From the NCBI RefSeq assembly GCF_014138285.1, contig NZ_JACGXN010000001.1:423314-487313 (forward strand): 64,000 nt of DNA. The letters run 5' to 3'. Positions 1 to 64,000 of the stretch are shown piece after piece. The position numbers were made by a program, and so were the translations under genes. The first letter of the stretch is position 1. Each line of letters starts with the position of its first letter. The notes under the pieces were generated by a model, which saw only the letters and a program-made list of their open reading frames with translations, was not told the origin of the DNA and ran no database searches. Source of the DNA: Phyllobacterium myrsinacearum (GTDB lineage Bacteria; Pseudomonadota; Alphaproteobacteria; Rhizobiales; Rhizobiaceae).

Positions 1-2
1 TG

Positions 3-1475
3 CCGAAGTTCAACTCGATTTCGATTTCCGGCTATCACATGCAGGAAGCAGGCGCGACCGCCGATCTCGAGCTTGCTTACACGATTGCCGACGGCATCGA
101 ATATGCCCGCGCCGGTGTTGCTGCCGGGCTCGACATCGATACGTTCGCCCCCCGCCTTTCCTTCTTCTGGGCCATCGGCATGAACTTCTTCATGGAAGTT
201 GCCAAGATGCGCGCTGCACGCCTGCTCTGGGCTGTACTGCTGAAGAAGAACTTCAACCCGAAGGATGAGCGCTCGCTCTCCCTGCGCACTCATTCGCAAA
301 CGTCGGGCTGGTCGCTCACCGCGCAGGATCCCTACAACAACATCATGCGCACCATGATCGAGGCCATGGCGTCGACGCAGGGCCACACCCAGTCATTGCA
401 CACCAATTCATTCGATGAGGCACTGGCGCTACCGACCGACCATTCGGCCCGCATTGCGCGCAACACCCAGCTGATCCTGCAAAAAGAATCCGGCACAACA
501 CGGATCATCGACCCATGGGGCGGTTCCGCCTATGTCGAACGCCTGACGCACGATCTTGCCACGCGTGCCCTCGCACATATCGAGGAAATCGAGACGCTGG
601 GCGGCATGGCGAAAGCCATCGAACAGGGCATTCCCAAACTCCGTATCGAGGCGGCAGCGGCCAGAACCCAGGCACGCATCGATAGCGGGCAGCAACCGGT
701 GATCGGCGTCAATTCCTATCGGCCAGTCACGGATGTCAAAATCGATGTTTTGAAGATCGACAATGCGGAGGTGCGTGCGCGCCAGCTGTCGAAGCTGCAG
801 CAACTGAAGGGTACACGCGACGTTTCGGCCGTGGACAGCACATTGGCTACCCTGACCGGTGCAGCCAAATCCGGAACCGGCAATCTGCTCGACTTTGCCA
901 TCAAGGCAGCCCGGGCCCGGGCAACGGTCGGTGAAATCTCGCTGGCGCTGGAAAAGGCCTATGGCCGCCATGTCGCTGATATCCGCACCATCTCCGGCGT
1001 CTATCGCAAGGAAGTCGGCAAGAGCGCGGTTATCGACCGGGTGCAGGCCAAGGCTGCCGCCTATGAAAAGCGGACGGGCGAAAAGCCGCGCATTCTCGTC
1101 GCCAAAATGGGTCAGGACGGCCACGACCGTGGCCAGAAGGTCATCGCGACGGCCTTCGGTGATCTCGGTTTCGATGTCATCGTCGGCGCAATGTTCCAGA
1201 CCCCGGATGAAGTGGCGGAACTGGCCATCGAAAGCAATGTCGACATTGTCGGCGTCTCCTCGCTGGCAGCCGGGCATCTCACACTTGTTCCCGAGCTGAA
1301 AGAAGCGCTGAAGCGGCGCGAGCGCGACGATATCCTGATCATTGTCGGCGGCGTCATCCCGCCTCAGGATTTTGACGCCGTGCTCAAGGCGGGAGCAGCG
1401 GCGATTTTCCCACCCGGTACGGTGATCGGCGAAGCGGCAGAAAAACTGATCGATACCTTGCTGGGTTCATTGTGA
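3..1475 (+). CDS. scpA: Methylmalonyl-CoA mutase, C-terminal part (5' end outside window)
   Basis: Interconverts methylmalonyl-CoA and succinyl-CoA using adenosylcobalamin, in propionate and branched-chain catabolism or the ethylmalonyl-CoA pathway. The frame is open from base 3, so the gene starts upstream of the window; about 490 residues remain of a family usually about 710 long. The visible part covers the end of the TIM-barrel substrate domain ([19 protein letters not shown] near the edge) and the whole C-terminal B12-binding domain. The B12 domain carries the base-off ligand motif D-G-H-D-R-G at 1116-1133, whose histidine coordinates cobalt. The stop is 1 bp before the next start. The identification is secure. 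A cobalamin-controlled uptake operon lies about 36 kb to the right. Confidence 0.95.
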
Positions 1476-1476
1476 C

Positions 1477-2469
1477 ATGATTGTTTTATACACGCTTGAA
1501 GAAGACCACCTGATCGCCCGTCCTGCGAAGGTGGGTGATGCGTTGCCGGACAATACGGTGTGGATCGATCTTCTCAATCCAACCCACGATGAGGACGTCC
1601 AGACCGAGACATGGACCAAGACTACCATTCCGACCCGTGAAGACATGGTGGAAATCGAGGAATCCAGCCGGTTCTACACGGAGAACGGCGGACAATATCT
1701 CACCGCACCGATCCTCTATTTCACCGAGCATAAACACCACGCCATCAGCCCGATATCGTTCATCCTGACAGGGTCGTTTCTGGTTACCGTACGCTATGCG
1801 GAACCAAGGGCGTTCAGCCTTTATGTCAGCCGGGTGTCGAAGCCGGGTAATGGCCTGATTAATAACAGATGCAGCGGCGTCACTATTTTGCTCGGTATCG
1901 TCGAGGCCGTGACGGACCGGATTGCCGATATTCTCGAAGGCGTGGCGTCTGATATCGACCAGAACTCTCATACGATTTTCCGCCGTTCCGACAATGACAA
2001 ACCGATGACCACGAAGAATTTCCGCGACAGTCTCACGCGGATCGGCGGTCAGGGCGCGTTTCTCTCGAAGGTGCGGGAAAGCATTGCGGGCGTCAGCCGC
2101 CTGCTTGTATATCTGGCTGCCATTACCGAGCAGAACAGCTACAAGAAGGAGACGAAGGCCTGGATCAAGTCGCTGGAGCGCGACACCCAGTCGCTGAGCA
2201 CCTATGTCGACTTTCTGTCGAACAAGATCACCTTCCTGCTCGATACGGTCGTGGGCCTGATCTCGATCGAGCAGAATGCTATTATCAAAATCTTCTCGGT
2301 TGCCGCTGTGGCATTCATGCCGCCGACGCTGGTCGCTTCGATCTATGGGATGAACTTCAAGTTCATGCCCGAGCTCGACAAAGTCTGGGGCTATCCCATG
2401 GCCATCGGCCTGATGATCGCCTCAGCTGTCATCCCGCTTCTGATCTTCCGCAAAAAGGGTTGGCTGTAA
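1477..2469 (+). CDS. corA: CorA-family magnesium/divalent cation transporter
   Basis: Inner-membrane pentameric channel for Mg2+ (Co2+/Ni2+ possible). The 330-residue protein has the family layout: a large acidic cytoplasmic N-terminal domain with a long helix, then two membrane helices at the C-terminus. The signature Y-G-M-N lies at residues 290-293 between the helices, followed by a short periplasmic loop and a final helix ending in K-K-G-W-L. The ATG is 1 bp after the mutase stop, so the two genes are probably cotranscribed and perhaps translationally coupled. No physiological link to the mutase is obvious apart from metal supply. Length and motif are normal for the family. Confidence 0.92.
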   Translation: MIVLYTLEEDHLIARPAKVGDALPDNTVWIDLLNPTHDEDVQTETWTKTTIPTREDMVEIEESSRFYTENGGQYLTAPILYFTEHKHHAISPISFILTGSFLVTVRYAEPRAFSLYVSRVSKPGNGLINNRCSGVTILLGIVEAVTDRIADILEGVASDIDQNSHTIFRRSDNDKPMTTKNFRDSLTRIGGQGAFLSKVRESIAGVSRLLVYLAAITEQNSYKKETKAWIKSLERDTQSLSTYVDFLSNKITFLLDTVVGLISIEQNAIIKIFSVAAVAFMPPTLVASIYGMNFKFMPELDKVWGYPMAIGLMIASAVIPLLIFRKKGWL

Positions 2470-2548
2470 GACGAAGTGATGAGATCAGCGATCTTGATTC
2501 ACTTGACTGCAGGTGTTGTAATCCATTCACAACACTAGGGCGCAGTTC

Positions 2549-2725
2549 ATGTATGTGGTCACCTTGATCGAGATCGGAGACGACGTCGGATTCATTATTC
2601 CGGATGAAATTCTTGCTCGTTATAATCTAAAAATTGGTGACGGAGTTGAGGTTTTAGAAACGGACAAGGGATTGACCTTAATACCGCCTTCTATTGCTTC
2701 TGTGGTGGATAGAAATGGCTTATGA
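2549..2725 (+). CDS. Small AbrB/MazE-type swapped-hairpin protein (orphan antitoxin-like)
   Basis: A 58-residue protein with the pattern of the SpoVT/AbrB swapped-hairpin beta-barrel: a short strand (VTLIEIGDDVGFIIPDEIL), a turn with N-L-K-I-G-D-G, then a second strand pair V-E-V-L-E-T-D-K-G-L-T-L. Such proteins usually act as DNA-binding antitoxins of type II toxin-antitoxin pairs and repress their own operon. No recognisable PIN, Doc or MazF toxin follows; only a 35-codon frame overlaps its stop. It may be a solitary antitoxin or regulator. The start has no strong ribosome-binding site. Confidence 0.6.
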   Translation: MYVVTLIEIGDDVGFIIPDEILARYNLKIGDGVEVLETDKGLTLIPPSIASVVDRNGL

Positions 2726-2829
2726 TGCATCCGGCACAGCTGAGCCTGCCTTTTCAGCCCATTGAGGGAGCCAGCGAAAAAGCCATTATAAGCTATTGGC
2801 TTAAGGCGTTCTCCAGTTATTCCGACTGA
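2722..2829 (+). CDS. Possible micro-ORF overlapping the AbrB-like gene stop
   Basis: A 35-codon frame beginning ATGATG overlaps the stop of the AbrB-like gene (A-TGA-TG arrangement), as is usual for coupled antitoxin-toxin genes. The product begins MMHPAQLSLPFQP and matches no toxin family I recognise. Its 3' end overlaps the end of the convergent GreA/GreB-type gene by 13 bp. It could be a remnant of a lost toxin gene or chance. Low confidence. Confidence 0.22.
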   Translation: MMHPAQLSLPFQPIEGASEKAIISYWLKAFSSYSD

Positions 2830-3302
2830 TGTTGTGGCAGTCCGATCTCGATGATTTCCCATTCGCGGCCATTGAGTTCGAAAATATCGCCGAGCGATTT
2901 GCCGAACATCAGTTGAGCCATCGGCGAGACATGCGAAATCTTGCCGTGGCTGGCATCGGCCTCATCTTCCCCGACAATGGCCCAGCTGTGGCGAGCATCG
3001 TGCTCGTCGGCAATTGTCACCGTCATGCCAAAGCGCACGACGGTGCTTGTTGGATCGGGATGTGAAACCTCCGCCGTCTCCCGCCGCGCTGTCCAGTAAC
3101 GCAGGTCACGTGACGCCCGTGCAATCAGATCGCGGTCAGCCTCGGCGTTGCCTTTGGCGAGTTCCTCATGCGAAGCAGCGATTTCCGCATCGATCAGTGC
3201 AAGACCGTGTTCGGTCACCAGATTCCGGTGCGGACTGACGGGACGTTCGCCGAGATCAATCGATGAATTGCTGTCGTCTTCCTTGGTAAAAGCTCTGCTC
3301 AT
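2817..3302 (-). CDS. GreA/GreB-family transcription elongation factor-like protein
   Basis: About 161 residues. An N-terminal helical segment (coiled-coil region with many Glu/Asp and Arg) is followed by the GreA/GreB C-terminal FKBP-like domain: F-G-M-T-V-T-I-A-D, then W-A-I-V-G-E-D-E-A-D, then H-V-S-P-M-A-Q-L-M-F-G-K-S-L-G-D. True GreA/GreB bind the RNA polymerase secondary channel and rescue backtracked complexes. This one may be such a factor or a nucleoside-diphosphate-kinase-regulator-like relative. I chose the ATG at 3302 (MSRAFTKED) over an upstream one at 3359 because the extra 19 residues have no family character. It is convergent with the AbrB-like gene. Confidence 0.8.
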   Translation of the reverse strand: MSRAFTKEDDSNSSIDLGERPVSPHRNLVTEHGLALIDAEIAASHEELAKGNAEADRDLIARASRDLRYWTARRETAEVSHPDPTSTVVRFGMTVTIADEHDARHSWAIVGEDEADASHGKISHVSPMAQLMFGKSLGDIFELNGREWEIIEIGLPQHQSE

Positions 3303-3409
3303 TCGATGAAGGTATGCCTTGCCTGCCCCCGCTGCAAGTGTCATCAATCGGACGGCCAAGGGACACGTGATCCTTGACCGGATTGAACAGTGATCCTGAG
3401 GAAAAATCC

Positions 3410-4738
3410 GTGATCAACAGACGTCTCGTTCTCGGTGGAATGGCTGGGCTTGGTGCCGGTGCGCTGCTACCCGCCGGGGCTCTGGCTGCAGCATCTGCAG
3501 GGCTCAAGCCGGGATCGCCTGATGATCAGGGCAAGGCGCTGAATGCCCTTCTTCAGAAGGCGAGTCAGTCCGGCAACCAGATTTTTCTGCAGCCCGGCAC
3601 CTATATCCTTTCCGGTGTTGAATTTCCGCAAAGGGCCAATCTTGCCGGCATTCCGGGTGCTACGCGCCTGCTTTACGGCGGCACCGGTTCGTTTCTCAAT
3701 GCCAGCAATGCCGAGCAGATCCGCCTCAGCGGGCTTGTGATCGACGGCGCCAATCAACCGCTCACCGGCAACAGCAAGGCCCTGGTCGATTTCAACCATG
3801 TCCGTCAGGTTGTGATTGACGATTGCGATTTCATGGCGTCGACCAGAAACGCCGTGGCGCTGTACCAGTGCGGGGGAAGGATCGAACGCAGCCGGATCGA
3901 GCGTGCAGCGGATGCAGGCATTTTCGCATCGCAATCGAGCGGCCTCGCGATAACGGGCAATCACGTTCATGATTGCGGCAATGGTGGTATCCTGATCTTT
4001 CGCGATGCACAGGGACCCGATGGGACAATTGTCAGCGGCAACCGCGTTGAGAATATCCGGGCTGACGGTGGCGGCACCGGGCAGAATGGCAATGGCATCA
4101 ATGTATTTCGCGCCGGCAACGTGCTCGTCTCCAACAATGTGCTAAAGGGCTGCGCCTTCTCGGCTGTCCGCGCCAACGCTGGGAACAACGTGCAGATCAC
4201 CGGCAACAATTGCACGGATAGCGGCGAGATGGCGCTTTACTCCGAGTTTGGCTTCGAAGGCGCTGTCATTTCGAACAATATCATCGACGGCGCGGCCAGC
4301 GGTATTTCCATGGTCAATTTCGATGGCGGCGGGCGGATGGGCACCTGCAGCGGCAATGTAGTGCGCAATCTGACGGCAATCGGCCCCTATCCGGCCGATG
4401 CGCCCGGTTTTGGCATCGGCATCAGCGTTGAAGCCGATATTTCCGTGACGGGTAATGTCGTCGAGAACGCTGCCCTGTACGGCATCAAACTGGGCTGGGG
4501 ACCCTATATGCGCAACCTGATCGCCACGGGCAATGTGATCCGGCAGTCAGGTATGGGGATTTATGTCAGCGTCGTGGACGGCGTCGGCTCGGCCATCATC
4601 ACCGACAACATCATCGAAAAAGCCGCACACGGCGGCATTGTCGGTCATCGTTGGATGGATGCGGTCACGGGCGACCTCATCAGACAGAATGCCAGTGGCA
4701 ACCCGCGCCTGATCGTCGAACGCAATATCCTCAGTTGA
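3410..4738 (+). CDS. Tat-exported parallel beta-helix repeat protein (RR_plus_rpt / TIGR03808-like)
   Basis: About 442 residues of unknown function, probably periplasmic. The N-terminus has a twin-arginine signal (INRRLVLGGMAGLGAGALLPAG), so it should be exported folded by Tat. The rest is built of short repeats rich in G-N-x-I/V and N-N-V, such as ISNNIIDGAASGI and VTGNVVENAALYGIKLG, typical of right-handed beta-helix proteins (pectate-lyase-like). The start is GTG 3410, with GAGGAA at 3398-3403 six bases upstream; alternative TTG starts lie at 3374 and 3383. The 3' end overlaps the convergent asparaginase by 8 bp. TIGR03808 is largely alphaproteobacterial. Confidence 0.8.
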   Translation: MINRRLVLGGMAGLGAGALLPAGALAAASAGLKPGSPDDQGKALNALLQKASQSGNQIFLQPGTYILSGVEFPQRANLAGIPGATRLLYGGTGSFLNASNAEQIRLSGLVIDGANQPLTGNSKALVDFNHVRQVVIDDCDFMASTRNAVALYQCGGRIERSRIERAADAGIFASQSSGLAITGNHVHDCGNGGILIFRDAQGPDGTIVSGNRVENIRADGGGTGQNGNGINVFRAGNVLVSNNVLKGCAFSAVRANAGNNVQITGNNCTDSGEMALYSEFGFEGAVISNNIIDGAASGISMVNFDGGGRMGTCSGNVVRNLTAIGPYPADAPGFGIGISVEADISVTGNVVENAALYGIKLGWGPYMRNLIATGNVIRQSGMGIYVSVVDGVGSAIITDNIIEKAAHGGIVGHRWMDAVTGDLIRQNASGNPRLIVERNILS

Positions 4739-5750
4739 TATCGGCTTCCGTCAGGATATCGGCAGGACTGACAACGCCATAGGTGATGCCGTTCCAGTTG
4801 CGCATTTCCCGGTCGGCAAACCGGTCAAGCTGTGATTCCAGTTCGTCGTCGTGACGGAAAATCCGCCCGAGAACCGCAGCAATCATGGCTTCCGAGGCAC
4901 GCGATGCCCCATCGTCGCATTTAAGCGCAATGCCCAGACCAAACTCCGGCAAGGCTGCAACAAATACGCCCTCCGCACCGGTTTTGACAAAGATGCGCCC
5001 CGGCGCCATTTCCATCAGGCGCGTACAGGCGCGATTGGTGCCTGCAACATAGTATGGTGCGGCCATAGTGGCGTCGAGCAGACGCTTGGCCGCCTTGGCA
5101 CGTACCGGCGGAAGGCCCGTGCCAGTGGCCATGCGGGCAAAGCCGTGCGCCAGACTTTTCAGTGGAATGGCATAGGTCGGGATCGAGCAGCCATCCGTGC
5201 CGCAACGATCCAGTGAATGAACTGCGCCGGTCACACTTTCCATGGCTTCACACACCATGTTTTGCGTCGGCGATCCCAAGGTCGAATAGCCAGCTGTTTC
5301 GATGCCGAGATGCGCGCAGGTGCACAGGAAGCCCGAATGCTTGCCCGAGCAATTGTTGTGCAGCGCCGTCGGTTCCTGTCCGCTCTTGGCAAGGGCGATC
5401 AGCACGGACTGATCAGAGGACCAATGGGCGCCGCATTCCAGCGCCGAGACATCAAGACCGGCACGACCCAGCATATCCGCGGCTTTCTTCACATGCAGGG
5501 GTTCGCCCGAGTGGGAGGCGCAGGCCATGGCCAGTTCCTCGTTGCCGAAGCCATAGGCATCCGCAGCGCCGCTTTCCACCAACGGCAGAGCCTGTATCGC
5601 CTTGATCGCCGAGCGCGGGAATGTCGGCCGCTCGATATCACCAACGGAATAGACAATCCTGCCATCGCCGTCGGTGACAACGATCGCACCGCGATGCCGG
5701 CTTTCGACTGTTTCGCCGCGAAAAACTTCAACCAGAACCGGATTGCTCAT
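4731..5750 (-). CDS. L-asparaginase II (AnsA/ReAII-type)
   Basis: A 339-residue member of the asparaginase II family (Pfam 06089), distinct from E. coli AnsB and best known from the thermolabile Rhizobium etli enzyme; it hydrolyses asparagine to aspartate and ammonia. Family blocks seen: FPRSAIKAIQALPLVESGAADAYG with the catalytic-type serine, CASHSGEP, LHNNCSGKHSGFL, DRCGTDGCSIPTYAIPL and FVKTGAEGVFVAALPE. There is no signal peptide, so it is cytoplasmic. TAGGGCG sits before the ATG. Nothing nearby suggests an operon partner; the methyltransferase upstream on the same strand is about 100 bp away. Confidence 0.88.
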   Translation of the reverse strand: MSNPVLVEVFRGETVESRHRGAIVVTDGDGRIVYSVGDIERPTFPRSAIKAIQALPLVESGAADAYGFGNEELAMACASHSGEPLHVKKAADMLGRAGLDVSALECGAHWSSDQSVLIALAKSGQEPTALHNNCSGKHSGFLCTCAHLGIETAGYSTLGSPTQNMVCEAMESVTGAVHSLDRCGTDGCSIPTYAIPLKSLAHGFARMATGTGLPPVRAKAAKRLLDATMAAPYYVAGTNRACTRLMEMAPGRIFVKTGAEGVFVAALPEFGLGIALKCDDGASRASEAMIAAVLGRIFRHDDELESQLDRFADREMRNWNGITYGVVSPADILTEADIN

Positions 5751-5853
5751 AGCGCCCTACATTGCTCAGAAAATCGACCGAAATCAGCCGGAATTGATGG
5801 TCTTATAGGACGCTCCGCTCCCCTTTCCAATGGAGAAAACTGGAGAATTGCGA

Positions 5854-6564
5854 TCAGTGCCCCTTCTCCCACTCCATGACGAGGAAATAGGGCACACGGC
5901 GATAGCGATCGGCCTTATCAGGATCGCCGCCGTAAGGTGCGGGTTCGGCAAAATGGCGCAGGGTGAGACCATGGCCGAGCAGAAGCGACATATAGGTGCT
6001 CAATGGGCGGTGCCAGTTCTGGATGCGGATACCGCGCCACTCCACCCAGTCCACGCGCTCTTCAAGATAATGGTCAACGTAGAAACGCGGATCGCCATTG
6101 ATGTCGGGTTGCCAGCCAGCCGGTTGCCCCGCAGTATTGAAGCTGTTCAGATTGGCAATGAGCAAGGTCCCGCCCGGTGCAAGCACCCGGGTCATTTCGG
6201 CGATGGCCTTGCGCAGATAAGGAATGTCGATGAGCGAGAGGTAGCTTACCACCAGATCAAAGGACGCGTCCGGAAATTCCAGCGCCTCGGCATAGCCGAA
6301 ACGATAGTCTCCCTCGGGGTCCCGGATCTGCGCCTGCACCAGCAATTCCTCGGTCGGGTCAATGCCAACCGACTTGATTCCAAGGCCATTGAGGATGCGG
6401 CAAAAGCGGCCTTCGCCACAGCCGACATCCAATGCATTTTTAAAACCGCGGCCGCTGACGCGCTCCAGCATCGGTTTGTCGAGAACATAAACACGGCCGT
6501 AATCACCATCATCAGCCTGTTCGGCAATCCAGGCGGAGGCCGATTCCTTCCATCCGTTCGACAT
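5854..6564 (-). CDS. Class I SAM-dependent methyltransferase
   Basis: A 236-residue Rossmann-fold methyltransferase of the Methyltransf_11/25 type. Motif I is A-L-D-V-G-C-G-E-G-R-F-C near residue 42. The acidic motif II residue is in S-V-G-I-D-P-T-E, and post-I is F-D-L-V-V-S-Y-L-S-L-I-D. The substrate cannot be read from sequence. The C-terminal part (VDHYLEERVDWVEWRGIRIQNWHRPLSTY) resembles small-molecule or quinone-type methyltransferases. The start has a strong GGAGGAAATGCC before the ATG. It sits downstream of the thiolase, separated from it by a strong terminator, so it is probably transcribed separately. Confidence 0.85.
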   Translation of the reverse strand: MSNGWKESASAWIAEQADDGDYGRVYVLDKPMLERVSGRGFKNALDVGCGEGRFCRILNGLGIKSVGIDPTEELLVQAQIRDPEGDYRFGYAEALEFPDASFDLVVSYLSLIDIPYLRKAIAEMTRVLAPGGTLLIANLNSFNTAGQPAGWQPDINGDPRFYVDHYLEERVDWVEWRGIRIQNWHRPLSTYMSLLLGHGLTLRHFAEPAPYGGDPDKADRYRRVPYFLVMEWEKGH

Positions 6565-6627
6565 GGCATTTCCTCCGATGGGACAGCCGGAAAAGACGAT
6601 TCAATTCAGCGGTTTGTCAGGTGCTTT

Positions 6628-6662
6628 TAAAACACAGAATCCGGGACTTGAAGTCCCGGATT
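6628..6662 (-). terminator. Rho-independent terminator after the thiolase gene
   Basis: Perfect 10-bp inverted repeat AATCCGGGAC / GTCCCGGATT (6638-6647 and 6653-6662) with a 5-nt loop. In the minus-strand direction it is followed by a T-rich tract (CTGTGTTTTAAAAG), 24 bp beyond the thiolase stop. Confidence 0.8.
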
Positions 6663-6685
6663 CGAAAAGAACGCTATCGGACGGT

Positions 6686-7852
6686 TTATTTGATGCGTTC
6701 GAGGATCGACACATAGTTGGCGACGGCGGCGCCGCCCATGTTGAAGATACCGGCAAGCTTGGCATCCGGCACCTGAATGCCACCCGCTTCGCCCGTCAGT
6801 TGCATGGACGACAGCACATGCATGGAAACGCCGCTGGCGCCGATCGGATGACCCTTGGCCTTGAGACCGCCGGAGGGGTTGACCGGCAGGCGGCCGCCCA
6901 TGGCGGTCTGGCCTTCCAGCGCAACCTTGCCACCCTCGCCCGGCTTGGCCAGGCCCATCGCCTCATATTCGATGAGTTCTGCAATGGTGAAGCAATCATG
7001 GGTTTCGACAAAGGACAGATCATCGATTGTGACACCTGCCTGATCGAGGGCGCGCTTCCAGCCTTCGGAGCAGCCTTCAAACAGCAGAATGTCGCGCTTG
7101 GAGATCGGCAGGAAATCCTGCACATGGGCAGCACCGCGGAAGGCCACGGCGCGTTTCATCTTCAGTGCCGTCTGCGTGTCGGTCAGAACCAGCGCCGCTG
7201 CGCCGTCCGAGACGAGCGAACAGTCGGTCCGTTTCAGCGGGCCGGCAACGAAGGGGTTCTTCTCGCTTTCCTGACGGCAGAAATCATACCCCAGATCCTT
7301 GCGCATCTGCGCATAGGGATTGTTGACGCCGTTCTTGTGGTTCTTGGCGGCGATTGTCGCCAGCGCATCGGACTGGTCGCCATATTTCTGGAAATAGGCG
7401 GCAGCGATCTGGCCGAACACTCCGGCAAACCCGGCGGGGATATCGCCCTCTTCCGGCAGATAGGATGCTTTCAAAAGGTTCTTGCCGATCTCCGGGCCGG
7501 GCGTCGATGTCATCTTCTCGACACCCACGACCAGTACAACGCGGGCAGCACCGGCGCGAATGGTCTTGATGCCCTGATGCACCGCGGCCGAACCGGTGGC
7601 GCAGGCATTTTCCACCCGTGTGGCGGGCTTGAAGCGGAAGGCATCACTGGCCTGCAGCACAAGGCTGGCGGTGAAATCCTGCGGCGAGAACCCGGCATTG
7701 AAATGGCCGAGGACAATCTCGTCGACATCCTGCGGGCCTATGCCTGCGTGATCGAGCGCAGCGACCGCCGCCTTGACGATCAGGCTTTCGACGCTCTCGC
7801 CTTCCAGTTTTCCGAAAGGCAGATGCGACCATCCAACGATACAGGCTGTCAT
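6686..7852 (-). CDS. Thiolase family protein (acetyl-CoA acetyltransferase / SCP-x-like)
   Basis: A 388-residue thiolase-superfamily enzyme catalysing CoA-dependent Claisen condensation or cleavage. The nucleophilic cysteine is in E-N-A-C-A-T-G-S-A-A; the C-terminal GGLKAKGHPIGASG block carries the catalytic His; F-V-E-T-H-D-C-F-T fits the SCP-x/SCP2 thiolase subgroup rather than biosynthetic PhaA types. The C-terminal G-I-F-N-M-G-G-A-A motif supports an active site of that subgroup. The ATG at 7852 (MTACIVGW) is preceded by GGAGGAATGAC, so an extra 35 in-frame upstream codons were rejected. Its exact acyl substrate is unknown. Confidence 0.88.
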   Translation of the reverse strand: MTACIVGWSHLPFGKLEGESVESLIVKAAVAALDHAGIGPQDVDEIVLGHFNAGFSPQDFTASLVLQASDAFRFKPATRVENACATGSAAVHQGIKTIRAGAARVVLVVGVEKMTSTPGPEIGKNLLKASYLPEEGDIPAGFAGVFGQIAAAYFQKYGDQSDALATIAAKNHKNGVNNPYAQMRKDLGYDFCRQESEKNPFVAGPLKRTDCSLVSDGAAALVLTDTQTALKMKRAVAFRGAAHVQDFLPISKRDILLFEGCSEGWKRALDQAGVTIDDLSFVETHDCFTIAELIEYEAMGLAKPGEGGKVALEGQTAMGGRLPVNPSGGLKAKGHPIGASGVSMHVLSSMQLTGEAGGIQVPDAKLAGIFNMGGAAVANYVSILERIK

Positions 7853-8020
7853 GTCATTCCTCCAAAATGTCATTCTTGTTGACGTAACCATGAACCCGCT
7901 GCGTTTCAAGGTAAAGGGCTTTGTTGCAGTGCAATACCGAGGCCCGTGGTTTGGCAATTATCGTGCTGAAAACGGTTGTATGGAGAGTCGTTTATTGCTT
8001 GCTGGTGGTTGCAAGACCAT

Positions 8021-8142
8021 CGTGCGTGGTTCGACAAGCTCACCATGAGGGAGAGTGGGGATTGCAGGGAGCTAGGTTCTGCAAAGTTGCAGGCTGGTTT
8101 GCACCTACCATGTCCCTCATGGTGAGCTTATCGAACCACGAA
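8021..8142. repeat. Interspersed inverted-repeat element B, copy 1
   Basis: Left arm CGTGGTTCGACAAGCTCACC...GAGGGA (about 8025-8053) and right arm TCCCTCATGGTGAGCTTATC...ACG (about 8113-8140) are near-perfect inverted copies with about 60 bp between them. The same arms frame 29541-29717, and fragments occur near 26611 and 40291. The spacer also matches the copy at 29.6 kb in inverted orientation. It lies in the 404-bp gap between the thiolase and betI, which otherwise holds only the BetI-like operator. Confidence 0.8.
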
Positions 8143-8203
8143 CTACACACAACCGCTTTGCAGCACTCCCGTCAAATACCGCTCCAAAACGTCGCAATTT
8201 TTA

Positions 8204-8223
8204 TTGATTGGCCAGTCAATCAA
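8204..8223. promoter_or_regulatory. Candidate BetI operator
   Basis: Inverted repeat TTGATTG-N6-CAATCAA located 34 bp upstream of the betI start. It resembles the TTGATTGG-type site bound by E. coli BetI. Choline is expected to relieve repression of betICAB. Confidence 0.65.
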
Positions 8224-8256
8224 GAATAATAATTTACGCGAACGAGGTTTTTCAGA

Positions 8257-8850
8257 ATGCCCAAAGTCGGAATGGAACCACTGCGCAAGCGGGAGTTGAT
8301 TGATGCGGCCATCCGCACCATCGGCCAGCGCGGCTCGCTTGACGTGACTGTCGCGGAGATCGCCCATGAAGCGGGCGTTTCGCCGGCGCTGGCGCACCAC
8401 TATTTCGGCGGCAAGGAACAGCTGATCCTCGCCACCATGCGCCACCTTCTGAAAGAACTCGGGCAGGATCTTCTGGCAGCACTGGCGACAGCCCACACGC
8501 CGGCGGAACGCGTTGCCGCCATCATCGCCGTCAATTTCTCCGCCTCGCAATTTGCACCGCAGACCGTGGCCGCATGGCTGACCTTTTACGTGCACGCCCA
8601 GCAATCGGTCGAGACCCGCCGCCTGCTGCGTGTCTACGCCCGGCGCATGCATTCCAACCTCGTCTTTGCGCTGAGCAGCATGATTGACCGGACTGCCGCC
8701 CTGCAGATCGCCGAGGGCACCGGCGCGATGATTGACGGGCTCTATATTCGCCATGCGCTGCGCAATGGCGCGCCTGAGGCAGCCTCGGCAATCGCGCTCG
8801 TGGAAGATTACGTGACGACAAAACTAGCCGCCGCCGGAGCCTCCCTATGA
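8257..8850 (+). CDS. betI: BetI, TetR-family repressor of choline/betaine genes
   Basis: A 197-residue choline-responsive repressor. The N-terminus [19 protein letters not shown] is the classic BetI start; the TetR helix-turn-helix covers about residues 25-50 ([27 protein letters not shown]). The C-terminal W-L-T-F-Y-x-H-A-Q and R-L[12 protein letters not shown] blocks are typical of BetI. It is first in betI-betC-betA-betB and overlaps betC by 4 bp (ATGA), so it is autoregulated with the operon. A matching operator palindrome lies just upstream. Confidence 0.95.
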
Positions 8851-10370
8851 CAAGGCCGAATATCCTCATCCTCATGGTTGACCAGCTGAACGGAACCCTG
8901 TTTCCGGACGGCCCCGCGGATTTCATCCATGCCCCGCATCTGCGCGCCTTGGCGGATCGTTCTGCCCGCTTTGCCAATACCTATACGGCCTCGCCGCTCT
9001 GCGCCCCGGCCCGCGCCTCCTTCATGTCCGGTCAGCTGCCCTCGCGCACCCGCGTCTATGACAATGCCGCCGAATTCGCCTCGGATATTCCGACCTATGC
9101 GCATCACCTGCGCCGCGCCGGTTATTACACCGGGCTTTCCGGCAAGATGCATTTTGTCGGTCCCGACCAGTTGCACGGTCTTGAAGAACGCCTGACCACG
9201 GACATCTATCCTGCTGATTTCGGCTGGACCCCCGATTACCGCAAGCCCGGCGAGCGCATCGACTGGTGGTATCACAATCTCGGCTCCGTCACCGGCGCTG
9301 GCGTCGCCGAAACCAGCAACCAGATGGAATATGACGACGAGGTGGCGTTTCATGCCACGCAAAAACTCTACCAATTGTCGCGCACGTCAGACGATGCGGC
9401 GAGCCGCCCGTGGTGCCTCACCGTCTCCTTCACCCATCCACATGACCCCTATGTGGCACGACGCAAATACTGGGACCTCTACGAGAATTCACCTGCACTT
9501 GAACCGGCCGTTGCCGCCATCCCGTTCGAAGCACAGGACCCACATGCACAACGCCTTATGCAAGCCTGCGACTACACGCAATTCAATATTACCCCCGAAA
9601 ACATCCGCCGGGCGCGTCAGGGCTATCTCGCCAATATTTCCTATGTCGATGACAAGGTCGGCGAGATTCTGGAAGTGCTGCGGGCAACGCGGATGCTCGA
9701 CAACACGATCATCGTGTTCACGTCGGACCATGGCGATATGCTGGGCGAGCGTGGCCTGTGGTTCAAGATGAACTTTTTCGAGGGCTCGGCCCGCGTGCCG
9801 CTGATGATTGCAGGCAAGGGCATCGCGCCGCAGTTGATCACCCAGCCGGTGTCGACGCTCGATATCAACCCGACCCTTGCGGCGTTTGCCGGTATCGACA
9901 TTGCCGCTGTCAAACCATGGACTGATGGCGAAGATCTGACCGGCGTCATCGCTGGCGGCAAGCGGCAGGGCCCGGTGCTGATGGAATATGCGGCGGAAGG
10001 TTCCAATGCGCCGCTCGTCTGCATTCGCGACGGCCAATACAAGTTCGTGCATTGCGAGATCGATCCGCCGCAACTGTTTGATCTTGAATCGGATCCGCAG
10101 GAGTTGACCAACCTTGCCGCTGATCCCGCCCATGCCAGATTGCTTGCCCAGTTCACGGCTGCCGCCAAGGCGCGCTGGGACATGGCGGCCTATGACGCCG
10201 CCGTGCGCGAAAGCCAGGCCCGGCGCTGGGTGGTCTACGAGGCGCTGCGCAACGGCTCCTACTATCCCTGGGATTACCAGCCGCTGCAAAGGGCCTCGGA
10301 GCGCTACATGCGCAATCACATGGATCTGAATGTTCTGGAAGAAAATGCGCGCTTTCCGCGCGGCGAATAA
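8847..10370 (+). CDS. betC: Choline-sulfatase
   Basis: Hydrolyses choline-O-sulfate to choline and sulfate, feeding the betaine pathway and supplying sulfur. The 507-residue protein is an alkaline-phosphatase-superfamily sulfatase. The formylglycine precursor motif is C52-A-P-A-R56 within [14 protein letters not shown]; metal ligands include the N-terminal M-V-D-Q-L-N and the [11 protein letters not shown] block. The C-terminal [20 protein letters not shown] and the [10 protein letters not shown] tail are choline-sulfatase-specific. Translation probably couples to betI through the ATGA overlap. No signal peptide, so cytoplasmic. Confidence 0.95.
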
Positions 10371-10381
10371 TGGGGCCAGCT

Positions 10382-12031
10382 ATGGAAGCAGATTTCGTCA
10401 TCATCGGTTCGGGTTCCGCCGGCTCCGCCATGGCCTACCGCCTGTCGGAGGACGGCAAGCATTCGGTCATCGTCATTGAATTCGGTGGCACGGATATCGG
10501 GCCGTTCATCCAGATGCCCGCCGCCCTCTCCTTCCCGATGAACATGAGCACCTATGACTGGGGCTTTTCATCCGAGCCCGAACCGCATCTGGGCGGGCGC
10601 ACGCTGGTCACCCCGCGTGGCAAGGTGATCGGCGGCTCCTCCTCCATCAACGGCATGGTCTATGTGCGTGGCCACGCCCATGATTTCGACCATTGGGCGG
10701 AGAGCGGCGCGGCTGGCTGGTCCTATGCGGATGTGTTGCCCTATTTCAAGCGCATGGAACATTCCCATGGCGGCGAAACCGGATGGCGCGGCACCAATGG
10801 CCCGATGCATGTGCAACGCGGCCGCCGTGACAATCCTCTGTTCCATGCCTTTGTCGATGCGGGCAAGCAGGCCGGTTTCGAAGTCACCGAAGACTATAAT
10901 GGCGCCAAGCAGGAAGGCTTCGGTGCCATGGAGCAGACAATTCACAATGGCCGCCGCTGGTCCACGGCCAATGCCTATCTGCGCCCGGCGCTGAAGCGGC
11001 GAAATGTGAGTCTTGTCAATGGTTTCGCACGGCGTGTGGTCATCGAGAATCAAAGGGCAACGGGGGTGGAAATCACCCGGCGCGGCAAGACGGAAATTGT
11101 GCGCGCGCGGCGTGAAGTGATCATTGCGGCATCATCGATCAACTCGCCAAAACTTCTCATGCTGTCGGGCATCGGTCCGGCAAAACACCTGAAGGAACAT
11201 GGCATTGCGGTGGTGGCCGATCGCGCCGGTGTCGGTCAGAACCTGCAGGACCATATGGAGGTCTATATCCAGCAGGAGAGCCTGAAGCCAATCACACTCA
11301 ATTCCAAGCTCGGATTGGTCTCCAAGGCCATGATCGGTGCGCAGTGGCTGTTCTTCAAAACGGGTGATGGCGCCACCAACCATTTTGAATCCGCTGCCTT
11401 CGTGCGGTCTAAGCCCGGTGTCGACTACCCCGACATCCAGTATCACTTCCTGCCCGCCGCCATCCGCTATGACGGCAAGGCGGCAGCCAAGGGCCATGGG
11501 TTTCAGGCGCATGTGGGCCCGATGCGCTCGAAGTCACGCGGCAGCGTGACACTGCGCTCGTCCGATCCGTTCGAAAAGCCGAAAATCCTCTTCAACTATA
11601 TGTCCCATCCGGATGACTGGACGGATTTCCGCCATGCGGTGCGGCTTACCCGCGAGATATTCGGCCAAGCGGCGCTCGATCCCTATCGCGGCCGCGAGAT
11701 TTCGCCGGGCGGGCATGTGCAGTCCGATGACGCGATTGATGACTTCCTGCGCGAGCATGCGGAAAGCGCGTTCCATCCCTGCGGCACCTGCAAGATGGGT
11801 GCGACGGGCGATCCCATGGCCGTGGTCGATCCGCAATGCCGGATGATCGGTGTCGAGGGTCTGCGGGTCGCGGATTCCTCCATTTTTCCGCGCGTCACCA
11901 ACGGCAATCTCAATGGCCCGTCGATCATGACCGGCGAAAAGGCTTCCGATCATATTCTTGGCCGCGATCCGTTGCCGCGATCCAATCAGGAGCCATGGAT
12001 CAACCCGCGTTGGGAAGTGAGTGACCGGTGA
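10382..12031 (+). CDS. betA: Choline dehydrogenase
   Basis: FAD-dependent GMC oxidoreductase oxidising choline to betaine aldehyde. From the ATG at 10382 ([16 protein letters not shown]) it is 549 residues, the usual rhizobial/Brucella BetA length. An in-frame ATG at 10370 overlapping the betC stop is the alternative. FAD-binding G-S-G-S-A-G is at residues 9-14; GMC signatures [20 protein letters not shown] and [15 protein letters not shown] are intact; the active-site histidine region is [14 protein letters not shown]. It is membrane-associated in the family, although no helix is evident. Confidence 0.95.
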
Positions 12032-12043
12032 GTGGCGGTGTAT

Positions 12044-12204
12044 TCACCCCCCTCTGGGCTATCGCCCATCTCCCCCACAAGGGGGAGATCACATTGACAT
12101 CAACATGATCGCCAACTTTTCAATGCCTCAGAACTGATCGAAATCGTAATGAAGGCTGATCTCCCCCCTTGTGGGGGAGATGTCCGACGGGACAGAGGGG
12201 GTGA
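12044..12204. repeat. Palindromic intergenic element A, copy 1 (betA-betB gap)
   Basis: 161 bp with outer arms TCACCCCCCTCTG / CAGAGGGGGTGA and inner arms ATCTCCCCCACAAGGGGGAG / CTCCCCCCTTGTGGGGGAG around a 65-bp spacer. Related copies lie at 33015-33175, 41146-41340 and 55306-55335. Such structures resemble the intergenic mosaic palindromes known from rhizobia and Brucella. In this position the transcript would form a large hairpin inside the bet operon, which could dampen or separate betB expression. Confidence 0.88.
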
Positions 12205-12237
12205 AATAAAGTAGAGATGAATAAGAAGGAGAACACC

Positions 12238-13701
12238 ATGCGCGCGCAGCCGAAGGCATCGCATTTCATCAATGGCCGCTTCGTCGAGGACAAGGCAGGC
12301 AAGCCGCTGGATGTGCTCTATCCGGCGACCGGCGAGATCATCGCAAAACTTTTTGGCGCAACGCCGGCCCTGATCGAACAGGCCGTGCAGGCTGCTGCCG
12401 CCGCACAGCCCGCATGGGCGGCGCTCAAGCCGGTTGAACGCGGCCGCATCCTGCGCCGGGCAGCGGACCTTTTGCGCGAACGCAACGCCGAGATCGCGCA
12501 TCTCGAAACCCTGGACACGGGCAAAGCCATTCAGGAAACGCTGGTTGCCGATCCGGCATCGGCTGCCGATGCACTGGAATTCTATGGCGGCATCATTGCC
12601 GGGTTCAATGGCGAGATGATCGAACTCGGCGGCTCCTATGCCTATACGCGCCGCGAGGCACTCGGTGTCTGTGTCGGCATCGGCGCATGGAATTATCCGA
12701 TCCAGGGTGCGGGCTGGAAATCAGCTCCGGCGCTCGCCGCGGGCAATGCCATGATCTTCAAGCCATCGGAAAACACCCCGCTATCCGCCCTCGCGCTGGC
12801 AGAGATTTACAAGGAAGCCGGCCTGCCGGACGGACTTTTCAATGTCTTGCAGGGTTTTGGCGATGTGGGTTCGCAGCTCGTCGATCATCCGCTTGTCGCC
12901 AAGGTGTCGCTGACCGGCTCGGTGCCTACGGGCAAGAAGGTGCTGGCGCAGGCCGGATCGCACATGAAACATGCCACGATGGAACTCGGAGGCAAGTCGC
13001 CGCTGATCATTTTCGACGATGCGGATGTGGAAAACGCCGTCGGTGGCGCCCTGCTCGGCAATTTCTATTCCACCGGGCAGGTCTGCTCGAACGGCACCCG
13101 CGTCTTTGTCCAGAAGGGTATCAAGGACAGGTTCCTCGACCGGCTGGTGACCCGCACCAAGGCGATCCGCCTTGGTGATCCGCTCGATCCCGAAATCCAT
13201 CTGGGACCGCTGGTCAATGCCGCGCAGCGCGACAAGGTTGTGTCCTACATCGAGAAAGGCAAAGCCGAGGGTGCTACGCTCGCTTTCGGCGGCGGCGTGC
13301 CGAAAATGCAGGGCTTTGAAGGTGGCTGTTATGTCGAGCCGACGATTTTCACCGATGTGACCGATGGCATGACCATCGCTCAGGAGGAAATTTTTGGTCC
13401 CGTCATGGCTGTTCTCGATTTCAGTGACGAGGACGAGGTTATCGGCCGCGCCAATGATACGGAGTTCGGTCTGTCAGCCGGTGTCTTCACCAAGGATTTG
13501 TCACGCGCGCATCGGGTGATCAGCCAGCTCAAGGCGGGCACATGCTGGATCAACACCTACAATCTCGCGCCGGTTGAAATGCCGTTCGGCGGCTTCAAGC
13601 AGTCCGGTGTCGGCCGTGAAAACGGGCTGGCCGCGCTTTATCATTACAGCCAGATCAAGTCCGTCTATGTGGAAACGGGTAAAGTCGAAAGCCCCTATTG
13701 A
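12238..13701 (+). CDS. betB: Betaine-aldehyde dehydrogenase
   Basis: NAD(P)-dependent oxidation of betaine aldehyde to glycine betaine. The ATG at 12238 has AAGGAGA just upstream and gives 487 residues, the normal BetB length; an in-frame ATG at 12217 was rejected. The catalytic Glu249 is in T-M-E-L-G-G-K-S-P and the nucleophile Cys283 in T-G-Q-V-C-S-N-G-T. Cofactor-binding block [10 protein letters not shown] and [10 protein letters not shown] are present. It is the last gene of betICAB, separated from betA by palindromic element A. Confidence 0.95.
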
Positions 13702-13719
13702 GGGAATGAATGCATGGCC

Positions 13720-13747
13720 CGGCAAGGCCTCTGACTAGGCCTTGCCG
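13720..13747. terminator. Hairpin between convergent betB and the GMP-AGE gene
   Basis: Perfect 11-bp stem CGGCAAGGCCT / AGGCCTTGCCG with loop CTGACT, 19 bp after the betB stop. The TAG of the minus-strand gene (13735-13737) lies at the loop edge, so half of the stem is coding for its last codons. No clear T-run follows in either direction, so the terminator role is inferred from position and symmetry. Confidence 0.5.
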
Positions 13748-15969
13748 ATATAATCCACATACTGCGTCAGGGCGCAGACGAGATGATAGAAGATCGAGGC
13801 CGGTACATCTTCGGCCCGTGCCCTGCCCTTTTCATCAATCAGGTCGATCCAAAGGCCCTTCGGCGCCTGTTCGATATGCCAGCGGAACAGGCGGCCCACC
13901 CGTGCCTCGACTTCCGGCTTGAGGTCCGGCCCGCCATTGCCATCGAGCGCAATAGCGGCTTTCACTGCCTCTGTCTGCGGCCAGCTGCGTGAATTGGTGT
14001 CAAGCGGCAGGCCATGCCGGGAAACAGCGCCATAGGCGAGTTCCGTGGTGCGGTTCAGACCGTTGGCAATAGCTGAGGCATAGAGCTTGCGCGCGTGGCG
14101 GATGATGTCTTTCTGGCCCGACGCCTTGGCAAAGTTGGACAGGAGATAGGCCCATTCGAAATGGTGTCCCGGTTCCGTCCACTCGCCTTTTTCGCCCGGC
14201 GCCCGCTCCCAGTCATCGGTAAAATATTCGCCGAGCGTCCACGTTTCCGCATCAAAAAGATGATGCCGGAACAGATCGACGATCCGCGCCGCACGCTGCA
14301 GATAATCCCGGTTCCCCGTGACGTCATACCAGGCAAGGAACGACTCGAGCAGATGCATATGCGGGTTGGACCGGCGCAGACCGGTATCCCCCGGCATTTC
14401 AAGAAAACCCCGCAGCTTGGAATCAGCAAGGTATTCGTCGATGAAGGCAAAGGTTTCCGTGGCAAGACCGAGCGCCTGCGGATGGCCCGCCCGATGGGCA
14501 TGGGCCAATGCCAGAAGCACGAAGGACTGGTCGTAGGCATCCTCAGCCCCGTCGAGAACCGTACCGTCAGGGTTGAAAGTCTTGACCCAGCCGCCACGGT
14601 CCGTCCGGCCATTGGCCGTGATGAAGCGGATACCATGGTCGATCAGATCATTGGCCGGACCATCCCAGCCCATTTCATGCGCCACGGCAAAGGCATAAAT
14701 CTGCCGCGCCGTGGTGCGCATGCGCTTGGTTCTGATGATGGGTGTAGCGTCGAAGGTCAGCGCCTCATGGAAGCCGCCATAGCGCCTGTCGACACCAACC
14801 GTCGACCAGAGCGGCAATGTCTCCTCGAACAGCCAGTGGCGAACACGTTTTTCATAGGCACCCACCTGCGGCAGGCGATCCTGCGCCGGGGTGAATTTGG
14901 TTTCAAGACGGCCGGTCTTTTCCAGCTGTTCGACAATCTTGCGAACGTTCTGGCTTTCGGTGACGGGCGCAACGAACGTCGCATCGGAGGTCGACACAAC
15001 AGCCAGATCACGCAGTCCGATGGCGGAAAGCAGACGCCCATTGCTGCGCAGATAGCTGTTCTCGCAATCGATGGCGACAACATCACCGACAATCACATTG
15101 CCGCTGCCGTCGGTCGAGCTGACTTCCAGCAGGGATTGCCACGATCCGAGATCATTCCAGCGGAAGCGTGCGGGCACCAGAGCGATGTCTTTCGCATGTT
15201 CCATGATGGCATAGTCGACGGAAATGGACGGCACATCCGCATAGAGGTCGTGTGGCAGATAGGTGCCGGAGACATTGCTTGTTGCCTCATCGAGTGCAGC
15301 CACAGCCCCGTCCCAGATCTTTGGCGCATAGGCCCGGAATGCATCGCGCATGGTGCTGGCGCGGAAAAGAAAAATGCCTGAATTCCAGAGGAAATTCTTC
15401 GATTCGAGGTACTGGATCGCGGTTTCCTCGTTCGGCTTTTCAACGAAGCGTATGACATCCCGTGTGTTGTCGTTCTGTGGCCCCACCTCGATATAGCCAT
15501 AACCGGTTTCCGGCCGATCAGGCTGGATACCGAAGACGACGATCCGGCCCGCCATGGCAGCGTCCGTGCCAGCCTCCACTGTGCTCCAGAAATCGCGATC
15601 CGTTGTAATTTCGTGGTCGGACGGAACGACGAGAACCAGATCGTCGCCGTGCTCGCGCAGCGTAATCTCGGTTGCCAGCACGACAGCCGCCGCCGTGTTG
15701 CGGCCCATCGGCTCGAGAATCGCCCGCCCGCCAGCCAGATCGACACCGGAAAGGTCCTGGCTGATGCGATCCGCATGACGTTCCGAGGCGAGCAGATAAA
15801 CCGGAACGGAGGTATCACCGCCCCGTGCACTCATGCGTTTGACTGTCCGCAAGAGCATGGAGCCCTGACCGGACAGATTGTGAAACTGCTTGGGAAAGTC
15901 TTCGCGCGACAGAGGCCAAAGCCTTGAACCGACGCCACCGCTCATTACAAAGCTGATAATACGCTTCAT
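13735..15969 (-). CDS. Mannose-1-phosphate guanylyltransferase fused to AGE-fold mannose-6-phosphate isomerase-like domain
   Basis: 744 residues from the ATG at 15969 (MKRIISFVMSGGVGSR); up to 30 more upstream codons are open. The N-terminal part (about 1-340) is a GDP-mannose pyrophosphorylase: nucleotide loop S-G-G-V-G-S-R-L-W-P-L at 10-20, P-S-D-H-E at 116-120 and F-V-E-K-P at 175-179. Instead of the usual cupin PMI domain, residues from about 375 form an (alpha/alpha)6 AGE-family epimerase/isomerase (LWSTVGVDRRYGGFHE, RQIYAFAVAHEMG, NPHMHLLESFLAW, EPGHHFEWAYLL). The fusion could take Fru-6-P to Man-6-P and Man-1-P to GDP-Man, for surface polysaccharide. The palindrome TGCGATACATCGCA at 16050-16063 lies upstream. 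Confidence 0.85.
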   Translation of the reverse strand: MKRIISFVMSGGVGSRLWPLSREDFPKQFHNLSGQGSMLLRTVKRMSARGGDTSVPVYLLASERHADRISQDLSGVDLAGGRAILEPMGRNTAAAVVLATEITLREHGDDLVLVVPSDHEITTDRDFWSTVEAGTDAAMAGRIVVFGIQPDRPETGYGYIEVGPQNDNTRDVIRFVEKPNEETAIQYLESKNFLWNSGIFLFRASTMRDAFRAYAPKIWDGAVAALDEATSNVSGTYLPHDLYADVPSISVDYAIMEHAKDIALVPARFRWNDLGSWQSLLEVSSTDGSGNVIVGDVVAIDCENSYLRSNGRLLSAIGLRDLAVVSTSDATFVAPVTESQNVRKIVEQLEKTGRLETKFTPAQDRLPQVGAYEKRVRHWLFEETLPLWSTVGVDRRYGGFHEALTFDATPIIRTKRMRTTARQIYAFAVAHEMGWDGPANDLIDHGIRFITANGRTDRGGWVKTFNPDGTVLDGAEDAYDQSFVLLALAHAHRAGHPQALGLATETFAFIDEYLADSKLRGFLEMPGDTGLRRSNPHMHLLESFLAWYDVTGNRDYLQRAARIVDLFRHHLFDAETWTLGEYFTDDWERAPGEKGEWTEPGHHFEWAYLLSNFAKASGQKDIIRHARKLYASAIANGLNRTTELAYGAVSRHGLPLDTNSRSWPQTEAVKAAIALDGNGGPDLKPEVEARVGRLFRWHIEQAPKGLWIDLIDEKGRARAEDVPASIFYHLVCALTQYVDYIGKA

Positions 15970-16228
15970 TCCCGATGTCATCTCGTGCAACCTCATCGTT
16001 TCAGTCGATATCTCGTCTGATATACAATTAGCGATCTTTCGACAGACTTTGCGATACATCGCATCGTTAGTCTTTTATCGATACAAGACTTTCGTCGGCG
16101 ATCACAAGACCAGTTCAACCATTTCCAGAACATGGTTTATGTTTGCACCCGGTATAATTGAAAAAGTGCTGATGAAACGGCTTGCAGGCACAAAAACTCA
16201 GCGGTATATACCCCGGCATCGCTGGTCA

Positions 16229-16305
16229 CGGAGTGTAGCGCAGCCTGGTAGCGCACGTCGTTCGGGACGACGGGGTCGGAGGTTCGAATCCTCTCACTCC
16301 GACCA
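16229..16305 (+). tRNA. tRNA-Pro (CGG)
   Basis: A 77-nt cloverleaf with acceptor stem CGGAGTG / CACTCCG, D-arm AGCGCAGCCTGGTAGCGC, anticodon stem CGTCG / CGACG with loop TTCGGGA (anticodon CGG, reads CCG), T-arm GAGGTTCGAATCCTC and encoded CCA. It stands alone between the GMP-AGE gene and a small hypothetical gene. No duplicated 3' end or integrase was seen nearby. Confidence 0.96.
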
Positions 16306-16362
16306 GTGTTTTCACAAACTTTGATATCCAGTTTCTGCCTGCCTAGACGCTTGGCATCTCAG

Positions 16363-16626
16363 TCAGTGCAGGGTTTCCCCGCCTTCAGGATCGATGAGGC
16401 TTGCAAGGCCTTCCTCTTCGACGGCACGTAAAAACTCGTCAAAGGCGGCTTGGTCCGTTTCAAAAGGATCATCCCAGATGATGGAATCCTTGTCCTCGGT
16501 CACCACTTCCAGCGTCCACTCGCTTTGCTCGGCAAGACGATAAATCTCGACGCTGACGGTGATACCGTCACGCGTGAACTCTTTCGACAACCGTGACACA
16601 ACCAATTCGGGTTCTTCATCCATCAT
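16363..16626 (-). CDS. Conserved small acidic hypothetical protein
   Basis: 87 residues from the ATG at 16626, which has GAGGGGCGC just upstream; an ATG 33 bp further out lacks this. It is acidic (many Glu/Asp), without membrane segments or signal. It reads as alternating strands (VVSRLSKEFTRDGITVSVEIYRL, EWTLEVVTED) followed by a helix (TDQAAFDEFLRAVEEEGLASLI). I do not recognise a characterised family; similar small proteins are common in Rhizobiales. It is downstream of tRNA-Pro in the opposite orientation. Confidence 0.6.
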   Translation of the reverse strand: MMDEEPELVVSRLSKEFTRDGITVSVEIYRLAEQSEWTLEVVTEDKDSIIWDDPFETDQAAFDEFLRAVEEEGLASLIDPEGGETLH

Positions 16627-16799
16627 GCGCCCCTCGGGACCTTCCAATTGCTTCTTCAATCATCTTACGACGCGCCCGGAAATAGCAAGCCAGAAAATCG
16701 AATTCCCTGTTCTTTGGCTCTGCATCTTCCCTTACGGGATAAATATCCGCATAATTTGTGACAATTGAAACTCACCGGCCGCTTGAGGGGAGTCTCGCC

Positions 16800-17354
16800 A
16801 TGCCGCTGAAAGCAATTTTCCTAGTCCTGATGCATGCGGTCCTGTTTGATATGGCAGCGGCCCACGCGGAGAACATCAGCACCTATACCTATGTTGGCCT
16901 TGAGAAGTGTCGCGAACAGAAACCGGAACCCGGCAATCCCCTGCAGACCGGCGCGTGGCTGTGCCCTGGCTATGGCGGCATGCAGGTGCAACTCATCGAA
17001 AACGATCTGCGCTTTTATGTCTCCTACGCACACAAGAAAGGTGCGAAATTTTCTCGCGAATCGGTGGTGCCGAATTTCAATGTGCTCGGGTCGAACAATC
17101 TCGAATGGCGCTTGAATGCACAGAAGCAGCCCGTTGCCACCATACTGCGCTTCAAGACTGACGAGGACTCAATTCTGCTCATCACACGCATGGGACCGCT
17201 GGAGCAGATCTGCGCTGTCGGTTACGTCTCGGCCAAGAACACCGCAGAGCCGAACGACGTGGCGCGAAAGGTTGCCGACGGCATCGCACCCGGTTTTCAA
17301 TGCGGAAAGGAAGAGCCTGTCTATTATGACGCGTTGGGAAAACCGCAGAACTGA
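16800..17354 (+). CDS. Hypothetical secreted (periplasmic) protein
   Basis: 184 residues from the ATG at 16800, with GAGGGGAG seven bases upstream. The N-terminus MPLKAIFLVLMHAVLFDMAAAHAEN looks like a Sec signal peptide cleaved near A-H-A. The mature part contains Y-T-Y-V-G-L-E-K-C and three further cysteines (C-P-G-Y-G-G, Q-I-C-A-V-G-Y, F-Q-C-G-K), which suggests disulfides. No known domain was recognised. It ends 12 bp before the convergent thioesterase gene. Confidence 0.6.
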   Translation: MPLKAIFLVLMHAVLFDMAAAHAENISTYTYVGLEKCREQKPEPGNPLQTGAWLCPGYGGMQVQLIENDLRFYVSYAHKKGAKFSRESVVPNFNVLGSNNLEWRLNAQKQPVATILRFKTDEDSILLITRMGPLEQICAVGYVSAKNTAEPNDVARKVADGIAPGFQCGKEEPVYYDALGKPQN

Positions 17355-17365
17355 TATCGTTGGAA

Positions 17366-17860
17366 TCAAGCCGCTTTCCTGAGCGCGTCCATGATCAGGC
17401 AGGTTTCCGAGCCATGGGCCACAAGTCTGCCGGTTCCATCAAAAATCTTGCCTTCGGCACTTGCTGTCCGGCTACCGGAATGGAGGAGAACGCCCTCGCA
17501 GCGCAATACGCCCGTCGATACGAGCACGGAGCGCACAAATGTCGTTTTCATTTCCAGCGTCGTATAGGCCTGCCCTGCCTTCAGTGAGGAATGTACAGCG
17601 CAACCCATCACGGTATCGATCAACAGGGAGATCCATCCGCCGTGAACAACCCCCATCGGATTGTAGAACTTCTTTGACGGCCGTGCCTCGAACACAACCT
17701 TGCCCGCCTCGATGGAGATGGGCCACAGATCGGTGGTCTCGGCGAAGGGTGGCGCCGGATAGGTGCCATCGAGCAGTCCTTGCAAAAACTCCACGCCCGA
17801 AAGCGTTGCGGCAACATCGGGCGGAACCAGACCGAAAGTCGTGTTGAGCGTATCGGACAT
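17366..17860 (-). CDS. PaaI-type hotdog-fold thioesterase
   Basis: 164-residue 4HBT-superfamily acyl-CoA thioesterase. The hotdog signature N-P-M-G-V-V-H-G-G-W-I-S-L-L-I-D-T is present near the centre, with the HGG that positions substrate. The C-terminal strands (YTTLEMKTTFVRSV, GVLRCEGVLLHSGSRTASAEGKIF) complete the fold. It starts with AGGAGCC before the ATG and is divergent from a TetR gene, with a palindrome between them, so the TetR protein probably controls it. Substrate unknown, possibly phenylacetyl- or medium-chain acyl-CoA. Confidence 0.82.
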   Translation of the reverse strand: MSDTLNTTFGLVPPDVAATLSGVEFLQGLLDGTYPAPPFAETTDLWPISIEAGKVVFEARPSKKFYNPMGVVHGGWISLLIDTVMGCAVHSSLKAGQAYTTLEMKTTFVRSVLVSTGVLRCEGVLLHSGSRTASAEGKIFDGTGRLVAHGSETCLIMDALRKAA

Positions 17861-17910
17861 GTCTGGCTCCTGTGATTTCAGCCACCTTGAGAAGGCTTCA
17901 TATTATGGGC

Positions 17911-17920
17911 ATCATATGAT
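17911..17920. promoter_or_regulatory. Palindrome in the thioesterase/TetR divergent promoter
   Basis: ATCATATGAT is a perfect 10-bp palindrome in the 99-bp divergent intergenic region, in AT-rich sequence (TATGGGCATCATATGATATG). Position and symmetry suggest the operator of the adjacent TetR repressor; this is inferred. Confidence 0.45.
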
Positions 17921-17959
17921 ATGTCAATCACCATACAACTGATATATCGAGGGCCACCG

Positions 17960-18553
17960 ATGCGCTATTCCAAGGATCACAAGTCGGAAACGCGCCAGCG
18001 TGTCGTCGACGTTGCCTCAAAACGCTTTCGCAAGGACGGGATCGAAGCCACCGGACTAGCGGGACTGATGGCCGACGCCGGCCTGACCCATGGCGGTTTT
18101 TACGCGCATTTTTCATCGAAGAACCAGCTTGTGCAGGAATCCATCACGGCAGCGCTGGATTCGACGCGGGATTATCTGGAGCACGCGGCAAGAAGCGCAC
18201 GGGCCTGCGGTGTGGACGGGATGGAAGCCATCGTGAATGCCTATTTGCGCCCCGCCCATGTGAGGCACCCGGAACTTGGCTGTGCCATTCCATCGCTGAT
18301 CGCAGAAGTCGGGCGCCTTTCAAGCGAAGTGCGCGAGCGTCTGATCGAGATCGTTGATGCGCTTGTCGGCCTCATCGCCACTGCGTTGCCCGGACATCTC
18401 GACCGAACTGCGGCCCTCGACCGCGCGCATGCGGTGCTGGCTTCCATGATCGGCACCCTGCAATTGGCGCGGCTGGTAACGGATACAGACGCATCGGCGC
18501 GCATTCTTGCAACGGGCCGTCAGGCGGCGCTTGTACTGGCGCGACAGACCTGA
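17960..18553 (+). CDS. TetR/AcrR-family transcriptional regulator
   Basis: 197 residues from the ATG at 17960 (MRYSKDHKSETRQRVVDVA), with GAGGG six bases upstream. The HTH is at about residues 25-52 (GIEATGLAGLMADAGLTHGGFYAHFSSKNQLV). The ligand domain is helical and of the YxaF/LmrA-like type, with E-L-G-C-A-I-P-S-L. Divergent from the thioesterase and probably repressing it and itself. The downstream PaiB-like gene begins 121 bp later and may share its transcript. Confidence 0.85.
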   Translation: MRYSKDHKSETRQRVVDVASKRFRKDGIEATGLAGLMADAGLTHGGFYAHFSSKNQLVQESITAALDSTRDYLEHAARSARACGVDGMEAIVNAYLRPAHVRHPELGCAIPSLIAEVGRLSSEVRERLIEIVDALVGLIATALPGHLDRTAALDRAHAVLASMIGTLQLARLVTDTDASARILATGRQAALVLARQT

Positions 18554-18674
18554 TCCCGACAGACAACGCGCAATCTATTCGCCTTGCGAAGATGCGCCGA
18601 TCCACTATCATTCCGTGAGGCATTGTGAGCATGGCTTAAAGCCGGAGCTCACCGCAGATATAATTGGAGTTATC

Positions 18675-19316
18675 ATGTACAGGCCACCTGCATTTCGGGA
18701 AGACCGTCTCGACGTCATGCACGACCTCATCCGCAAGCACCCGCTGGCAATGCTGGTAACCGGCGGCGAGCATGGCTTGATGGCGAACCTCATTCCCTTC
18801 GAGATCGATCCGGGCGCGTCGTCAAACGGAACCTTGAGGGCCCATCTGGCCAAGGCCAATGACCAGGTTGCGGCATTGCAGGCGGGCGCCGAGGCGATGA
18901 TCATTTTTCAGGGACCGAACACCTATGTGACGCCTTCATGGTACGCGACCAAGCGCGAACACGGAAAGGTTGTGCCCACCTGGAATTATGTGGTTGTACA
19001 GGCGTGGGGCACTCCGCATGTCGAGGATGGTGCCGACTGGCTGCGCCGTCAGATCGGCAGCCTGACGCGCACCCATGAGGCGGGCCGCGCGCAGCCATGG
19101 TCGGTCGAGGACGCACCCGACAATTTCATTGCGGGCCAGATCAAGGGCATTATCGGTATTGAGATCCCGATCACGCGCATTGAAGGCAAATGGAAGGTCA
19201 GCCAGAACAGGGCTGAAGCGGATCGAACCGGTGTCGCGGACGGTTTGCGGCGGGAAGGTCCGGAATCGGAAGCCATGGCGCGTATCGTCGATGAACGCGG
19301 AAAGCCCGGCGGCTGA
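18675..19316 (+). CDS. PaiB-family FMN-binding protein
   Basis: 213 residues from the ATG at 18675, with TTGGAG upstream. It begins MYRPPAFREDRLDVMHDLIRKHPLA, the hallmark of the PaiB/FMN_bind_2 family, and has P-T-W-N-Y-V-V-V-Q-A-W-G near the flavin site. The C-terminal IKGIIGIEIPITRIEGKWKVSQNR is also typical. Bacillus PaiB was described as a negative regulator of sporulation and protease genes; the fold is a split-barrel flavin reductase, so the true role here is open. It precedes a phosphotransferase gene by 21 bp, suggesting an operon. Confidence 0.85.
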   Translation: MYRPPAFREDRLDVMHDLIRKHPLAMLVTGGEHGLMANLIPFEIDPGASSNGTLRAHLAKANDQVAALQAGAEAMIIFQGPNTYVTPSWYATKREHGKVVPTWNYVVVQAWGTPHVEDGADWLRRQIGSLTRTHEAGRAQPWSVEDAPDNFIAGQIKGIIGIEIPITRIEGKWKVSQNRAEADRTGVADGLRREGPESEAMARIVDERGKPGG

Positions 19317-19337
19317 TAAGGTCCACCTGCCCTGACC

Positions 19338-20243
19338 ATGCACAAGCCTGACATTTCGCTGACCGCCATCATAGCCAAACTTCGGCAACTGACCGGCGAA
19401 ACCATTGTGTTGATTCCGATCAGCGAGGGTGAGGATTCGCGCGCATTCCGCTACGACCATGCCGCAGGGAGCTTTGTCGTCCGCGTCAACCGGTCGATCG
19501 ACGGATTTGCCAAGGATGCATTTGTCTGGAAGCATTTCTCATCGGCAGCTTTACCCATTCCGGCCGTTGTGGACTACGGCATGCTGGAGGACGGTAATGC
19601 CTATTGCATCTCGCAAATGGCAAAAGGCTTCACCCTCCAGGAACTGTCGCCCCAGCAATTGCCGCCGGTTCTTGAGCCGGTTGCCGATATAATGGCCGCT
19701 ATCGCGCGGTCCGACATCGGCTCGACGCATGGCTACGGCCCTTTCGATGCGGGGGGCAATGGCCGAGACGCTACCTGGCAGGCATTTTTGTCGGCCGTGT
19801 CCGCCTATGACTGGAGCCGCGTGGCCGGCTTTCCCGGCGCCGGCCGGATCGATGACCTTGTCAGACACTGCATGACATTAATTCCGTCCTGTCCCAATAT
19901 TCGAGCGCTCGTTCATGCAGATTTCGGATCGAACAACGTCCTGACGGACGGACGTCGCATTACCGGCGTCATCGACTGGTCGGAAGCGATATATGGCGAT
20001 CCGCTCTATGAGGTCGCCAATATCCTGTTCTGGCGACCGTGGCTGGAGTGCATGGAACAGCAGGCACGATATTTCGAGGCGTTTCGGCCGGACCTCGTCC
20101 GGAACCAAAACGTACTGGCTTGTTATCAGCTTCGCATCGGAATGCAGCAGATCCATGAAAGTGCCATTGATGGTGCACTCGCGGATGCAGGCTGGGCGCT
20201 TGAGCGGTGCCGTGTCATCGAAAGCACCCTACGACAAGGATAA
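19338..20243 (+). CDS. Aminoglycoside phosphotransferase (APH)-family kinase
   Basis: 301 residues with the APH/choline-kinase fold. The N-lobe has V-L-I-P-I-S-E-G-E-D-S-R-A-F-R-Y. The catalytic Brenner-type motif is H-A-D-F-G-S-N-N, and the Mg2+-binding motif is I-T-G-V-I-D-W-S-E-A-I-Y-G-D-P. Overall layout recalls hygromycin-B 4-O-kinase-like proteins. As most chromosomal members have unknown small-molecule substrates, antibiotic resistance should not be assumed. It starts 21 bp after the PaiB-like gene. Confidence 0.8.
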   Translation: MHKPDISLTAIIAKLRQLTGETIVLIPISEGEDSRAFRYDHAAGSFVVRVNRSIDGFAKDAFVWKHFSSAALPIPAVVDYGMLEDGNAYCISQMAKGFTLQELSPQQLPPVLEPVADIMAAIARSDIGSTHGYGPFDAGGNGRDATWQAFLSAVSAYDWSRVAGFPGAGRIDDLVRHCMTLIPSCPNIRALVHADFGSNNVLTDGRRITGVIDWSEAIYGDPLYEVANILFWRPWLECMEQQARYFEAFRPDLVRNQNVLACYQLRIGMQQIHESAIDGALADAGWALERCRVIESTLRQG

Positions 20244-20285
20244 GACACGCGAGAAAACTGATGATCAACGTCTGGCTTGGCCCAT

Positions 20286-21389
20286 TCAAGCGGCCATGGA
20301 CGCCAGTTCTATGCGGTTACGGCCAAGACGCTTGGCCCGGTAAAGCGCTACATCCGCCTCTTCGATCAAATCCGTCAGTGATTGATGCTGCGATGTGAAG
20401 GTGGAAACGCCGGCGCTCACCGTCACATGCGCCTGCGTCCGACCGAAATCGAAGAAGGTCTCGTTGACACGCCGCCGGATGGCCTCGGCCATCGCCATGG
20501 CCTCACCTGCATCCGCCGTCGGCATCAGGATCGCGATCTCCTCCCCGCCATAGCGGGCCACGAGATCGGCCTTGCGCACCAGCGAGCGGATAATGGTGGA
20601 AATTTCGATGAGCACCAGATCACCATTGGAATGGCCCCAATGATCATTGATGCTCTTGAACGAGTCGATATCGATCATAACAAGCGAAAAGACCTCTCCC
20701 CCGGTTGATGCCGCCTTGCGAAAGGTGCGCCGCGCTACGCGATCGAACAGCCGCCGATTGGCAAGATTGGTCAACGGGTCCGTATGGGCGTCCACTTCCA
20801 ATGTCTTCACACGATCAACGCGCAAGCGTTCACGATGAAGGAACATGGAGATCAGAATGATCCCGGTAACGCTGAGCGTCAGCATCGGCAGGGCCATGCG
20901 CTGGAAAATCGGCATCGCCCGTTCGAATGGCAGAACAAAAATGCTCAGGGTGTAGAGCGGGACGGTCAGGCCGAGAATAACGAAATGCTTCCAGGAATAA
21001 ACCTTCGGCCGATAGACCAGCGTGAATATCAGGCTGATCGATCCGATGATCAGAATGCCGACAACACCGGCATAAACGCCGCTGCCACCAATAAGAATGC
21101 GGGAAATAATTGTTAAAGTTGTAGATACCAACACTGCAACCACGCCGCCGAACGGGGCACTGAGAGCCAGCAGTATCGAGCGCGCATCGACAATAATTCC
21201 GTCATCGATAATAACAGGATCAAGCATGGAAATGACGGCTGAACACCCGAACAGCAAGCCAACCATCAGACTGCGGGTCATGGGTCCATGGAAAGCGCGA
21301 ATGATCGAGCCATAGGCCATGCTGACCAGCGCAACCAGGCCAAGACGGTGGACGAGATCCGACACGACGGGGAAATATTCAGCGTACAC
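20286..21389 (-). CDS. Membrane-bound GGDEF diguanylate cyclase (5TMR-LYT-like sensor)
   Basis: 367 residues making the second messenger c-di-GMP at the inner membrane. Residues about 8-185 contain six or so membrane helices, including S-A-P-F-G-G-V-V-A-V and I-L-I-G-G-S-G-V-Y-A-G, typical of the 5TM-5TMR_LYT sensor. The GGDEF domain occupies about 200-365: D-P-L-T-N-L-A-N-R-R, active site G-G-E-E-I at 281-285, and an intact inhibitory I-site R272-K-A-D275. So it should be an active, product-inhibited cyclase. The start is GTG with GAGGTTG upstream. Confidence 0.9.
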   Translation of the reverse strand: MYAEYFPVVSDLVHRLGLVALVSMAYGSIIRAFHGPMTRSLMVGLLFGCSAVISMLDPVIIDDGIIVDARSILLALSAPFGGVVAVLVSTTLTIISRILIGGSGVYAGVVGILIIGSISLIFTLVYRPKVYSWKHFVILGLTVPLYTLSIFVLPFERAMPIFQRMALPMLTLSVTGIILISMFLHRERLRVDRVKTLEVDAHTDPLTNLANRRLFDRVARRTFRKAASTGGEVFSLVMIDIDSFKSINDHWGHSNGDLVLIEISTIIRSLVRKADLVARYGGEEIAILMPTADAGEAMAMAEAIRRRVNETFFDFGRTQAHVTVSAGVSTFTSQHQSLTDLIEEADVALYRAKRLGRNRIELASMAA

Positions 21390-21702
21390 TTACCAACCTC
21401 AATTCCACTTCGTGCGACCCTAGCGTTTCCGGGCTAATTTCGTGCGAAGGACATCCCTAAAAATTGAACTATCGGGCCGTATAGCACGGAAATTCTACCA
21501 CAGGTTGTATTTTTTGATGATTCTTGACGACACGATTTCAAATATGAATATACACGAAACCGCATCTGGCGCCTTCCGCGGCGGAAAACTCATCAAGTTT
21601 GGTATCCGGTTTCAAATCCGGCGGCATTTTTGAAACGAACATTCTGTCGGATCGAGAAACCAACGCCTAGACTGATCTCCATTCTTGAAAAGGATCAGGG
21701 CA
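21390..21702. other. Intergenic region with a candidate promoter
   Basis: A 313-bp gap, more AT-rich than its surroundings, between the divergent cyclase and the small protein gene. TTGACG at 21524-21529 and AATATA at 21547-21552 (17-bp spacing) could be a sigma-70-type promoter for the rightward genes. A small palindrome TTCCGCGGCGGAA follows at about 21573. No gene or RNA was recognised. Confidence 0.3.
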
Positions 21703-21897
21703 ATGCTGGCACATCAGGCTGAAATCATCGACCTCGGAGCCTACAGGCAGGCGAAAACCAATGTCCCGCAGGCCGAGCAGCCAAAGCAACAGAGCGCGAC
21801 CTCCTATCCCATGTTTCCCTTTGCGTGGATTGCCATGCCCATCTCGTTTGTCCCCGTTGTCTTCTACACCCCGTTTCCGCATGAGGCGCATTCTTGA
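21703..21897 (+). CDS. Small hypothetical protein, coupled to XRE-cupin regulator
   Basis: 64 residues from the ATG at 21703 (MLAHQAEIIDLGAYRQAKT). The N-terminal half is polar and Gln-rich; the C-terminal half (YPMFPFAWIAMPISFVPVVFYTPFP) is hydrophobic and proline-rich and could form one membrane-inserting segment. Its stop overlaps the TTG start of the next gene, indicating translational coupling. Family unknown. The segment E-I-I-D-L-G-A-Y-R occurs in many small rhizobial proteins. Confidence 0.5.
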   Translation: MLAHQAEIIDLGAYRQAKTNVPQAEQPKQQSATSYPMFPFAWIAMPISFVPVVFYTPFPHEAHS

Positions 21898-22526
21898 CGA
21901 CACTTGCTCTGGACGAGAATTTTCAAACTGGCGCTTATAGTGAGAATAGTGATCCGGCCAACGACCTGCCGGCGATCCTCGGCCGGAATCTGCGTCGGTT
22001 GCGCACACGGCAGGGCCACTCACTCGAACGGCTGGCCAAACTTGCAGGCGTGAGCCGGGCCATGCTCAGCCAGATTGAAACGGGCAAAAGCGCGCCGACC
22101 GTGAGCATTCTCTGGAAGATTGCCACCGCGCTTGGCGTACCCTTCGCCACCTTGCTCGACAGCCAGCGTGTGCAGGGCACCGTCGTACTGCGCCGCGACA
22201 AAGCCAAAATCCTTGGCCTCGCTGGCGGACGGTTCACGTCGCGTGCACTCTTCCCCTTTGACGGGGAACGCAAGGTCGAATTTTACGAACTGAGGATAGG
22301 TGCGGGTCATCTGGAACGGGCGGATGCCCATGCACCCGGCACGATCGAAAATCTCGTTCTGGTCAAAGGCCGGGTCGAGATCAGGACCGGCCAGGAACCG
22401 GCGACTGTTCTTGAGGAAGGAGACGCCATCCTGTTTGAAGCGGATGCACCTCACAGCTATCGCAATCTGACGGAAAGCGAAGCTGTGATCTATCTCGTCA
22501 TGACCTACGTCGAAACCGTGGGCTAA
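21894..22526 (+). CDS. XRE-family regulator with C-terminal cupin domain
   Basis: 210 residues. The HTH_XRE domain spans about residues 30-85 (LGRNLRRLRTRQGHSLERLAKLAGVSRAMLSQIETGKSAPTVSILWKIATAL), followed by a cupin_2 sensor domain (HAPGTIENLVLVKGRVEIRTG, EEGDAILFEADAPHSYRN) ending near residue 205. Such proteins regulate small-molecule or amino-acid metabolism genes, including SutR/PuuR-like members. I chose the TTG at 21894, with GAGGCG upstream and overlapping the stop of the small gene. No obvious target gene is adjacent; the Met-rich gene converges on it. Confidence 0.85.
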   Translation: MTTLALDENFQTGAYSENSDPANDLPAILGRNLRRLRTRQGHSLERLAKLAGVSRAMLSQIETGKSAPTVSILWKIATALGVPFATLLDSQRVQGTVVLRRDKAKILGLAGGRFTSRALFPFDGERKVEFYELRIGAGHLERADAHAPGTIENLVLVKGRVEIRTGQEPATVLEEGDAILFEADAPHSYRNLTESEAVIYLVMTYVETVG

Positions 22527-22550
22527 ATGAAAAGAGCCGGCAATGCCGGC
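22526..22550 (-). terminator. Terminator of the Met-rich protein gene
   Basis: Stem GCCGGC / GCCGGC (22536-22541 and 22545-22550) with a 3-nt loop. In the minus direction it is followed by TCTTTTCATT, about 35 bp past the Met-rich gene's stop. It also lies 10 bp past the stop of the convergent regulator. Confidence 0.65.
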
Positions 22551-22584
22551 CCTCGTATCGGATATGTGCCGGGAGAGCCGCAGC

Positions 22585-22923
22585 TCAGCCCATCTTGCAC
22601 ATCATCATTGGCATGCCGCCGCACGACATCATCATGGGCATGCCCATGTTCATCATGGCGGTCATGCGATCGCAGCAATCCTTCATCATTTCCATCGACA
22701 TGCCGTCCATCGGCATCATTTCGCAGACCATGCCGGTCGGCGTCATCTTGCAGGTCATGGTGCACATCATCATGGGCATGCCCATTGGCATCATTCCACC
22801 CATCATCTGCATTGGCATCATGCCATTCATCATTGGCATCTGCATTGGCATCATTCCGCCCATCATTGGCATAGGCATCATGTTGTTCATCATCGGCATC
22901 GGCATCTGCATGGCAGGGTTCAT
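22585..22923 (-). CDS. Methionine-rich, cysteine-containing small protein
   Basis: 112 residues, of which about 52 are Met and 7 Cys. The start is ATG 22923, with GGAGAATGTG immediately upstream. The N-terminal two thirds are repeats of M-P-M-M and G-G-M-M-P-M. The C-terminal third has M-C-T-M-T-C-K-M, V-C-E-M-M, K-D-C-C-D-R-M and M-C-K-M-G. There is no signal peptide. Met/Cys clusters like these bind soft metals such as Cu(I) or Ag(I) in CopK/CusF/Ctr-type proteins, so metal storage or methionine/redox buffering are possible, but this is inference. A good ribosome-binding site and terminator support a real gene. Confidence 0.7.
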   Translation of the reverse strand: MNPAMQMPMPMMNNMMPMPMMGGMMPMQMPMMNGMMPMQMMGGMMPMGMPMMMCTMTCKMTPTGMVCEMMPMDGMSMEMMKDCCDRMTAMMNMGMPMMMSCGGMPMMMCKMG

Positions 22924-23063
22924 CACATTCTCCGGAAACTATGTTGCGGCGCTTGATTGCCACCGTTGACGTGGCTCTAACCCCTGATTTATCGCACCGC
23001 AACATGGATACGGGCCTGTGCCGACGTTTCCTCCGCGCTCGCGAACAGAGCGTTCACGAAAGC

Positions 23064-23098
23064 AGAAAATCCCGATATTTCCTGGTGTTTTACGGGAT
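23064..23098 (-). terminator. Possible terminator of the peptide ABC operon
   Basis: On the minus strand, ATCCCG and CGGGAT flank a 17-nt loop and are followed by TTTTCTGCTTT, just downstream of the last ATPase gene. A second short stem, CCCGTCT / AGACGGG (23106-23123), overlaps that gene's 3' end. The loop is long, so confidence is moderate to low. Confidence 0.35.
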
Positions 23099-23100
23099 CA

Positions 23101-23886
23101 TCATGCCCGTCTTTGCAGACGGGGCACGGCATCAATCAGAACCCGGGTTGCTTCCGCCCGAGGGGCGGCAAGAACCCGTTCTGTCTCGCCGCTTTCGACA
23201 ATGCGCCCCTCGTCCAGCACGACCATGCGATCGGCTATGGCCCGGACCACGGCAAGGTCGTGGGAAATGAAGAGATAGGACACGCCGGTTTCCTCCTGCA
23301 GATCGAGCAGGAGATTGAGGATTTGCGCCCGAACCGAAACATCCAGCGCCGATACAGGCTCGTCCAGCACGATCAGATCGGGTGTGGTGGCAATCGCCCG
23401 GGCAATGGCAATGCGCTGACGCTGACCGCCGGAAAGCTCGAGCGGGCTGCGCTGCATCAGATCGGGGCTCAATCCCACCCGTTCGAGCGCATTGGCGATA
23501 ACCGCGCCATAGCGTTCGCGGGGAGCCAGATCATGCAACCGCAGCGGGTCTTCCAGAATGCGCTTGACGGTGGCACGCGGATTGAAAGCTGCGAGCGGAT
23601 CCTGAAACACCATCTGGAACCTTGGTCGCAGCAGCCGCAAGGCTTCGCCCCGCAGCGTCGTTATATCATGCCCGCACAGGTGGATTGATCCGGAATCCGG
23701 ATTGCTCAGCCGCATGACAAGCCGTGCGAGCGTCGTTTTACCCGAACCCGACGCCCCGACCAGCGCCAGCGTTTCACCGCGCTTCAGGGTAAAGCGGATA
23801 TCCTTCAGGCCCGATGCACTGCGTTCGCCAAAGCGCTTGGCCACATCCTTCAAATCAAGAACAATGGAATTGTCAGTTTCACTCAT
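23101..23886 (-). CDS. Peptide/oligopeptide ABC transporter ATPase (DppF/OppF-like)
   Basis: 261-residue ABC ATPase of the peptide/nickel class. Walker A is L-V-G-A-S-G-S-G-K-T-T-L, the Q-loop lies in F-Q-D-P-L-A-A-F-N-P-R, the signature is L-S-G-G-Q-R-Q-R-I, and Walker B is D-L-I-V-L-D-E-P-V-S-A-L-D. The R-F-Q-M-V-F-Q-D-P block is typical of the OppF/DppF half. It is the last gene in a tightly overlapping operon: each start overlaps the preceding stop by 4 bp (ATGA). It pairs with the OppD-like ATPase encoded just upstream to power the two permeases. Confidence 0.92.
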   Translation of the reverse strand: MSETDNSIVLDLKDVAKRFGERSASGLKDIRFTLKRGETLALVGASGSGKTTLARLVMRLSNPDSGSIHLCGHDITTLRGEALRLLRPRFQMVFQDPLAAFNPRATVKRILEDPLRLHDLAPRERYGAVIANALERVGLSPDLMQRSPLELSGGQRQRIAIARAIATTPDLIVLDEPVSALDVSVRAQILNLLLDLQEETGVSYLFISHDLAVVRAIADRMVVLDEGRIVESGETERVLAAPRAEATRVLIDAVPRLQRRA

Positions 23887-24689
23887 GGCAGGTTCAGGCT
23901 GTCAGGGTTGATTTCGACAAGCCGCCTTTGCCGTGGTGTGTCGAGTGACAGGTGCGCTCCGATCAGGGCTTTCGTGTAGGAATGCGTGGGTTTGCCCAGC
24001 ACATCTGCGGCGGCACCCAGTTCGACAAGTTGCCCCTTGTAGAGAACCCCGATCTGGTCCGCTCGCTCGGAAGCCAGTGCGATATCGTGCGTCACGAACA
24101 GCAATGTCAGCCCATCTTCGCGCACCAGCTCATCCAGCAGGTTGACGATATGGCGCTGTACCACCGTATCGAGCGCACTGGTCAACTCGTCGGCGATGAT
24201 CAGGGACGGATTAGCTGCCAATGCCAGCGCTAGAGCGATGCGCTGGCGCTGCCCACCAGAGAATTCGTGCGGATAGCTGTTGAGGCGCGACAGCGCTTTG
24301 GGGATGCGCACCCGGTCCATAAGGTCAGCGGCGCGGACGCGCGCGGCGATCCAGCTCGTGTCCTCATGCGCCCGGATGACCTCGGCAATCTGATCACCGA
24401 CCTTGATGACCGGATCAAGGCTGCCGCCCGGATCCTGAAATACCACACCAATATCCTGGCCAAGGCGCGGCCGCACAGATGCACCGGGGAAGCTGATCGA
24501 GCCAGTCTGGCGCGCCTGCTTCGGCAAAAGACCGGCAACGGCCATAGCCAGGGTGGATTTTCCTGAACCACTCTCGCCGATCAAAGCCAGCCGCCCGCCC
24601 CTGATAAGGTCGAGCGAGACATCCGCAAGGGCAATCGTCTCGCCGTAAGAAACACCCAGATTCTCGACACGCAGGAACGCTTCGCTCAT
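23883..24689 (-). CDS. Peptide ABC transporter ATPase (DppD/OppD-like)
   Basis: 268 residues from the ATG at 24689 (MSEAFLRVENLGVSYG). The frame stays open some 220 codons further upstream, but that part is the antisense-free shadow of the permease gene and has no domain character. Walker A is L-I-G-E-S-G-S-G-K-S-T-L, the Q-loop V-V-F-Q-D-P-G-G-S-L-D-P, the signature F-S-G-G-Q-R-Q-R-I, and Walker B S-L-I-I-A-D-E-L-T-S-A-L-D. The C-terminal G-A-A-A-D-V-L-G-K-P-T-H-S-Y-T-K-A-L-I is typical of OppD. It overlaps both neighbours by 4 bp. Confidence 0.92.
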   Translation of the reverse strand: MSEAFLRVENLGVSYGETIALADVSLDLIRGGRLALIGESGSGKSTLAMAVAGLLPKQARQTGSISFPGASVRPRLGQDIGVVFQDPGGSLDPVIKVGDQIAEVIRAHEDTSWIAARVRAADLMDRVRIPKALSRLNSYPHEFSGGQRQRIALALALAANPSLIIADELTSALDTVVQRHIVNLLDELVREDGLTLLFVTHDIALASERADQIGVLYKGQLVELGAAADVLGKPTHSYTKALIGAHLSLDTPRQRRLVEINPDSLNLP

Positions 24690-25504
24690 GGCTGGGGCAG
24701 CCCTTCCCTGCGTGATAATCCGCGTCCGATCAGGTGAACACTGAGAACCGTCACCACCAGCGCCAGGCCCGGCACGATGGAAAGATAAGGCGCGGAACGC
24801 AAAACCGTGCGGCCTTCGGCAATCATGCTGCCCCAGGTTACCCGGTTGGGATCGCCGAAGCCAAGAAATGACAGCGCCGCTTCGATGAGGATAGCCGCCG
24901 CCACGGAAATGGCAGCCAGAGAAGCCGCAGGACCAAAGGCATTCGGCAGAATTTCGCGAAAGGCGATGTCCAGCGGCCGCATGCCGAGCGTCCGGGCGGC
25001 AGCCACGAAATCGCGCTCGCGCAACGAAAGGACCTCCGCCCGTGTAACCCGTGCCGCCTGCGTCCAGGTGCCAAGACTGATGGCCAGAATGAGAGTCGGG
25101 ATGCTTGGTCCTGTCACGCTGATTGTTGCCAGCGCCAGCAGGAAACCCGGAACCGTCTGAAATGCCTCGGTGATCCGCATCAGGATGGCGTCGGCAATAC
25201 CGCCGAGAAATCCGGCCAATGTGCCGACAAAACTGCCGATGATGAGCGATGCTGCAGCCGAGAAGAACGCAACCAGCAGTGTCGTGCGCGTGCCGTAGAG
25301 GAGTTCGGACAGAACGTCGCGACCGAGACGATCCGTGCCCAGCCAATACGCCTCCGATGCAAAGGGCCGGAGCAAGGGTTCACCAACGATGGCGAGCGGA
25401 TCACCCCGGACAATCCATGGGGCGAGCAAAGCCATGAGCACAAGTGCCAGAAGCAGCACGAGGCCGGCACGCCCTTCGAGGTTGAGACGCCGCCAGATCG
25501 TCAT
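24686..25504 (-). CDS. Peptide ABC transporter permease (DppC-like)
   Basis: 272-residue inner-membrane permease with about six helices. The N-terminal L-L-L-A-L-V-L-M-A-L-L-A-P-W-I matches OppC/DppC; G-T-D-R-L-G-R-D-V-L-S-E-L-L-Y-G-T-R-T-T is the family hallmark. The EAA cytoplasmic loop appears as L-R-E-R-D-F-V-A-A-A-R-T-L-G-M-R-P, which contacts the ATPase. The start overlaps the stop of the DppB-like gene by 4 bp. Confidence 0.92.
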   Translation of the reverse strand: MTIWRRLNLEGRAGLVLLLALVLMALLAPWIVRGDPLAIVGEPLLRPFASEAYWLGTDRLGRDVLSELLYGTRTTLLVAFFSAAASLIIGSFVGTLAGFLGGIADAILMRITEAFQTVPGFLLALATISVTGPSIPTLILAISLGTWTQAARVTRAEVLSLRERDFVAAARTLGMRPLDIAFREILPNAFGPAASLAAISVAAAILIEAALSFLGFGDPNRVTWGSMIAEGRTVLRSAPYLSIVPGLALVVTVLSVHLIGRGLSRREGLPQP

Positions 25505-26481
25505 CGGCCGAGCCTGACGCGTGGATCGAGTTTGCCATAGGCCAGATCAACCAGCAGATTGGCAATAATGACCGTTATGGCACTGCACAGGATAACACCC
25601 AGCAGCAACGGGGTATCGCGCCGGGAGACGGCTTCCGCCGCCAGCCGCCCAAACCCCGGAATGGCAAAAACGCTTTCGACCACCACACTGCCGCCCAGCA
25701 TGACCGCCGCCTGCAGGCCGAGCATGGTGATGACAGGCAGGACCGCATTGCGCGCCACATGCCGCCAGACGACGCGGCCATGGCTGAGGCCGCGCGCTTT
25801 CAGGCCGGTGACGAAGGGATCGCGCCAGACCTCGCTCATGCGGTCGCGCATCAGCCTGAGATAGAGCGCGAGATAAACCATGGCGAGCGAGGCGACCGGC
25901 AGGACCAGATGCGTAGCGATATCCGCCATACGCGCCCATCCGATCTTGCCTGATGCAATTGTCTCGATACCGCCCACCGGCAACCAGCGCAGATCCACCG
26001 CGAAGATGACGATGAGCACCAGTCCCAGCCAGAAGCCGGGAACCGCATAAAGCGCCAGCGAACCGATAGAGAGAGAACGGTCCCGCAGGGAGCCAGGTTT
26101 TGCACCGGCAATCACGCCGAGCAGCGAACCGAGGAAGAAGGCCAGCGCGGTGGCAATACCCATCAGCAGAAGGGTTACAGGCAGCCGCTCGACGATGACC
26201 GACAACACCGGACGTTGAAAGGCCGTCGACCAACCGAGATCACCATGACCAAGCGCCGAGACATAGGCGATGAAGCGATGGAACGGCCCCTGGTCGAGCC
26301 CCCATGCCTGACGCAGCTGCGCCAACTGGTCGGCATCCATTCCGCCGGACCGCGCGACATAGGAGTCTACCGCGTCACCCGACGCCGCCTCCAGCAGCAG
26401 AAAACTGCCAACCAGCACGACGGCTAAAACCGGAATCGCACCCAAAAGGCGTTTCAGGAAAAAGGATGCGAGTGGCGGCAA
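25501..26481 (-). CDS. Peptide ABC transporter permease (DppB-like)
   Basis: 326-residue permease with the OppB/DppB layout: first helix L-L-G-A-I-P-V-L-A-V-V-L-V, a periplasmic loop ending G-D-L-G-W-S, then five helices. The EAA loop is T-G-L-K-A-R-G-L-S-H-G-R-V-V-W-R-H-V-A-R-N. The start is TTG 26481, with GGAGCTGTT upstream; no ATG lies near. It follows the binding-protein gene by 195 bp, so the transporter may have an internal promoter or be read through from the binding protein. Confidence 0.9.
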   Translation of the reverse strand: MPPLASFFLKRLLGAIPVLAVVLVGSFLLLEAASGDAVDSYVARSGGMDADQLAQLRQAWGLDQGPFHRFIAYVSALGHGDLGWSTAFQRPVLSVIVERLPVTLLLMGIATALAFFLGSLLGVIAGAKPGSLRDRSLSIGSLALYAVPGFWLGLVLIVIFAVDLRWLPVGGIETIASGKIGWARMADIATHLVLPVASLAMVYLALYLRLMRDRMSEVWRDPFVTGLKARGLSHGRVVWRHVARNAVLPVITMLGLQAAVMLGGSVVVESVFAIPGFGRLAAEAVSRRDTPLLLGVILCSAITVIIANLLVDLAYGKLDPRVRLGR

Positions 26482-26608
26482 AACAGCTCCGACGGGTCAT
26501 GCGAATGGAGTGGGACACTAGAGCGAATGAGACAGGAAGACAAACGGGTTTGTTTTCGTCAACAGCAGTCCTCGTCCTTGGTGATCAACCGTCCTGTCCT
26601 CTCTTCGA

Positions 26609-26626
26609 TGTCCCTCATGGCGAGCT
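26609..26626. repeat. Fragment of interspersed repeat B
   Basis: TCCCTCATGGCGAGCT (26611-26626) matches one arm of the element at 29541-29717. It sits in the 195-bp gap between the binding-protein and permease genes and lacks a partner arm, so it is a decayed or partial copy. Confidence 0.45.
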
Positions 26627-26676
26627 GCAACCATGACGGATACGGAGGCTTTACGATAAAATGAGGCCCTCCGCCC

Positions 26677-28293
26677 CTATCCCTTCAGCCAGACATTCGC
26701 CCAGTTGGACACAGCCCAGCGGGGATTATCAGACACATTCTGCACCGTGTCGCGGGCAACGGTGATGAACGAGAATTCCGCTACATTGATCAGCGGCAGA
26801 TCCTCCGCCACCTTCTTCTGCAGCTGCTTGTAGAGACCGGCACGCTTGTCGCTGTCCACCGTCGATGCGGCGTCCTTGATCAGCTTGTCGACATCCGCAT
26901 TGGCATAAGCGTACTGGTTGGAGAACGGCACACCGGCGGGCAGCCCGCTTTCGAACAGGATGGTGGTGGAGATCGCCGGATCGGAACGGTAGACCGGCGT
27001 TGCCACAGTGATATCGAAATCATGGTCCGTGTAGACCGCCTTCAGATGGGCTGGCGTATCGTTGCTGACCACCTGCGCATCGATACCGACCTTTGCCAGC
27101 GCCTGCCGCAGATAATCGCCGAACTGCTTGGTTTCATTGAAGAATGGAGCCGGAAGGAGTTTCAGGGTGAAACGATTGCCGTCCGCGCCGCGCTTGTAGC
27201 CCGCCTCGTCGAGCAGCGCTTCGGCCTTTGCCGGATCGAAAGCATGGACGGCGACGTCTGGTTCGTAAAACGTCTTGTCATAGGCCGGGACCGGCCCGGT
27301 TGATGGTTTTGCATAGCCGAGGAAGATCGTCTTGACGACAAAATCCCGGTCGATGGCATGGGCAAGCGCCTGACGCACCTTCGGGTCGGCCAGTTCCTTG
27401 CGGCGATGGTTGATTTCGACGATGAGCTGGTAGGTCAATCCCTCATAACCATTGGCATAAACCTTCAGGCCCGACGACTTGGAGATGCGGCTGAGATCGG
27501 CAAGCGGGACAGCAGAGAAGGCGGCAAGCTGGATCTGTTCGGCTTCCAGTGCGTTCCCGGCAGATGAACGGTCCGGCAGGATCTGATAGACGATTTCATC
27601 CAGCAGCGGCTGGTCCTTCTGCCAGTACGTATCGTTACGCTTCAGCAGATAATATTCACCCGGCTTGTGTTCGCCGAATTTGAAGGGCCCGGTGCCGACC
27701 AGGGCCTCATTAGCCGGGTTCTTGGCAATATCGGTGCCTTCGTAGAGATGTTTCGGCACGACGGAGGTGACCACCGGCAAAGCATTGCGGATAAGCTGGA
27801 ACGGCGTCGGCTGCGAGAACCTGAAAATGGCCGTGTGGTCATCGGGCGTTTCGACGCTCTCCAGATTCTTGAAGACCACGCGCCCGAGATTTTGCAGCTT
27901 CTTCCACACTTCGAGCGCGGAGAAGGCGACGTCAGCCGACGTGAACGGCTTGCCATCATGCCATGTCACGCCTTCGCGCAGTTTGAATGTTGCGGTCAGG
28001 CCATCGGCCGAGCCCTCCCATGCGGTGGCGAGGCGCGGCGACAAGCCATCCTTGCCGTCATAGGACTGTTCGGCCAGCGGCTCGACAATCTTGCTGGCGA
28101 CAAAGAACACGCCGTTGGAGGCGACGATTGCCGGATTGAGATTGGCTGGCTCGCTGTCTCCGGCAATGATCAGACGCCCGCCTTTGACGGGCGCTTCCCC
28201 TTGCGTCCAGCCAAGCCCCGGCATGGCAGTCAGTGCCGCGGCACTGGCGGTCAGATTGAGAAAAGCGCGGCGGTTCAACAGGATACGGGACAT
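26677..28293 (-). CDS. Peptide-type ABC transporter substrate-binding protein (SBP family 5)
   Basis: 538 residues from the ATG at 28293, with AGAGGATC upstream; an upstream open stretch of 71 codons was rejected. The N-terminus MSRILLNRRAFLNLTASAAALTAMPG carries a twin-arginine motif (N-R-R-A-F-L-N), so export may use Tat. The body is a DppA/OppA-type family-5 periplasmic binding protein (AEQSYDGKDGLSPRLATAWEGS, VTWHDGKPFTSADVAFS, LVGTGPFKFGEHKPGEYYLLKRN). The ligand could be a di- or oligopeptide or another amine. It lies directly after the aminotransferase gene. Confidence 0.9.
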   Translation of the reverse strand: MSRILLNRRAFLNLTASAAALTAMPGLGWTQGEAPVKGGRLIIAGDSEPANLNPAIVASNGVFFVASKIVEPLAEQSYDGKDGLSPRLATAWEGSADGLTATFKLREGVTWHDGKPFTSADVAFSALEVWKKLQNLGRVVFKNLESVETPDDHTAIFRFSQPTPFQLIRNALPVVTSVVPKHLYEGTDIAKNPANEALVGTGPFKFGEHKPGEYYLLKRNDTYWQKDQPLLDEIVYQILPDRSSAGNALEAEQIQLAAFSAVPLADLSRISKSSGLKVYANGYEGLTYQLIVEINHRRKELADPKVRQALAHAIDRDFVVKTIFLGYAKPSTGPVPAYDKTFYEPDVAVHAFDPAKAEALLDEAGYKRGADGNRFTLKLLPAPFFNETKQFGDYLRQALAKVGIDAQVVSNDTPAHLKAVYTDHDFDITVATPVYRSDPAISTTILFESGLPAGVPFSNQYAYANADVDKLIKDAASTVDSDKRAGLYKQLQKKVAEDLPLINVAEFSFITVARDTVQNVSDNPRWAVSNWANVWLKG

Positions 28294-28306
28294 GCTTGCG
28301 ATCCTC

Positions 28307-29428
28307 TTATGGATGGGTTTGGCCAAGGGGGCGAGACAGAATCTGGCTGAGAGCCGTAATGGCGGCGCGGGCGAAGTCCGGCTTGGCGGACGCGCCCATA
28401 TGGCCGATGCGCAACAGCTTGCCTGCAGTGTCGGCGCGGCCAAGCGACAGCAGAATGCCATGCTCGTCACGCAACCGGTCACGCAGTGCGGTATCGCTGA
28501 AACCATCGGGCAGTTTGAAAGCTGTTGTCGTGGGCGCGCAGAACTCCAGCTTTTTCGGCCACAGCTTCAGGCCAAGCTCGAGCAGACCGTTGCGCGTGAT
28601 CTCTGCCGTTTCCGCATGGCGGGCCCAGACGTTTTCGGCGCCCTCTCCGGCATAGAGATCAAGCGCAGCATCCAGCGCGTAGATTTCGGCGATGGACGGC
28701 GTCACCGGAAAGGGCTTGCCCGGTTCCGAAGCGCCTTTCCAACCCAAAAGGCTGAGAAACGACCCACGCGGTGCATCCGGATTGGCCTCGATCTTGGCCC
28801 AGGCCCGCTCACTCACACTGATGAGGCTCAGGCCCGGCGTGCTGCCAAGGCATTTCGATGGGGAGGTGATGAAAATATCGACATGCGCCTCACGCGGATG
28901 AACATCCATCCCGCCAAAGGACGACACCGCATCGACAATGAGAAAGGCCCCGTGTTCGGCAACAACAGCACCGATTTCATTCAACGGATTGAGCGTGCCG
29001 GATGGCGTGTCGTGATGGCAGAGTGAGACAATCGTGATATCCGGGCGCTGGCGCAGCGCCTCGCGCACCGCCTGCGGGTCGATGATATCGTCATAGGGCA
29101 CGGCGAGCTCGACGACTTCCTTGCCATAGCGTGCGGCCCAGTTGGCAAATCCCTTGCCATAGACTCCGGAAACAAGGTTCAGAACCACATCGTCGCGGCC
29201 AATCAATGCGGCAGCGGCAGCTTCGATGCCAAGAATGGCTTCTCCCTGCATGATGACAGGCGCTGTGCCTTGCCGCAGCGCCAGCCGCAACTTCTCGATC
29301 ACGTCAGCATAGAAGCTCTGGAAGGCGGGATCATAATCATAAAGTATAGGCCTTCCGAGCGCGGCAAGCACTTGCGGATAGGCAGGAACGGGACCTGTGG
29401 TCAGCATCAGCGGCGGAATGGGGAGCAT
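28307..29428 (-). CDS. Class V aminotransferase, pyridoxamine-pyruvate/alanine-glyoxylate aminotransferase-like
   Basis: 373 residues from the ATG at 29428; a GTG at 29437 is possible. A fold-type-I PLP enzyme with the Schiff-base lysine in T-S-P-S-K-C-L-G. The N-terminal TTGPVPAYPQVLAALGRP, L-N-L-V-S-G-V-Y-G-K-G-F and C-H-H-D-T-P-S-G-T closely recall, from memory, Mesorhizobium pyridoxamine-pyruvate aminotransferase, which starts vitamin B6 degradation pathway I. Serine-glyoxylate or alanine-glyoxylate activity is the alternative. It is 13 bp upstream of the binding-protein gene and probably leads the operon. Confidence 0.8.
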   Translation of the reverse strand: MLPIPPLMLTTGPVPAYPQVLAALGRPILYDYDPAFQSFYADVIEKLRLALRQGTAPVIMQGEAILGIEAAAAALIGRDDVVLNLVSGVYGKGFANWAARYGKEVVELAVPYDDIIDPQAVREALRQRPDITIVSLCHHDTPSGTLNPLNEIGAVVAEHGAFLIVDAVSSFGGMDVHPREAHVDIFITSPSKCLGSTPGLSLISVSERAWAKIEANPDAPRGSFLSLLGWKGASEPGKPFPVTPSIAEIYALDAALDLYAGEGAENVWARHAETAEITRNGLLELGLKLWPKKLEFCAPTTTAFKLPDGFSDTALRDRLRDEHGILLSLGRADTAGKLLRIGHMGASAKPDFARAAITALSQILSRPLGQTHP

Positions 29429-29540
29429 GGGTCGCACTTTGAAATTTCATCCCATTCACGGGCGCAAATGGCACTCAAAGCAGACCATATTCTCGCTGCT
29501 GGTGGAAACCAAGAAAAACTATTTCAATATTTGAAAATGC

Positions 29541-29717
29541 GCTGGCAAAACCATCGTGCTTGATTCGTGGTTCGACAAGCTCACCATGAGGGAGAGTGGT
29601 GCTGTAAGGCTAGCAGGGGAGATTGCAGAATCGAGATATTGCAGAACCTGGCTCCCTGCAACCCACCCATCTCCCTCATGGCGAGCTTGTCGAACCACGC
29701 ACGATGGTTTTGCAGCC
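29541..29717. repeat. Interspersed inverted-repeat element B, copy 2
   Basis: 177-bp element with long imperfect arms: GGCAAAACCATCGTGC (from about 29544) to GCACGATGGTTTTGC (about 29698-29713), and inside them GTGGTTCGACAAGCTCACC to GGCGAGCTTGTCGAACCAC. The interior contains TTGCAGAACCTGGCTCCCTG, which matches the interior of copy 1 (8021-8142) in reverse orientation. It fills most of the gap between the aminotransferase and transglutaminase genes. Confidence 0.82.
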
Positions 29718-29718
29718 C

Positions 29719-30597
29719 TCACTCCAGCGGGATCACGTCGACCGATTGCTTTGCTTCCTGCGAACCGCTGGTTTTCAGCACCCCGACAATGGGCGAGACA
29801 TCGGCATAATCCCGGCCGTAACCCACGGTGATATGATCATTGCCGGCCATCATCGCATTGGTGGGGTCGAATTCCTGCCAGCCCGCTTCACGCCCGCACC
29901 AGGCGCGCACCCAGGCATGCATGGCGTCGGCACCTTCCAGCCGTTCCTTGCCGGGCGGCGGGATGGTGCGCAGAAAACCGCTGACATAGCCCGCCGGGAT
30001 ACCGATGCCGCGCAGGCCCGCAATCATGATGTGGCTGAAATCCTGACAGACCCCGGCGCGCAGGTCGAATGCTTCCCGCGCCGTGGTGCGCACATTGGTG
30101 GCGTCGGAATCGTAGGCGAAATCCGCATGGATGCGATTGCATAGATCGCTCGCCGCCTCCATGACCGTGCGCGTCTTGCCGAGACTTGCCGCGGCATAAC
30201 CGGTGATATCGGGATCGATGGCCGCATGGGCGCTTGAGGTCAGGAAATGGTGCGGCGCATCCGATGCCACCGACCAGACCCCGCGTATCTCTTTGGCCAG
30301 CCCGGCAATATCCGGCGAAACGTCGAGCATGGTCTGCGGCCGCGCCACATTGATGCGGGCGGTCATCGTCACATCGAGGGTTTCATGCGGATTGCGGTAG
30401 ACGATGGAGGTCACCGTATTGGCAAAGAAATCGGTGAAATCGGAGCGTTCCGCCGCTGAAGGGTCAAAGGACAGGCTGGAAGCGACCACGCGCTGGATGC
30501 CCGGCAGCGTCTGCGGCATCACGCGGATATGGTGGCGCCCGCCCGCTGCGGAGCGCTCGTAGTCATAATGCAGGTGAAGGCGGATATTATAGAGCAT
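29719..30597 (-). CDS. Transglutaminase-family protein (bacterial N-domain plus core)
   Basis: 292 residues. The N-terminal part (about 1-95) is the Bact_transglu_N beta domain starting MLYNIRLHLHYDYERSAAGG. The C-terminal core has an intact triad: Cys184 in R-A-G-V-C-Q-D-F-S-H, His227 in D-A-M-H-A-W-V-R-A-W and Asp244 in E-F-D-P-T-N. These enzymes act as papain-like proteases or amide-bond-forming transglutaminases. It is the third gene of a minus-strand cluster, 11 bp after the ATP-grasp/alpha-E gene, with GAGGTGGTG as its ribosome-binding site. Comparable clusters were predicted to make or cleave unusual peptide tags (Iyer et al. 2009). No signal peptide. Confidence 0.88.
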   Translation of the reverse strand: MLYNIRLHLHYDYERSAAGGRHHIRVMPQTLPGIQRVVASSLSFDPSAAERSDFTDFFANTVTSIVYRNPHETLDVTMTARINVARPQTMLDVSPDIAGLAKEIRGVWSVASDAPHHFLTSSAHAAIDPDITGYAAASLGKTRTVMEAASDLCNRIHADFAYDSDATNVRTTAREAFDLRAGVCQDFSHIMIAGLRGIGIPAGYVSGFLRTIPPPGKERLEGADAMHAWVRAWCGREAGWQEFDPTNAMMAGNDHITVGYGRDYADVSPIVGVLKTSGSQEAKQSVDVIPLE

Positions 30598-30608
30598 TCT
30601 TCACCACC

Positions 30609-33005
30609 TCAGGCAAAATACGTGTCGGAGATGGTATCGGACAGCGCGCCGATTTCACTGGCAAGATCATGCAGTGTGTCGGCGGTCAGTTCACTCGATT
30701 CCATGATGGCAAGCTGCGTGTGAAGACGCAGCACATCCTTGGAAAAGGCGGGCATATGCGCACCCGCCTCGCGCTGCGGCAACAGGTTGAACTCGGTTTT
30801 GAGCGCATCCAGCTGGAAAATGATCGAGCGGGGATTGAGCGGGTCAAGCGCCAGAAGGTCAAGCACGCTCAGACGCCCGGAATAGACGCTGTACTGCCGC
30901 CGGTGCGTCATGACGCTGTCGCCGATTTCCAGCAGCATTTCCAACGCACCTTCCGGCGCTTCATGCCGCGACAGGTTCGCGAGGATACGCGCCATCTGGA
31001 TACCGCGTTCCAGCCTGCGGCCGATTTCAAGGAAACGCCATCCGGTGAAACGATACATGTTTTCATGCACCAGACCGGAGAACCCGGCGAGCTTGCGCAG
31101 GATAATGGTCATGGCGCGGGTGCCGTCATCGCCCTGCGAGACGACATCCTGAAAACGGTGAACGGTCTTTGACAGATCGCGCAATGCCAGCCAGCCATCG
31201 GGCGAGAAACGGTCGCGGATACGCCCGGCACTCAGCATGGCGCCATCGATGGAGCGCAAGAGCCCCTTTGGAACGGCCTCATCAAGGTCGATACCCATCG
31301 GCTTGAGCTGATCACGCATTTCCGTCAACAGCGGCAACTCCGCATTGGCGGTCTCGGCATAGCGGGCATGACAGGCCCGCAGAATACGCGCCGTGGCTTC
31401 CGCACGCTCGATATAGCGCCCCATCCACATCAGGTTTTCGGCTGCACGGCTCGGCAGCGTGCCCGGCACGTTGCGGCGGAAGGCGTCATCCTCGCGCGGC
31501 AGCAGCGTGTCCTTGCGCACGGGTGCCGAACTGGTGATCCACACATCCGCCGCCTGGCCGCCGCGCTGCATGGCGATTGCGGCCGTGTCGAGCGTGAAAC
31601 CAACGCGGGCAAAACCGCCCGGCATGAAACTCCAGCCATCGCGGTGGCGCGCTGCAAAGACGCGCAGGACAAAGGGGCGCGGTTCCAGCTTGCCGTCCAC
31701 ATAGACCGGCGTCGTCGACAGTTTGACTGCTTCCTGACCAACCAGTCCGCGACCATCGGTCTGCAGTTTCTGCAGCAATGCCTGACGCGCCGCGTCGTCC
31801 AGCGCAGAACCCAGAACCGTGGCCTGCACATCTTCAAACGGCAACCGCGTCGACAGCGCCGGACCGACCATCATCTGGTCCAACCGCTTTATCACCTGCT
31901 GCCGTTCCTTCTCCTGACCGCACCACCACGTGGCAATGCTGGGCAAGGCGAGATCACGGTCGTGCAGGGCTTTGGAAATCGCGGGAAGGAAGGCGAGCAA
32001 TGCCCGGGTTTCAAGAATGCCCGATCCCAGCGCATTGACCAGCGAGACGGAACGTTGGCGCAGCGCGCCAACCATGCCTGGTGTGCCGATCCACGAATCC
32101 GATTTCAGTTCCAGCGGGTCCATATAGGCGGCATCCATGCGCCGCCATAAGACGTCGATGGGCTTGAGGCCGGAAACGGTACGCACCATGACCCTGCCCT
32201 TGCTGACGGTCAGGTCATCGCCCTCCAGCAGCATGATGCCGAGATAACGGGCGATATAGGCGTGTTCGAAATAGGTTTCGTTGTTCGGTCCCGGCGTGAG
32301 AATAGCCGCGCGGCCTGCAGGATCATGGATCAGGCTCTGCAGGGAATCGCGGAAATCCTTGAAGAACCCGGCGAGGCGATGAACATTCATCGCCGTGGAA
32401 ATATCCGATAATGCCCGGGTGGTGGCAACACGGTTTTCCAGCGCAAATCCGGCACCCGAGGGCGCCTGCGTGCGGTCACCCAGCACCCACCACTGGCCAT
32501 TCGGTGCGCGCCCGAGCTCAAAGGCGCAGAAATGCAGGAAATGCCCGCTCGCAGGTTTGATACCGGCTACGGGATGCAGGAACTCCGGGTTCGACGCGAT
32601 CAGATCCGGCGGCAGCAGCCCATCGCGCACCAGCCGGTTGTCGCCATAGATATCGGCAACAATATCCTCCAGAAGATCGGCGCGCTGGGTCAACCCTGTC
32701 GTGATGGCGCGCCAATCATCCTCGTTGATGAGAATCGGGATATGGGCGAGCGGCCATTCGCGCTCCTGTGTCCCGGTCTCGTCATAGACACGGTAAAACA
32801 CACCCGCGTCGTGCAGATACTGATTGGCACGGGCAAAACGGGTGGCGAGCTTGTCGGGGCCGAGGGTGTCGAGCGAGCGCAGCAGCTTTTCCCAACCGGG
32901 CCGGACAGCCCCGTCGGGATCAATCATCTCATCCGCGACGCCCTGCAGCGGCTTGTAGCCCGCGAGAAGACCGGAGGGCGGGGTGGATTTCACACTCTGT
33001 GACAT
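30609..33005 (-). CDS. Circularly permuted ATP-grasp protein fused to alpha-E domain
   Basis: 798 residues. About 80-490 is the circularly permuted type-2 ATP-grasp module (DUF404/DUF407), with N-E-D-D-W-R, F-E-L-G-R-A-P-N-G-Q-W-W-V-L-G-D-R, L-T-P-G-P-N-N-E-T-Y-F-E-H and F-V-L-R-V-F-A-A-R. From about 517 the all-helical alpha-E (DUF403) domain begins (SRAAENLMWMGRYIERAEA) and runs to the C-terminus. ATP-grasp enzymes make carboxylate-amine bonds via acyl-phosphates. Many genomes carry the two domains as separate genes; here they are fused. It is between the two transglutaminase genes, preceded by palindromic element A. Confidence 0.9.
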   Translation of the reverse strand: MSQSVKSTPPSGLLAGYKPLQGVADEMIDPDGAVRPGWEKLLRSLDTLGPDKLATRFARANQYLHDAGVFYRVYDETGTQEREWPLAHIPILINEDDWRAITTGLTQRADLLEDIVADIYGDNRLVRDGLLPPDLIASNPEFLHPVAGIKPASGHFLHFCAFELGRAPNGQWWVLGDRTQAPSGAGFALENRVATTRALSDISTAMNVHRLAGFFKDFRDSLQSLIHDPAGRAAILTPGPNNETYFEHAYIARYLGIMLLEGDDLTVSKGRVMVRTVSGLKPIDVLWRRMDAAYMDPLELKSDSWIGTPGMVGALRQRSVSLVNALGSGILETRALLAFLPAISKALHDRDLALPSIATWWCGQEKERQQVIKRLDQMMVGPALSTRLPFEDVQATVLGSALDDAARQALLQKLQTDGRGLVGQEAVKLSTTPVYVDGKLEPRPFVLRVFAARHRDGWSFMPGGFARVGFTLDTAAIAMQRGGQAADVWITSSAPVRKDTLLPREDDAFRRNVPGTLPSRAAENLMWMGRYIERAEATARILRACHARYAETANAELPLLTEMRDQLKPMGIDLDEAVPKGLLRSIDGAMLSAGRIRDRFSPDGWLALRDLSKTVHRFQDVVSQGDDGTRAMTIILRKLAGFSGLVHENMYRFTGWRFLEIGRRLERGIQMARILANLSRHEAPEGALEMLLEIGDSVMTHRRQYSVYSGRLSVLDLLALDPLNPRSIIFQLDALKTEFNLLPQREAGAHMPAFSKDVLRLHTQLAIMESSELTADTLHDLASEIGALSDTISDTYFA

Positions 33006-33014
33006 GGATTACGA

Positions 33015-33175
33015 TACCCCCCTCTGGGCTGTCGCCCGTCTCCCCCGCAAGGGGGGAGATCACATCGGCATCGATGGTGTTGTTCAAGCTTCAACAGTAA
33101 AGGTTGCCTGAAACAATAATGAAGGCCGATCTCCCCCCTTGCGGGGGAGATGCCCGACAGGGCAGAGGGGGGTGA
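33015..33175. repeat. Palindromic intergenic element A, copy 2
   Basis: About 161 bp with outer arms CCCCCCTCTGGGCTGTCG / GACAGGGCAGAGGGGGG and inner arms CTCCCCCGCAAGGGGGGAG / CTCCCCCCTTGCGGGGGAG. It occupies the 198-bp gap between the DUF2126 gene and the ATP-grasp gene, so a transcript across this operon would carry a large hairpin. Confidence 0.88.
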
Positions 33176-33203
33176 AATCTCCACGTCCATCAATCGCACG
33201 ACC

Positions 33204-36200
33204 TCAATGCCTTGGCCTTCTCAGATCAAGGGTCATCGGAAATTCACCCGATGGCTGTTCCCTGCGCAATTCATATCCCCCTGCCGTATGGCCGCGCGGC
33301 TCGAAACGCGCAAGCCGGCGCGCTTCAGCCTCGTTCGAGTTGACCGGGAACGTATCATAGCTGCGCCCGCCGGGGTGTGCGACATGATAGACGCAACCGC
33401 CAATCGCGCGTTGCGACCACTGGTCGTAAATATCGAAGACCAGCGGCGTGTTGACAGGAATCATCGGATGCAGGCCGGAGCGCGGCTGCCACGCCTTGTA
33501 GCGCACCCCGGCAACTGCCGTGCCCTGGCTGTCCGTCATTTTCAGCGGCACCTCGCGGCCGTTGCAGGCCACGCTGTAACGCGCCGGGTTGAAACCGTCG
33601 ACCTTGACCTGAAGCCGTTCCACCGATGAATCGACGAAGCGCACCGTGCCGCCGATGGCACCCTGCTCGCCCATGACATGCCACGGCTCCAGCGCCTGCC
33701 GGATTTCCAGCTTCACGCCTTCATTTTCGATTTCGCCGCAGAAGGGAAAGCGGAACTCCAGCTGTGCTTCAAACCATTCCGGCCGGAAATCAAAGCCGTT
33801 CTCGCGCAGGTCGGCGAGAACATCGAGGAAATCCTGCCAGACAAAGGCCGGCAGCATGAAGCGGTCATGCAGCGACGTTCCCCAGCGGACAAAGTTGCCC
33901 TGAATCGGGTTGTTCCAGAACCGGGCGATCAGCGCGCGGATCAGCAATTGCTGGGCAAGACTCATACGTGCATTGGGCGGCATCTCGAAACCGCGGAACT
34001 CGACCAGACCGAGCCTCCCCGTGGGACCATCGGGCGAGAACAGCTTGTCGATGCAGATTTCCGAACGATGCGTGTTGCCGGTGACATCCACCAGCAGATT
34101 GCGGAACAGCCGGTCGACCAGCCATGGCAAAGGCGGCGTGCCTTCGCCCGGCCGGGGCACCTGAGCCAAGGCGATTTCCAGCTCGTACATACTGTCGTGC
34201 CGCGCCTCGTCGATGCGCGGCGCCTGACTGGTTGGACCGATGAACAGGCCGGAGAACATGTAGGACAGCGATGGATGGCGCTGCCAGTGCAGGACAAGGC
34301 TTTTCAGCAGATCAGGGCGGCGCAGGAACGGGCTGTTGGCAGGCGTTTCACCGCCGACCACCACATGGTTGCCGCCGCCGGTGCCCGTATGACGGCCATC
34401 GATCATGAATTTATCGGCACCGAGACGCGTCTCCCGCGCTTCCTCATAGATCGCGGTCGTCGTCTCCACGCAGTCGCGCCAGTTGGTGGCCGGGTGGATA
34501 TTCACCTCGATCACACCCGGATCCGGCGCAACGCGGATGACGCTGACGCGAGGATCCTGCGGCGGGCCATAGCCTTCGATATGCACCGGCAGGCCCAGTT
34601 TGTGGGCAGCAGCTTCTGCAGCCGCCACCAGTTCCAGATAGTCTTCAAGCGCCTCGACCGGCGGCATGAACACGCTGAGGCGCCCATCCCTCGGCTCCAC
34701 CGATATGGCGGTGCGCACTGCCCCGCCGATTTCACCGAGTTCCTGCTCCACCCTCTCCTGCTGATTGCCTTCAGCCGCGGTAAAGGACGCGACGGCCAAT
34801 GTGCTTTCACGCGGCTGCGGCGCGGTGCGCGGTAAGGGCTCCGGCAATGCTCCACGATCCACCGAAGGATCGACCGGAACGATATAGGGATACTCAGAAG
34901 CCGGAACATGCGGCAGGGCACCAAGCGGCAGACGGTATCCGACAGGCGAATCCCCCGGCACAAGAAACAGCTTGCCGCGCCGTGTCTTCCATTTCTCGCT
35001 GCGCCAGCGCGGCCCTGACGCCTGACTGTTCCAGCGTTGCACCGGCAGGACAAAGCCGCTCGGTTCGGTCAGACCGCGTTCAAAAACCCGGGCGATACGG
35101 CTGCGCTCTTCCGGGTCCTTTAGTTTTGAGTTGGAGGGATCGACATTGTCAGGGAGATTGCCTTCCTTGACGATCCATTCGGCGGGATCCTCGTAGGCGG
35201 GCGCGACCATCTCCTCTTCAACGCCAAGCTCTTCCGCCAATGCGACGAGAAGTTTCCCGGCATCTTCCGGCTTGACGTCAACCGTGCTGTTCTCGGGCGC
35301 GATCAGATCGGGGTTGACCCAGATCGGCTTGCCGTCCTTGCGCCAGTAGAGCGAGAACGTCCAGCGCGGCAGGCTCTCGCCCGGATACCATTTGCCCTGC
35401 CCGTAATGCAGAAAACCGCCCGGGGCGAAGCGCTCACGCAACCGGCGGATCAGCTTGTCGGCCTTTTCCCGCTTCGTCGGCCCCACCGCATCGGTGTTCC
35501 ATTCGCCCGATTCAAAATCATCGATGGACACGAATGTGGGCTCGCCGCCCATGGTCAGGCGCACATCCCGCTCTTTCAGGATGGCATCCACCTTTTCACC
35601 GAGAGCATCGAGCGCATTCCAGGATTCGTCCGAAAACGGTTTGGTGATGCGCGGATGCTCGGACACACGCGTCACGCGCATATCGAAACCGAATTCCACG
35701 TTGGCGAATTCCGCCATGCCGGAAATGGGTGCTGCGTTGCGGTAATGCGGCGTGGCGGCAAGCGGCACGTGGCTTTCGCCGGTCAGGAGCCCTGACGTAG
35801 GATCAAGGCCGATCCAGCCTGCCCCCGGCAGATAGACTTCGCACCATGCGTGGAGATCGGTAAAATCCTTGTCCGTTCCGGCGGGACCATCGATGGCGAC
35901 GAGATCAGGCTTCAGCTGGATGAGGTAGCCGGAGACAAACCGCGCAGCCAACCCGAGATTGCGCAGAACCTGCACCAGCAGCCAGCTTGAATCCCGGCAC
36001 GATCCCGAACGCAGGTTCAATGTGGCATCGGGCTCCTGAACGCCGGTTTCCATGCGGATGACATAGCCGATCTCGCGCTGGATACGTGCGTTGAGATCAA
36101 CCACGAAATTCACTGTGTTGGTGGGCGTGCGATCAATCGTTTCGAGGAACGCGGAAACGAGCGGCCCCGCCGGTTCCGGTTTCATGTAGATCGACAGATC

Positions 36201-36536
36201 GTCGCTTATCTCTTCGGGATAGCTGAAGGGCCAAGTCTCGGCGACCGGTTCGACAAAGAAGTCGAACGGATTGTAGACTGTCATGTCGGCAACGAGATCA
36301 ACCTCGATTTTCAGTTCCGTAACCGGTTCGGGAAAGACAAAACGGGCGAGGAAATTGCCGTAGGGATCCTGCTGCAGGTTGACGAAATGATTGGCCGGAC
36401 TGACTTTCAGGGAATGGCTGAGAACCTTGGTTCTGGAATGGGGCGCTGGCTGGAGCCGGATAATCTGCGGCCCGAGCATGATGGGCCGGTCATACTTGTA
36501 ATGCGTCAGGTGATAGACTGCTGCGTGAATTGCCAT
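33204..36536 (-). CDS. DUF2126 protein with N-terminal transglutaminase domain
   Basis: 1110 residues. Residues about 1-110 are a transglutaminase N domain; the core follows with triad Cys180 (R-S-G-S-C-R-D-S-S), His229 (D-L-H-A-W-C-E-V-Y) and Asp245 (I-G-L-D-P-T-S-G). From about 340 the large DUF2126 (COG4196) region starts at L-T-M-G-G-E-P-T-F, and includes [20 protein letters not shown] and [11 protein letters not shown]. Published analysis placed this region near glutamine-synthetase/GCS-like COOH-NH2 ligases, so one polypeptide may combine amide ligation and cleavage. The start has GAGGCGAC. It is first in the three-gene cluster; no signal peptide, so cytoplasmic. Confidence 0.9.
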
Positions 36537-36625
36537 GTCGCCTCAAAAATCGGTTTCGAAAAGCTATGATTCCACAAATGCTCCCGACACTCTAACGAGT
36601 TGTCGGCCAATTGAAATCTTTCATT

Positions 36626-36642
36626 TGCCAAAAAATTTGGCA
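36626..36642. promoter_or_regulatory. Palindrome upstream of the DUF2126 cluster
   Basis: TGCCAAA-N3-TTTGGCA is a perfect 7+7 inverted repeat 90 bp upstream of the DUF2126 start, in the divergent gap shared with the riboswitch operon. It looks like a dimeric repressor site; no cognate regulator gene is adjacent. The rest of the 472-bp gap is AT-rich and then the riboswitch. Confidence 0.35.
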
Positions 36643-36699
36643 GCCTCAAAAATTGCCGCATAAACGTGCTTGCAACAATGCATCTGCCCGCATAGCATC

Positions 36700-36890
36700 C
36701 GCGCCGATGGTTTCTCCGGCAAGACAACGCGGGAGATGAAAAGGGAACACGGTGAGGCGTACCCAAAAGGGACCGAGACCGTGGCTGCCCCCGCAACTGT
36801 AAGCGATGAGCGACGCCTGACATGCCACTGACCGCAAGGTCGGGAAGGCAAGGCGAAGCAAGGATCCGCGAGCCAGGAGACCTGCCATCA
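36700..36890 (+). promoter_or_regulatory. Cobalamin (AdoCbl) riboswitch
   Basis: Contains the family's conserved blocks in order: GATGGTTTCTCCGGC-type 5' stem, AAAAGGGAACACGGTGAGG, the B12-box-type GCCACTG...GGGAAGGC segment (GCCACTGACCGCAAGGTCGG), and the closing GCCAGGAGACCTGCC near 36870-36886. It lies upstream of the DUF1636/BtuFCD-like operon, about 120 bp before its first start, and should shut expression off when adenosylcobalamin is plentiful. Ends are approximate. Confidence 0.93.
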
Positions 36891-37008
36891 TATCTAGAAT
36901 TCGAACCGGACGGGGTGTGCCGGGAGCGATGCGATGTTTCCCGCGCATGGTTCGCGTTGATGCATTGTCTGCGTTCCCTGACCTTTGTTCGAGAAACAAT
37001 GGACAGGC

Positions 37009-37365
37009 ATGACGACCGCCAACCACCAGATTATTGTCTGCACCCTGTGCAAGGCCACCGACGGCCTGTCGCGGCCGGGACAGCAACTTGTCGACAGGCT
37101 TCAGGCCGAACTCGGTGACCATCTCGCCTATGAGGTGCGTGGCGTTGGCTGCATGGCGGGTTGCGAACGCCCGTGCACAGTGGCGTTCCGCGCACCTGAC
37201 AAAGCGCAGTATCTCTTCGGCGACATCGACCCTGATATAGACTTTACCGATCTCGTCGATTTTGCCCGGATATATCGCGACCTTACCGACGGCTGGTCCA
37301 AGGCGTCGCAACGCCCGCAAGGCCTTTACGACAAGACACTCGCACGCATTCCGGCGCACCTATGA
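37009..37365 (+). CDS. DUF1636 family Cys-rich metal-binding-type protein
   Basis: 118 residues from the ATG at 37009, with GGACAGG upstream. It has C-T-L-C-K near the N-terminus and C-M-A-G-C-E-R-P-C in the middle, resembling thioredoxin-like ferredoxin motifs. DUF1636 genes are repeatedly found in cobalamin-regulated loci of alphaproteobacteria. The role is unproven; binding of a metal, cobalt complex or iron-sulfur cluster is plausible. It is first after the riboswitch, followed by the ABC importer. Confidence 0.8.
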   Translation: MTTANHQIIVCTLCKATDGLSRPGQQLVDRLQAELGDHLAYEVRGVGCMAGCERPCTVAFRAPDKAQYLFGDIDPDIDFTDLVDFARIYRDLTDGWSKASQRPQGLYDKTLARIPAHL

Positions 37366-37492
37366 CATATCAAGCATTGACCAATGTTATAACGTTACTA
37401 TACGACAACGATACACCGACAATAGCGCAACGGAATTTACCGGTTTGGGATCTGACACCATGTGCCTTGCCTGCAGTGACGGATATCCGTCC

Positions 37493-38299
37493 ATGAGCCA
37501 CCTCGCCCTGCGCGCCGACGAGGTGACGTTCCGCACCTCGGGCCAAATGCTCGTAGACGACGTATCGCTCGACATCGTGCGCGGTGCGCGTCTTGCCATC
37601 ATCGGACCGAACGGTGCAGGGAAATCGACGCTTCTGCGTATGCTGGCCGGTCTGCTGCGTCCCACCTCCGGCCGCATCTATTTCGGCAATACGGCCATCG
37701 ACCGGCTTTCGTCGAAGGAAAGAGCCAAAAAGTTTGCCTTCGTCGGTCAGAGTGATGCGCCGGACCCGCAGTTGCTGGTGGAGGATTATGTGTCTTTCGG
37801 CCGCATTCCGCATATTGGCACCCTGACCAGAGCGAAAGATCACGACATCGTGGCGGAGGCCTTGTTTCGCGCCAGGATCGCCGCGTTTTCGCGCCGTCCC
37901 ATCGGTTCACTCTCTGGCGGAGAAAGACAGCGTGTACAACTGGCGCGTGCCATCGCCCAGCAGCCGGACATCCTGTTTCTGGATGAGCCCACCAATCATC
38001 TCGATCCGAAGGCGCGCAGCGAACTTTTGGCGCTCGTCGCCGGCCTCGACGTGACGACCATCGCAGTGCTGCACGATCTGCCGCTGGTCGCACCATTCGC
38101 CACCCATGTCGCCGTCATGCATAGCGCCCAACTGGTTGCATCAGGCACTCCCGATGAAACGCTGACGCCGCGTATCGTCAGCGACGTCTTTGATCTCGAT
38201 GTCCTGCGCCTGCGTCATCCCTCGCAGGATCGCGATCTCATGGTGTTCGAAGCACCAGAGCCAACAACAAAACAAACTGCTCAGTTACGGAGAATTTGA
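37493..38299 (+). CDS. ABC transporter ATPase, BtuD/FecE-like
   Basis: 268 residues from the ATG at 37493 (MSHLALRADEVTF). A longer start at 37460, with MCLACSDGYPS, is possible. Walker A is I-I-G-P-N-G-A-G-K-S-T-L, the signature is L-S-G-G-E-R-Q-R-V, and Walker B is I-L-F-L-D-E-P-T-N-H-L-D. The type is the iron-siderophore/heme/vitamin B12 class. The stop overlaps the start of the binding-protein gene (TGATG). With the riboswitch upstream, corrinoid import is the natural reading. Confidence 0.88.
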   Translation: MSHLALRADEVTFRTSGQMLVDDVSLDIVRGARLAIIGPNGAGKSTLLRMLAGLLRPTSGRIYFGNTAIDRLSSKERAKKFAFVGQSDAPDPQLLVEDYVSFGRIPHIGTLTRAKDHDIVAEALFRARIAAFSRRPIGSLSGGERQRVQLARAIAQQPDILFLDEPTNHLDPKARSELLALVAGLDVTTIAVLHDLPLVAPFATHVAVMHSAQLVASGTPDETLTPRIVSDVFDLDVLRLRHPSQDRDLMVFEAPEPTTKQTAQLRRI

Positions 38300-39246
38300 T
38301 GAAAAGAATATTGCTCGCCCTCGCATTGTCGGCGCTATCAGCACCCGCCTGGGCGTTTCCTGTCACGGTGGATAGTTGTGGCAAGCCCCTCACTTTTGAT
38401 TCAGCGCCCAAACGTGCAGTCGTTCAGGACATCAATATGAGCGAAATGGCCTTCGCCCTACACCTGCAGTCCTCGATGGTTGGCGTATCCGGCATTACCG
38501 GCTGGTACAAGCTGGACGACGCGTTCAAGAAACAGCAGGGCTCCATTCCCGAGCTTGCGCCCAAATATCCGACCCTTGAAAATCTTATCGCGGTTGAACC
38601 CGATTTCTTCTTTGCCGGCTGGAATTACGGCATGAAGCCGGGCGGTGAAGTCACCCCCGACACGCTGGCGCCGCATGGCATCAAGACGCTCGAACTGACC
38701 GAAAGCTGTATCCATCTCGACAAGAATCGGCCTGCCGCCTCGATGGATCTGCTCTATGGCGACATGGAAAAGCTGGGCAAGATTTTCGATAGGGAAGACG
38801 AGGCCAACAAACTGGTCAACGACTGGAAGGCAGAGCTTGCCGCGATCAAGACCAAGATTGGTGACAAGAACGGCACCCGCGTCTTCCTTTACGATTCCGG
38901 CGAGGACAAGCCGTTCACGGCGGGCAAGTTCGCCATACCGACGGCGATGATCAGCGAAGCCGGGGGCACCAACATCATGGCCGATCTCGACACCAGCTGG
39001 GGCACCACCTCGTGGGAAACCGTTGCGACACGCAATCCGGAATTCCTTGTCCTTCTGGATTATCAGGATGATGCGGGCTACCAGAAGCTGCTCGACTTCC
39101 TCAAGTCCCATCCGGCGATGAAGGAAACCGATGCGGTCAAGAACAACCGCTTTGTTGCCCTGCGTTACGCCGAACTCACGCCCGGCCCGGCCAATATCGA
39201 AGCGATTGCCAAGATGGCCAAGGCCATGCATCCGGAAGCCTTCTGA
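38299..39246 (+). CDS. Periplasmic binding protein, BtuF/FhuD-like
   Basis: 315 residues with a Sec signal peptide (MKRILLALALSALSAPAWAF, cleavage after A-W-A). The mature part is a class III helical-backbone binding protein: V-D-S-C-G-K-P-L-T-F-D-S-A-P-K-R-A-V-V-Q-D, then L-I-A-V-E-P-D-F-F-F-A-G-W-N-Y-G, then E-F-L-V-L-L-D-Y. The start follows CGGAGA and overlaps the ATPase stop. Ligand is inferred as a corrinoid from the riboswitch; a cobalt or iron chelate is the alternative. Confidence 0.85.
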   Translation: MKRILLALALSALSAPAWAFPVTVDSCGKPLTFDSAPKRAVVQDINMSEMAFALHLQSSMVGVSGITGWYKLDDAFKKQQGSIPELAPKYPTLENLIAVEPDFFFAGWNYGMKPGGEVTPDTLAPHGIKTLELTESCIHLDKNRPAASMDLLYGDMEKLGKIFDREDEANKLVNDWKAELAAIKTKIGDKNGTRVFLYDSGEDKPFTAGKFAIPTAMISEAGGTNIMADLDTSWGTTSWETVATRNPEFLVLLDYQDDAGYQKLLDFLKSHPAMKETDAVKNNRFVALRYAELTPGPANIEAIAKMAKAMHPEAF

Positions 39247-40266
39247 GTGCATCTGCCTGTCCGTCAGCATCTGACACTTATGACGGGGGTGGTGGCCATT
39301 CTGGCCCTCGCCCTCGTATCCATTGCCTATGGCGCGACGGTTATTCCGCTCGGCGATGTGCTGCGCGCCCTCACCCATGCCGCTGGTCTCTCCGATACCG
39401 CCGTCAACGGTCCGGTCGGCAAGATCATCGTCGATCTGCGCCTGCCTCGGGTCATCCTAGCCATTTGCGTTGGCGCTGGGCTCGGTGTCATCGGCGCGCT
39501 GCTGCAAACCGTCACCCGGAATGATCTCGCCGATCCGTTCCTGTTTGGACTGTCCAACGGCGCTGCGGCTGGTGCAGTCTCGGTCATCACGGTCATCGGC
39601 GACCGCTTCGGCATCTGGACGCTGCCGGTTGCCGCGTTCTGCGGCGGCATGCTGGCGGCCATTGTCGTGCTGATGCTGGTACGGCGCGTGCAGGGACAGG
39701 GCCCGGAACGGCTGATCCTGGCTGGTCTTGCCGTCTCCTTCCTGTTTGCCGCGCTGACCAATTACATGGTGTTTGCCGGCGACCAGCGCGCCGCCCATTC
39801 CGTGATGTTCTGGACGCTCGGCGGCCTTGGTCTTGCCCGCTGGGAAAACCTGCCGCTCGCCCTTGTCGGGCTAGCCGCTATCCTCATCTACGCCCTTTAC
39901 AACCATCGCAATCTCGACGCCCTGCTGGCGGGCGAAAACACGGCGGAAAGCCTTGGCATAAGGGTGACCCGCATCCGTAATACGGTGTTCATCGTCTGTG
40001 CCTTCTCTACCGCGATTTTTGTCTCGGTGGCGGGCGTCATCGGCTTCGTTGGCCTGATGATCCCGCATATTGCCCGGCGTTTTTCGGGTCAGCTGCATGC
40101 GGGATTGATTGTTACCTGTGCCCTGCTCGGGGCCCTGCTGATCCTGCTCAGCGATCTTGCTGCCCGCCTGCTGCTGGCACCGCAGGAATTGCCGATCGGC
40201 ATTGTCACGAGTTCAATCGGTGCGTTTTTTGTGGTGACGATTTTGTTGAGAAAGCGGCCGGGGTAG
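39247..40266 (+). CDS. ABC transporter permease, BtuC/FecD-like
   Basis: 339-residue permease of the FecCD/BtuC family with about ten helices. Motifs: R-L-P-R-V-I-L-A-I-C-V-G-A-G-L-G-V-I-G-A-L-L-Q-T, then N-D-L-A-D-P-F-L-F-G-L-S-N-G-A-A, and G-F-V-G-L-M-I-P-H-I-A-R. The start is GTG immediately after the binding-protein stop, so the order riboswitch, DUF1636, ATPase, binding protein, permease forms one operon. Confidence 0.9.
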   Translation: MHLPVRQHLTLMTGVVAILALALVSIAYGATVIPLGDVLRALTHAAGLSDTAVNGPVGKIIVDLRLPRVILAICVGAGLGVIGALLQTVTRNDLADPFLFGLSNGAAAGAVSVITVIGDRFGIWTLPVAAFCGGMLAAIVVLMLVRRVQGQGPERLILAGLAVSFLFAALTNYMVFAGDQRAAHSVMFWTLGGLGLARWENLPLALVGLAAILIYALYNHRNLDALLAGENTAESLGIRVTRIRNTVFIVCAFSTAIFVSVAGVIGFVGLMIPHIARRFSGQLHAGLIVTCALLGALLILLSDLAARLLLAPQELPIGIVTSSIGAFFVVTILLRKRPG

Positions 40267-40287
40267 ATTGGATTGCAAAAGCCCCCT

Positions 40288-40332
40288 GCCTGATTCGTGG
40301 TTCGACCATGCGCAATGGCATTGCGATCAGGC
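40288..40332 (-). terminator. Nested hairpin between the permease and cysQ genes
   Basis: Outer stem GCCTGAT / ATCAGGC and inner stem CGCAAT / ATTGCG (loop GGC) lie in the 65-bp convergent gap; cysQ's stop is at the base. On the minus strand it is followed by AGGGGGCTTTTGC, a weak T-run. The segment TGATTCGTGGTTCGAC is a fragment of repeat B. Confidence 0.45.
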
Positions 40333-41144
40333 TATAACCTGCCCCAGGCCACGAAATTCGGATTGGCGAAATCGGCATCATCAGCCTGATTGCGGCGGCC
40401 GTAGGTGAGCGGATTTCCATCCAGTGTCAGGGTTATGCCTCCGGCAGCCCGCAGGACCGCATCGCCCGCCGCCGTATCCCATTCCATCGTCCGGCCGAAA
40501 CGCGGATAGATATCCGCCTCGCCCCGCGCCAGCAGACCAAATTTCAGCGACGATCCTACAGAAACACAGTCGGCGACACTGAATTTCTCCAGATAAGCAT
40601 CCGTTTCCGGCGTGCGGTGCGAACGACTGGCAACTGCAATCAGTTCATCCGGCAGTTTGCGGCACGATATCGCCTTGCGTGCCGTCACAGACCCGTCTTC
40701 GCCGATGCTGACTTCTTCCGCACCACCGGCCCCGCCAATGAACAGGACGCCGCGCACCGGCGCATACACCACGCCGAGCACCGGCGCACCGTGCTCGATG
40801 AGGGCGATGTTGACCGTGAAATCACCGTTGCGGCTGACAAATTCCCGCGTCCCGTCAAGCGGATCAACCAGATAGAACCGTGCACCAAGATCACCCGGCA
40901 CATGACCACCGGAAATTTCCTCTTCGGCCACGACGGGAATATCAGGCGTCGCCCTGCGCAAGGCTGCCTGAATGATAGCTTCGGCAGCGTGATCGGCCTC
41001 CGTCACCGGCGACTTGTCGTCCTTCAGTTCGAAATCACAGCCCTTGGCATAAATGCGCAGGATTTCCTGACCAGCGGCTATGGCAGTTGTTTCGAACAGG
41101 GCGAGCAGGCCCGGGTGGTCGAGGGTTGGAAGAGTGAATGTCAT
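40332..41144 (-). CDS. cysQ: 3'(2'),5'-bisphosphate nucleotidase
   Basis: 270-residue inositol-monophosphatase-superfamily enzyme that removes phosphate from PAP/PAPS and so prevents toxic PAP accumulation during sulfate assimilation. Metal-binding motifs: A-E-E-E-I-S-G near residue 80, V-D-P-L-D-G-T-R-E-F, and E-W-D-T-A-A-G-D-A-V. It lies next to cysNC-cysD. Its likely ribosome-binding site GAGGGGGGTGC comes from the end of palindromic element A. Confidence 0.92.
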   Translation of the reverse strand: MTFTLPTLDHPGLLALFETTAIAAGQEILRIYAKGCDFELKDDKSPVTEADHAAEAIIQAALRRATPDIPVVAEEEISGGHVPGDLGARFYLVDPLDGTREFVSRNGDFTVNIALIEHGAPVLGVVYAPVRGVLFIGGAGGAEEVSIGEDGSVTARKAISCRKLPDELIAVASRSHRTPETDAYLEKFSVADCVSVGSSLKFGLLARGEADIYPRFGRTMEWDTAAGDAVLRAAGGITLTLDGNPLTYGRRNQADDADFANPNFVAWGRL

Positions 41145-41145
41145 G

Positions 41146-41340
41146 CACCCCCCTCTGCCCTGTCGGGCATCTCCCCCGCAAGGGGGGAGATCACATCGAC
41201 ATCAACATTTTCACTTGGCATGCAATATCTCAGAACTGGTCGAAATAGCTGTGAAGGCTGATCTCCCCCCTTGCGGGGGGTCCGAAGGACGGGCGAGACC
41301 CGTGGCTCACCCGGGAGCCCGACAGGGCAGAGGGGGGTGA
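41146..41340. repeat. Palindromic intergenic element A, copy 3, with an internal insertion
   Basis: About 195 bp with the same outer arms as copies 1 and 2, but about 35 bp of extra sequence (TCCGAAGGACGGGCGAGACC...) sits in the right arm, between CCCCTTGCGGGGGG and GCCCGACAGGGCAGAGG. The spacer shares stretches (CATCGACATCAACA, TCTCAGAACTG, AAGGCTGATCTCC) with copy 1. It separates cysNC from cysQ. Confidence 0.88.
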
Positions 41341-41356
41341 ACAACACCGGTATCAC

Positions 41357-43294
41357 CTAGATCGACCACGAACTTTGATCGTAGCTGAAAATGATGCCGT
41401 GGTCCGTCAGCAGCTTTTCCACCTCCGATGCAAGCACCTCTGTCGTCCTGCCAACCGTGTGCAGATGCAGTTCCGGATTCTCGGGCGCTTCATAGGGCGA
41501 GTCGACGCCGGTGAAATTCTTGATCTCGCCGCGCAGTGCTTTGGCATAGAGACCTTTCGGATCGCGGCGGGCGCATTCCTCGAACGGCGTATCAACAAAA
41601 ACTTCGAGAAACTCGCCATCGGCGAGAAGTTCGCGCACCATGCGGCGCTCCGAACGGAACGGCGAAATGAACGAGACCAGTACGATCAGGCCAGCATCGA
41701 CCATCAGCTTGGCGACTTCGCCGACACGACGGATGTTTTCCACCCGGTCCTCTTCGGTGAAGCCAAGGTCGCGGTTGAGCCCATGGCGCACGTTGTCACC
41801 ATCGAGAATATAGGTGTGCTTGCCGAGCGACGAGAGGCGTTTCTCCATCAGATTGGCAATGGTTGACTTGCCGGAACCGGAAAGGCCGGTGAACCAAATG
41901 ACCGCCGGTTTCTGGTTCTTCTGGTCAGCGCGCGATGCCTTGCTGACATCCAGCGCCTGCCAATGCACGTTGGATGCGCGGCGCAGGCCGAAGTCGATCA
42001 TGCCCGCGCCGACAGTGGCGTTGGTAAGCCGGTCGATCAGAATGAACGATCCGGTCGAGCGGTTCGACTTGTATGGATCGAAGGCAACCGGCTCCTGCGT
42101 CGAAATGTTGACGACGCCGACTTCATTCAGGTCAAGCGATTTTGCCGCTTCCTGCGCGAAGGTGTTGATATCGATTCGATATTTGAGGTCGGTGATCGTG
42201 GCTGTCGCCTGATCCGTTTCCGTCCGCAGGATGTAGGAACGGCCGGGGATCAGCGCGTGTTCGGAGAACCAGACGAGATGCGCGGCGAACTGATCCGCCA
42301 CTTCAGGGCGGGCGCCGGGTGCTACCAGCATATTGCCGCGTGACACCTCAACCTCATCCTCCAGCACCAGTGTGACCGCCTGGCCTTCAACAGCCCGGGC
42401 AAGGTCTCCGTCCTGCGTGACGACGCGCTTGACCCGCGAGGACTTGCCGGATTTGGCGACAACCACCTCATCTCCCTGTGACACGACACCGGACGCGATG
42501 GTACCGGAGAAGCCGCGAAAGTCGAGATTGGGCCGGTTGACATATTGCACCGGAAAACGGAACGGGCGCTCTTCATCCGCGTCGGCCAACGGCACGTTTT
42601 CAAGATGTTCGAGCAGTGCCGGGCCCTTGTACCAGGGCATGTTGGCGGAGGCGGAAATCACATTGTCGCCAAAGCGCGCCGATAGCGGAATGGGCTGGAT
42701 CGACTGGAAGCCGAGCTTATCGGCAAAGGCCTGATAGTCGGCAACGATCCTGTCAAAAATCTCCTGGGAATAATCGACAAGATCGATCTTGTTGATGGCC
42801 AGAACGATGTTGCGGATGCCCAGCAGCGAGGCAATGAAACTGTGGCGGCGCGTTTGCCGCAAAATACCCTGACGCGCATCGACAAGCACAATGGCGAGAT
42901 CGGCGGTGGAGGCACCTGTCGCCATGTTGCGGGTGTATTGCTCGTGACCCGGTGTATCGGCGACGATGAACTTGCGCTTGGGCGTCGAGAAGAAGCGGTA
43001 GGCGACGTCAATGGTGATGCCCTGCTCGCGCTCGGCCTCCAACCCATCCACCAGCAGCGCGAAATCAATATCCTCGCCATTGGTGCCGTGCTTGCGGCTG
43101 TCGTTCTGCAGGGCGGCCAACTGGTCCTCGAAGATCAGCTTGGTATCGTAGAGCAGACGGCCGATCAATGTTGACTTGCCATCATCGACCGAACCGCAGG
43201 TGAGGAAACGCAGCAGCGATTTCTTTTCCTGCTCGGCCATGTAGGCGCGGATTTCCTCGGCAGCGGAAGCCTCAATCGGGGCAACGGTGTTCAT
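41357..43294 (-). CDS. cysN: Bifunctional sulfate adenylyltransferase subunit 1 / adenylylsulfate kinase (CysN-CysC fusion)
   Basis: 645 residues. The N-terminal part (to about 450) is the GTPase subunit of ATP sulfurylase, with [22 protein letters not shown], and N-K-I-D-L-V-D. The C-terminal part (from about 460) is APS kinase, with [14 protein letters not shown] and D-G-D-N-V-R-H-G-L. It makes APS and then PAPS. The fusion is the NodQ-type arrangement common in Rhizobiales. Its start overlaps the cysD stop (TGATG). No PAPS reductase gene is visible nearby, so PAPS could feed assimilation elsewhere or sulfation of a surface polysaccharide. Confidence 0.95.
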
Positions 43295-44199
43295 CAGAAA
43301 TAGCCCTCGCGCTTCTTCTTCTCCATCGATCCGGCTTCATCCTTGTCGATCAAGCGGCCCTGCCGCTCCGATGTGCGGGCAATCAGCATTTCGCTGACGA
43401 TTTCCGGCAATGTAACGGCATCGGATTCAATTGCGCCGGTCAGAGGATAGCAGCCCAGCGTGCGAAAGCGAACGAGCTTTTCCTGCAGCTCTTCGCCGGG
43501 CAGCAGTTGCATGCGCTCGTCGTCGCGCATGATCAGCATACCGTCGCGCTCCACCACGGGCCGCTTGGCCGCGTAATAGAGTGGAACGATCGGGATGTTC
43601 TCCTGCATGATGTACTGCCAGACATCGAGTTCGGTCCAGTTGGAAATCGGGAAGACACGGATGGATTCACCCTTGGCGACCCGCGTGTTGTAGATCTTCC
43701 ACATTTCCGGGCGCTGGTTCTTCGGATCCCACGAATGCTGCGCATTGCGGAAAGAGAAAATGCGCTCCTTCGCCCGAGATTTCTCCTCGTCGCGCCGTGC
43801 GCCGCCGAAGGCCGCGTCGAAGCCATATTTGTCGAGCGCCTGCCGCAGGGCGACGGTCTTCATGATATGGGTATGGGTATTCGATCCATGCACGAAGGGG
43901 CTGATACCCTGTTCGATGCCTTCCTGATTGCTGTGCAGCAGCAGATCGAAACCAAGGCGCTTAGCCTCTGAATCACGAAACGCGATCATCTCCTTGAATT
44001 TCCACGTCGTATCGACATGCAGGAACGGAAATGGCGGCTTGGCCGGATAGAAGGCCTTCATCGCCAGATGCAGCATGACGGAAGAATCCTTGCCGATGGA
44101 ATACAGCATCACCGGTTTGGAAAATGTTGCGGCAACCTCGCGGAAAATATGGATTGCTTCGGCTTCAAGACGCTGAAGATGCGTCAGGCTCTTGGTCAT
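43294..44199 (-). CDS. cysD: Sulfate adenylyltransferase subunit 2
   Basis: 301 residues from the ATG at 44199. The PP-loop-type N-terminal motif [15 protein letters not shown] is intact, as are the [12 protein letters not shown] region and the C-terminal [12 protein letters not shown]. It forms the ATP sulfurylase with CysN. The stop overlaps the cysNC start by one base. Confidence 0.95.
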
Positions 44200-44673
44200 G
44201 AAAATCACTATCCACTGTGTTACGGGAACTCACGGTCCGTGCCGGCTCGATGCCATTCCGATTTCCAGATGTTCGCCGCAACAAATATCGATCCAGTTTT
44301 TCGGCTTCTTACGACTTGCCGATACGCGCGGCAACCATAGTGGAAGGCCTTGCCGGAAGAAAAGGATGGTTTCACAAGGCAAGGCAAATTCACGCCAATT
44401 TATTACTGCAAACACACCCAATATAAGAACATCATTTCAGTGAAGTTGAAAGCGAGAGTCTGACTTTTTCAAAAAAGCCAATCCGTGGAAAATTGATCCA
44501 GCACAAGGTATCGCCAAACCCCGATGAACGAAATTTATTTCAAGTTGTGCCCGACTGCCGCAACTTTAACGGAAGGTTACGTGTACATTACGATTGACCG
44601 GGATGAGCATCTCTCATAGATGCATCTGAAAATTAATGAATTTAAATTCACCCGAAGTTCCGGAATTAATTTC
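44200..44673. other. Intergenic region between cysD and the glycosyltransferase gene
   Basis: 474 bp between divergent genes. AT-rich stretches in its right half (ATTTATTTCAAGTTG, ACATTACGATTGACC) may hold promoters for both genes. No conserved RNA, repeat or convincing open frame was recognised. Confidence 0.4.
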
Positions 44674-45471
44674 ATGGACATTTGTACTTTCTGGTATGGG
44701 CCGCGTTTGCGGGAAGTTGACCGGGTCTGTCTGGCGTCAATGGTCATGACCGGACAGCGTGTCAAACTCTATGCGTTCGAAGCGATCGAGAACCTGCCGA
44801 AGGGTGTCGAGCTGCACGATGCATCGACTATTCTCGACAAGAAATACTTCCAGCGGATCGATCCGGATTTTCCAAATATTCCCAAAGCCAGCCGTGTCAT
44901 CGGCCAGTTCAGCGACCTGTTTCGCGTGACGCTGATGAAAAAGCAGGAAGGCTTCTGGCTCGACACCGATATTTACCTGCTGAAGCAGTTTCATCCGGCA
45001 ACGGACAAGCCATACCTTGCCCGGGAGAACTATTTCCGTCTGGGCGTTTCCGCCATGTACCTGCCGCCGGACAATCCTGTTATCGCGGAATTCGACAGGT
45101 ATATGGAAGGAACGGAAATCGTTCCGTCCTGGCTGGGTTTCCGGCGCCGTGTGCTGCGTCCTGCATGGTTCCGCATGACCGGCCAGAAAGTCACGCCCGC
45201 AACCATCGGCATCACCACGTTCGCCAATGATGGTATCTCGCGGATGGCCAAGCGTTACGGTTTCTTCAAGGACGCCGCGCCGAAGGAGAATTTCTACTAT
45301 TGGACCGCGCGTGATGCCTTGCGGATTTTCGACCCCGCCTATGGTCTTGAGCCGATCAACCATCCCGATTTCATCGGCTTCCACATCCACAAAAAGGGTC
45401 CGACGAACCAGCCTCCCCTCGAAGGGAGTTTTTACCACTGGGCCGTCAATCGGGTTGCCGATTATCTGTGA
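44674..45471 (+). CDS. Glycosyltransferase (DXD, GT32/capsule-type)
   Basis: 265 residues from the ATG at 44674 (MDICTFWYGPRLREVDRVCLASM); an ATG at 44620 would add 18 residues. The GT32/TcdA-like donor motif F-S-D-L-F-R-V-T-L-M-K-K-Q-E-G-F-W-L-D-T-D contains the DXD that binds the metal and sugar nucleotide. The C-terminal HPDFIGFHIHKKG block resembles LPS-core or capsule transferases. It is alone between the sulfate and sugar operons. The acceptor is unknown. Confidence 0.78.
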   Translation: MDICTFWYGPRLREVDRVCLASMVMTGQRVKLYAFEAIENLPKGVELHDASTILDKKYFQRIDPDFPNIPKASRVIGQFSDLFRVTLMKKQEGFWLDTDIYLLKQFHPATDKPYLARENYFRLGVSAMYLPPDNPVIAEFDRYMEGTEIVPSWLGFRRRVLRPAWFRMTGQKVTPATIGITTFANDGISRMAKRYGFFKDAAPKENFYYWTARDALRIFDPAYGLEPINHPDFIGFHIHKKGPTNQPPLEGSFYHWAVNRVADYL

Positions 45472-45526
45472 GGTTTGCAACCGAACCAGCATCGGTCAGG
45501 ATTTCAGAAATATGCATTCTGACCAA

Positions 45527-45540
45527 ATGAAACGTTTCAT
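45527..45540. promoter_or_regulatory. LacI-type operator O1 of the sugar regulon
   Basis: ATGAAACGTTTCAT, a perfect 14-bp palindrome with the AACGTT core typical of LacI/GalR sites. TTGACA at 45542-45547 immediately follows and may be the -35 box, so repressor binding would block it. Identical sites lie at 45603-45616 and 56622-56635. Confidence 0.8.
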
Positions 45541-45599
45541 ATTGACATTCCCATGATCTTCGGGCTCCTATTGGCCAGAGACGCTGCTATTGCGTTCAC

Positions 45600-45619
45600 G
45601 CGATGAAACGTTTCATCGC
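45600..45619. promoter_or_regulatory. LacI-type operator O2 of the sugar regulon
   Basis: The same 14-bp palindrome extended to a perfect 20-bp one (GCG...CGC flanks), 58 bp upstream of the binding-protein start and 76 bp centre-to-centre from O1. Confidence 0.8.
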
Positions 45620-45677
45620 CATGTTGGAGGACATGGCAAACAGCTGAACTGTCTTTTGTTATTCTGGGAGGAATACA

Positions 45678-46613
45678 ATGAAATTCGCACACCTTATCGC
45701 CGCCAGCATTCTGGTCGGCACGCTCGCCATGCCCGCTGCCAGCTTTGCCGCCGACAAGCCCGTCGTCGGGCTCGTCATGAAGTCGCTCGCCAACGAATTC
45801 TTCAAGAACATGCTGGAGGGCGCCAAGGCCCATGAAGCCAAGCGTGGCGACTATACGCTCAAGGCTGTCGGCATGCAGTCCGAGACCGATGTCGAGACGC
45901 AGATCAATGCCATCGAAAGCTTCATCACCCAGAAGGTTGATGCCATCGTTGTGGCGCCTTCCGATTCCCGTGCTCTGGTTCCGCCGATCAAGCGTGCCGT
46001 CGATGCCGGTATCACCGTTGTCAATTTTGACGTGGCACTGGATGACAAGGCCAAGGAAGAGGCCGGGCTGAAGCTCGCCTTTGTCGGCCCTGACAACCGC
46101 GAAGGCGCCAAGATGGCGGGCGATGCACTGGCCAAGAAGCTCGGTGCAGGCGCAAAGGTCGTCATCATCGAAGGTAATCCCGGTGCCGACAACGCGGCCC
46201 AGCGCAAGCTCGGCTTCATGGACTCCGTTGCTGCAGGCAAACTTGATCTTCTGGACTCGCGCACCGCCCATTGGGAAACTGAAGAAGCCAACACCGTGTT
46301 CTCCAACATGCTGACAGCCCATCCTGACATTCAGGGCGTCATGGCGGCCAATGACTCCATGGTCCTGGGCGTTGTAAAGGCAATCGAAGCAGCCGGCAAA
46401 ACAGGCAAGATCGAGGTTGTCGGCTTTGACAACATCCCTGCGGTTCAACCGTTGCTGAAGGAAAAGAAGCTTCTCGCCACGGTTGACCAGTTCGGTCAGC
46501 TGATGGCCGCCAATGCCATCGACAAGGCGCTTGGCGTTGTGGCTGGCGGCAAGCCGCTTGAAGGCTGGGTCAAGACCGATATCAAGCTCGTTACATCGGA
46601 CGACGTCAAGTAA
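45678..46613 (+). CDS. Ribose-type ABC transporter substrate-binding protein (RbsB-like)
   Basis: 311 residues with a Sec signal peptide (MKFAHLIAASILVGTLAMPAASFAAD). It is a Peripla_BP_4 family sugar-binding protein: G-L-V-M-K-S-L-A-N-E-F-F-K-N-M, T-Q-K-V-D-A-I-V-V-A-P-S-D-S-R-A-L, and V-V-G-F-D-N-I-P. Its start has GGGAGGAATAC. The substrate is a pentose or related sugar, inferred from family. It is the first gene of a four-gene operon behind operators O1/O2. Confidence 0.9.
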   Translation: MKFAHLIAASILVGTLAMPAASFAADKPVVGLVMKSLANEFFKNMLEGAKAHEAKRGDYTLKAVGMQSETDVETQINAIESFITQKVDAIVVAPSDSRALVPPIKRAVDAGITVVNFDVALDDKAKEEAGLKLAFVGPDNREGAKMAGDALAKKLGAGAKVVIIEGNPGADNAAQRKLGFMDSVAAGKLDLLDSRTAHWETEEANTVFSNMLTAHPDIQGVMAANDSMVLGVVKAIEAAGKTGKIEVVGFDNIPAVQPLLKEKKLLATVDQFGQLMAANAIDKALGVVAGGKPLEGWVKTDIKLVTSDDVK

Positions 46614-46626
46614 CACGGTCAAACAA

Positions 46627-46654
46627 GCGGCTGTACCGCTCAAGGTACAGCCGC
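46627..46654 (+). other. Intercistronic hairpin after the binding-protein gene
   Basis: Perfect 11-bp stem GCGGCTGTACC / GGTACAGCCGC with loop GCTCAA, 14 bp after the binding-protein stop and 19 bp before the ATPase start. No T-run follows, so it may partially terminate or protect the upstream mRNA and keep binding protein in excess of the membrane parts. Confidence 0.7.
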
Positions 46655-46672
46655 CAACCGGGTCCGGTGATC

Positions 46673-48247
46673 ATGGAAAACACTGAAACAGCAGGCGCAT
46701 CGGCTCCAGCACCGGCAGGTGCTGTTGTTGAACCAGTGCTAGAGCTCTCGGGTGTCAAGAAACGCTTCGGCGGCGTTGTCGCGCTGAATGGCGTCAGCTT
46801 TTCGCTGCGCCCCGGCGAGGTGCATGCACTTGTCGGGGAAAATGGCGCGGGCAAGTCAACGCTGATCAAGATTCTGTGCGGAATTATCCAGCGGGATGCC
46901 GGGTCAATCACGCTCGGCGGTGAAGCTTATGACCCGCACACACCGGGCGATGCCAAAAAGGCCGGCATTCAGGTGGTGCATCAGGAATTCAATCTGCTGC
47001 CCTATCTTTCCGTCGCCGAAAACATCTGTTTCGAAGACATGCCGCGCAAGGCGTTCGGCATGGTTGATTTCCGCACGCTTTATGAAAAAGCCCGCAAGGC
47101 GCTGGATGCTATCGGGCTGGGTGATGTCGATGTGCGACGGCCGGTGGAATCCCTCGGTGTGGCGCACCGCCAACTGGTGGAAATCGCCCGTGCACTGATG
47201 GGTGAAAGCCGCATTCTCATTCTGGATGAGCCGACGGCAACGCTGACCGCGCGCGAAACCGAACGGCTGTTTCAGATCATCGCCGCCCTGAAGGCCAAAG
47301 GGGTCGCGGTGGTGTTTGTCTCGCATCATCTCAATGAAGTGTTCTCGATCTGCGATCGGGTTACCGTCCTGCGCAACGGCGAATCCGTCATGACGGCGGA
47401 TATCGCGGCAACAACGACCGATCAGCTCGTGACGAACATGGTGGGACGCCAGCTTGCTGCTGCCATGGCCGCTTCCCGCGATCTCGACACGGGCGGCCGT
47501 ACCGCCCTCTCCCTGCGCAATCTGCGCCACCCCGCCTCTCCCCATGCGGAAGGCGTTTCCTTCGATCTTCGCTATGGCGAAATTCTGGGGATTGCCGGGC
47601 TCGTCGGCTCCGGCCGCACCGAATTGCTGCGCTCGATCTTTGCCGCTGACCTTCCCCTGTCCGGAACACTCGAACGCGACGGCCAGCCGCGTCGCTACAG
47701 CAATCCGAAGCAGGCCATTCGCGATGGCATCGGTTTCGTCACGGAAGACCGCAAGGAAGAAGGCCTGATCCTTGACATGGCGATAGCAGCCAATGTGACG
47801 CTGGCGAGCCTGCGCAAGGTCTCGCGGCTTGGCCTTCTCAACAAGCGCGAAGAAACCCGGTTGGCACAGCAACTCGGCGGAGAGATCAAGCTGAAATACG
47901 GCAATACCGCCGATCCGGTCTCCACGCTGTCAGGCGGGAACCAGCAAAAGGTGGTGCTGGCCAAATGGCTGGCGAACAATCCGAAGATCCTGCTGCTTGA
48001 CGAGCCGACGCGCGGCGTCGATGTGGGCGCCAAGGCCGAAATCTATGCGCTGCTGCGTGGCCTTTCGGAAAAAGGCCTCGCGCTTCTCATTGTCTCCTCG
48101 GAACTGCCCGAACTGATCACCCTCAGCGACCGCATTCTCGTCATGTCGAAACACCGGATTGCCGGTGAAGTGGCGCGCGAGGACTTTTCGGAAGAGCGCA
48201 TCCTGAACTTTGCCTACAAGGACGAACGCAACCATGGACACCACTGA
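46673..48247 (+). CDS. Sugar ABC transporter ATPase (RbsA-like, two ABC domains)
   Basis: 524 residues from the ATG at 46673, about the normal RbsA/XylG length. Domain 1 (about 20-250) has V-G-E-N-G-A-G-K-S-T-L and I-L-D-E-P-T-A-T-L-T. Domain 2 (about 275-520) has the degenerate Walker A G-L-V-G-S-G-R-T-E-L, typical of the family, plus signature L-S-G-G-N-Q-Q-K-V and L-L-D-E-P-T-R-G-V-D-V-G. It overlaps the permease start by 14 bp. Confidence 0.92.
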   Translation: MENTETAGASAPAPAGAVVEPVLELSGVKKRFGGVVALNGVSFSLRPGEVHALVGENGAGKSTLIKILCGIIQRDAGSITLGGEAYDPHTPGDAKKAGIQVVHQEFNLLPYLSVAENICFEDMPRKAFGMVDFRTLYEKARKALDAIGLGDVDVRRPVESLGVAHRQLVEIARALMGESRILILDEPTATLTARETERLFQIIAALKAKGVAVVFVSHHLNEVFSICDRVTVLRNGESVMTADIAATTTDQLVTNMVGRQLAAAMAASRDLDTGGRTALSLRNLRHPASPHAEGVSFDLRYGEILGIAGLVGSGRTELLRSIFAADLPLSGTLERDGQPRRYSNPKQAIRDGIGFVTEDRKEEGLILDMAIAANVTLASLRKVSRLGLLNKREETRLAQQLGGEIKLKYGNTADPVSTLSGGNQQKVVLAKWLANNPKILLLDEPTRGVDVGAKAEIYALLRGLSEKGLALLIVSSELPELITLSDRILVMSKHRIAGEVAREDFSEERILNFAYKDERNHGHH

Positions 48248-49235
48248 TTTGACTACGGCGCCCGCGGGCAGCAAGACCATCGCAACCACGACAAAGACCG
48301 TGCTACGCGAAGCAGGCATCGGCATCGCGCTCATCGCATTGATTATCGTCTTTTCCTTCACGCCGCACTTCCTGTCATCAAGCAATGTCACCAATATCCT
48401 GACGCAGGTGACGATCAATCTGGTGCTTTCCATCGGCATGACCTTCGTCATCCTGATCGGCGGCATCGACCTGTCCGTGGGTTCGGTTCTGTCCTTCTGC
48501 GCCGTGGTCGCGGGCACGGTCATGACCTTGCCGGGGCTTGATCCTGCCGTGGCCGTGTTCCTCGCCACCATCAGCGCCATCGTCGCCGGCATCGGCTTCG
48601 GCCTCCTCAACGGCCTGATCAGTGCCTGGTGGGCGATCCCCTCCTTCATCGTGACATTGGGAACGCTGAACATTGCCCGCGGCGCAGCGCTGCAGGTCAC
48701 CAATGCATCGACCATCTATTCCTTTCCCGCAGCATTCAACGCCTTCGGCTCGCAGACCTTCTATGGCATTCCGCTCCTGTTCCTGATTGCGCTAGTACTG
48801 GTGGCGATCGGCTGGTTCGTCCTGACCAAGACCGTGTTCGGCCGCGTGCTCTACGGCATCGGCAACAATGAGGAAGCGGCCCGTCTCGCCGGACACAACG
48901 TGTTCTTCTACAAGGTGGCGGCATTCACCATCTGCGGTGTGCTCGTCGGCATCGGCGCCATCATCTACATGGCCCGCCTCAACATCGCGAGCCCGATCAT
49001 CGGGATCGGTTTCGAGCTCAATGCCATCGCGGCTGTCATCATCGGCGGCACCAGCCTGAGCGGCGGGCGCGGCAGCGTTGTTGGCACCCTGCTCGGCGCC
49101 TGCATCATCGGCGTGCTCGCCAATGGCCTCATCCTGCTCGGCCTCAGCGATTTCATGCGCCAGATGATCACCGGATTTGTGATTATCCTTGCAGTAATCC
49201 TTGACAAATATCGTGAAAGATTGACGAAAGCATAG
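48234..49235 (+). CDS. Sugar ABC transporter permease (RbsC-like)
   Basis: 333 residues from the ATG at 48234, with AAGGACGA upstream. A BPD_transp_2 permease with 8-10 helices: I-G-I-A-L-I-A-L-I-I-V-F-S-F, G-M-T-F-V-I-L-I-G-G-I-D-L-S-V-G-S-V, F-I-V-T-L-G-T-L-N, and the C-terminal I-A-A-V-I-I-G-G-T-S-L-S-G-G-R-G-S-V. Only one permease gene is present, so it acts as a homodimer with the double-domain ATPase. Confidence 0.92.
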   Translation: MDTTDLTTAPAGSKTIATTTKTVLREAGIGIALIALIIVFSFTPHFLSSSNVTNILTQVTINLVLSIGMTFVILIGGIDLSVGSVLSFCAVVAGTVMTLPGLDPAVAVFLATISAIVAGIGFGLLNGLISAWWAIPSFIVTLGTLNIARGAALQVTNASTIYSFPAAFNAFGSQTFYGIPLLFLIALVLVAIGWFVLTKTVFGRVLYGIGNNEEAARLAGHNVFFYKVAAFTICGVLVGIGAIIYMARLNIASPIIGIGFELNAIAAVIIGGTSLSGGRGSVVGTLLGACIIGVLANGLILLGLSDFMRQMITGFVIILAVILDKYRERLTKA

Positions 49236-49290
49236 GGGATATGGCGTTGCCGGCTTCAGACGGCACCCGCAACAGGTCAGGCATGAGAAG

Positions 49291-50271
49291 ATGGTCAACA
49301 TCAAGGATGTAGCAGCACGGGCCAATGTTTCCGTCGGCACTGTTTCGCGCGTGCTGGCGAAGAACGAGACTGTCGGCAAGGAGTTGCGCGAACTGGTGGA
49401 AGCCACCATCCGCGAGCTGAATTTCCGGCCGAATGGCGTGGCGCGCGGCTTGCGCCGCAGCCGCACGGACATGATCGGGCTTGTCATACCCGATATTACC
49501 AACCCGTTCTTTGCCGAACTGGCCAAACATGTCGAGGCGATTGCCTCAAGTGCCGGTTTCTCGGTGCTTTTGTCGATTACCAATGATGATCCGAAAATCG
49601 AACTGGCACAGATCGACAGCCTGCTCAAAAGCTATCCCACGGGTCTTATCGTCGTGCCGACGCAGTTCGGTGCATCGAAAGGCTGGAGCAGCGATGTGGC
49701 AACGGTTGCCGTTGACCGGCGCTTTACCGGCCTGCCGCTCATTTCAGTCAATCATTACAGGGGGGCTGGTCTTGCCGCGGCGCACCTTGTCGCGCTGGGC
49801 CACGAGCGCATTGCCTATATTGCCGGCTCGGCTGATGCACCGGTTTCCCGCGAACGGCGCGCCGGTTTTCTCAATACGCTCGCGTCTGCAGGCGTGCGGT
49901 GTGAAGCCGTCGAAGGACATTTCGATTATGCCTCGGGTGAGACGCTCGGGCGTTTCCTGCTCGACCGTCCCCCGCATGAGCGCCCAACCGCCATTGCCAC
50001 GGCCAGCGACCAGCAGGCCATCGGGCTGCTGCGTGCCGCCAGCGATCTTGATCTCAAGGTGCCGGATGACGTGTCGATCATCGGTTTCGACGATATTCCA
50101 TTGGCCAATCTGGTGACGCCGCGCCTGACCACCATCAGCCAGCCTGTCGAGCAGATTGCAGCGCGAGCGTTTGCCGCGATCACTGGTGCCGACAATGTGC
50201 CTTTGCAGGACGACTATCTCGAAGCAACGCTTGTGGTGCGTGGTTCAACGGCTGCGCTGTTGCAGGTTTGA
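49291..50271 (+). CDS. LacI-family transcriptional regulator of the sugar regulon
   Basis: 326 residues. The HTH spans residues 2-22 (VNIKDVAARANVSVGTVSRV) followed by the hinge helix (N-G-V-A-R-G-L-R-R-S). The rest is a periplasmic-binding-protein-like sensor: M-I-G-L-V-I-P-D-I-T-N-P-F-F-A-E-L, H-E-R-I-A-Y-I-A-G, and I-I-G-F-D-D-I-P-L-A. It lies 55 bp after the permease gene, probably in the same transcript, and so is subject to its own operator control. Its presumed sites are the three ATGAAACGTTTCAT palindromes. No other regulator gene is in the cluster. Confidence 0.9.
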   Translation: MVNIKDVAARANVSVGTVSRVLAKNETVGKELRELVEATIRELNFRPNGVARGLRRSRTDMIGLVIPDITNPFFAELAKHVEAIASSAGFSVLLSITNDDPKIELAQIDSLLKSYPTGLIVVPTQFGASKGWSSDVATVAVDRRFTGLPLISVNHYRGAGLAAAHLVALGHERIAYIAGSADAPVSRERRAGFLNTLASAGVRCEAVEGHFDYASGETLGRFLLDRPPHERPTAIATASDQQAIGLLRAASDLDLKVPDDVSIIGFDDIPLANLVTPRLTTISQPVEQIAARAFAAITGADNVPLQDDYLEATLVVRGSTAALLQV

Positions 50272-50314
50272 AACGTGGTGTGACCCCGCTTGATGCAACC
50301 ATCAATAAAAGATA

Positions 50315-50770
50315 TCAGACCGCTTCCGGCGGGATCACACCCTTGGTGAGGATAAAACAGCCGTAGAAACGGCGCTCGCCCGTGGCAATCACGCAATAGG
50401 CGTTCTTGGCGTGTTCATAGAAAGCCATCCGGTCGATGGAGACCATCGGCCAGTGCTTGCCCTCGGCGGCATCGATTTCCGTCTGCATTTCTTTCTGGAC
50501 GTCAGGAATCTCATCGGGGCTGCCGACGATTTCCATGCGCGCTGCGGCATCGTCGATGAATGTATCGAGCGGCATGACAGAGAGAATGGCCTTGGCGGCA
50601 CGCGGTGCGCTCACATTATCAATCCGCAGCAGTCGACCGAGACGGGTCTGCCGGGCAATGGAATCACCGGGGAAATTCGTATCGCAAATGACCAGACGGT
50701 CGCCGTGTCCCATGGATTTCAGCGCATAAAGAACATCGGCATTCAGCAGCGGATCAAGATTTTTCAGCAC
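50315..50770 (-). CDS. FucU/RbsD-family sugar mutarotase/pyranase
   Basis: 151 residues from a GTG at 50770, with GAGGAAATAATC upstream. It converts sugar anomers or ring forms for the downstream kinase. The layout is closer to FucU than RbsD: M-G-H-G-D-R-L-V-I-C-D-T-N-F-P-G, M-A-F-Y-E-H-A-K-N-A-Y-C-V-I-A-T-G-E-R-R-F-Y, and F-I-L-T-K-G-V-I-P-P. The catalytic-type H and D of G-H-G-D/C-D are present. It is the last gene of the leftward operon, 31 bp after rbsK, which suits a pentose route. Confidence 0.88.
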   Translation of the reverse strand: MLKNLDPLLNADVLYALKSMGHGDRLVICDTNFPGDSIARQTRLGRLLRIDNVSAPRAAKAILSVMPLDTFIDDAAARMEIVGSPDEIPDVQKEMQTEIDAAEGKHWPMVSIDRMAFYEHAKNAYCVIATGERRFYGCFILTKGVIPPEAV

Positions 50771-50801
50771 GATTATTTCCTCATTCTTCCGGGTATTGGC
50801 C

Positions 50802-51731
50802 TTAGGCCTTGTTGGCAGCGATGAAGGCTTCGAATTCCGCCGTCGTCGCGTAGGATTTCTGCGTGCCGGGACGCGTGATGGAATCCGCTGCATAGAGCGC
50901 GGCCTTTTTCAGCGACGCTTCGAGCTCCCGGCTCTCGACATAGAAGCGGGCAAAGCTGCCGATGAACGCATCGCCGGCACCTGTTGTGTCCTTCGGCTTG
51001 ACCTTGACCGGCTCGATCATGGTCGACTTGTCAGCCGTGATCAGCCGCGCACCGCGCGAGCCCAATGTAACGATGACAGTGCGGATACCCCGGGCTATCA
51101 GCGCATGGGCAGCCTTCTCGATCTGTTCGTCCGTATCGGTGGGCATGCCTGTCAGCAATGCCAGCTCGCTCTCGTTCGGTACCACGAAGGTGACCTTTGC
51201 AACCTTCGCCGCGTCCAGTTCAGGCGCGGCCGGTGCGGGATTGAGGATGGTCTCGATGCCATGCTTCTCGGCGAAGGCGGCAGTGTAGTAGACCGTCTCC
51301 AGCGGCACTTCGAGCTGCATCAGGATCAGGTCGCATGTCTTGAGATCTTCAGCCGCCGCATCGATGTCGGCAGGCTTCAGGTCGTTGTTCGCGCCCTTGA
51401 TGATCAGGATCGAATTCTCCCCTGACTCATCGACAAAAATGGGCGCGACGCCGCTCGACTGTCCTGCCACCGTGCCGACATGGCTGATATCCACGCCATT
51501 GCTTTTCAGATTGTCGATGGTGCTCTGACCGAAGACGTCATCACCCACTTTGGTCACCATCATCACCTCGGCACCAAGCCGGGCGGCGGCCACCGCCTGA
51601 TTGGCGCCCTTGCCGCCGAACCCCATGGCGAATGCCGGTGCTTCCAGTGTTTCGCCGGGCGCCGGCATGCGGATGATCGACGTGACGAGATCGGTCATGT
51701 TGCTGCCAACGACTGCAATGCGACGAGCCAT
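50802..51731 (-). CDS. rbsK: Ribokinase-type PfkB sugar kinase
   Basis: 309 residues. PfkB signature 1 is M-G-F-G-G-K-G-A-N-Q-A-V-A-A-A-R-L-G; signature 2 is D-T-T-G-A-G-D-A-F-I-G-S-F, with the catalytic Asp in G-A-G-D. The N-terminal V-V-G-S-N-M-T-D-L-V matches RbsK, which makes ribose-5-phosphate. Other pentoses or AI-2 (LsrK is a different family) are less likely. In the same operon as the mutarotase and two permeases. Confidence 0.9.
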   Translation of the reverse strand: MARRIAVVGSNMTDLVTSIIRMPAPGETLEAPAFAMGFGGKGANQAVAAARLGAEVMMVTKVGDDVFGQSTIDNLKSNGVDISHVGTVAGQSSGVAPIFVDESGENSILIIKGANNDLKPADIDAAAEDLKTCDLILMQLEVPLETVYYTAAFAEKHGIETILNPAPAAPELDAAKVAKVTFVVPNESELALLTGMPTDTDEQIEKAAHALIARGIRTVIVTLGSRGARLITADKSTMIEPVKVKPKDTTGAGDAFIGSFARFYVESRELEASLKKAALYAADSITRPGTQKSYATTAEFEAFIAANKA

Positions 51732-51804
51732 ATGTGTATTCCTTGTCTTCTTCGGTATGTTCGAAAATGCTCTATATCAATGATCCCGCGAAAGGAACAC
51801 GGCT

Positions 51805-52800
51805 TTACCTGTCCGTGTTCCTAAAGGCATTGAGGGCAATGACGAGGAGCAGGAAGCCGCCCCAGATGAAATCGATCAGGTGGTTGGAAAACCGCAGTAT
51901 CTGGAAGCCCGAAGACAGCAGCATGAGCGCGATCAGCGCGATGGATACGCCAAGCACCCTGCCCTTGCCGCCAGCCGGATTTGTTCCGCCCAGTACGGCA
52001 ATCAAAATGGCCTGCAGGAGATAGGACGCGCCGTAATCGGACTTGGCCGCATTGGTCCGGCCCGACAGGATGACACCCGCGATGGCCGCAAGAAGCCCGG
52101 TCATCATGTAGGAGTAGAAAATCATCCGGTCCTTGCGCAGCCCGGCAAAGATCGCGGCGCGCGGATTGGTGCCGATCAGCATTAGATTGACGCCCAACGT
52201 GGTGCGCGTCAGCAGAACAGCGACTGCACCAGCGACGACGACAAAGAGGATAAATGGCGTGGCAATGCCCAGAATCTTGCCGTTGCCGATGAAATTCCAC
52301 GCATCGGGAAAGCCGACAATCGCCGGGCCACCGGTCAGAACCACCGCAAGGCCGGTAAAAATCTGCCCGGTGCCCAGCGTCGCCAGAATAGGCGTGATGC
52401 GCAACTTGGAAATGAGGAAGCCATTGAGCACCCCGGCCAGAAGACCAATGGCGAGCGCCATCAGGACGCCAATACCGGTATAGAGCAGCAGCATGCCCGT
52501 CGACTGACTGGTTCCGACGATCACCGAATGAAAGAACACACCGGCCAGAATACCGGCGAGATTGGCAATGCCCACCACGGAAAGATCAATGCCGCCCGTG
52601 AGCATGGCGATCATCATGGCAATGGCGAGGATGCCAAGCTCCGGCATGATGTAGGTGATGGACTCGAAATTATAATAGCGCAGGAACTTGTCCGGGTTGA
52701 GATAGGACATCAGCGCAAAGACGAGCACGGTGATGACGAGCAGTTGCAGGATGTTGCGGTCCTGTCCGAAAATACGCTTGGCGAATGAGCTGTTTTGCAT
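51805..52800 (-). CDS. Sugar ABC transporter permease 2
   Basis: 331 residues from the ATG at 52800, with GGGAACGTC upstream. A BPD_transp_2 permease with M-M-I-A-M-L-T-G-G-I-D-L-S-V-V-G-I, I-L-A-T-L-G-T-G-Q-I-F, and Q-A-I-L-I-A-V-L-G-G-T-N-P-A-G-G-K-G-R-V. It forms a heterodimer with the adjacent permease, as in LsrCD or RhaPQ systems. Confidence 0.9.
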   Translation of the reverse strand: MQNSSFAKRIFGQDRNILQLLVITVLVFALMSYLNPDKFLRYYNFESITYIMPELGILAIAMMIAMLTGGIDLSVVGIANLAGILAGVFFHSVIVGTSQSTGMLLLYTGIGVLMALAIGLLAGVLNGFLISKLRITPILATLGTGQIFTGLAVVLTGGPAIVGFPDAWNFIGNGKILGIATPFILFVVVAGAVAVLLTRTTLGVNLMLIGTNPRAAIFAGLRKDRMIFYSYMMTGLLAAIAGVILSGRTNAAKSDYGASYLLQAILIAVLGGTNPAGGKGRVLGVSIALIALMLLSSGFQILRFSNHLIDFIWGGFLLLVIALNAFRNTDR

Positions 52801-52817
52801 GATGACGTTCCCTGCTC

Positions 52818-53795
52818 TCACACCAGTTTCTTGCGGTCGCGCCAGGCGGTCAGCGCTGTCGCGACAATGATGATCAGACCGACGACGACGCGTTGCCACG
52901 TGGTGTCGACCTTCATGATGATCAGGCTGTTCTTGACCATGACGAGCATGAACACCCCGAGCAGCGTACCGATGACGCTGCCACGCCCGCCGAAGATCGA
53001 CGCACCGCCAAGCACGACGGCAGCGATGACATCGAGTTCGAGACCGGCGAAATCACGCGGGTTGGCCAGCCAGATCATCGAACCATGCAGGAGGCCGGCA
53101 AAACCAGCCAGTGCGCCCGCAAAACAATAGACGAAAATCAACGTGCGGCGGGTGTTGAAGCCGACACGATTTGCCGCCTCCGGTGCGCCGCCCAGCGCAA
53201 AAATGCTGCGGCCCGCCAAGGTGTAACGCAGGAAAAGGTGGGTGACGAGCGCCAGGCCGAGATAGATGAGGATCATCGCTGTCAGGCCGAAATTGGTGCC
53301 GGTGGCGGAGGTCAGGCTGACCAGATCGGTCTTGGCGAACGCGATCAGCTGCTGAGGCATCTTGTCGATATTGATGACACTTGTGCCGACGAGACCAAGC
53401 AGCAATCCGCGTACGACGCTGCCTGTACCCAATGTCACGATCAGCGGTATCATCCGGAATGTGTGGATGAAAAACGCATTGAACGCACCGAGAAAAAGCC
53501 CGATCAGGGTCGCGGCGACAAACGGCAGAAAGACACCTTCATAACCCGTATAGATCATCAGCTTGATGGTCAGGTACATGGCGGCAGCGGCAAAGGCGGT
53601 GAACGACACATCAATGCCGCCCGAGATCATCACCACGAGAACGCCAAGCGCCATGATGCCGATAATGACATTGCTGCGCAGAAGCCCGAACAGATTGTCC
53701 AGCGACCAGAAGGCCGGGTTGATCAATCCAATGATGATCATGGCGGCAAAAAGGATGCACGCGATGATGAATTCCGATCGGCGAAACAGAGTCAT
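52818..53795 (-). CDS. Sugar ABC transporter permease 1
   Basis: 325 residues, same family, with L-V-V-M-I-S-G-G-I-D-V-S-F-T-A-F, I-V-T-L-G-T-G-S-V-V-R-G, and I-A-A-V-V-L-G-G-A-S-I-F-G-G-R-G-S-V. It overlaps the ATPase stop by 4 bp and is 17 bp before the second permease. The two-permease arrangement separates this transporter from the single-permease one encoded opposite. Confidence 0.9.
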   Translation of the reverse strand: MTLFRRSEFIIACILFAAMIIIGLINPAFWSLDNLFGLLRSNVIIGIMALGVLVVMISGGIDVSFTAFAAAAMYLTIKLMIYTGYEGVFLPFVAATLIGLFLGAFNAFFIHTFRMIPLIVTLGTGSVVRGLLLGLVGTSVINIDKMPQQLIAFAKTDLVSLTSATGTNFGLTAMILIYLGLALVTHLFLRYTLAGRSIFALGGAPEAANRVGFNTRRTLIFVYCFAGALAGFAGLLHGSMIWLANPRDFAGLELDVIAAVVLGGASIFGGRGSVIGTLLGVFMLVMVKNSLIIMKVDTTWQRVVVGLIIIVATALTAWRDRKKLV

Positions 53796-55291
53796 TTCAA
53801 GGCCTTCAGGCGGTCGTTTAAAGCGTCTTCATTCAAAGCACCAGGACCGATTTCATCGACGAAACGGCCACGATGCATGACGATCACACGGTTGCAGTTC
53901 TGCACCAGCTCGGGCACATCGTCCGAGATCATCAGCACGGCAAGGTCGTTCTGGGTGGCGAGTTCGCGGATCTTGCGGTGGATCTGCGCCTTGGAGCCGA
54001 CGTCGACACCGACGGTGGGACCGTTGAGGATCAGCACCCGCGCACCGGTCAGCAGCCAGCGTGCCAGCACCACGCGCTGCTGGTTGCCGCCGGAGAGATG
54101 ATTGACCGGCGTATAGGGTCCGGGCGCGGCAATCTGCATGGCGCCAAACATGGAGGTGGTTGCCTCCGCCGTCTTCTTGCGATCGATGAACAGACCGCGC
54201 ACAAAATTGTCGAGGGAGGTTGCCAGCATGTTGCGCTCGATCGACTGGGTCAGGAACAACCCTTCGGTCAACCGGTCTTCCGGTACGTAAGCCAGCCCGC
54301 TGGCAATGGCCTCCTGCACGGTCTTCGGGTGCACGCTGTTGCCATCCACCTTGACGGTCCCGGTGAATTTGGGATGCATCCCGAACAGTGCCAGGGCCAG
54401 CTCCGTACGGCCGGAACCGATGAGCCCGGAAAGGCCGACGATCTCGCCCGCATGCAGCGTCAGATTGATATCATCAAGCCCGCCTGCAATGCCCAGATTG
54501 CGCACATCGAGACGGGGAACAATATCGCCCTTCGACTGCTCCCAGCGATAGACCTGATCGGTCAGATCGTGCCCGGTCATGGCGCGGGTGATCGCAGGCT
54601 CGTCGAAATCGCCGATCGGGCCTTCGGCAACCTTTTTTCCGTTGCGCAGGACGGTCAGCCGTTCACTGATTTCCAGCATCTCGCGCATCTTGTGGCTGAC
54701 GAACAGAACAGCAATGCCTTGCGCCTGAATATCACGCACAATGCGAAACAGCGCATCGACCTCATGGCGGGTCAGTGCCGTCGTCGGCTCGTCCATGATG
54801 ATCAGGCGTGCATCGGCCATGACAGCCCGGGCAATGGCGACGATCTGCTTGCCGGATGTCGGCAGCGTTTCGACGTCCGCATCCAGATCCATGGCCACGC
54901 CAAGACGGGCGAGCGCCTTTTCAGCCAGTTCGCGCACACGCCGCCAGTTCACGGTGCGCTTGCCCTCCAGCAGCAATGTATTGAGCGCCAGATTCTCAGC
55001 TACCGTCAAATTTCCGAACAGGGAAAAATCCTGATAGATGACCTGAATGCCATGCTGCACCGACTGCGCAGGCGTCATGCCGGACACCGGCTTGCCATCA
55101 ATCAGGATTTCACCATCGGTCGGCTGGTAAACACCGGCCATGATCTTGATGATTGTTGATTTGCCGGAGCCGTTCTCACCCGCCAGACAGTGAATTTCAC
55201 CCGGCTTGATCGACAGCGATACCGAATCCAGAGCCACGAGGCCACCGAAACGCTTACCGATATTTTTCAGTTCCAGAAGGTGTTCGCTCAT
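53792..55291 (-). CDS. Sugar ABC transporter ATPase (two ABC domains)
   Basis: 499 residues from the ATG at 55291 (MSEHLLELKNIGKRFGG), with AGAGGAAAAGC upstream. Domain 1 has A-G-E-N-G-S-G-K-S-T-I and I-I-M-D-E-P-T-T-A-L-T; domain 2 has S-G-L-I-G-S-G-R-T-E-L, L-S-G-G-N-Q-Q-R-V and L-I-L-N-G-P-T-V-G-V-D-V-G. The second Walker B reads N-G-P-T instead of the usual D-E-P-T, so the second site has lost the catalytic Glu; a degenerate site is common in this family but usually keeps D-E. Confidence 0.9.
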   Translation of the reverse strand: MSEHLLELKNIGKRFGGLVALDSVSLSIKPGEIHCLAGENGSGKSTIIKIMAGVYQPTDGEILIDGKPVSGMTPAQSVQHGIQVIYQDFSLFGNLTVAENLALNTLLLEGKRTVNWRRVRELAEKALARLGVAMDLDADVETLPTSGKQIVAIARAVMADARLIIMDEPTTALTRHEVDALFRIVRDIQAQGIAVLFVSHKMREMLEISERLTVLRNGKKVAEGPIGDFDEPAITRAMTGHDLTDQVYRWEQSKGDIVPRLDVRNLGIAGGLDDINLTLHAGEIVGLSGLIGSGRTELALALFGMHPKFTGTVKVDGNSVHPKTVQEAIASGLAYVPEDRLTEGLFLTQSIERNMLATSLDNFVRGLFIDRKKTAEATTSMFGAMQIAAPGPYTPVNHLSGGNQQRVVLARWLLTGARVLILNGPTVGVDVGSKAQIHRKIRELATQNDLAVLMISDDVPELVQNCNRVIVMHRGRFVDEIGPGALNEDALNDRLKALK

Positions 55292-55305
55292 GCTTTTCCT
55301 CTTTA

Positions 55306-55335
55306 CCCCCCTCTGTCCGACAGGACAGAGGGGAG
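55306..55335 (-). repeat. Short palindromic element A, copy 4 (intercistronic hairpin)
   Basis: CCCCTCTGTCC / GGACAGAGGGG form a perfect 11-bp stem with a 4-nt loop (55308-55318 and 55323-55333). It is the outer arms of element A without its interior, sitting between the binding-protein and ATPase genes. Confidence 0.8.
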
Positions 55336-55348
55336 TGATAAGCATCCG

Positions 55349-56392
55349 TTAAAAGTTGTAATCGCCCATATTGGCAGCGGTCACGCCAACCCAGCCTGCA
55401 CCATAGAGCAGGTTTGGTTTGGATGCGTCCGGGACGAGCAGGCTGTTATAGCCGGGCAGACCGAGATCTAGACCAGCCTTGATCAGATCGGTCTTCTTTT
55501 CCAGTGCCATGACAGCGAGTTCGTTCATGGCATAACCGGCAACAGCCGGGTCCCAGAACTGGATGTACTGGATGTCGCCATTCTTGAGATACTGACCAGC
55601 AACCGAAACGAGACCCGTACCGGCAAAGAACACCTTGCCCTTCAGGCCGCCTTCAGCGATCAAACGGCCGGCACCAGCAGATGTCGGCATGGGCGCGCCC
55701 AGAATGCCTTTGACATCCGGATAGGTGGTCATGGCTTCCTTCAGCTTTGTGTAGTCCTGATTGGCGTCGTCATAGGTTTCCAGACGTTCTGTGGCCAGCG
55801 ACATCTCGGGGAAATTCTTCTTCTGGTATTCGATGGCGCCGTCGATCCAGTCCATTTGTGACTTCGAGGTCAGGCTGCCGACCGTGGCGAGGTACTTGCC
55901 CTTGCCGCCCATGTCCTTGGCCAGAACTTCCATCAGCTTGGCGCCATAGGCCTTGTTGTCAAAGGCTTCGAGCTCGTAATCGACATTGACGATGTTGGAG
56001 GCTTCGTGGGCAATGACGACGATGCCGCGATCGCGGGCCTTTTTCAGAACAGGCTCAACCGCCTCCACCGAGAACGGCACGATGCAGATGGCATCAACGC
56101 CCTGCGCGATGAGATTTTCAACGATCTGCACCTGTGCGGCGGCATCGGCCTGGCTCGGCCCGACCATCCACGCATCGGCACCGGTCTCCGACTTGAATTG
56201 TTCAACGCCCGTGCGCATGCGGTCAAACCAGGCAATGCCATCGACCTTGACGACAGTGGCAATCGAATAAGTTTTGCCGCTGGCAGAGGTGACGTATTCC
56301 TTCTTCACCTTGGATGTATCAACGGCACTGTCGGCCATTGCAGGCGCGGCCAGTGCCGCAACGATGGCGAGTGATGCGAGCAGTTTTTTCAC
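55349..56392 (-). CDS. Sugar ABC transporter substrate-binding protein (LsrB/RhaS-like)
   Basis: 347 residues with a Sec signal peptide (MKKLLASLAIVAALAAPAMAD). A Peripla_BP_4 member: A-T-V-V-K-V-D-G-I-A-W-F-D-R-M-R-T-G-V, N-L-I-A-Q-G-V-D-A-I-C-I-V-P-F, I-V-V-I-A-H-E-A-S, and I-Q-Y-I-Q-F-W-D-P-A-V-A-G-Y-A-M-N. It resembles LsrB/RhaS-type proteins more than RbsB. The start is GTG 56392 with GGGAGGATAAACCT. Ligand unproven: pentose, rhamnose/fucose or AI-2. Confidence 0.85.
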   Translation of the reverse strand: MKKLLASLAIVAALAAPAMADSAVDTSKVKKEYVTSASGKTYSIATVVKVDGIAWFDRMRTGVEQFKSETGADAWMVGPSQADAAAQVQIVENLIAQGVDAICIVPFSVEAVEPVLKKARDRGIVVIAHEASNIVNVDYELEAFDNKAYGAKLMEVLAKDMGGKGKYLATVGSLTSKSQMDWIDGAIEYQKKNFPEMSLATERLETYDDANQDYTKLKEAMTTYPDVKGILGAPMPTSAGAGRLIAEGGLKGKVFFAGTGLVSVAGQYLKNGDIQYIQFWDPAVAGYAMNELAVMALEKKTDLIKAGLDLGLPGYNSLLVPDASKPNLLYGAGWVGVTAANMGDYNF

Positions 56393-56621
56393 AGGTTTAT
56401 CCTCCCTTGGTTTTACCCTATTTTTTCCGGACCGCGCGTGAGCGGCAGCCCTGAAATCCTTACCTCAATCGCGGAAAACGCTGTCGACGTGGCAATGTGC
56501 ATCACATCCGGCCTGCGCATCGCTGCGTGCCGTCCTTGGGTGCCAAATTCTACCAGATTGATTCACACCTCTGATCCTCCCGAACCGGTGTAAATGCGCT
56601 TCTCCCTGCGATTCATGCCTT

Positions 56622-56635
56622 ATGAAACGTTTCAT
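56622..56635. promoter_or_regulatory. LacI-type operator O3, upstream of the leftward sugar operon
   Basis: Identical ATGAAACGTTTCAT 230 bp upstream of the binding-protein start. On the minus strand TTGACA (56661-56666 as TGTCAA) lies just upstream, so the operator overlaps or follows the -10 region. The rest of the 444-bp gap (56393-56836) shows no gene. Confidence 0.82.
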
Positions 56636-56836
56636 TTAACATTTCGGATCGTACGGGACTTGTCAATACGACTCCACCGAGATTGAACAAATGTTTACTG
56701 AAAGATTGAATTGTCGCGGAATTATCACACAGCCATCGCCGGGAAATCATACTCATCGCCATGAAAATGGTTTGCCGCATTGATCCCCGGCAACGCGTCT
56801 TGGTATGAGTGACGTTCAAGAATGGGGTTTCATACA

Positions 56837-57790
56837 ATGACAAAGGGCAAGGTCCTCGTCACAGGTGCTTCCGGTTTCATCGGACAGGAGCTTGTGCCTT
56901 ACTTGATGGCAGCCGGTTATCAGGTGACGGGCGCTTCACGGTCCTCGGGCAGCGGAGCAATCCTGCCGATTGAAACAATTCCCCTCCCCTTGCCCGCTGC
57001 GCCTGACGACGACTTTACGCAGCTGCTTGCCGGCTTTGATCACGTGGTGCATCTGGCCGCGATTGCTCACACGCGGCTGCCGGACGCCGCGCAATTGTAT
57101 CATGACGTGAACTGCATCCTCGCTGCCAAGCTTGCCAAGGCTGCGGACCAGACGATAGACGGAAAGCTCGTGTTTCTATCGTCAATCCGCGCGCAGGCAG
57201 GACCGATCCAGGACGGCCTTGTTACGGAGCTGTCGACTCCTCGGCCAACGGACGATTACGGCCGGGCAAAACTGGCTGCCGAAGCTGAAATCGCGAAGGC
57301 AATGCCGAAACGCAATTTCACGATCCTGCGCCCCGTTCTCGTGTACGGCCCGGGCGTGAAAGGCAACATGGCTGCCCTGATCAAAATCGCGGCCCTTAGA
57401 ATGCCCCTGCCGTTCCAATCGCTGACGGGGCAGCGCTCCGTGCTTGACCGCTCGGCTCTCTGCCGGGCCGTGCTGCACAGCCTGCAAAGCACGAATACCG
57501 ACGGCGGCATCTATATCGTGGCGGACAAGAACCCGATGACGGCAGCCGGGATCATCACAGCCATAAGGCGCGGCATGGGTCGACATGCCGGGCTGTTCGC
57601 CCTGCCCGCAGCGCTGCTGCATCTTGCAGCTCTGATCACCGGTCAGAACCAGCGCTGGCACACACTCAACGGCCCTCTCGTCGCAAGCGCCGCATTGCTG
57701 GAATCAACGGGCTGGGAGCCGACCATCGATTCCGGATTGCGGATCGGGCAATCGGTTTTGCAGAAAAGCAGCGTGACCGAATACGCGTGA
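56837..57790 (+). CDS. NAD-dependent epimerase/dehydratase, WbpK/WreQ-like (QuiNAc/FucNAc 4-reductase type)
   Basis: 317 residues from the ATG at 56837, with GGGG upstream; an ATG at 56822 is possible. Extended short-chain dehydrogenase: nucleotide motif V-T-G-A-S-G-F-I-G-Q at the N-terminus, catalytic Y-G-R-A-K (Tyr-X3-Lys) and S-S-I-R. F-T-I-L-R-P-V-L-V-Y-G-P-G-V-K-G-N recalls 4-reductases that complete UDP-QuiNAc/FucNAc. With the WecA-like and WbpM-like genes it forms a QuiNAc-type initiation set. Confidence 0.82.
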   Translation: MTKGKVLVTGASGFIGQELVPYLMAAGYQVTGASRSSGSGAILPIETIPLPLPAAPDDDFTQLLAGFDHVVHLAAIAHTRLPDAAQLYHDVNCILAAKLAKAADQTIDGKLVFLSSIRAQAGPIQDGLVTELSTPRPTDDYGRAKLAAEAEIAKAMPKRNFTILRPVLVYGPGVKGNMAALIKIAALRMPLPFQSLTGQRSVLDRSALCRAVLHSLQSTNTDGGIYIVADKNPMTAAGIITAIRRGMGRHAGLFALPAALLHLAALITGQNQRWHTLNGPLVASAALLESTGWEPTIDSGLRIGQSVLQKSSVTEYA

Positions 57791-57837
57791 TTTCGATTTA
57801 CATGAATATATTCAATGGATTGATTGCTGTTGTGACA

Positions 57838-57912
57838 TGGCTGGGGCGCCTGGATTCGAACCAGGGAATGGCGGTACCAAAAACCGCTGCCTTACCACTT
57901 GGCTACGCCCCA
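57838..57912 (-). tRNA. tRNA-Gln (TTG)
   Basis: A 75-nt cloverleaf on the minus strand: acceptor TGGGGCG / CGCCCCA, anticodon stem GCGGT / ACCGC with loop TTTTGGT (anticodon TTG), T-arm CCTGGTTCGAATCCAGG, discriminator G and encoded CCA. It lies inside the polysaccharide cluster, between two plus-strand genes. Confidence 0.96.
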
Positions 57913-58086
57913 AAATGTCGATGCAGGTGCATTCCACCGCATGACAGCGCGGCCTTATAACCTCTGGTTCCGGCTTGCGCAACGTGAATGATTGGCCAGT
58001 TTGTCGCTCTTCACAATTGTTTCGGCATTATTTTCATGACAAGGGTGGAGCAATCGACAGCCCTGTAAATTGAGGACGACATTTTC

Positions 58087-59088
58087 TTGCCTCTCATTCT
58101 CTCCCTCGTCCTTGCCGCAGCCATAGGCAGCGCCCTCCTGCTGGTTGTCCTCATCAGGCTGCTGCCAGGTCATTTCCTTGCCGCGGGAATCAACGAACGC
58201 TCCAACCACACCCAGCCGGCGCGCCAGCTTGGCGGCCTTGCCATTGTACCAGTGGTTGTGGCGCTCCTCTGGCTGTTCGGCGCTCAAACGGGTCTTGAGC
58301 AGCGCTTACTCATCTCCGTGACCATTGGTGCCCTCATCCTCTGGATAACGGGAATGCTTGACGACGGGCATCATTTACCGGAAAGCGTCAGGATCGTCAC
58401 ACAGGTGATTGCATCCTGCCTTTGCATCTATGGTCTTGGCCCGGATTTCCGCCTGTTGCCGGATTTTCTTCCCGTCCTGCTCGAGCGCGGTCTGCTCGTC
58501 CTGGCGCTGGTTTATTTCATCAACCTGACCAACTTCATGGACGGACTCGACCTGATGGTCGTTTCCGGCATGGGCATTCCGCTGGCCTTTCTCGCTGCGT
58601 TTGCAGTCTTTGGACTGACGGGCATGGCCTCCGGCAGCATTGCTGCGGCAATAGCCGGAGGACTGGCGGGGTTTGCCGTGTTCAACCGCCCCAAGGCCAC
58701 GGTTTTTCTGGGTGATTCAGGCAGTCTGCCGCTGGGGCTCCTGTGCGGCCTCGCCTTTTTCATGGCCGCCCGCGACATGCGCATCGCCACCGGGCTCATC
58801 CTGCCCCTGTTTTTCATTGCCGATGCCACAACAACGCTGATCAAGCGTCTCCTCGAAGGCGACAATATTTTCGCGGCCCATTCCAAACATGCCTATCAGA
58901 TTGCAAAACGCTCCGGATGGAGTATCTGGCAGGTGGTGCTGACCGTGGCGGCACTGAATATTGTTCTTGGCATCTGCGCTTGGGCTGCGGGTTCAACCAA
59001 TATTCCGGTCCGGCTGATCGGCATTTTCGTGGCTGTCGTCTGCGTCGCAGCCGTGCTGTTGCGTTTCCGTAAACAGACGTCCGCGTGA
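58087..59088 (+). CDS. WecA/MraY-family polyprenyl-phosphate sugar-1-phosphate transferase (WreU/WbpL-like)
   Basis: 333 residues, integral membrane with about 10 helices. Starts O-polysaccharide by moving a HexNAc-1-P from UDP-sugar to undecaprenyl phosphate. The family motifs are G-M-L-D-D-G-H-H-L-P, the catalytic N-F-M-D-G-L-D, and V-F-L-G-D-S-G-S-L-P-L-G; H-S-K-H-A-Y-Q is the C-terminal loop. The start is TTG 58087 with GAGGACG upstream. Its stop abuts the stop of the convergent GT2 gene with no spacing. Confidence 0.88.
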   Translation: MPLILSLVLAAAIGSALLLVVLIRLLPGHFLAAGINERSNHTQPARQLGGLAIVPVVVALLWLFGAQTGLEQRLLISVTIGALILWITGMLDDGHHLPESVRIVTQVIASCLCIYGLGPDFRLLPDFLPVLLERGLLVLALVYFINLTNFMDGLDLMVVSGMGIPLAFLAAFAVFGLTGMASGSIAAAIAGGLAGFAVFNRPKATVFLGDSGSLPLGLLCGLAFFMAARDMRIATGLILPLFFIADATTTLIKRLLEGDNIFAAHSKHAYQIAKRSGWSIWQVVLTVAALNIVLGICAWAAGSTNIPVRLIGIFVAVVCVAAVLLRFRKQTSA

Positions 59089-60012
59089 TCAGAGCCTGCG
59101 GAAGACAGCAGCGAGATAAAGCCCGATCTGGCCTGGAAGGGTCTGTCGGTAAACTCCCGACTGGTGCAGGGCGAGAATGCGCCGGATGAAATTATCAGAT
59201 CTCACCTTCCAGTAGAGATCGCAGATCGCCTGCGCTTCACTGGTCAGCAAATCCCGGTTGCGCACCAGTCCCTGAATATTGATGTCCGCCTGATCAGCAA
59301 AACGATCTGCGAACAACGACCGCAGGACCGCAAGTTGCGCCTGCCACCCCTCTCCCGGGTTGGGCTGACGGTCACGCACCAGGGGCTGCGGGTCGAAATG
59401 CACGACCCCGCCCGCGCCTGACACAATCAGGTACAGCCACCAGTCGTGACTGGAGAAGGGCGTGGTCCGGCAGGACTCCACGAGAAGCGCATGCGCCATC
59501 CGGTTGAACAGCATCGTGTTGCCGCCGGCAATATTCTGAACCAGCGCGTTGCGAAATTCCGTGGGCTGCGAATAAAGCGGAGACGAACCGACAATGGCAC
59601 CATTATCGGTGATTTTCAGCGTTCGTGAACAAAATACAGACGGGACAGCAAAGGCATTGTGCTCGATCCAGCGAATGGATGTTGCCAGTTTTTCCGGCTC
59701 CCAGATGTCATCCTGATCGGCGAACGCATAATAATCCGCCTGTATAGCCGGGTTGGTGATCAGCGACCGGATGTTCTCTGCACGCCCCTCGCCGGGACCG
59801 GGCAAAAGAGTGACACGGCCTTTCGTCCAGCACTTCGCCCACTGTTGCAGGATCAGCCGGCTCTCATCCGTTGACCCGTCGTCCGAAATCCACAGATCAA
59901 TATCCGGATAGGTTTGCGCTGCGATCGAAGCGAGCTGCCCGTCGAGAAATGCCGCACCGTTGAATGTTCCCAAGAGGACGGCAACGGTCCCTGATGATGG
60001 TGCCCTTTTCAA
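59089..60012 (-). CDS. Glycosyltransferase family 2
   Basis: 307 residues. GT-A fold: V-A-V-L-L-G-T-F-N-G-A-A-F-L-D-G-Q-L, S-D-D-G-S-T-D-E-S (DXD-like), then Y-Y-A-F-A-D-Q-D-D-I-W, and F-S-S-H-D-W-W-L-Y-L-I-V. The last resembles rhamnosyltransferases such as RfbF/WbbL. The start appears to be TTG 60012. It shares orientation with the dehydratase gene 86 bp upstream and may be co-transcribed with it. Confidence 0.82.
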   Translation of the reverse strand: MKRAPSSGTVAVLLGTFNGAAFLDGQLASIAAQTYPDIDLWISDDGSTDESRLILQQWAKCWTKGRVTLLPGPGEGRAENIRSLITNPAIQADYYAFADQDDIWEPEKLATSIRWIEHNAFAVPSVFCSRTLKITDNGAIVGSSPLYSQPTEFRNALVQNIAGGNTMLFNRMAHALLVESCRTTPFSSHDWWLYLIVSGAGGVVHFDPQPLVRDRQPNPGEGWQAQLAVLRSLFADRFADQADINIQGLVRNRDLLTSEAQAICDLYWKVRSDNFIRRILALHQSGVYRQTLPGQIGLYLAAVFRRL

Positions 60013-60098
60013 CAGCCCGCAATCCCGCTTTATGTCTTCTACCGGTCATTCAGTGCTGTTGTTTCTGCACGTGAATATGGCCAAGATTGAGGTGACGC

Positions 60099-61967
60099 CT
60101 AGCTGGTGGCGTGCTCGAAAAGCAGGACCCTGATGGCATCAGGGTCCTGCTTTGCGATGAGTTCACGCAGCCCTGCGACGGCAGCCGGCAGATGATCAGC
60201 CGAAGCGACCCGCCGTGTGGCACGCAGAATCTTGGAGTGGACCGTCGCCGAAACACCTGTCGGATCGTAAAAAAGCTCCTCATGCAGCTTTTCGCCATCC
60301 CGGATGCCGATCGTGACAACCTCGATATCCCCATCCGGATTTTGGGCGTCCTTCACGGACAAGCCCGCAAGCAGGATCATGTTTTCGGCCAGATCGCGGA
60401 TACGCACCGCCTCACCCATTTCCAGAAGCAGGATATCACCGCCTTCAGAGAGCGCTCCCGCCTGGATGATCAACTCGGCAGCTTCCCGTACCGACATGAA
60501 ATAGCGGGTCATTTCGTCATGGGTAACGGTCAGCGGACCGCCCTGCGCGATCTGTTCGCGAAACAGCGGAACGACCGAGCCGCTGGAGCCGATCACATTA
60601 CCGAAACGTACGCAGGTAAAAATCTGGCCGGTGCCGCGTTTTTTTGCCTCGTCGCCATTATAGCGCACGATGAGCTCGGCCCAGCGCTTGGTGGCACCCA
60701 TGATGTTGGATGGCCGCACCGCCTTGTCCGACGAGATGAGGACGAAATTGCGGACACCTGCCTCGCGCGCCACTCCCGCCAGCACATCGGTTCCTATGAC
60801 GTTGTTCCGCGCGCCTTCAACGACGTTTTCCTCAACCAGCGGCACATGCTTGTAAGCGGCACAATGATAGACATTCTCCACCTTGTGCTGTTCGAGCACC
60901 ACCTTGAGCAAGGCACCATCGCTGATCGAGCCAAGAACAGGCACCAGGACACAATCGCTGATAACGGAAAGTTCGCGCTGAAGCTGATAAATACTGTGCT
61001 CGTTCACGTCGAAAAGCACGAGTTTCGCCGGGGCCAGCTTGACGATGGTCCGGCAGAGTTCCGAGCCGATGGAGCCCCCCGCGCCTGTCACCAGCACAAC
61101 ACGGTTCTCGACCGTCTTGTCGAGCAGATCCGGGTCGGCAGGCACGGGCGACCGGCCCAAAAGGTCGTCAATATCAATATCGCGCAGATTACTGACGATG
61201 TATTTTCCGGCGGTCAGATCGGAAATAGCGGGCAGAATGCGCACTTTCACGTTCAGTGATTTGAGCTTGCCGATCAACAAACGACGCTGCGTGCCGCTCA
61301 AGGATGACGTGGTCACGATCATTTCGTTGATACCGAAATTATCGATCAGCGTCTCAATCATGGCGGTCGGGTAAACCCGGATGCCAAGAATATCCATGCC
61401 CTGCAGACTGCTGTCGTCATCAATAAAGCCGGCAACGAAGACTTCATTCTGCGCTTTGAGCGCATTGGCCAATTGCCGGCCTGCATCGCCTGCACCGAAG
61501 ATAAGGCACTGTCGGGAAAGCAGTTTCTCGCGCAAGGGGCTCCACAGCAGCCATTTTGCGGCAAACCGGCTGCCACAGATCAGAACGACGCTGAGAACCC
61601 AGTAAAGAAACGGAACGGCGCGGGGTACACCCTCGGCACCGGTCATTTGCGTGAGAAACGCCACGACCACCCAGATAATGACAGCAAAGGTCACAGCCTG
61701 AATCATCGTCCAGATGGCCTTATCAGGCAGATAGCGGATAACGGCCCGATAAAGACCAAAGCGGATGAACACCGGAGACGCAATCAGGGGCGCGGCGATC
61801 ATCAGCATCGCCTGCTCGGTATTGGGCATGAAAAGGGTGTTGAATCTCAGCACATAGCTGAACCAGGCCGCAAACATCAGCACCACCACGTCAAAGCTGA
61901 CAAGGAGGACCTGTTTATAACGACGCGGCATCATCGAGATGCGTTGCCGAAAATTTTCCAATTTCAT
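60099..61967 (-). CDS. Membrane nucleotide-sugar 4,6-dehydratase (WbpM/WreV/CapD-like)
   Basis: 622 residues. The N-terminal ~130 residues contain four membrane helices (VLLVSFDVVVLMFAAWFSYVL; MLMIAAPLIASPVF). A CoA-binding-like Rossmann segment follows (LIFGAGDAGRQLANAL). From about 285 the catalytic dehydratase domain begins (V-V-L-V-T-G-A-G-G-S-I-G-S-E-L-C) and carries S-S-D-K-A-V-R-P; the usual catalytic Tyr is replaced, typical of the WbpM subgroup (S-D-K-A / M-G-A-T-K-R). Converts UDP-GlcNAc to the 4-keto-6-deoxy intermediate used for QuiNAc/FucNAc. CGAGGATCA precedes the ATG. Confidence 0.9.
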   Translation of the reverse strand: MKLENFRQRISMMPRRYKQVLLVSFDVVVLMFAAWFSYVLRFNTLFMPNTEQAMLMIAAPLIASPVFIRFGLYRAVIRYLPDKAIWTMIQAVTFAVIIWVVVAFLTQMTGAEGVPRAVPFLYWVLSVVLICGSRFAAKWLLWSPLREKLLSRQCLIFGAGDAGRQLANALKAQNEVFVAGFIDDDSSLQGMDILGIRVYPTAMIETLIDNFGINEMIVTTSSLSGTQRRLLIGKLKSLNVKVRILPAISDLTAGKYIVSNLRDIDIDDLLGRSPVPADPDLLDKTVENRVVLVTGAGGSIGSELCRTIVKLAPAKLVLFDVNEHSIYQLQRELSVISDCVLVPVLGSISDGALLKVVLEQHKVENVYHCAAYKHVPLVEENVVEGARNNVIGTDVLAGVAREAGVRNFVLISSDKAVRPSNIMGATKRWAELIVRYNGDEAKKRGTGQIFTCVRFGNVIGSSGSVVPLFREQIAQGGPLTVTHDEMTRYFMSVREAAELIIQAGALSEGGDILLLEMGEAVRIRDLAENMILLAGLSVKDAQNPDGDIEVVTIGIRDGEKLHEELFYDPTGVSATVHSKILRATRRVASADHLPAAVAGLRELIAKQDPDAIRVLLFEHATS

Positions 61968-62216
61968 TGATCCTCGGTGCTAACGGAATGCCTGGATGGC
62001 GTGAGAAACTGCAGTTTTTCTTAAAGTCCAATTTAAGGCATTTGTGAGATACGCCAACCATCCTTAAAACCCTAAATGCCTTCCAGACCAGTAACATAGG
62101 GTTACATAAATGCAATGATCGTATGATGGTCTATCAACCATCCCCTTTCCTGAACTTTATCCAACACAGGCTGGCAGCGTTTATCCTTGGCTTTTCCCAA
62201 CAACGGAACAAGACCC

Positions 62217-63389
62217 ATGGTACAGACTTCGAACCTCCAGCTTCCCTATATCGCTCCGTCGCAGGCCCAGAAACACGTCACCCACAATGAGGCCATCCGG
62301 GCACTCGATGCTCTGGTACAGCTTTCCCTTATCAGCAGGACGCTGAAGGAACCGCCGGCCAAGCCAAAGGAGGGAGACCGGTATTTCATCCCATCAGGCG
62401 CTTCAGCTGCATGGGGCGGCAAGGACGAGCAAATCGCCGCGTGGCAAGACGGCGCCTGGGCCTTTTTCAAGCCACAGGACGGATGGTGCGCATGGATGAT
62501 TGCCGAGAACTGCCTTGCCGTTTTCAATCAGGGGCAATGGACCGATATGCACACCGGAACAAACCCCGTTGACCTCGTGGGCATCAATGCGCGGGCGGAT
62601 GATGCAAACCGCCTCAGCCTGAAAAGTGCAGCCTCCCTGTTCGATCATGTCGGCAACGGGCATCAGCTCAAGATCAACAAGGCGGGCGACCAGCAGCTCG
62701 CTTCCATTCTCTTCCAATCGGGTTATCAGGGGCGGGTTGAGATCGGCACGATCTGGAACAGGGATTTCTCCATCAAGGCGAGCATCGACGGCAAGGACTG
62801 GCGGGATATCATGCTCGCGGACAACAAGACCGGGGCGGTGCAGTTTCCCGGCGGTATCGCGCAGGCCAGGACGGGCAAAAAACTGTGCGGTCTGATCTTT
62901 TTACCCCATGGCGGCATCAATGCCGTTCTCGAACCTGCCGCCGGCACCGCTGTCTGCGCGTCAATCTCGGCCGATCTGGTTTCCCTGAAAAGCAAAGCTG
63001 CATCCGGCATCTTTGCCCCGGGCATGCGGGATTCCGCACTGATTCGTATCTGGAACACGAGCAAATCTCCGGTTCAGTCCGCCTGGGTAAAATGGGATAC
63101 CGCTGCCGACCAATTGCAGGTCAGTGATCCCGCGCACATCCGGCAATGGGTAGCAGGCGATACGATCCAGACGATCGATCCCGTCAGCCAGAGCATCGCC
63201 ATCGATATCTCTCCGCTCATGCAAAAACAGCTCGGCGGGGTCTTTCCTCAGGATGGGGTGTTGCTGGGCACCGCGGGCGGGGATCTGACCATTGCCTGCT
63301 TTATTGCTTCACCGGTGTCGGCGACCAATCTGATTATCTTCAAAGCTGAGGATCGCAAGCGATTCAATGTGATCGGTGTTTATGGGTGA
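62217..63389 (+). CDS. DUF2793 domain-containing protein
   Basis: 390 residues from the ATG at 62217. The N-terminal 150 residues form the DUF2793 domain (LPYIAPSQAQKHVTHNEAIRALDALVQL, W-Q-D-G-A-W-A-F-F-K-P-Q-D-G-W), found in alphaproteobacterial phage/GTA-related and surface proteins. The remainder (to the end) has no family I know, but reads as beta-rich. No signal peptide. It stands alone, 249 bp after the divergent dehydratase gene, and no other phage gene is nearby. Confidence 0.8.
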   Translation: MVQTSNLQLPYIAPSQAQKHVTHNEAIRALDALVQLSLISRTLKEPPAKPKEGDRYFIPSGASAAWGGKDEQIAAWQDGAWAFFKPQDGWCAWMIAENCLAVFNQGQWTDMHTGTNPVDLVGINARADDANRLSLKSAASLFDHVGNGHQLKINKAGDQQLASILFQSGYQGRVEIGTIWNRDFSIKASIDGKDWRDIMLADNKTGAVQFPGGIAQARTGKKLCGLIFLPHGGINAVLEPAAGTAVCASISADLVSLKSKAASGIFAPGMRDSALIRIWNTSKSPVQSAWVKWDTAADQLQVSDPAHIRQWVAGDTIQTIDPVSQSIAIDISPLMQKQLGGVFPQDGVLLGTAGGDLTIACFIASPVSATNLIIFKAEDRKRFNVIGVYG

Positions 63390-63418
63390 GTGGTATTTCT
63401 GTTGTGCAAAACCTTCCC

Positions 63419-63775
63419 TCAACTCCCGCGATAGGTGGAATAAGACCATGGCGTGACCAGTAGCGGGACATGATAATTCGCATCCACGTCCGAAATGGCA
63501 AAACGAATGGGCACCACGTCGAGAAAAGCTGGCTCGGTCAATTCAATTCCCTTAGCCCGGAAATACGCCTCGACAAAGAAACTGATCTCGTAGCGCCCGA
63601 CAGCCATTTCATCCGGTGGCAGCAACAGGCCATCGGTACGGCCATCCGCATTGGTGACCGTTTCCTTCAGCAAATGTCTTGTCTCATCCGCGTCAATCCG
63701 ATGCAGCTTCAGCGTCATGCCCGATGCGGGGCGCCCCGCCGCTGTATCCAGCACATGTGTCGACAGTTTTCCCAT
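63419..63775 (-). CDS. uraH: 5-Hydroxyisourate hydrolase
   Basis: 118-residue transthyretin-like enzyme of uric-acid degradation. The N-terminal L-S-T-H-V-L-D-T, central G-R-T-D-G-L-L, and C-terminal [17 protein letters not shown] (Y-R-G-S ending) are its signatures; His in S-T-H and H-V-P-L-L, Arg in G-R-T are the active-site residues. Next to uraD in the purine-to-allantoin pathway. Confidence 0.93.
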
Positions 63776-63785
63776 AAATAACCTC

Positions 63786-64000
63786 TCAGGCTAGCAGATC
63801 GTCAAGCCGAAACCGCGCAATCAGGGAGATCTGGCGCAGGGCTTCGGCCACCTCTTCCCCGGCATTGTTCTGCAACCGTGTCCTGAACGCCGCCAGAATC
63901 GAGTGTTTGTCGTGACCGCGCACAGCGAGAATGAACGGAAAACCGAAACGCCGCTGATATCCGTCATTCAACTGATGAAACTCCGTAAATTCCGCATCGG
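63786..64000 (-). CDS. uraD: OHCU decarboxylase, partial (5' end outside window)
   Basis: The C-terminal ~70 residues of 2-oxo-4-hydroxy-4-carboxy-5-ureidoimidazoline decarboxylase, which follows uraH in making S-allantoin. The frame is open to the window edge: [23 protein letters not shown] is the family's C-terminal signature (N-x-x-Y-x-x-R-F-G-F-P-F-I), and A-V-R-G-H-D-K follows. It ends 10 bp before uraH. Confidence 0.9.

Follow-up and report, generated by a model that had tools for sequence, protein, structure and literature searches.

The window, a 64-kb stretch of the Phyllobacterium myrsinacearum genome, contains three genes of interest, with open reading frames (ORFs) of 1110, 798 and 292 aa, each on the minus strand. 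They encode a transglutaminase-DUF2126 protein, a circularly permuted (CP) ATP-grasp protein fused to an alpha-E domain, and a separate transglutaminase-like protein. ORFs and Pfam agree on these assignments, and the same-strand set recognized in the initial annotation is real rather than a chance arrangement. Its features, with the evidence in brackets, are:

33204-36536, minus strand: transglutaminase-DUF2126 protein, 1110 aa, proposed ATP-dependent amide ligase that also carries a Cys-His-Asp domain (ORF and Pfam; conserved residues)
35799-36518, minus strand: transglutaminase part of this protein, N-terminal, residues 7-246, triad C180/H229/D245 (Pfam; triad in 78/78)
33219-35705, minus strand: DUF2126 domain, residues 278-1106, predicted glutamine-synthetase-like fold (Pfam; AF2; fold searches)
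30609-33005, minus strand: fused CP-ATP-grasp and alpha-E protein, 798 aa (ORF and Pfam; AF2)
31533-32933, minus strand: ATP-grasp-fold domain, residues 25-491, read as catalytically degenerate (motif and fold comparison)
32472-32480, minus strand: G176-D177-R178 where the Mg/ATP-binding E-x-N motif is expected (ExN kept in 0/129 fused copies)
31821-31874, minus strand: residues 378-395 where the K...GGYG ATP loop is expected (comparison with split copies)
31668-31670, minus strand: V446 where split paralogues have the D of DxR (D in 0/129 fused copies)
30615-31457, minus strand: alpha-E domain, residues 517-797, ER motifs retained (Pfam; alignment)
29719-30597, minus strand: separate transglutaminase-like protein, 292 aa, triad C184/H227/D244 (ORF and Pfam; triad in 73/73)

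Gene content and domain assignment

The Pfam matches of all three proteins exceed the curated cut-offs. The 1110-aa protein matches DUF2126 (PF09899) with 1355 bits (cut-off 27), and its N-terminus matches Bact_transglu_N and Transglut_core, the latter with 57.5 bits. DUF2126 with an N-terminal transglutaminase above the cut-off places the set in the DUF2126 operon type. The 798-aa protein matches CP_ATPgrasp_2 (452 bits) and Alpha-E (204 bits), and the 292-aa protein Bact_transglu_N and Transglut_core. NCBIfam assigned a family to none of the three; the public annotation of the fused protein is 'circularly permuted type 2 ATP-grasp protein'. Both catalytic triads, described as intact from the outset, are conserved in every aligned homologue, 78 for the 1110-aa and 73 for the 292-aa protein.

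Two flanking genes were weighed as possible operon partners and discarded. Among 162 comparison stretches, 161 of which contain DUF2126, relatives of the SBP_bac_5 gene occur only in three (L049, L058, L109), and a relative of the pyridoxamine-pyruvate transaminase gene only in one (L091).

The fused ATP-grasp domain

The AF2 model of the fused protein (pLDDT 89.4) has an ATP-grasp fold, matching 3n6x with Z 42.5 (443 aligned, rmsd 3.2) and glutathione synthetases with Z ~24. The fold is therefore shared with the glutathione and glutathionylspermidine synthetases (PDB 3n6x, 2hgs, 2io7), but the fused domain is without the ExN motif, the glycine-rich ATP loop and the DxR Asp of its split paralogue. 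For the alpha-E part there was no trustworthy fold match, most rows from 27 on being mixed helical proteins, and hhalign found no match between the split ATP-grasp profile and one sequence, Gss of E. coli K-12.

The Mg/ATP motif ExN is found in none of the 129 fused copies and in 72/72 split paralogues, the split counts covering the 72 copies that lie within the retrieved loci. The GGxG loop is kept in one fused copy, not that of the window, and in 72/72 split ones, and the D of DxR in 0/129 and 72/72, respectively. The R of DxR is retained in 127/129 fused copies and the loop Lys in about half (64/129). Over residues 61-360, 127/129 fused and 72/72 split sequences are distinct. Mean conservation falls most in segment 361-400 (0.37 in fused versus 0.70 in split copies) and is still 0.67 in segments 136-180 and 216-335 of the fused copies. 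Drift of the fused copies extends beyond the loop, as conservation of segment 401-470 is lower too (0.50-0.53 versus 0.72-0.78). In a tree of 80 of the 200 rows, fused and split copies are cleanly apart (100/100).

In glutathione synthetase, ExN forms the Mg/ADP site; in PEARLs, thought to be derived from ATP-grasp enzymes, the Asn is replaced too and the Glu can be dispensable (passages of PMC11117183). Motif change alone is therefore no proof of inactivity, and the fused protein might be a working ligase with altered chemistry that uses, for instance, aminoacyl-tRNA or another donor, as PEARLs do. Its preserved fold is consistent with this, as are 21 columns near-invariant within both fused and split copies, with letters differing only at S166, and residues whose conservation is confined to the fused clade, among them R178 (109/128), Q180 (110), E299 (123) and W361 (117). 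However, with ExN and the DxR Asp lost in 129/129 copies, the GGxG loop lost in 128/129 and conservation of the loop segment relaxed, we consider a working ligase unlikely. Judging from these sequences, the fused ATP-grasp is probably a pseudoenzyme whose ATP site has apparently been lost, and its initial description as an active ligase is not supported.

DUF2126 as a candidate ligase

Pfam describes DUF2126 as a putative amidoligase, and Iyer et al. 2009 reportedly did the same. The AF2 model of the domain is of medium quality (pLDDT 73.1). Its best Foldseek match was YbdK (E 2.1e-3, probability 0.99), with none reaching E 0.001, and VIA matched it to glutamine synthetases with Z up to 13.8 (285 of 848 residues, rmsd 4.5). 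Judged by title, glutamine synthetase relatives or YbdK make up 50/50 VIA rows and 49/50 of the Foldseek rows listed; the exception, 1tt4, is titled 'predicted glutathione synthase'. Thus, the comparison with GCS and glutamine synthetase folds that had been suggested at the start did find matches, and this medium-quality model has a fold like that of glutamine synthetase/GCS2.

Residues E332, E677, N679, H724, E846 and R848 are conserved in 78/78 homologues; judged by their motifs, they are candidate counterparts of the metal/ATP residues of glutamine synthetase. As these candidate residues are kept and the model matches glutamine synthetases, DUF2126 is likely the ATP-using ligase of the window set. 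The initial annotation had named loss of ATP- and metal-binding residues across homologues as evidence against its reading; such loss is seen in the ATP-grasp module and not in the candidate residues of DUF2126. Its proposal of amide-bond chemistry is likely to be right, given the glutamine-synthetase-like model, the conserved candidate residues and the intact triads. DUF2126 is also found in several phyla besides Pseudomonadota, Rv2566/Rv2567 of M. tuberculosis presumably being actinobacterial members.

Distribution and a second gene set

The ATP-grasp/alpha-E fusion is the normal form in the DUF2126 operon type, the fused gene lying within the examined stretch at 72 of 80 Pseudomonadota DUF2126 loci. 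The fusion noticed at first is genuine, but it is not a special trait of this locus. The fused gene is not strictly required, since eight loci lack it nearby and, of their genomes, four (G036, G076, G267, G345) show no copy anywhere.

Elsewhere in the P. myrsinacearum genome, contig C2 carries a split ATP-grasp gene with intact motifs, together with alpha-E, transglutaminase and Anbu-like genes. PF00227 matches the genome twice, neither time in the window; one of these matches lies downstream of the split set. By counts that ignore kinship, DUF2126 occurs in 120/398 sampled Pseudomonadota genomes and in 0/186 Alpha-E-negative ones, and all 120 DUF2126-positive genomes have both Alpha-E and, elsewhere or alongside, a split-type ATP-grasp of at least 48% identity. 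At a threshold of at least 41% identity, the split type was found in 25 of the 27 genomes whose loci have no Pseudomonadota organism in their titles and was not found in the other two. Six genes from both modules are consecutive in Burkholderia cenocepacia (L199), and five on an Enterobacter plasmid.

These counts bear on the complete ligase-plus-hydrolase pathway that had been proposed for the window, in which two ATP-using ligases (DUF2126 and the fused ATP-grasp) and peptidases would serve one peptide tag. The three genes are together at most loci and the triads are intact; still, the degenerate ATP-grasp and the split type in 120/120 DUF2126-positive Pseudomonadota genomes make a self-contained pathway very unlikely. 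As one supposed joining enzyme appears to have no ATP site, the window set is probably an add-on to the second gene set. Overall, the earlier interpretation is partly supported.

The neighbourhood survey it had recommended gave no cross-lineage candidate for a small co-conserved substrate among ORFs of 28-90 aa near the operon, the biggest groups comprising 10 loci, seven of them titled Pseudomonas. Wider neighbour clustering covered the 25 largest groups, with Pfam run on six representatives and on the Anbu-like protein of this genome. The biggest neighbour group, with 38 loci, seems to consist of antisense ORFs.

Apparent link to nitrogen limitation

Allowing at most one mismatch and ignoring kinship in the counts, we found sigma-54-like sites before 21/72 split ATP-grasp genes and 29/163 DUF2126 ORFs. 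The controls were 23/1310 other ORFs, which are themselves unverified, and 5/815 random windows. Within the same threshold, the two operons of P. myrsinacearum have no such site. In B. cenocepacia H111, I35_5080-5083 are NtrC/sigma-54 dependent (passages of PMC5491218), a published dependence from one species, and genes of P. putida PP_2685-2688 are up in nitrogen limitation (passages of PMC7801951, PMC8050072 and PMC3325844). Both modules are thus apparently tied to nitrogen limitation through the sites in other genomes and the published NtrC data, and we infer nitrogen control in P. myrsinacearum itself.

The pupylation enzymes PafA and Dop both have the glutamine synthetase fold. The same bond is ligated by PafA and hydrolysed by its homologue Dop (PMC7947786). 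By analogy, DUF2126 could be a Dop-like deligase that breaks an amide bond, the whole set salvaging nitrogen from peptides or amides. The nitrogen link, the two cysteine-protease-like domains of the window and the Anbu relative at the second locus would fit. However, Pfam calls DUF2126 an amidoligase, if a putative one, and the data give no direction of reaction; we hold the deligase reading to be improbable.

Comparison with known systems

Iyer et al. 2009 are said to have predicted a peptide-tagging system of CP-ATP-grasp, glutamine-synthetase-like ligase, alpha-E and Ntn hydrolase; these families are those of the window and contig C2 sets. The Anbu operon consists of ATP-grasp, alpha-E, transglutaminase and Anbu (passages of PMC6376114 and PMC5666114). 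It has a homologous ATP-grasp fold, alpha-E and transglutaminase in common with the window set, and such a set is present on contig C2. In this operon type, a split ATP-grasp keeps its motifs and is followed by an Anbu-like gene, whereas the window has a fused and degenerate ATP-grasp, has DUF2126 and contains neither an Anbu gene in the cluster nor an intact-motif ATP-grasp. The Anbu of Y. bercovieri is described as having no peptidase activity (a passage of PMC6376114).

The rlo operons share the logic of an ATP-grasp plus a peptidase with RimK/RimB and with our set, and rloB likewise has a transglutaminase domain, an inactive one; their ATP-grasp, however, is RimK-like (RloC is 24% identical to RimK) and their proteases are retropepsin-like (passages of PMC12239564). 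The term 'alpha-E' is absent from the main text of that paper.

In common with pupylation (PafA/Dop plus proteasome; PMC3511204 and PMC7947786), the two gene sets have a proteasome-like partner. Unlike in pupylation, no cross-lineage Pup-like gene was found among the ORFs of 28-90 aa near the DUF2126 operon. Pupylation also employs an enzyme of the glutamine synthetase fold and is linked to nitrogen starvation, two further points of apparent likeness. A Pup-like conjugation in nitrogen starvation would make DUF2126 a protein-tag ligase of this fold in a widespread system, the dead ATP-grasp/alpha-E protein, which would have branched off the core ligase lineage a single time, its substrate receptor, and the Anbu module the supplier or remover of the tag. 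We regard this as rather doubtful.

Proposed role

Our preferred reading, with a probability of about 0.6, is that amide bonds are handled in nitrogen scarcity by a two-part system of which the window set is the accessory half, with a DUF2126 ligase and a non-catalytic fused scaffold. The core half would be the contig C2 set of split ATP-grasp, alpha-E, transglutaminase and Anbu-like proteasome relative. Of the accessory proteins, DUF2126 would be the ATP-using ligase, and the fused protein an ATP-grasp paralogue without catalytic activity, its fold retained but its nucleotide/Mg site lost. Together with its alpha-E domain, it would most likely be a scaffold that holds the substrate, a peptide or a protein, and to which DUF2126 or the core enzymes dock. 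Trimming or transfer of the product may fall to the two transglutaminase-like domains, acting as cysteine peptidases or acyl-transferases. The data show gene content, kept and lost residues, fold matches, co-occurrence and the promoter-like sites of other genomes; the reaction, the scaffold role and the substrate of this two-part system are inferred.

In the literature searched, we found no mention of DUF2126 and no function assigned to it, although the family is common (120/398 Pseudomonadota genomes and several other phyla). The passages searched contained no report of an inactive fused ATP-grasp, which may have been published earlier; the public annotation of the fused protein as an ATP-grasp protein may mislead. 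The three genes seem to form a common bacterial set for joining and cutting amide bonds. With a likely ligase, a probably inactive ATP-grasp and a second module, a vague prediction becomes a two-locus, nitrogen-linked and testable one.

The DUF2126 operon and its layout

The operon in the window consists of three ORFs:

29719-30597, minus strand, stand-alone transglutaminase
30609-33005, minus strand, fused CP-ATP-grasp/alpha-E protein
33204-36536, minus strand, transglutaminase-DUF2126 protein

The domains named for these ORFs in the initial annotation were borne out, every one scoring above the Pfam cut-offs. The two transglutaminase triads described there as intact, C180/H229/D245 and C184/H227/D244, are kept in 78/78 and 73/73 aligned homologues, respectively; the 78-homologue alignment comprises 80 DUF2126 loci minus two with split ORFs, L083 and L087. 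In L083, the DUF2126 gene is broken into two overlapping ORFs, and in L087 one ORF encodes the transglutaminase and another a short DUF2126 of 713 aa, with no fused gene found at that locus. The window is an ordinary member of a kind of system that was reportedly predicted by Iyer et al. in 2009.

A cobalamin riboswitch (RF00174, 130.6 bits; 36691-36903, plus strand) is divergent from the operon, with a BtuFCD-like ABC transporter downstream of it at 37262-40266. A pyridoxamine-pyruvate transaminase equivalog (28307-29437, minus strand; 628 bits, cut-off 600) also adjoins the operon, and a relative was seen in only one other searched stretch, L091. A palindromic repeat element lies directly downstream of the operon (29545-29713) and again at 8028-8137; its 24-base arm core has 91 + 91 occurrences in the genome and 0 in a reversed control.

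Sampling of 398 Pseudomonadota genomes turned up DUF2126 in 120, and the layout was compared in 79 of these loci plus the window. Since 72 of these 80 DUF2126 stretches carry a fused gene, fusion is the normal form. Among the other eight, four genomes (G392, G191, G338, G397) carry a fused gene elsewhere, and genome-wide comparison found none in G345, G036, G076 and G267. Overall, 112 of the 120 genomes have a fused-type copy, including truncated ones in G153 and G085; none was found in the last four genomes or in G049, G064, G097 and G212.

Two further neighbours were also seen. A 417-aa protein without Pfam domains (e.g., L133, 6656-7906, plus strand) is encoded upstream of DUF2126 (median -1.2 kb) and on the same strand at 7/7 loci possessing it. 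A charged protein of ~60 aa with a basic start and an acidic end (L076, 14552-14734, minus strand), convergent with the last gene of the operon, occurs there and at nine further loci, 7/10 titled Pseudomonas, and is a weak candidate for a tag.

Apparent loss of the ATP site in the fused protein

We compared ATP-grasp motifs between fused proteins and the split type, a paralogue encoded by its own gene, in a first set of 27 split and 72 fused copies and a second set of 80 loci from a named genome collection and two plasmids. Three copies initially labelled split, but without the motifs, were tallied as fused: L120 because the fused gene is cut by a contig end, L144 and L153 because their 863- and 852-aa proteins have an overlooked alpha-E domain. 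All 72 split copies keep ExN, GGxG, the loop lysine, and the D and R of DxR; among the 129 fused copies, ExN is kept in 0, GGxG in 1, the loop lysine in 64, and the D and R in 0 and 127, respectively. As L076/L103 and L102/L182 match exactly over residues 61-360, 127 of the 129 are distinct. In the window, G-D-R replaces E-x-N, GGxG is absent, and V446 replaces the D. ExN is described as the Mg/ADP site in glutathione synthetase (PMC11117183).

Column conservation falls most at 361-400 (0.37 in fused vs 0.70 in split); it is 0.50 vs 0.72 at 401-430 and 0.53 vs 0.78 at 431-470. Columns 136-180 and 216-335 score 0.67 in fused and 0.77 and 0.78 in split copies, and conservation specific to the fused clade is seen, among other positions, at R178 (109/128), Q180 (110/128), E299 (123/128) and W361 (117/128; L120 excluded). 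Judging by these sequence patterns, the domain therefore seems to be kept for another purpose rather than decaying. A tree built from 80 of the 200 rows, motif columns included, placed all fused and all split copies on opposite sides at 100/100, with fused rows L097 and L111 flagged as long branches. The good model of the fused protein (pLDDT 89.4, pTM 0.85) matches 3n6x (Z 42.5), glutathione synthetases (Z about 21-24) and glutathionylspermidine synthetase (Z about 20). We infer that this protein is a pseudoenzyme scaffold.

The comparison of DUF2126 with glutamine synthetase-type folds, suggested earlier, agreed with such a relationship. With a fair model (pLDDT 73.1), Foldseek gave 513 matches, none reaching E 0.001; by title, 49 of the best 50 were glutamine synthetase relatives or YbdK, and the remaining one was 1tt4, titled predicted glutathione synthase. 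All 50 VIA matches listed belong by title to the glutamine synthetase superfamily (Z 12.4-13.8). E332, E677, N679, H724, E846 and R848, conserved in 78/78 homologues and invariant in a 25-row alignment with other phyla, presumably resemble the metal and ATP motifs of glutamine synthetase. DUF2126 is likely an ATP-using amide ligase.

The second set and its association with DUF2126

Another contig of the same genome, C2, carries a row of genes for a 470-aa split ATP-grasp, a 313-aa alpha-E protein, a 268-aa transglutaminase and a 243-aa Anbu-like protein that scores 36.6 bits for PF00227. One occurrence of the 24-base arm core of the palindromic repeat lies ~60 bases past the Anbu-like gene. 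The split ATP-grasp can be aligned along its full length with PDB 3n6x and retains the VKEVHGSGGYG loop and EDN; the fused protein of the window shares 31% identity with this split protein, and their alignment is gapped at the loop.

With the split ATP-grasp of C2 as query, a split copy at ≥48% identity was found in 120/120 DUF2126-positive genomes, motifs being examined in fetched loci, a subset of these copies. Fused-type matches stood well apart at 26-39%; G069 has an additional 485-aa copy at 38%. The split type (≥41%) also occurs in 25 of the 27 genomes reached from loci with no Pseudomonadota organism in their titles; G411 and G423, reached via MAG loci L157 and L192, showed the fused type only. 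The 120 positive genomes have two Alpha-E copies in 107 cases, one in 9, three in 3 and four in 1; among DUF2126-negative genomes, 92 have Alpha-E and 186 have neither (Fisher 2e-43, kinship between genomes ignored).

An Anbu-like ORF lies within 20/162 DUF2126 stretches. In Burkholderia cenocepacia (L199), ATP-grasp, alpha-E, transglutaminase, DUF2126, fused protein and transglutaminase genes are contiguous in this order. The Enterobacter roggenkampii plasmid L196 carries a five-gene split + DUF2126 cassette. The plasmid is 90.7 kb and IncFII-typed, and the stretch retrieved from it contains arsC alongside IS110, IS6 and IS26-like transposase genes; the cassette's location on a plasmid with transposase genes suggests transfer.

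Apparent link to nitrogen regulation

In B. cenocepacia H111, I35_5080 (DUF404/407), 5081 (DUF403), 5082 (transglutaminase-like) and 5083 ('large protein containing transglutaminase-like domain') are reported as common sigma-54 and NtrC targets, their fold changes in the ntrC mutant ranging from -6.0 to -9.4 (PMC5491218). From the L199 gene order, I35_5083 would be the DUF2126 gene. Pseudomonas putida PP_2685-2688, an Anbu-type set by annotation, is reported as upregulated under nitrogen limitation for PP_2686-2688 (PMC7801951), PP_2685-2687 (PMC3325844), and PP_2685 and PP_2688 (PMC8050072). In marine metagenomes, urea-metabolism domains are reported to correlate with DUF403, DUF404, DUF407 and Bact_transglu_N (PMC3597751).

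Sigma-54-like sites (≤1 mismatch) precede 21/72 split ATP-grasp genes and 29/163 DUF2126 ORFs (L083 counted twice); they precede 1/128 fused genes, 23/1310 other, unverified ORFs and 5/815 random windows. Related loci account for many of the hits. None was found within ≤1 mismatch before the window's own genes.

For Yersinia bercovieri, phosphate release from ATP is reported for the ATP-grasp of the Anbu-type core, while peptidase activity of Anbu was reportedly not seen, and no specific complex was detected (PMC6376114). For the DUF2126 system, the peptide or protein substrate, the amide-forming direction and the scaffold function are putative. The pseudoenzyme count, the nesting of the DUF2126 set within genomes carrying the split ATP-grasp/Alpha-E set, and the DUF2126-NtrC link were worked out in the present analysis, with priority left unclaimed; the DUF2126 set would be an add-on to an Anbu-type core.
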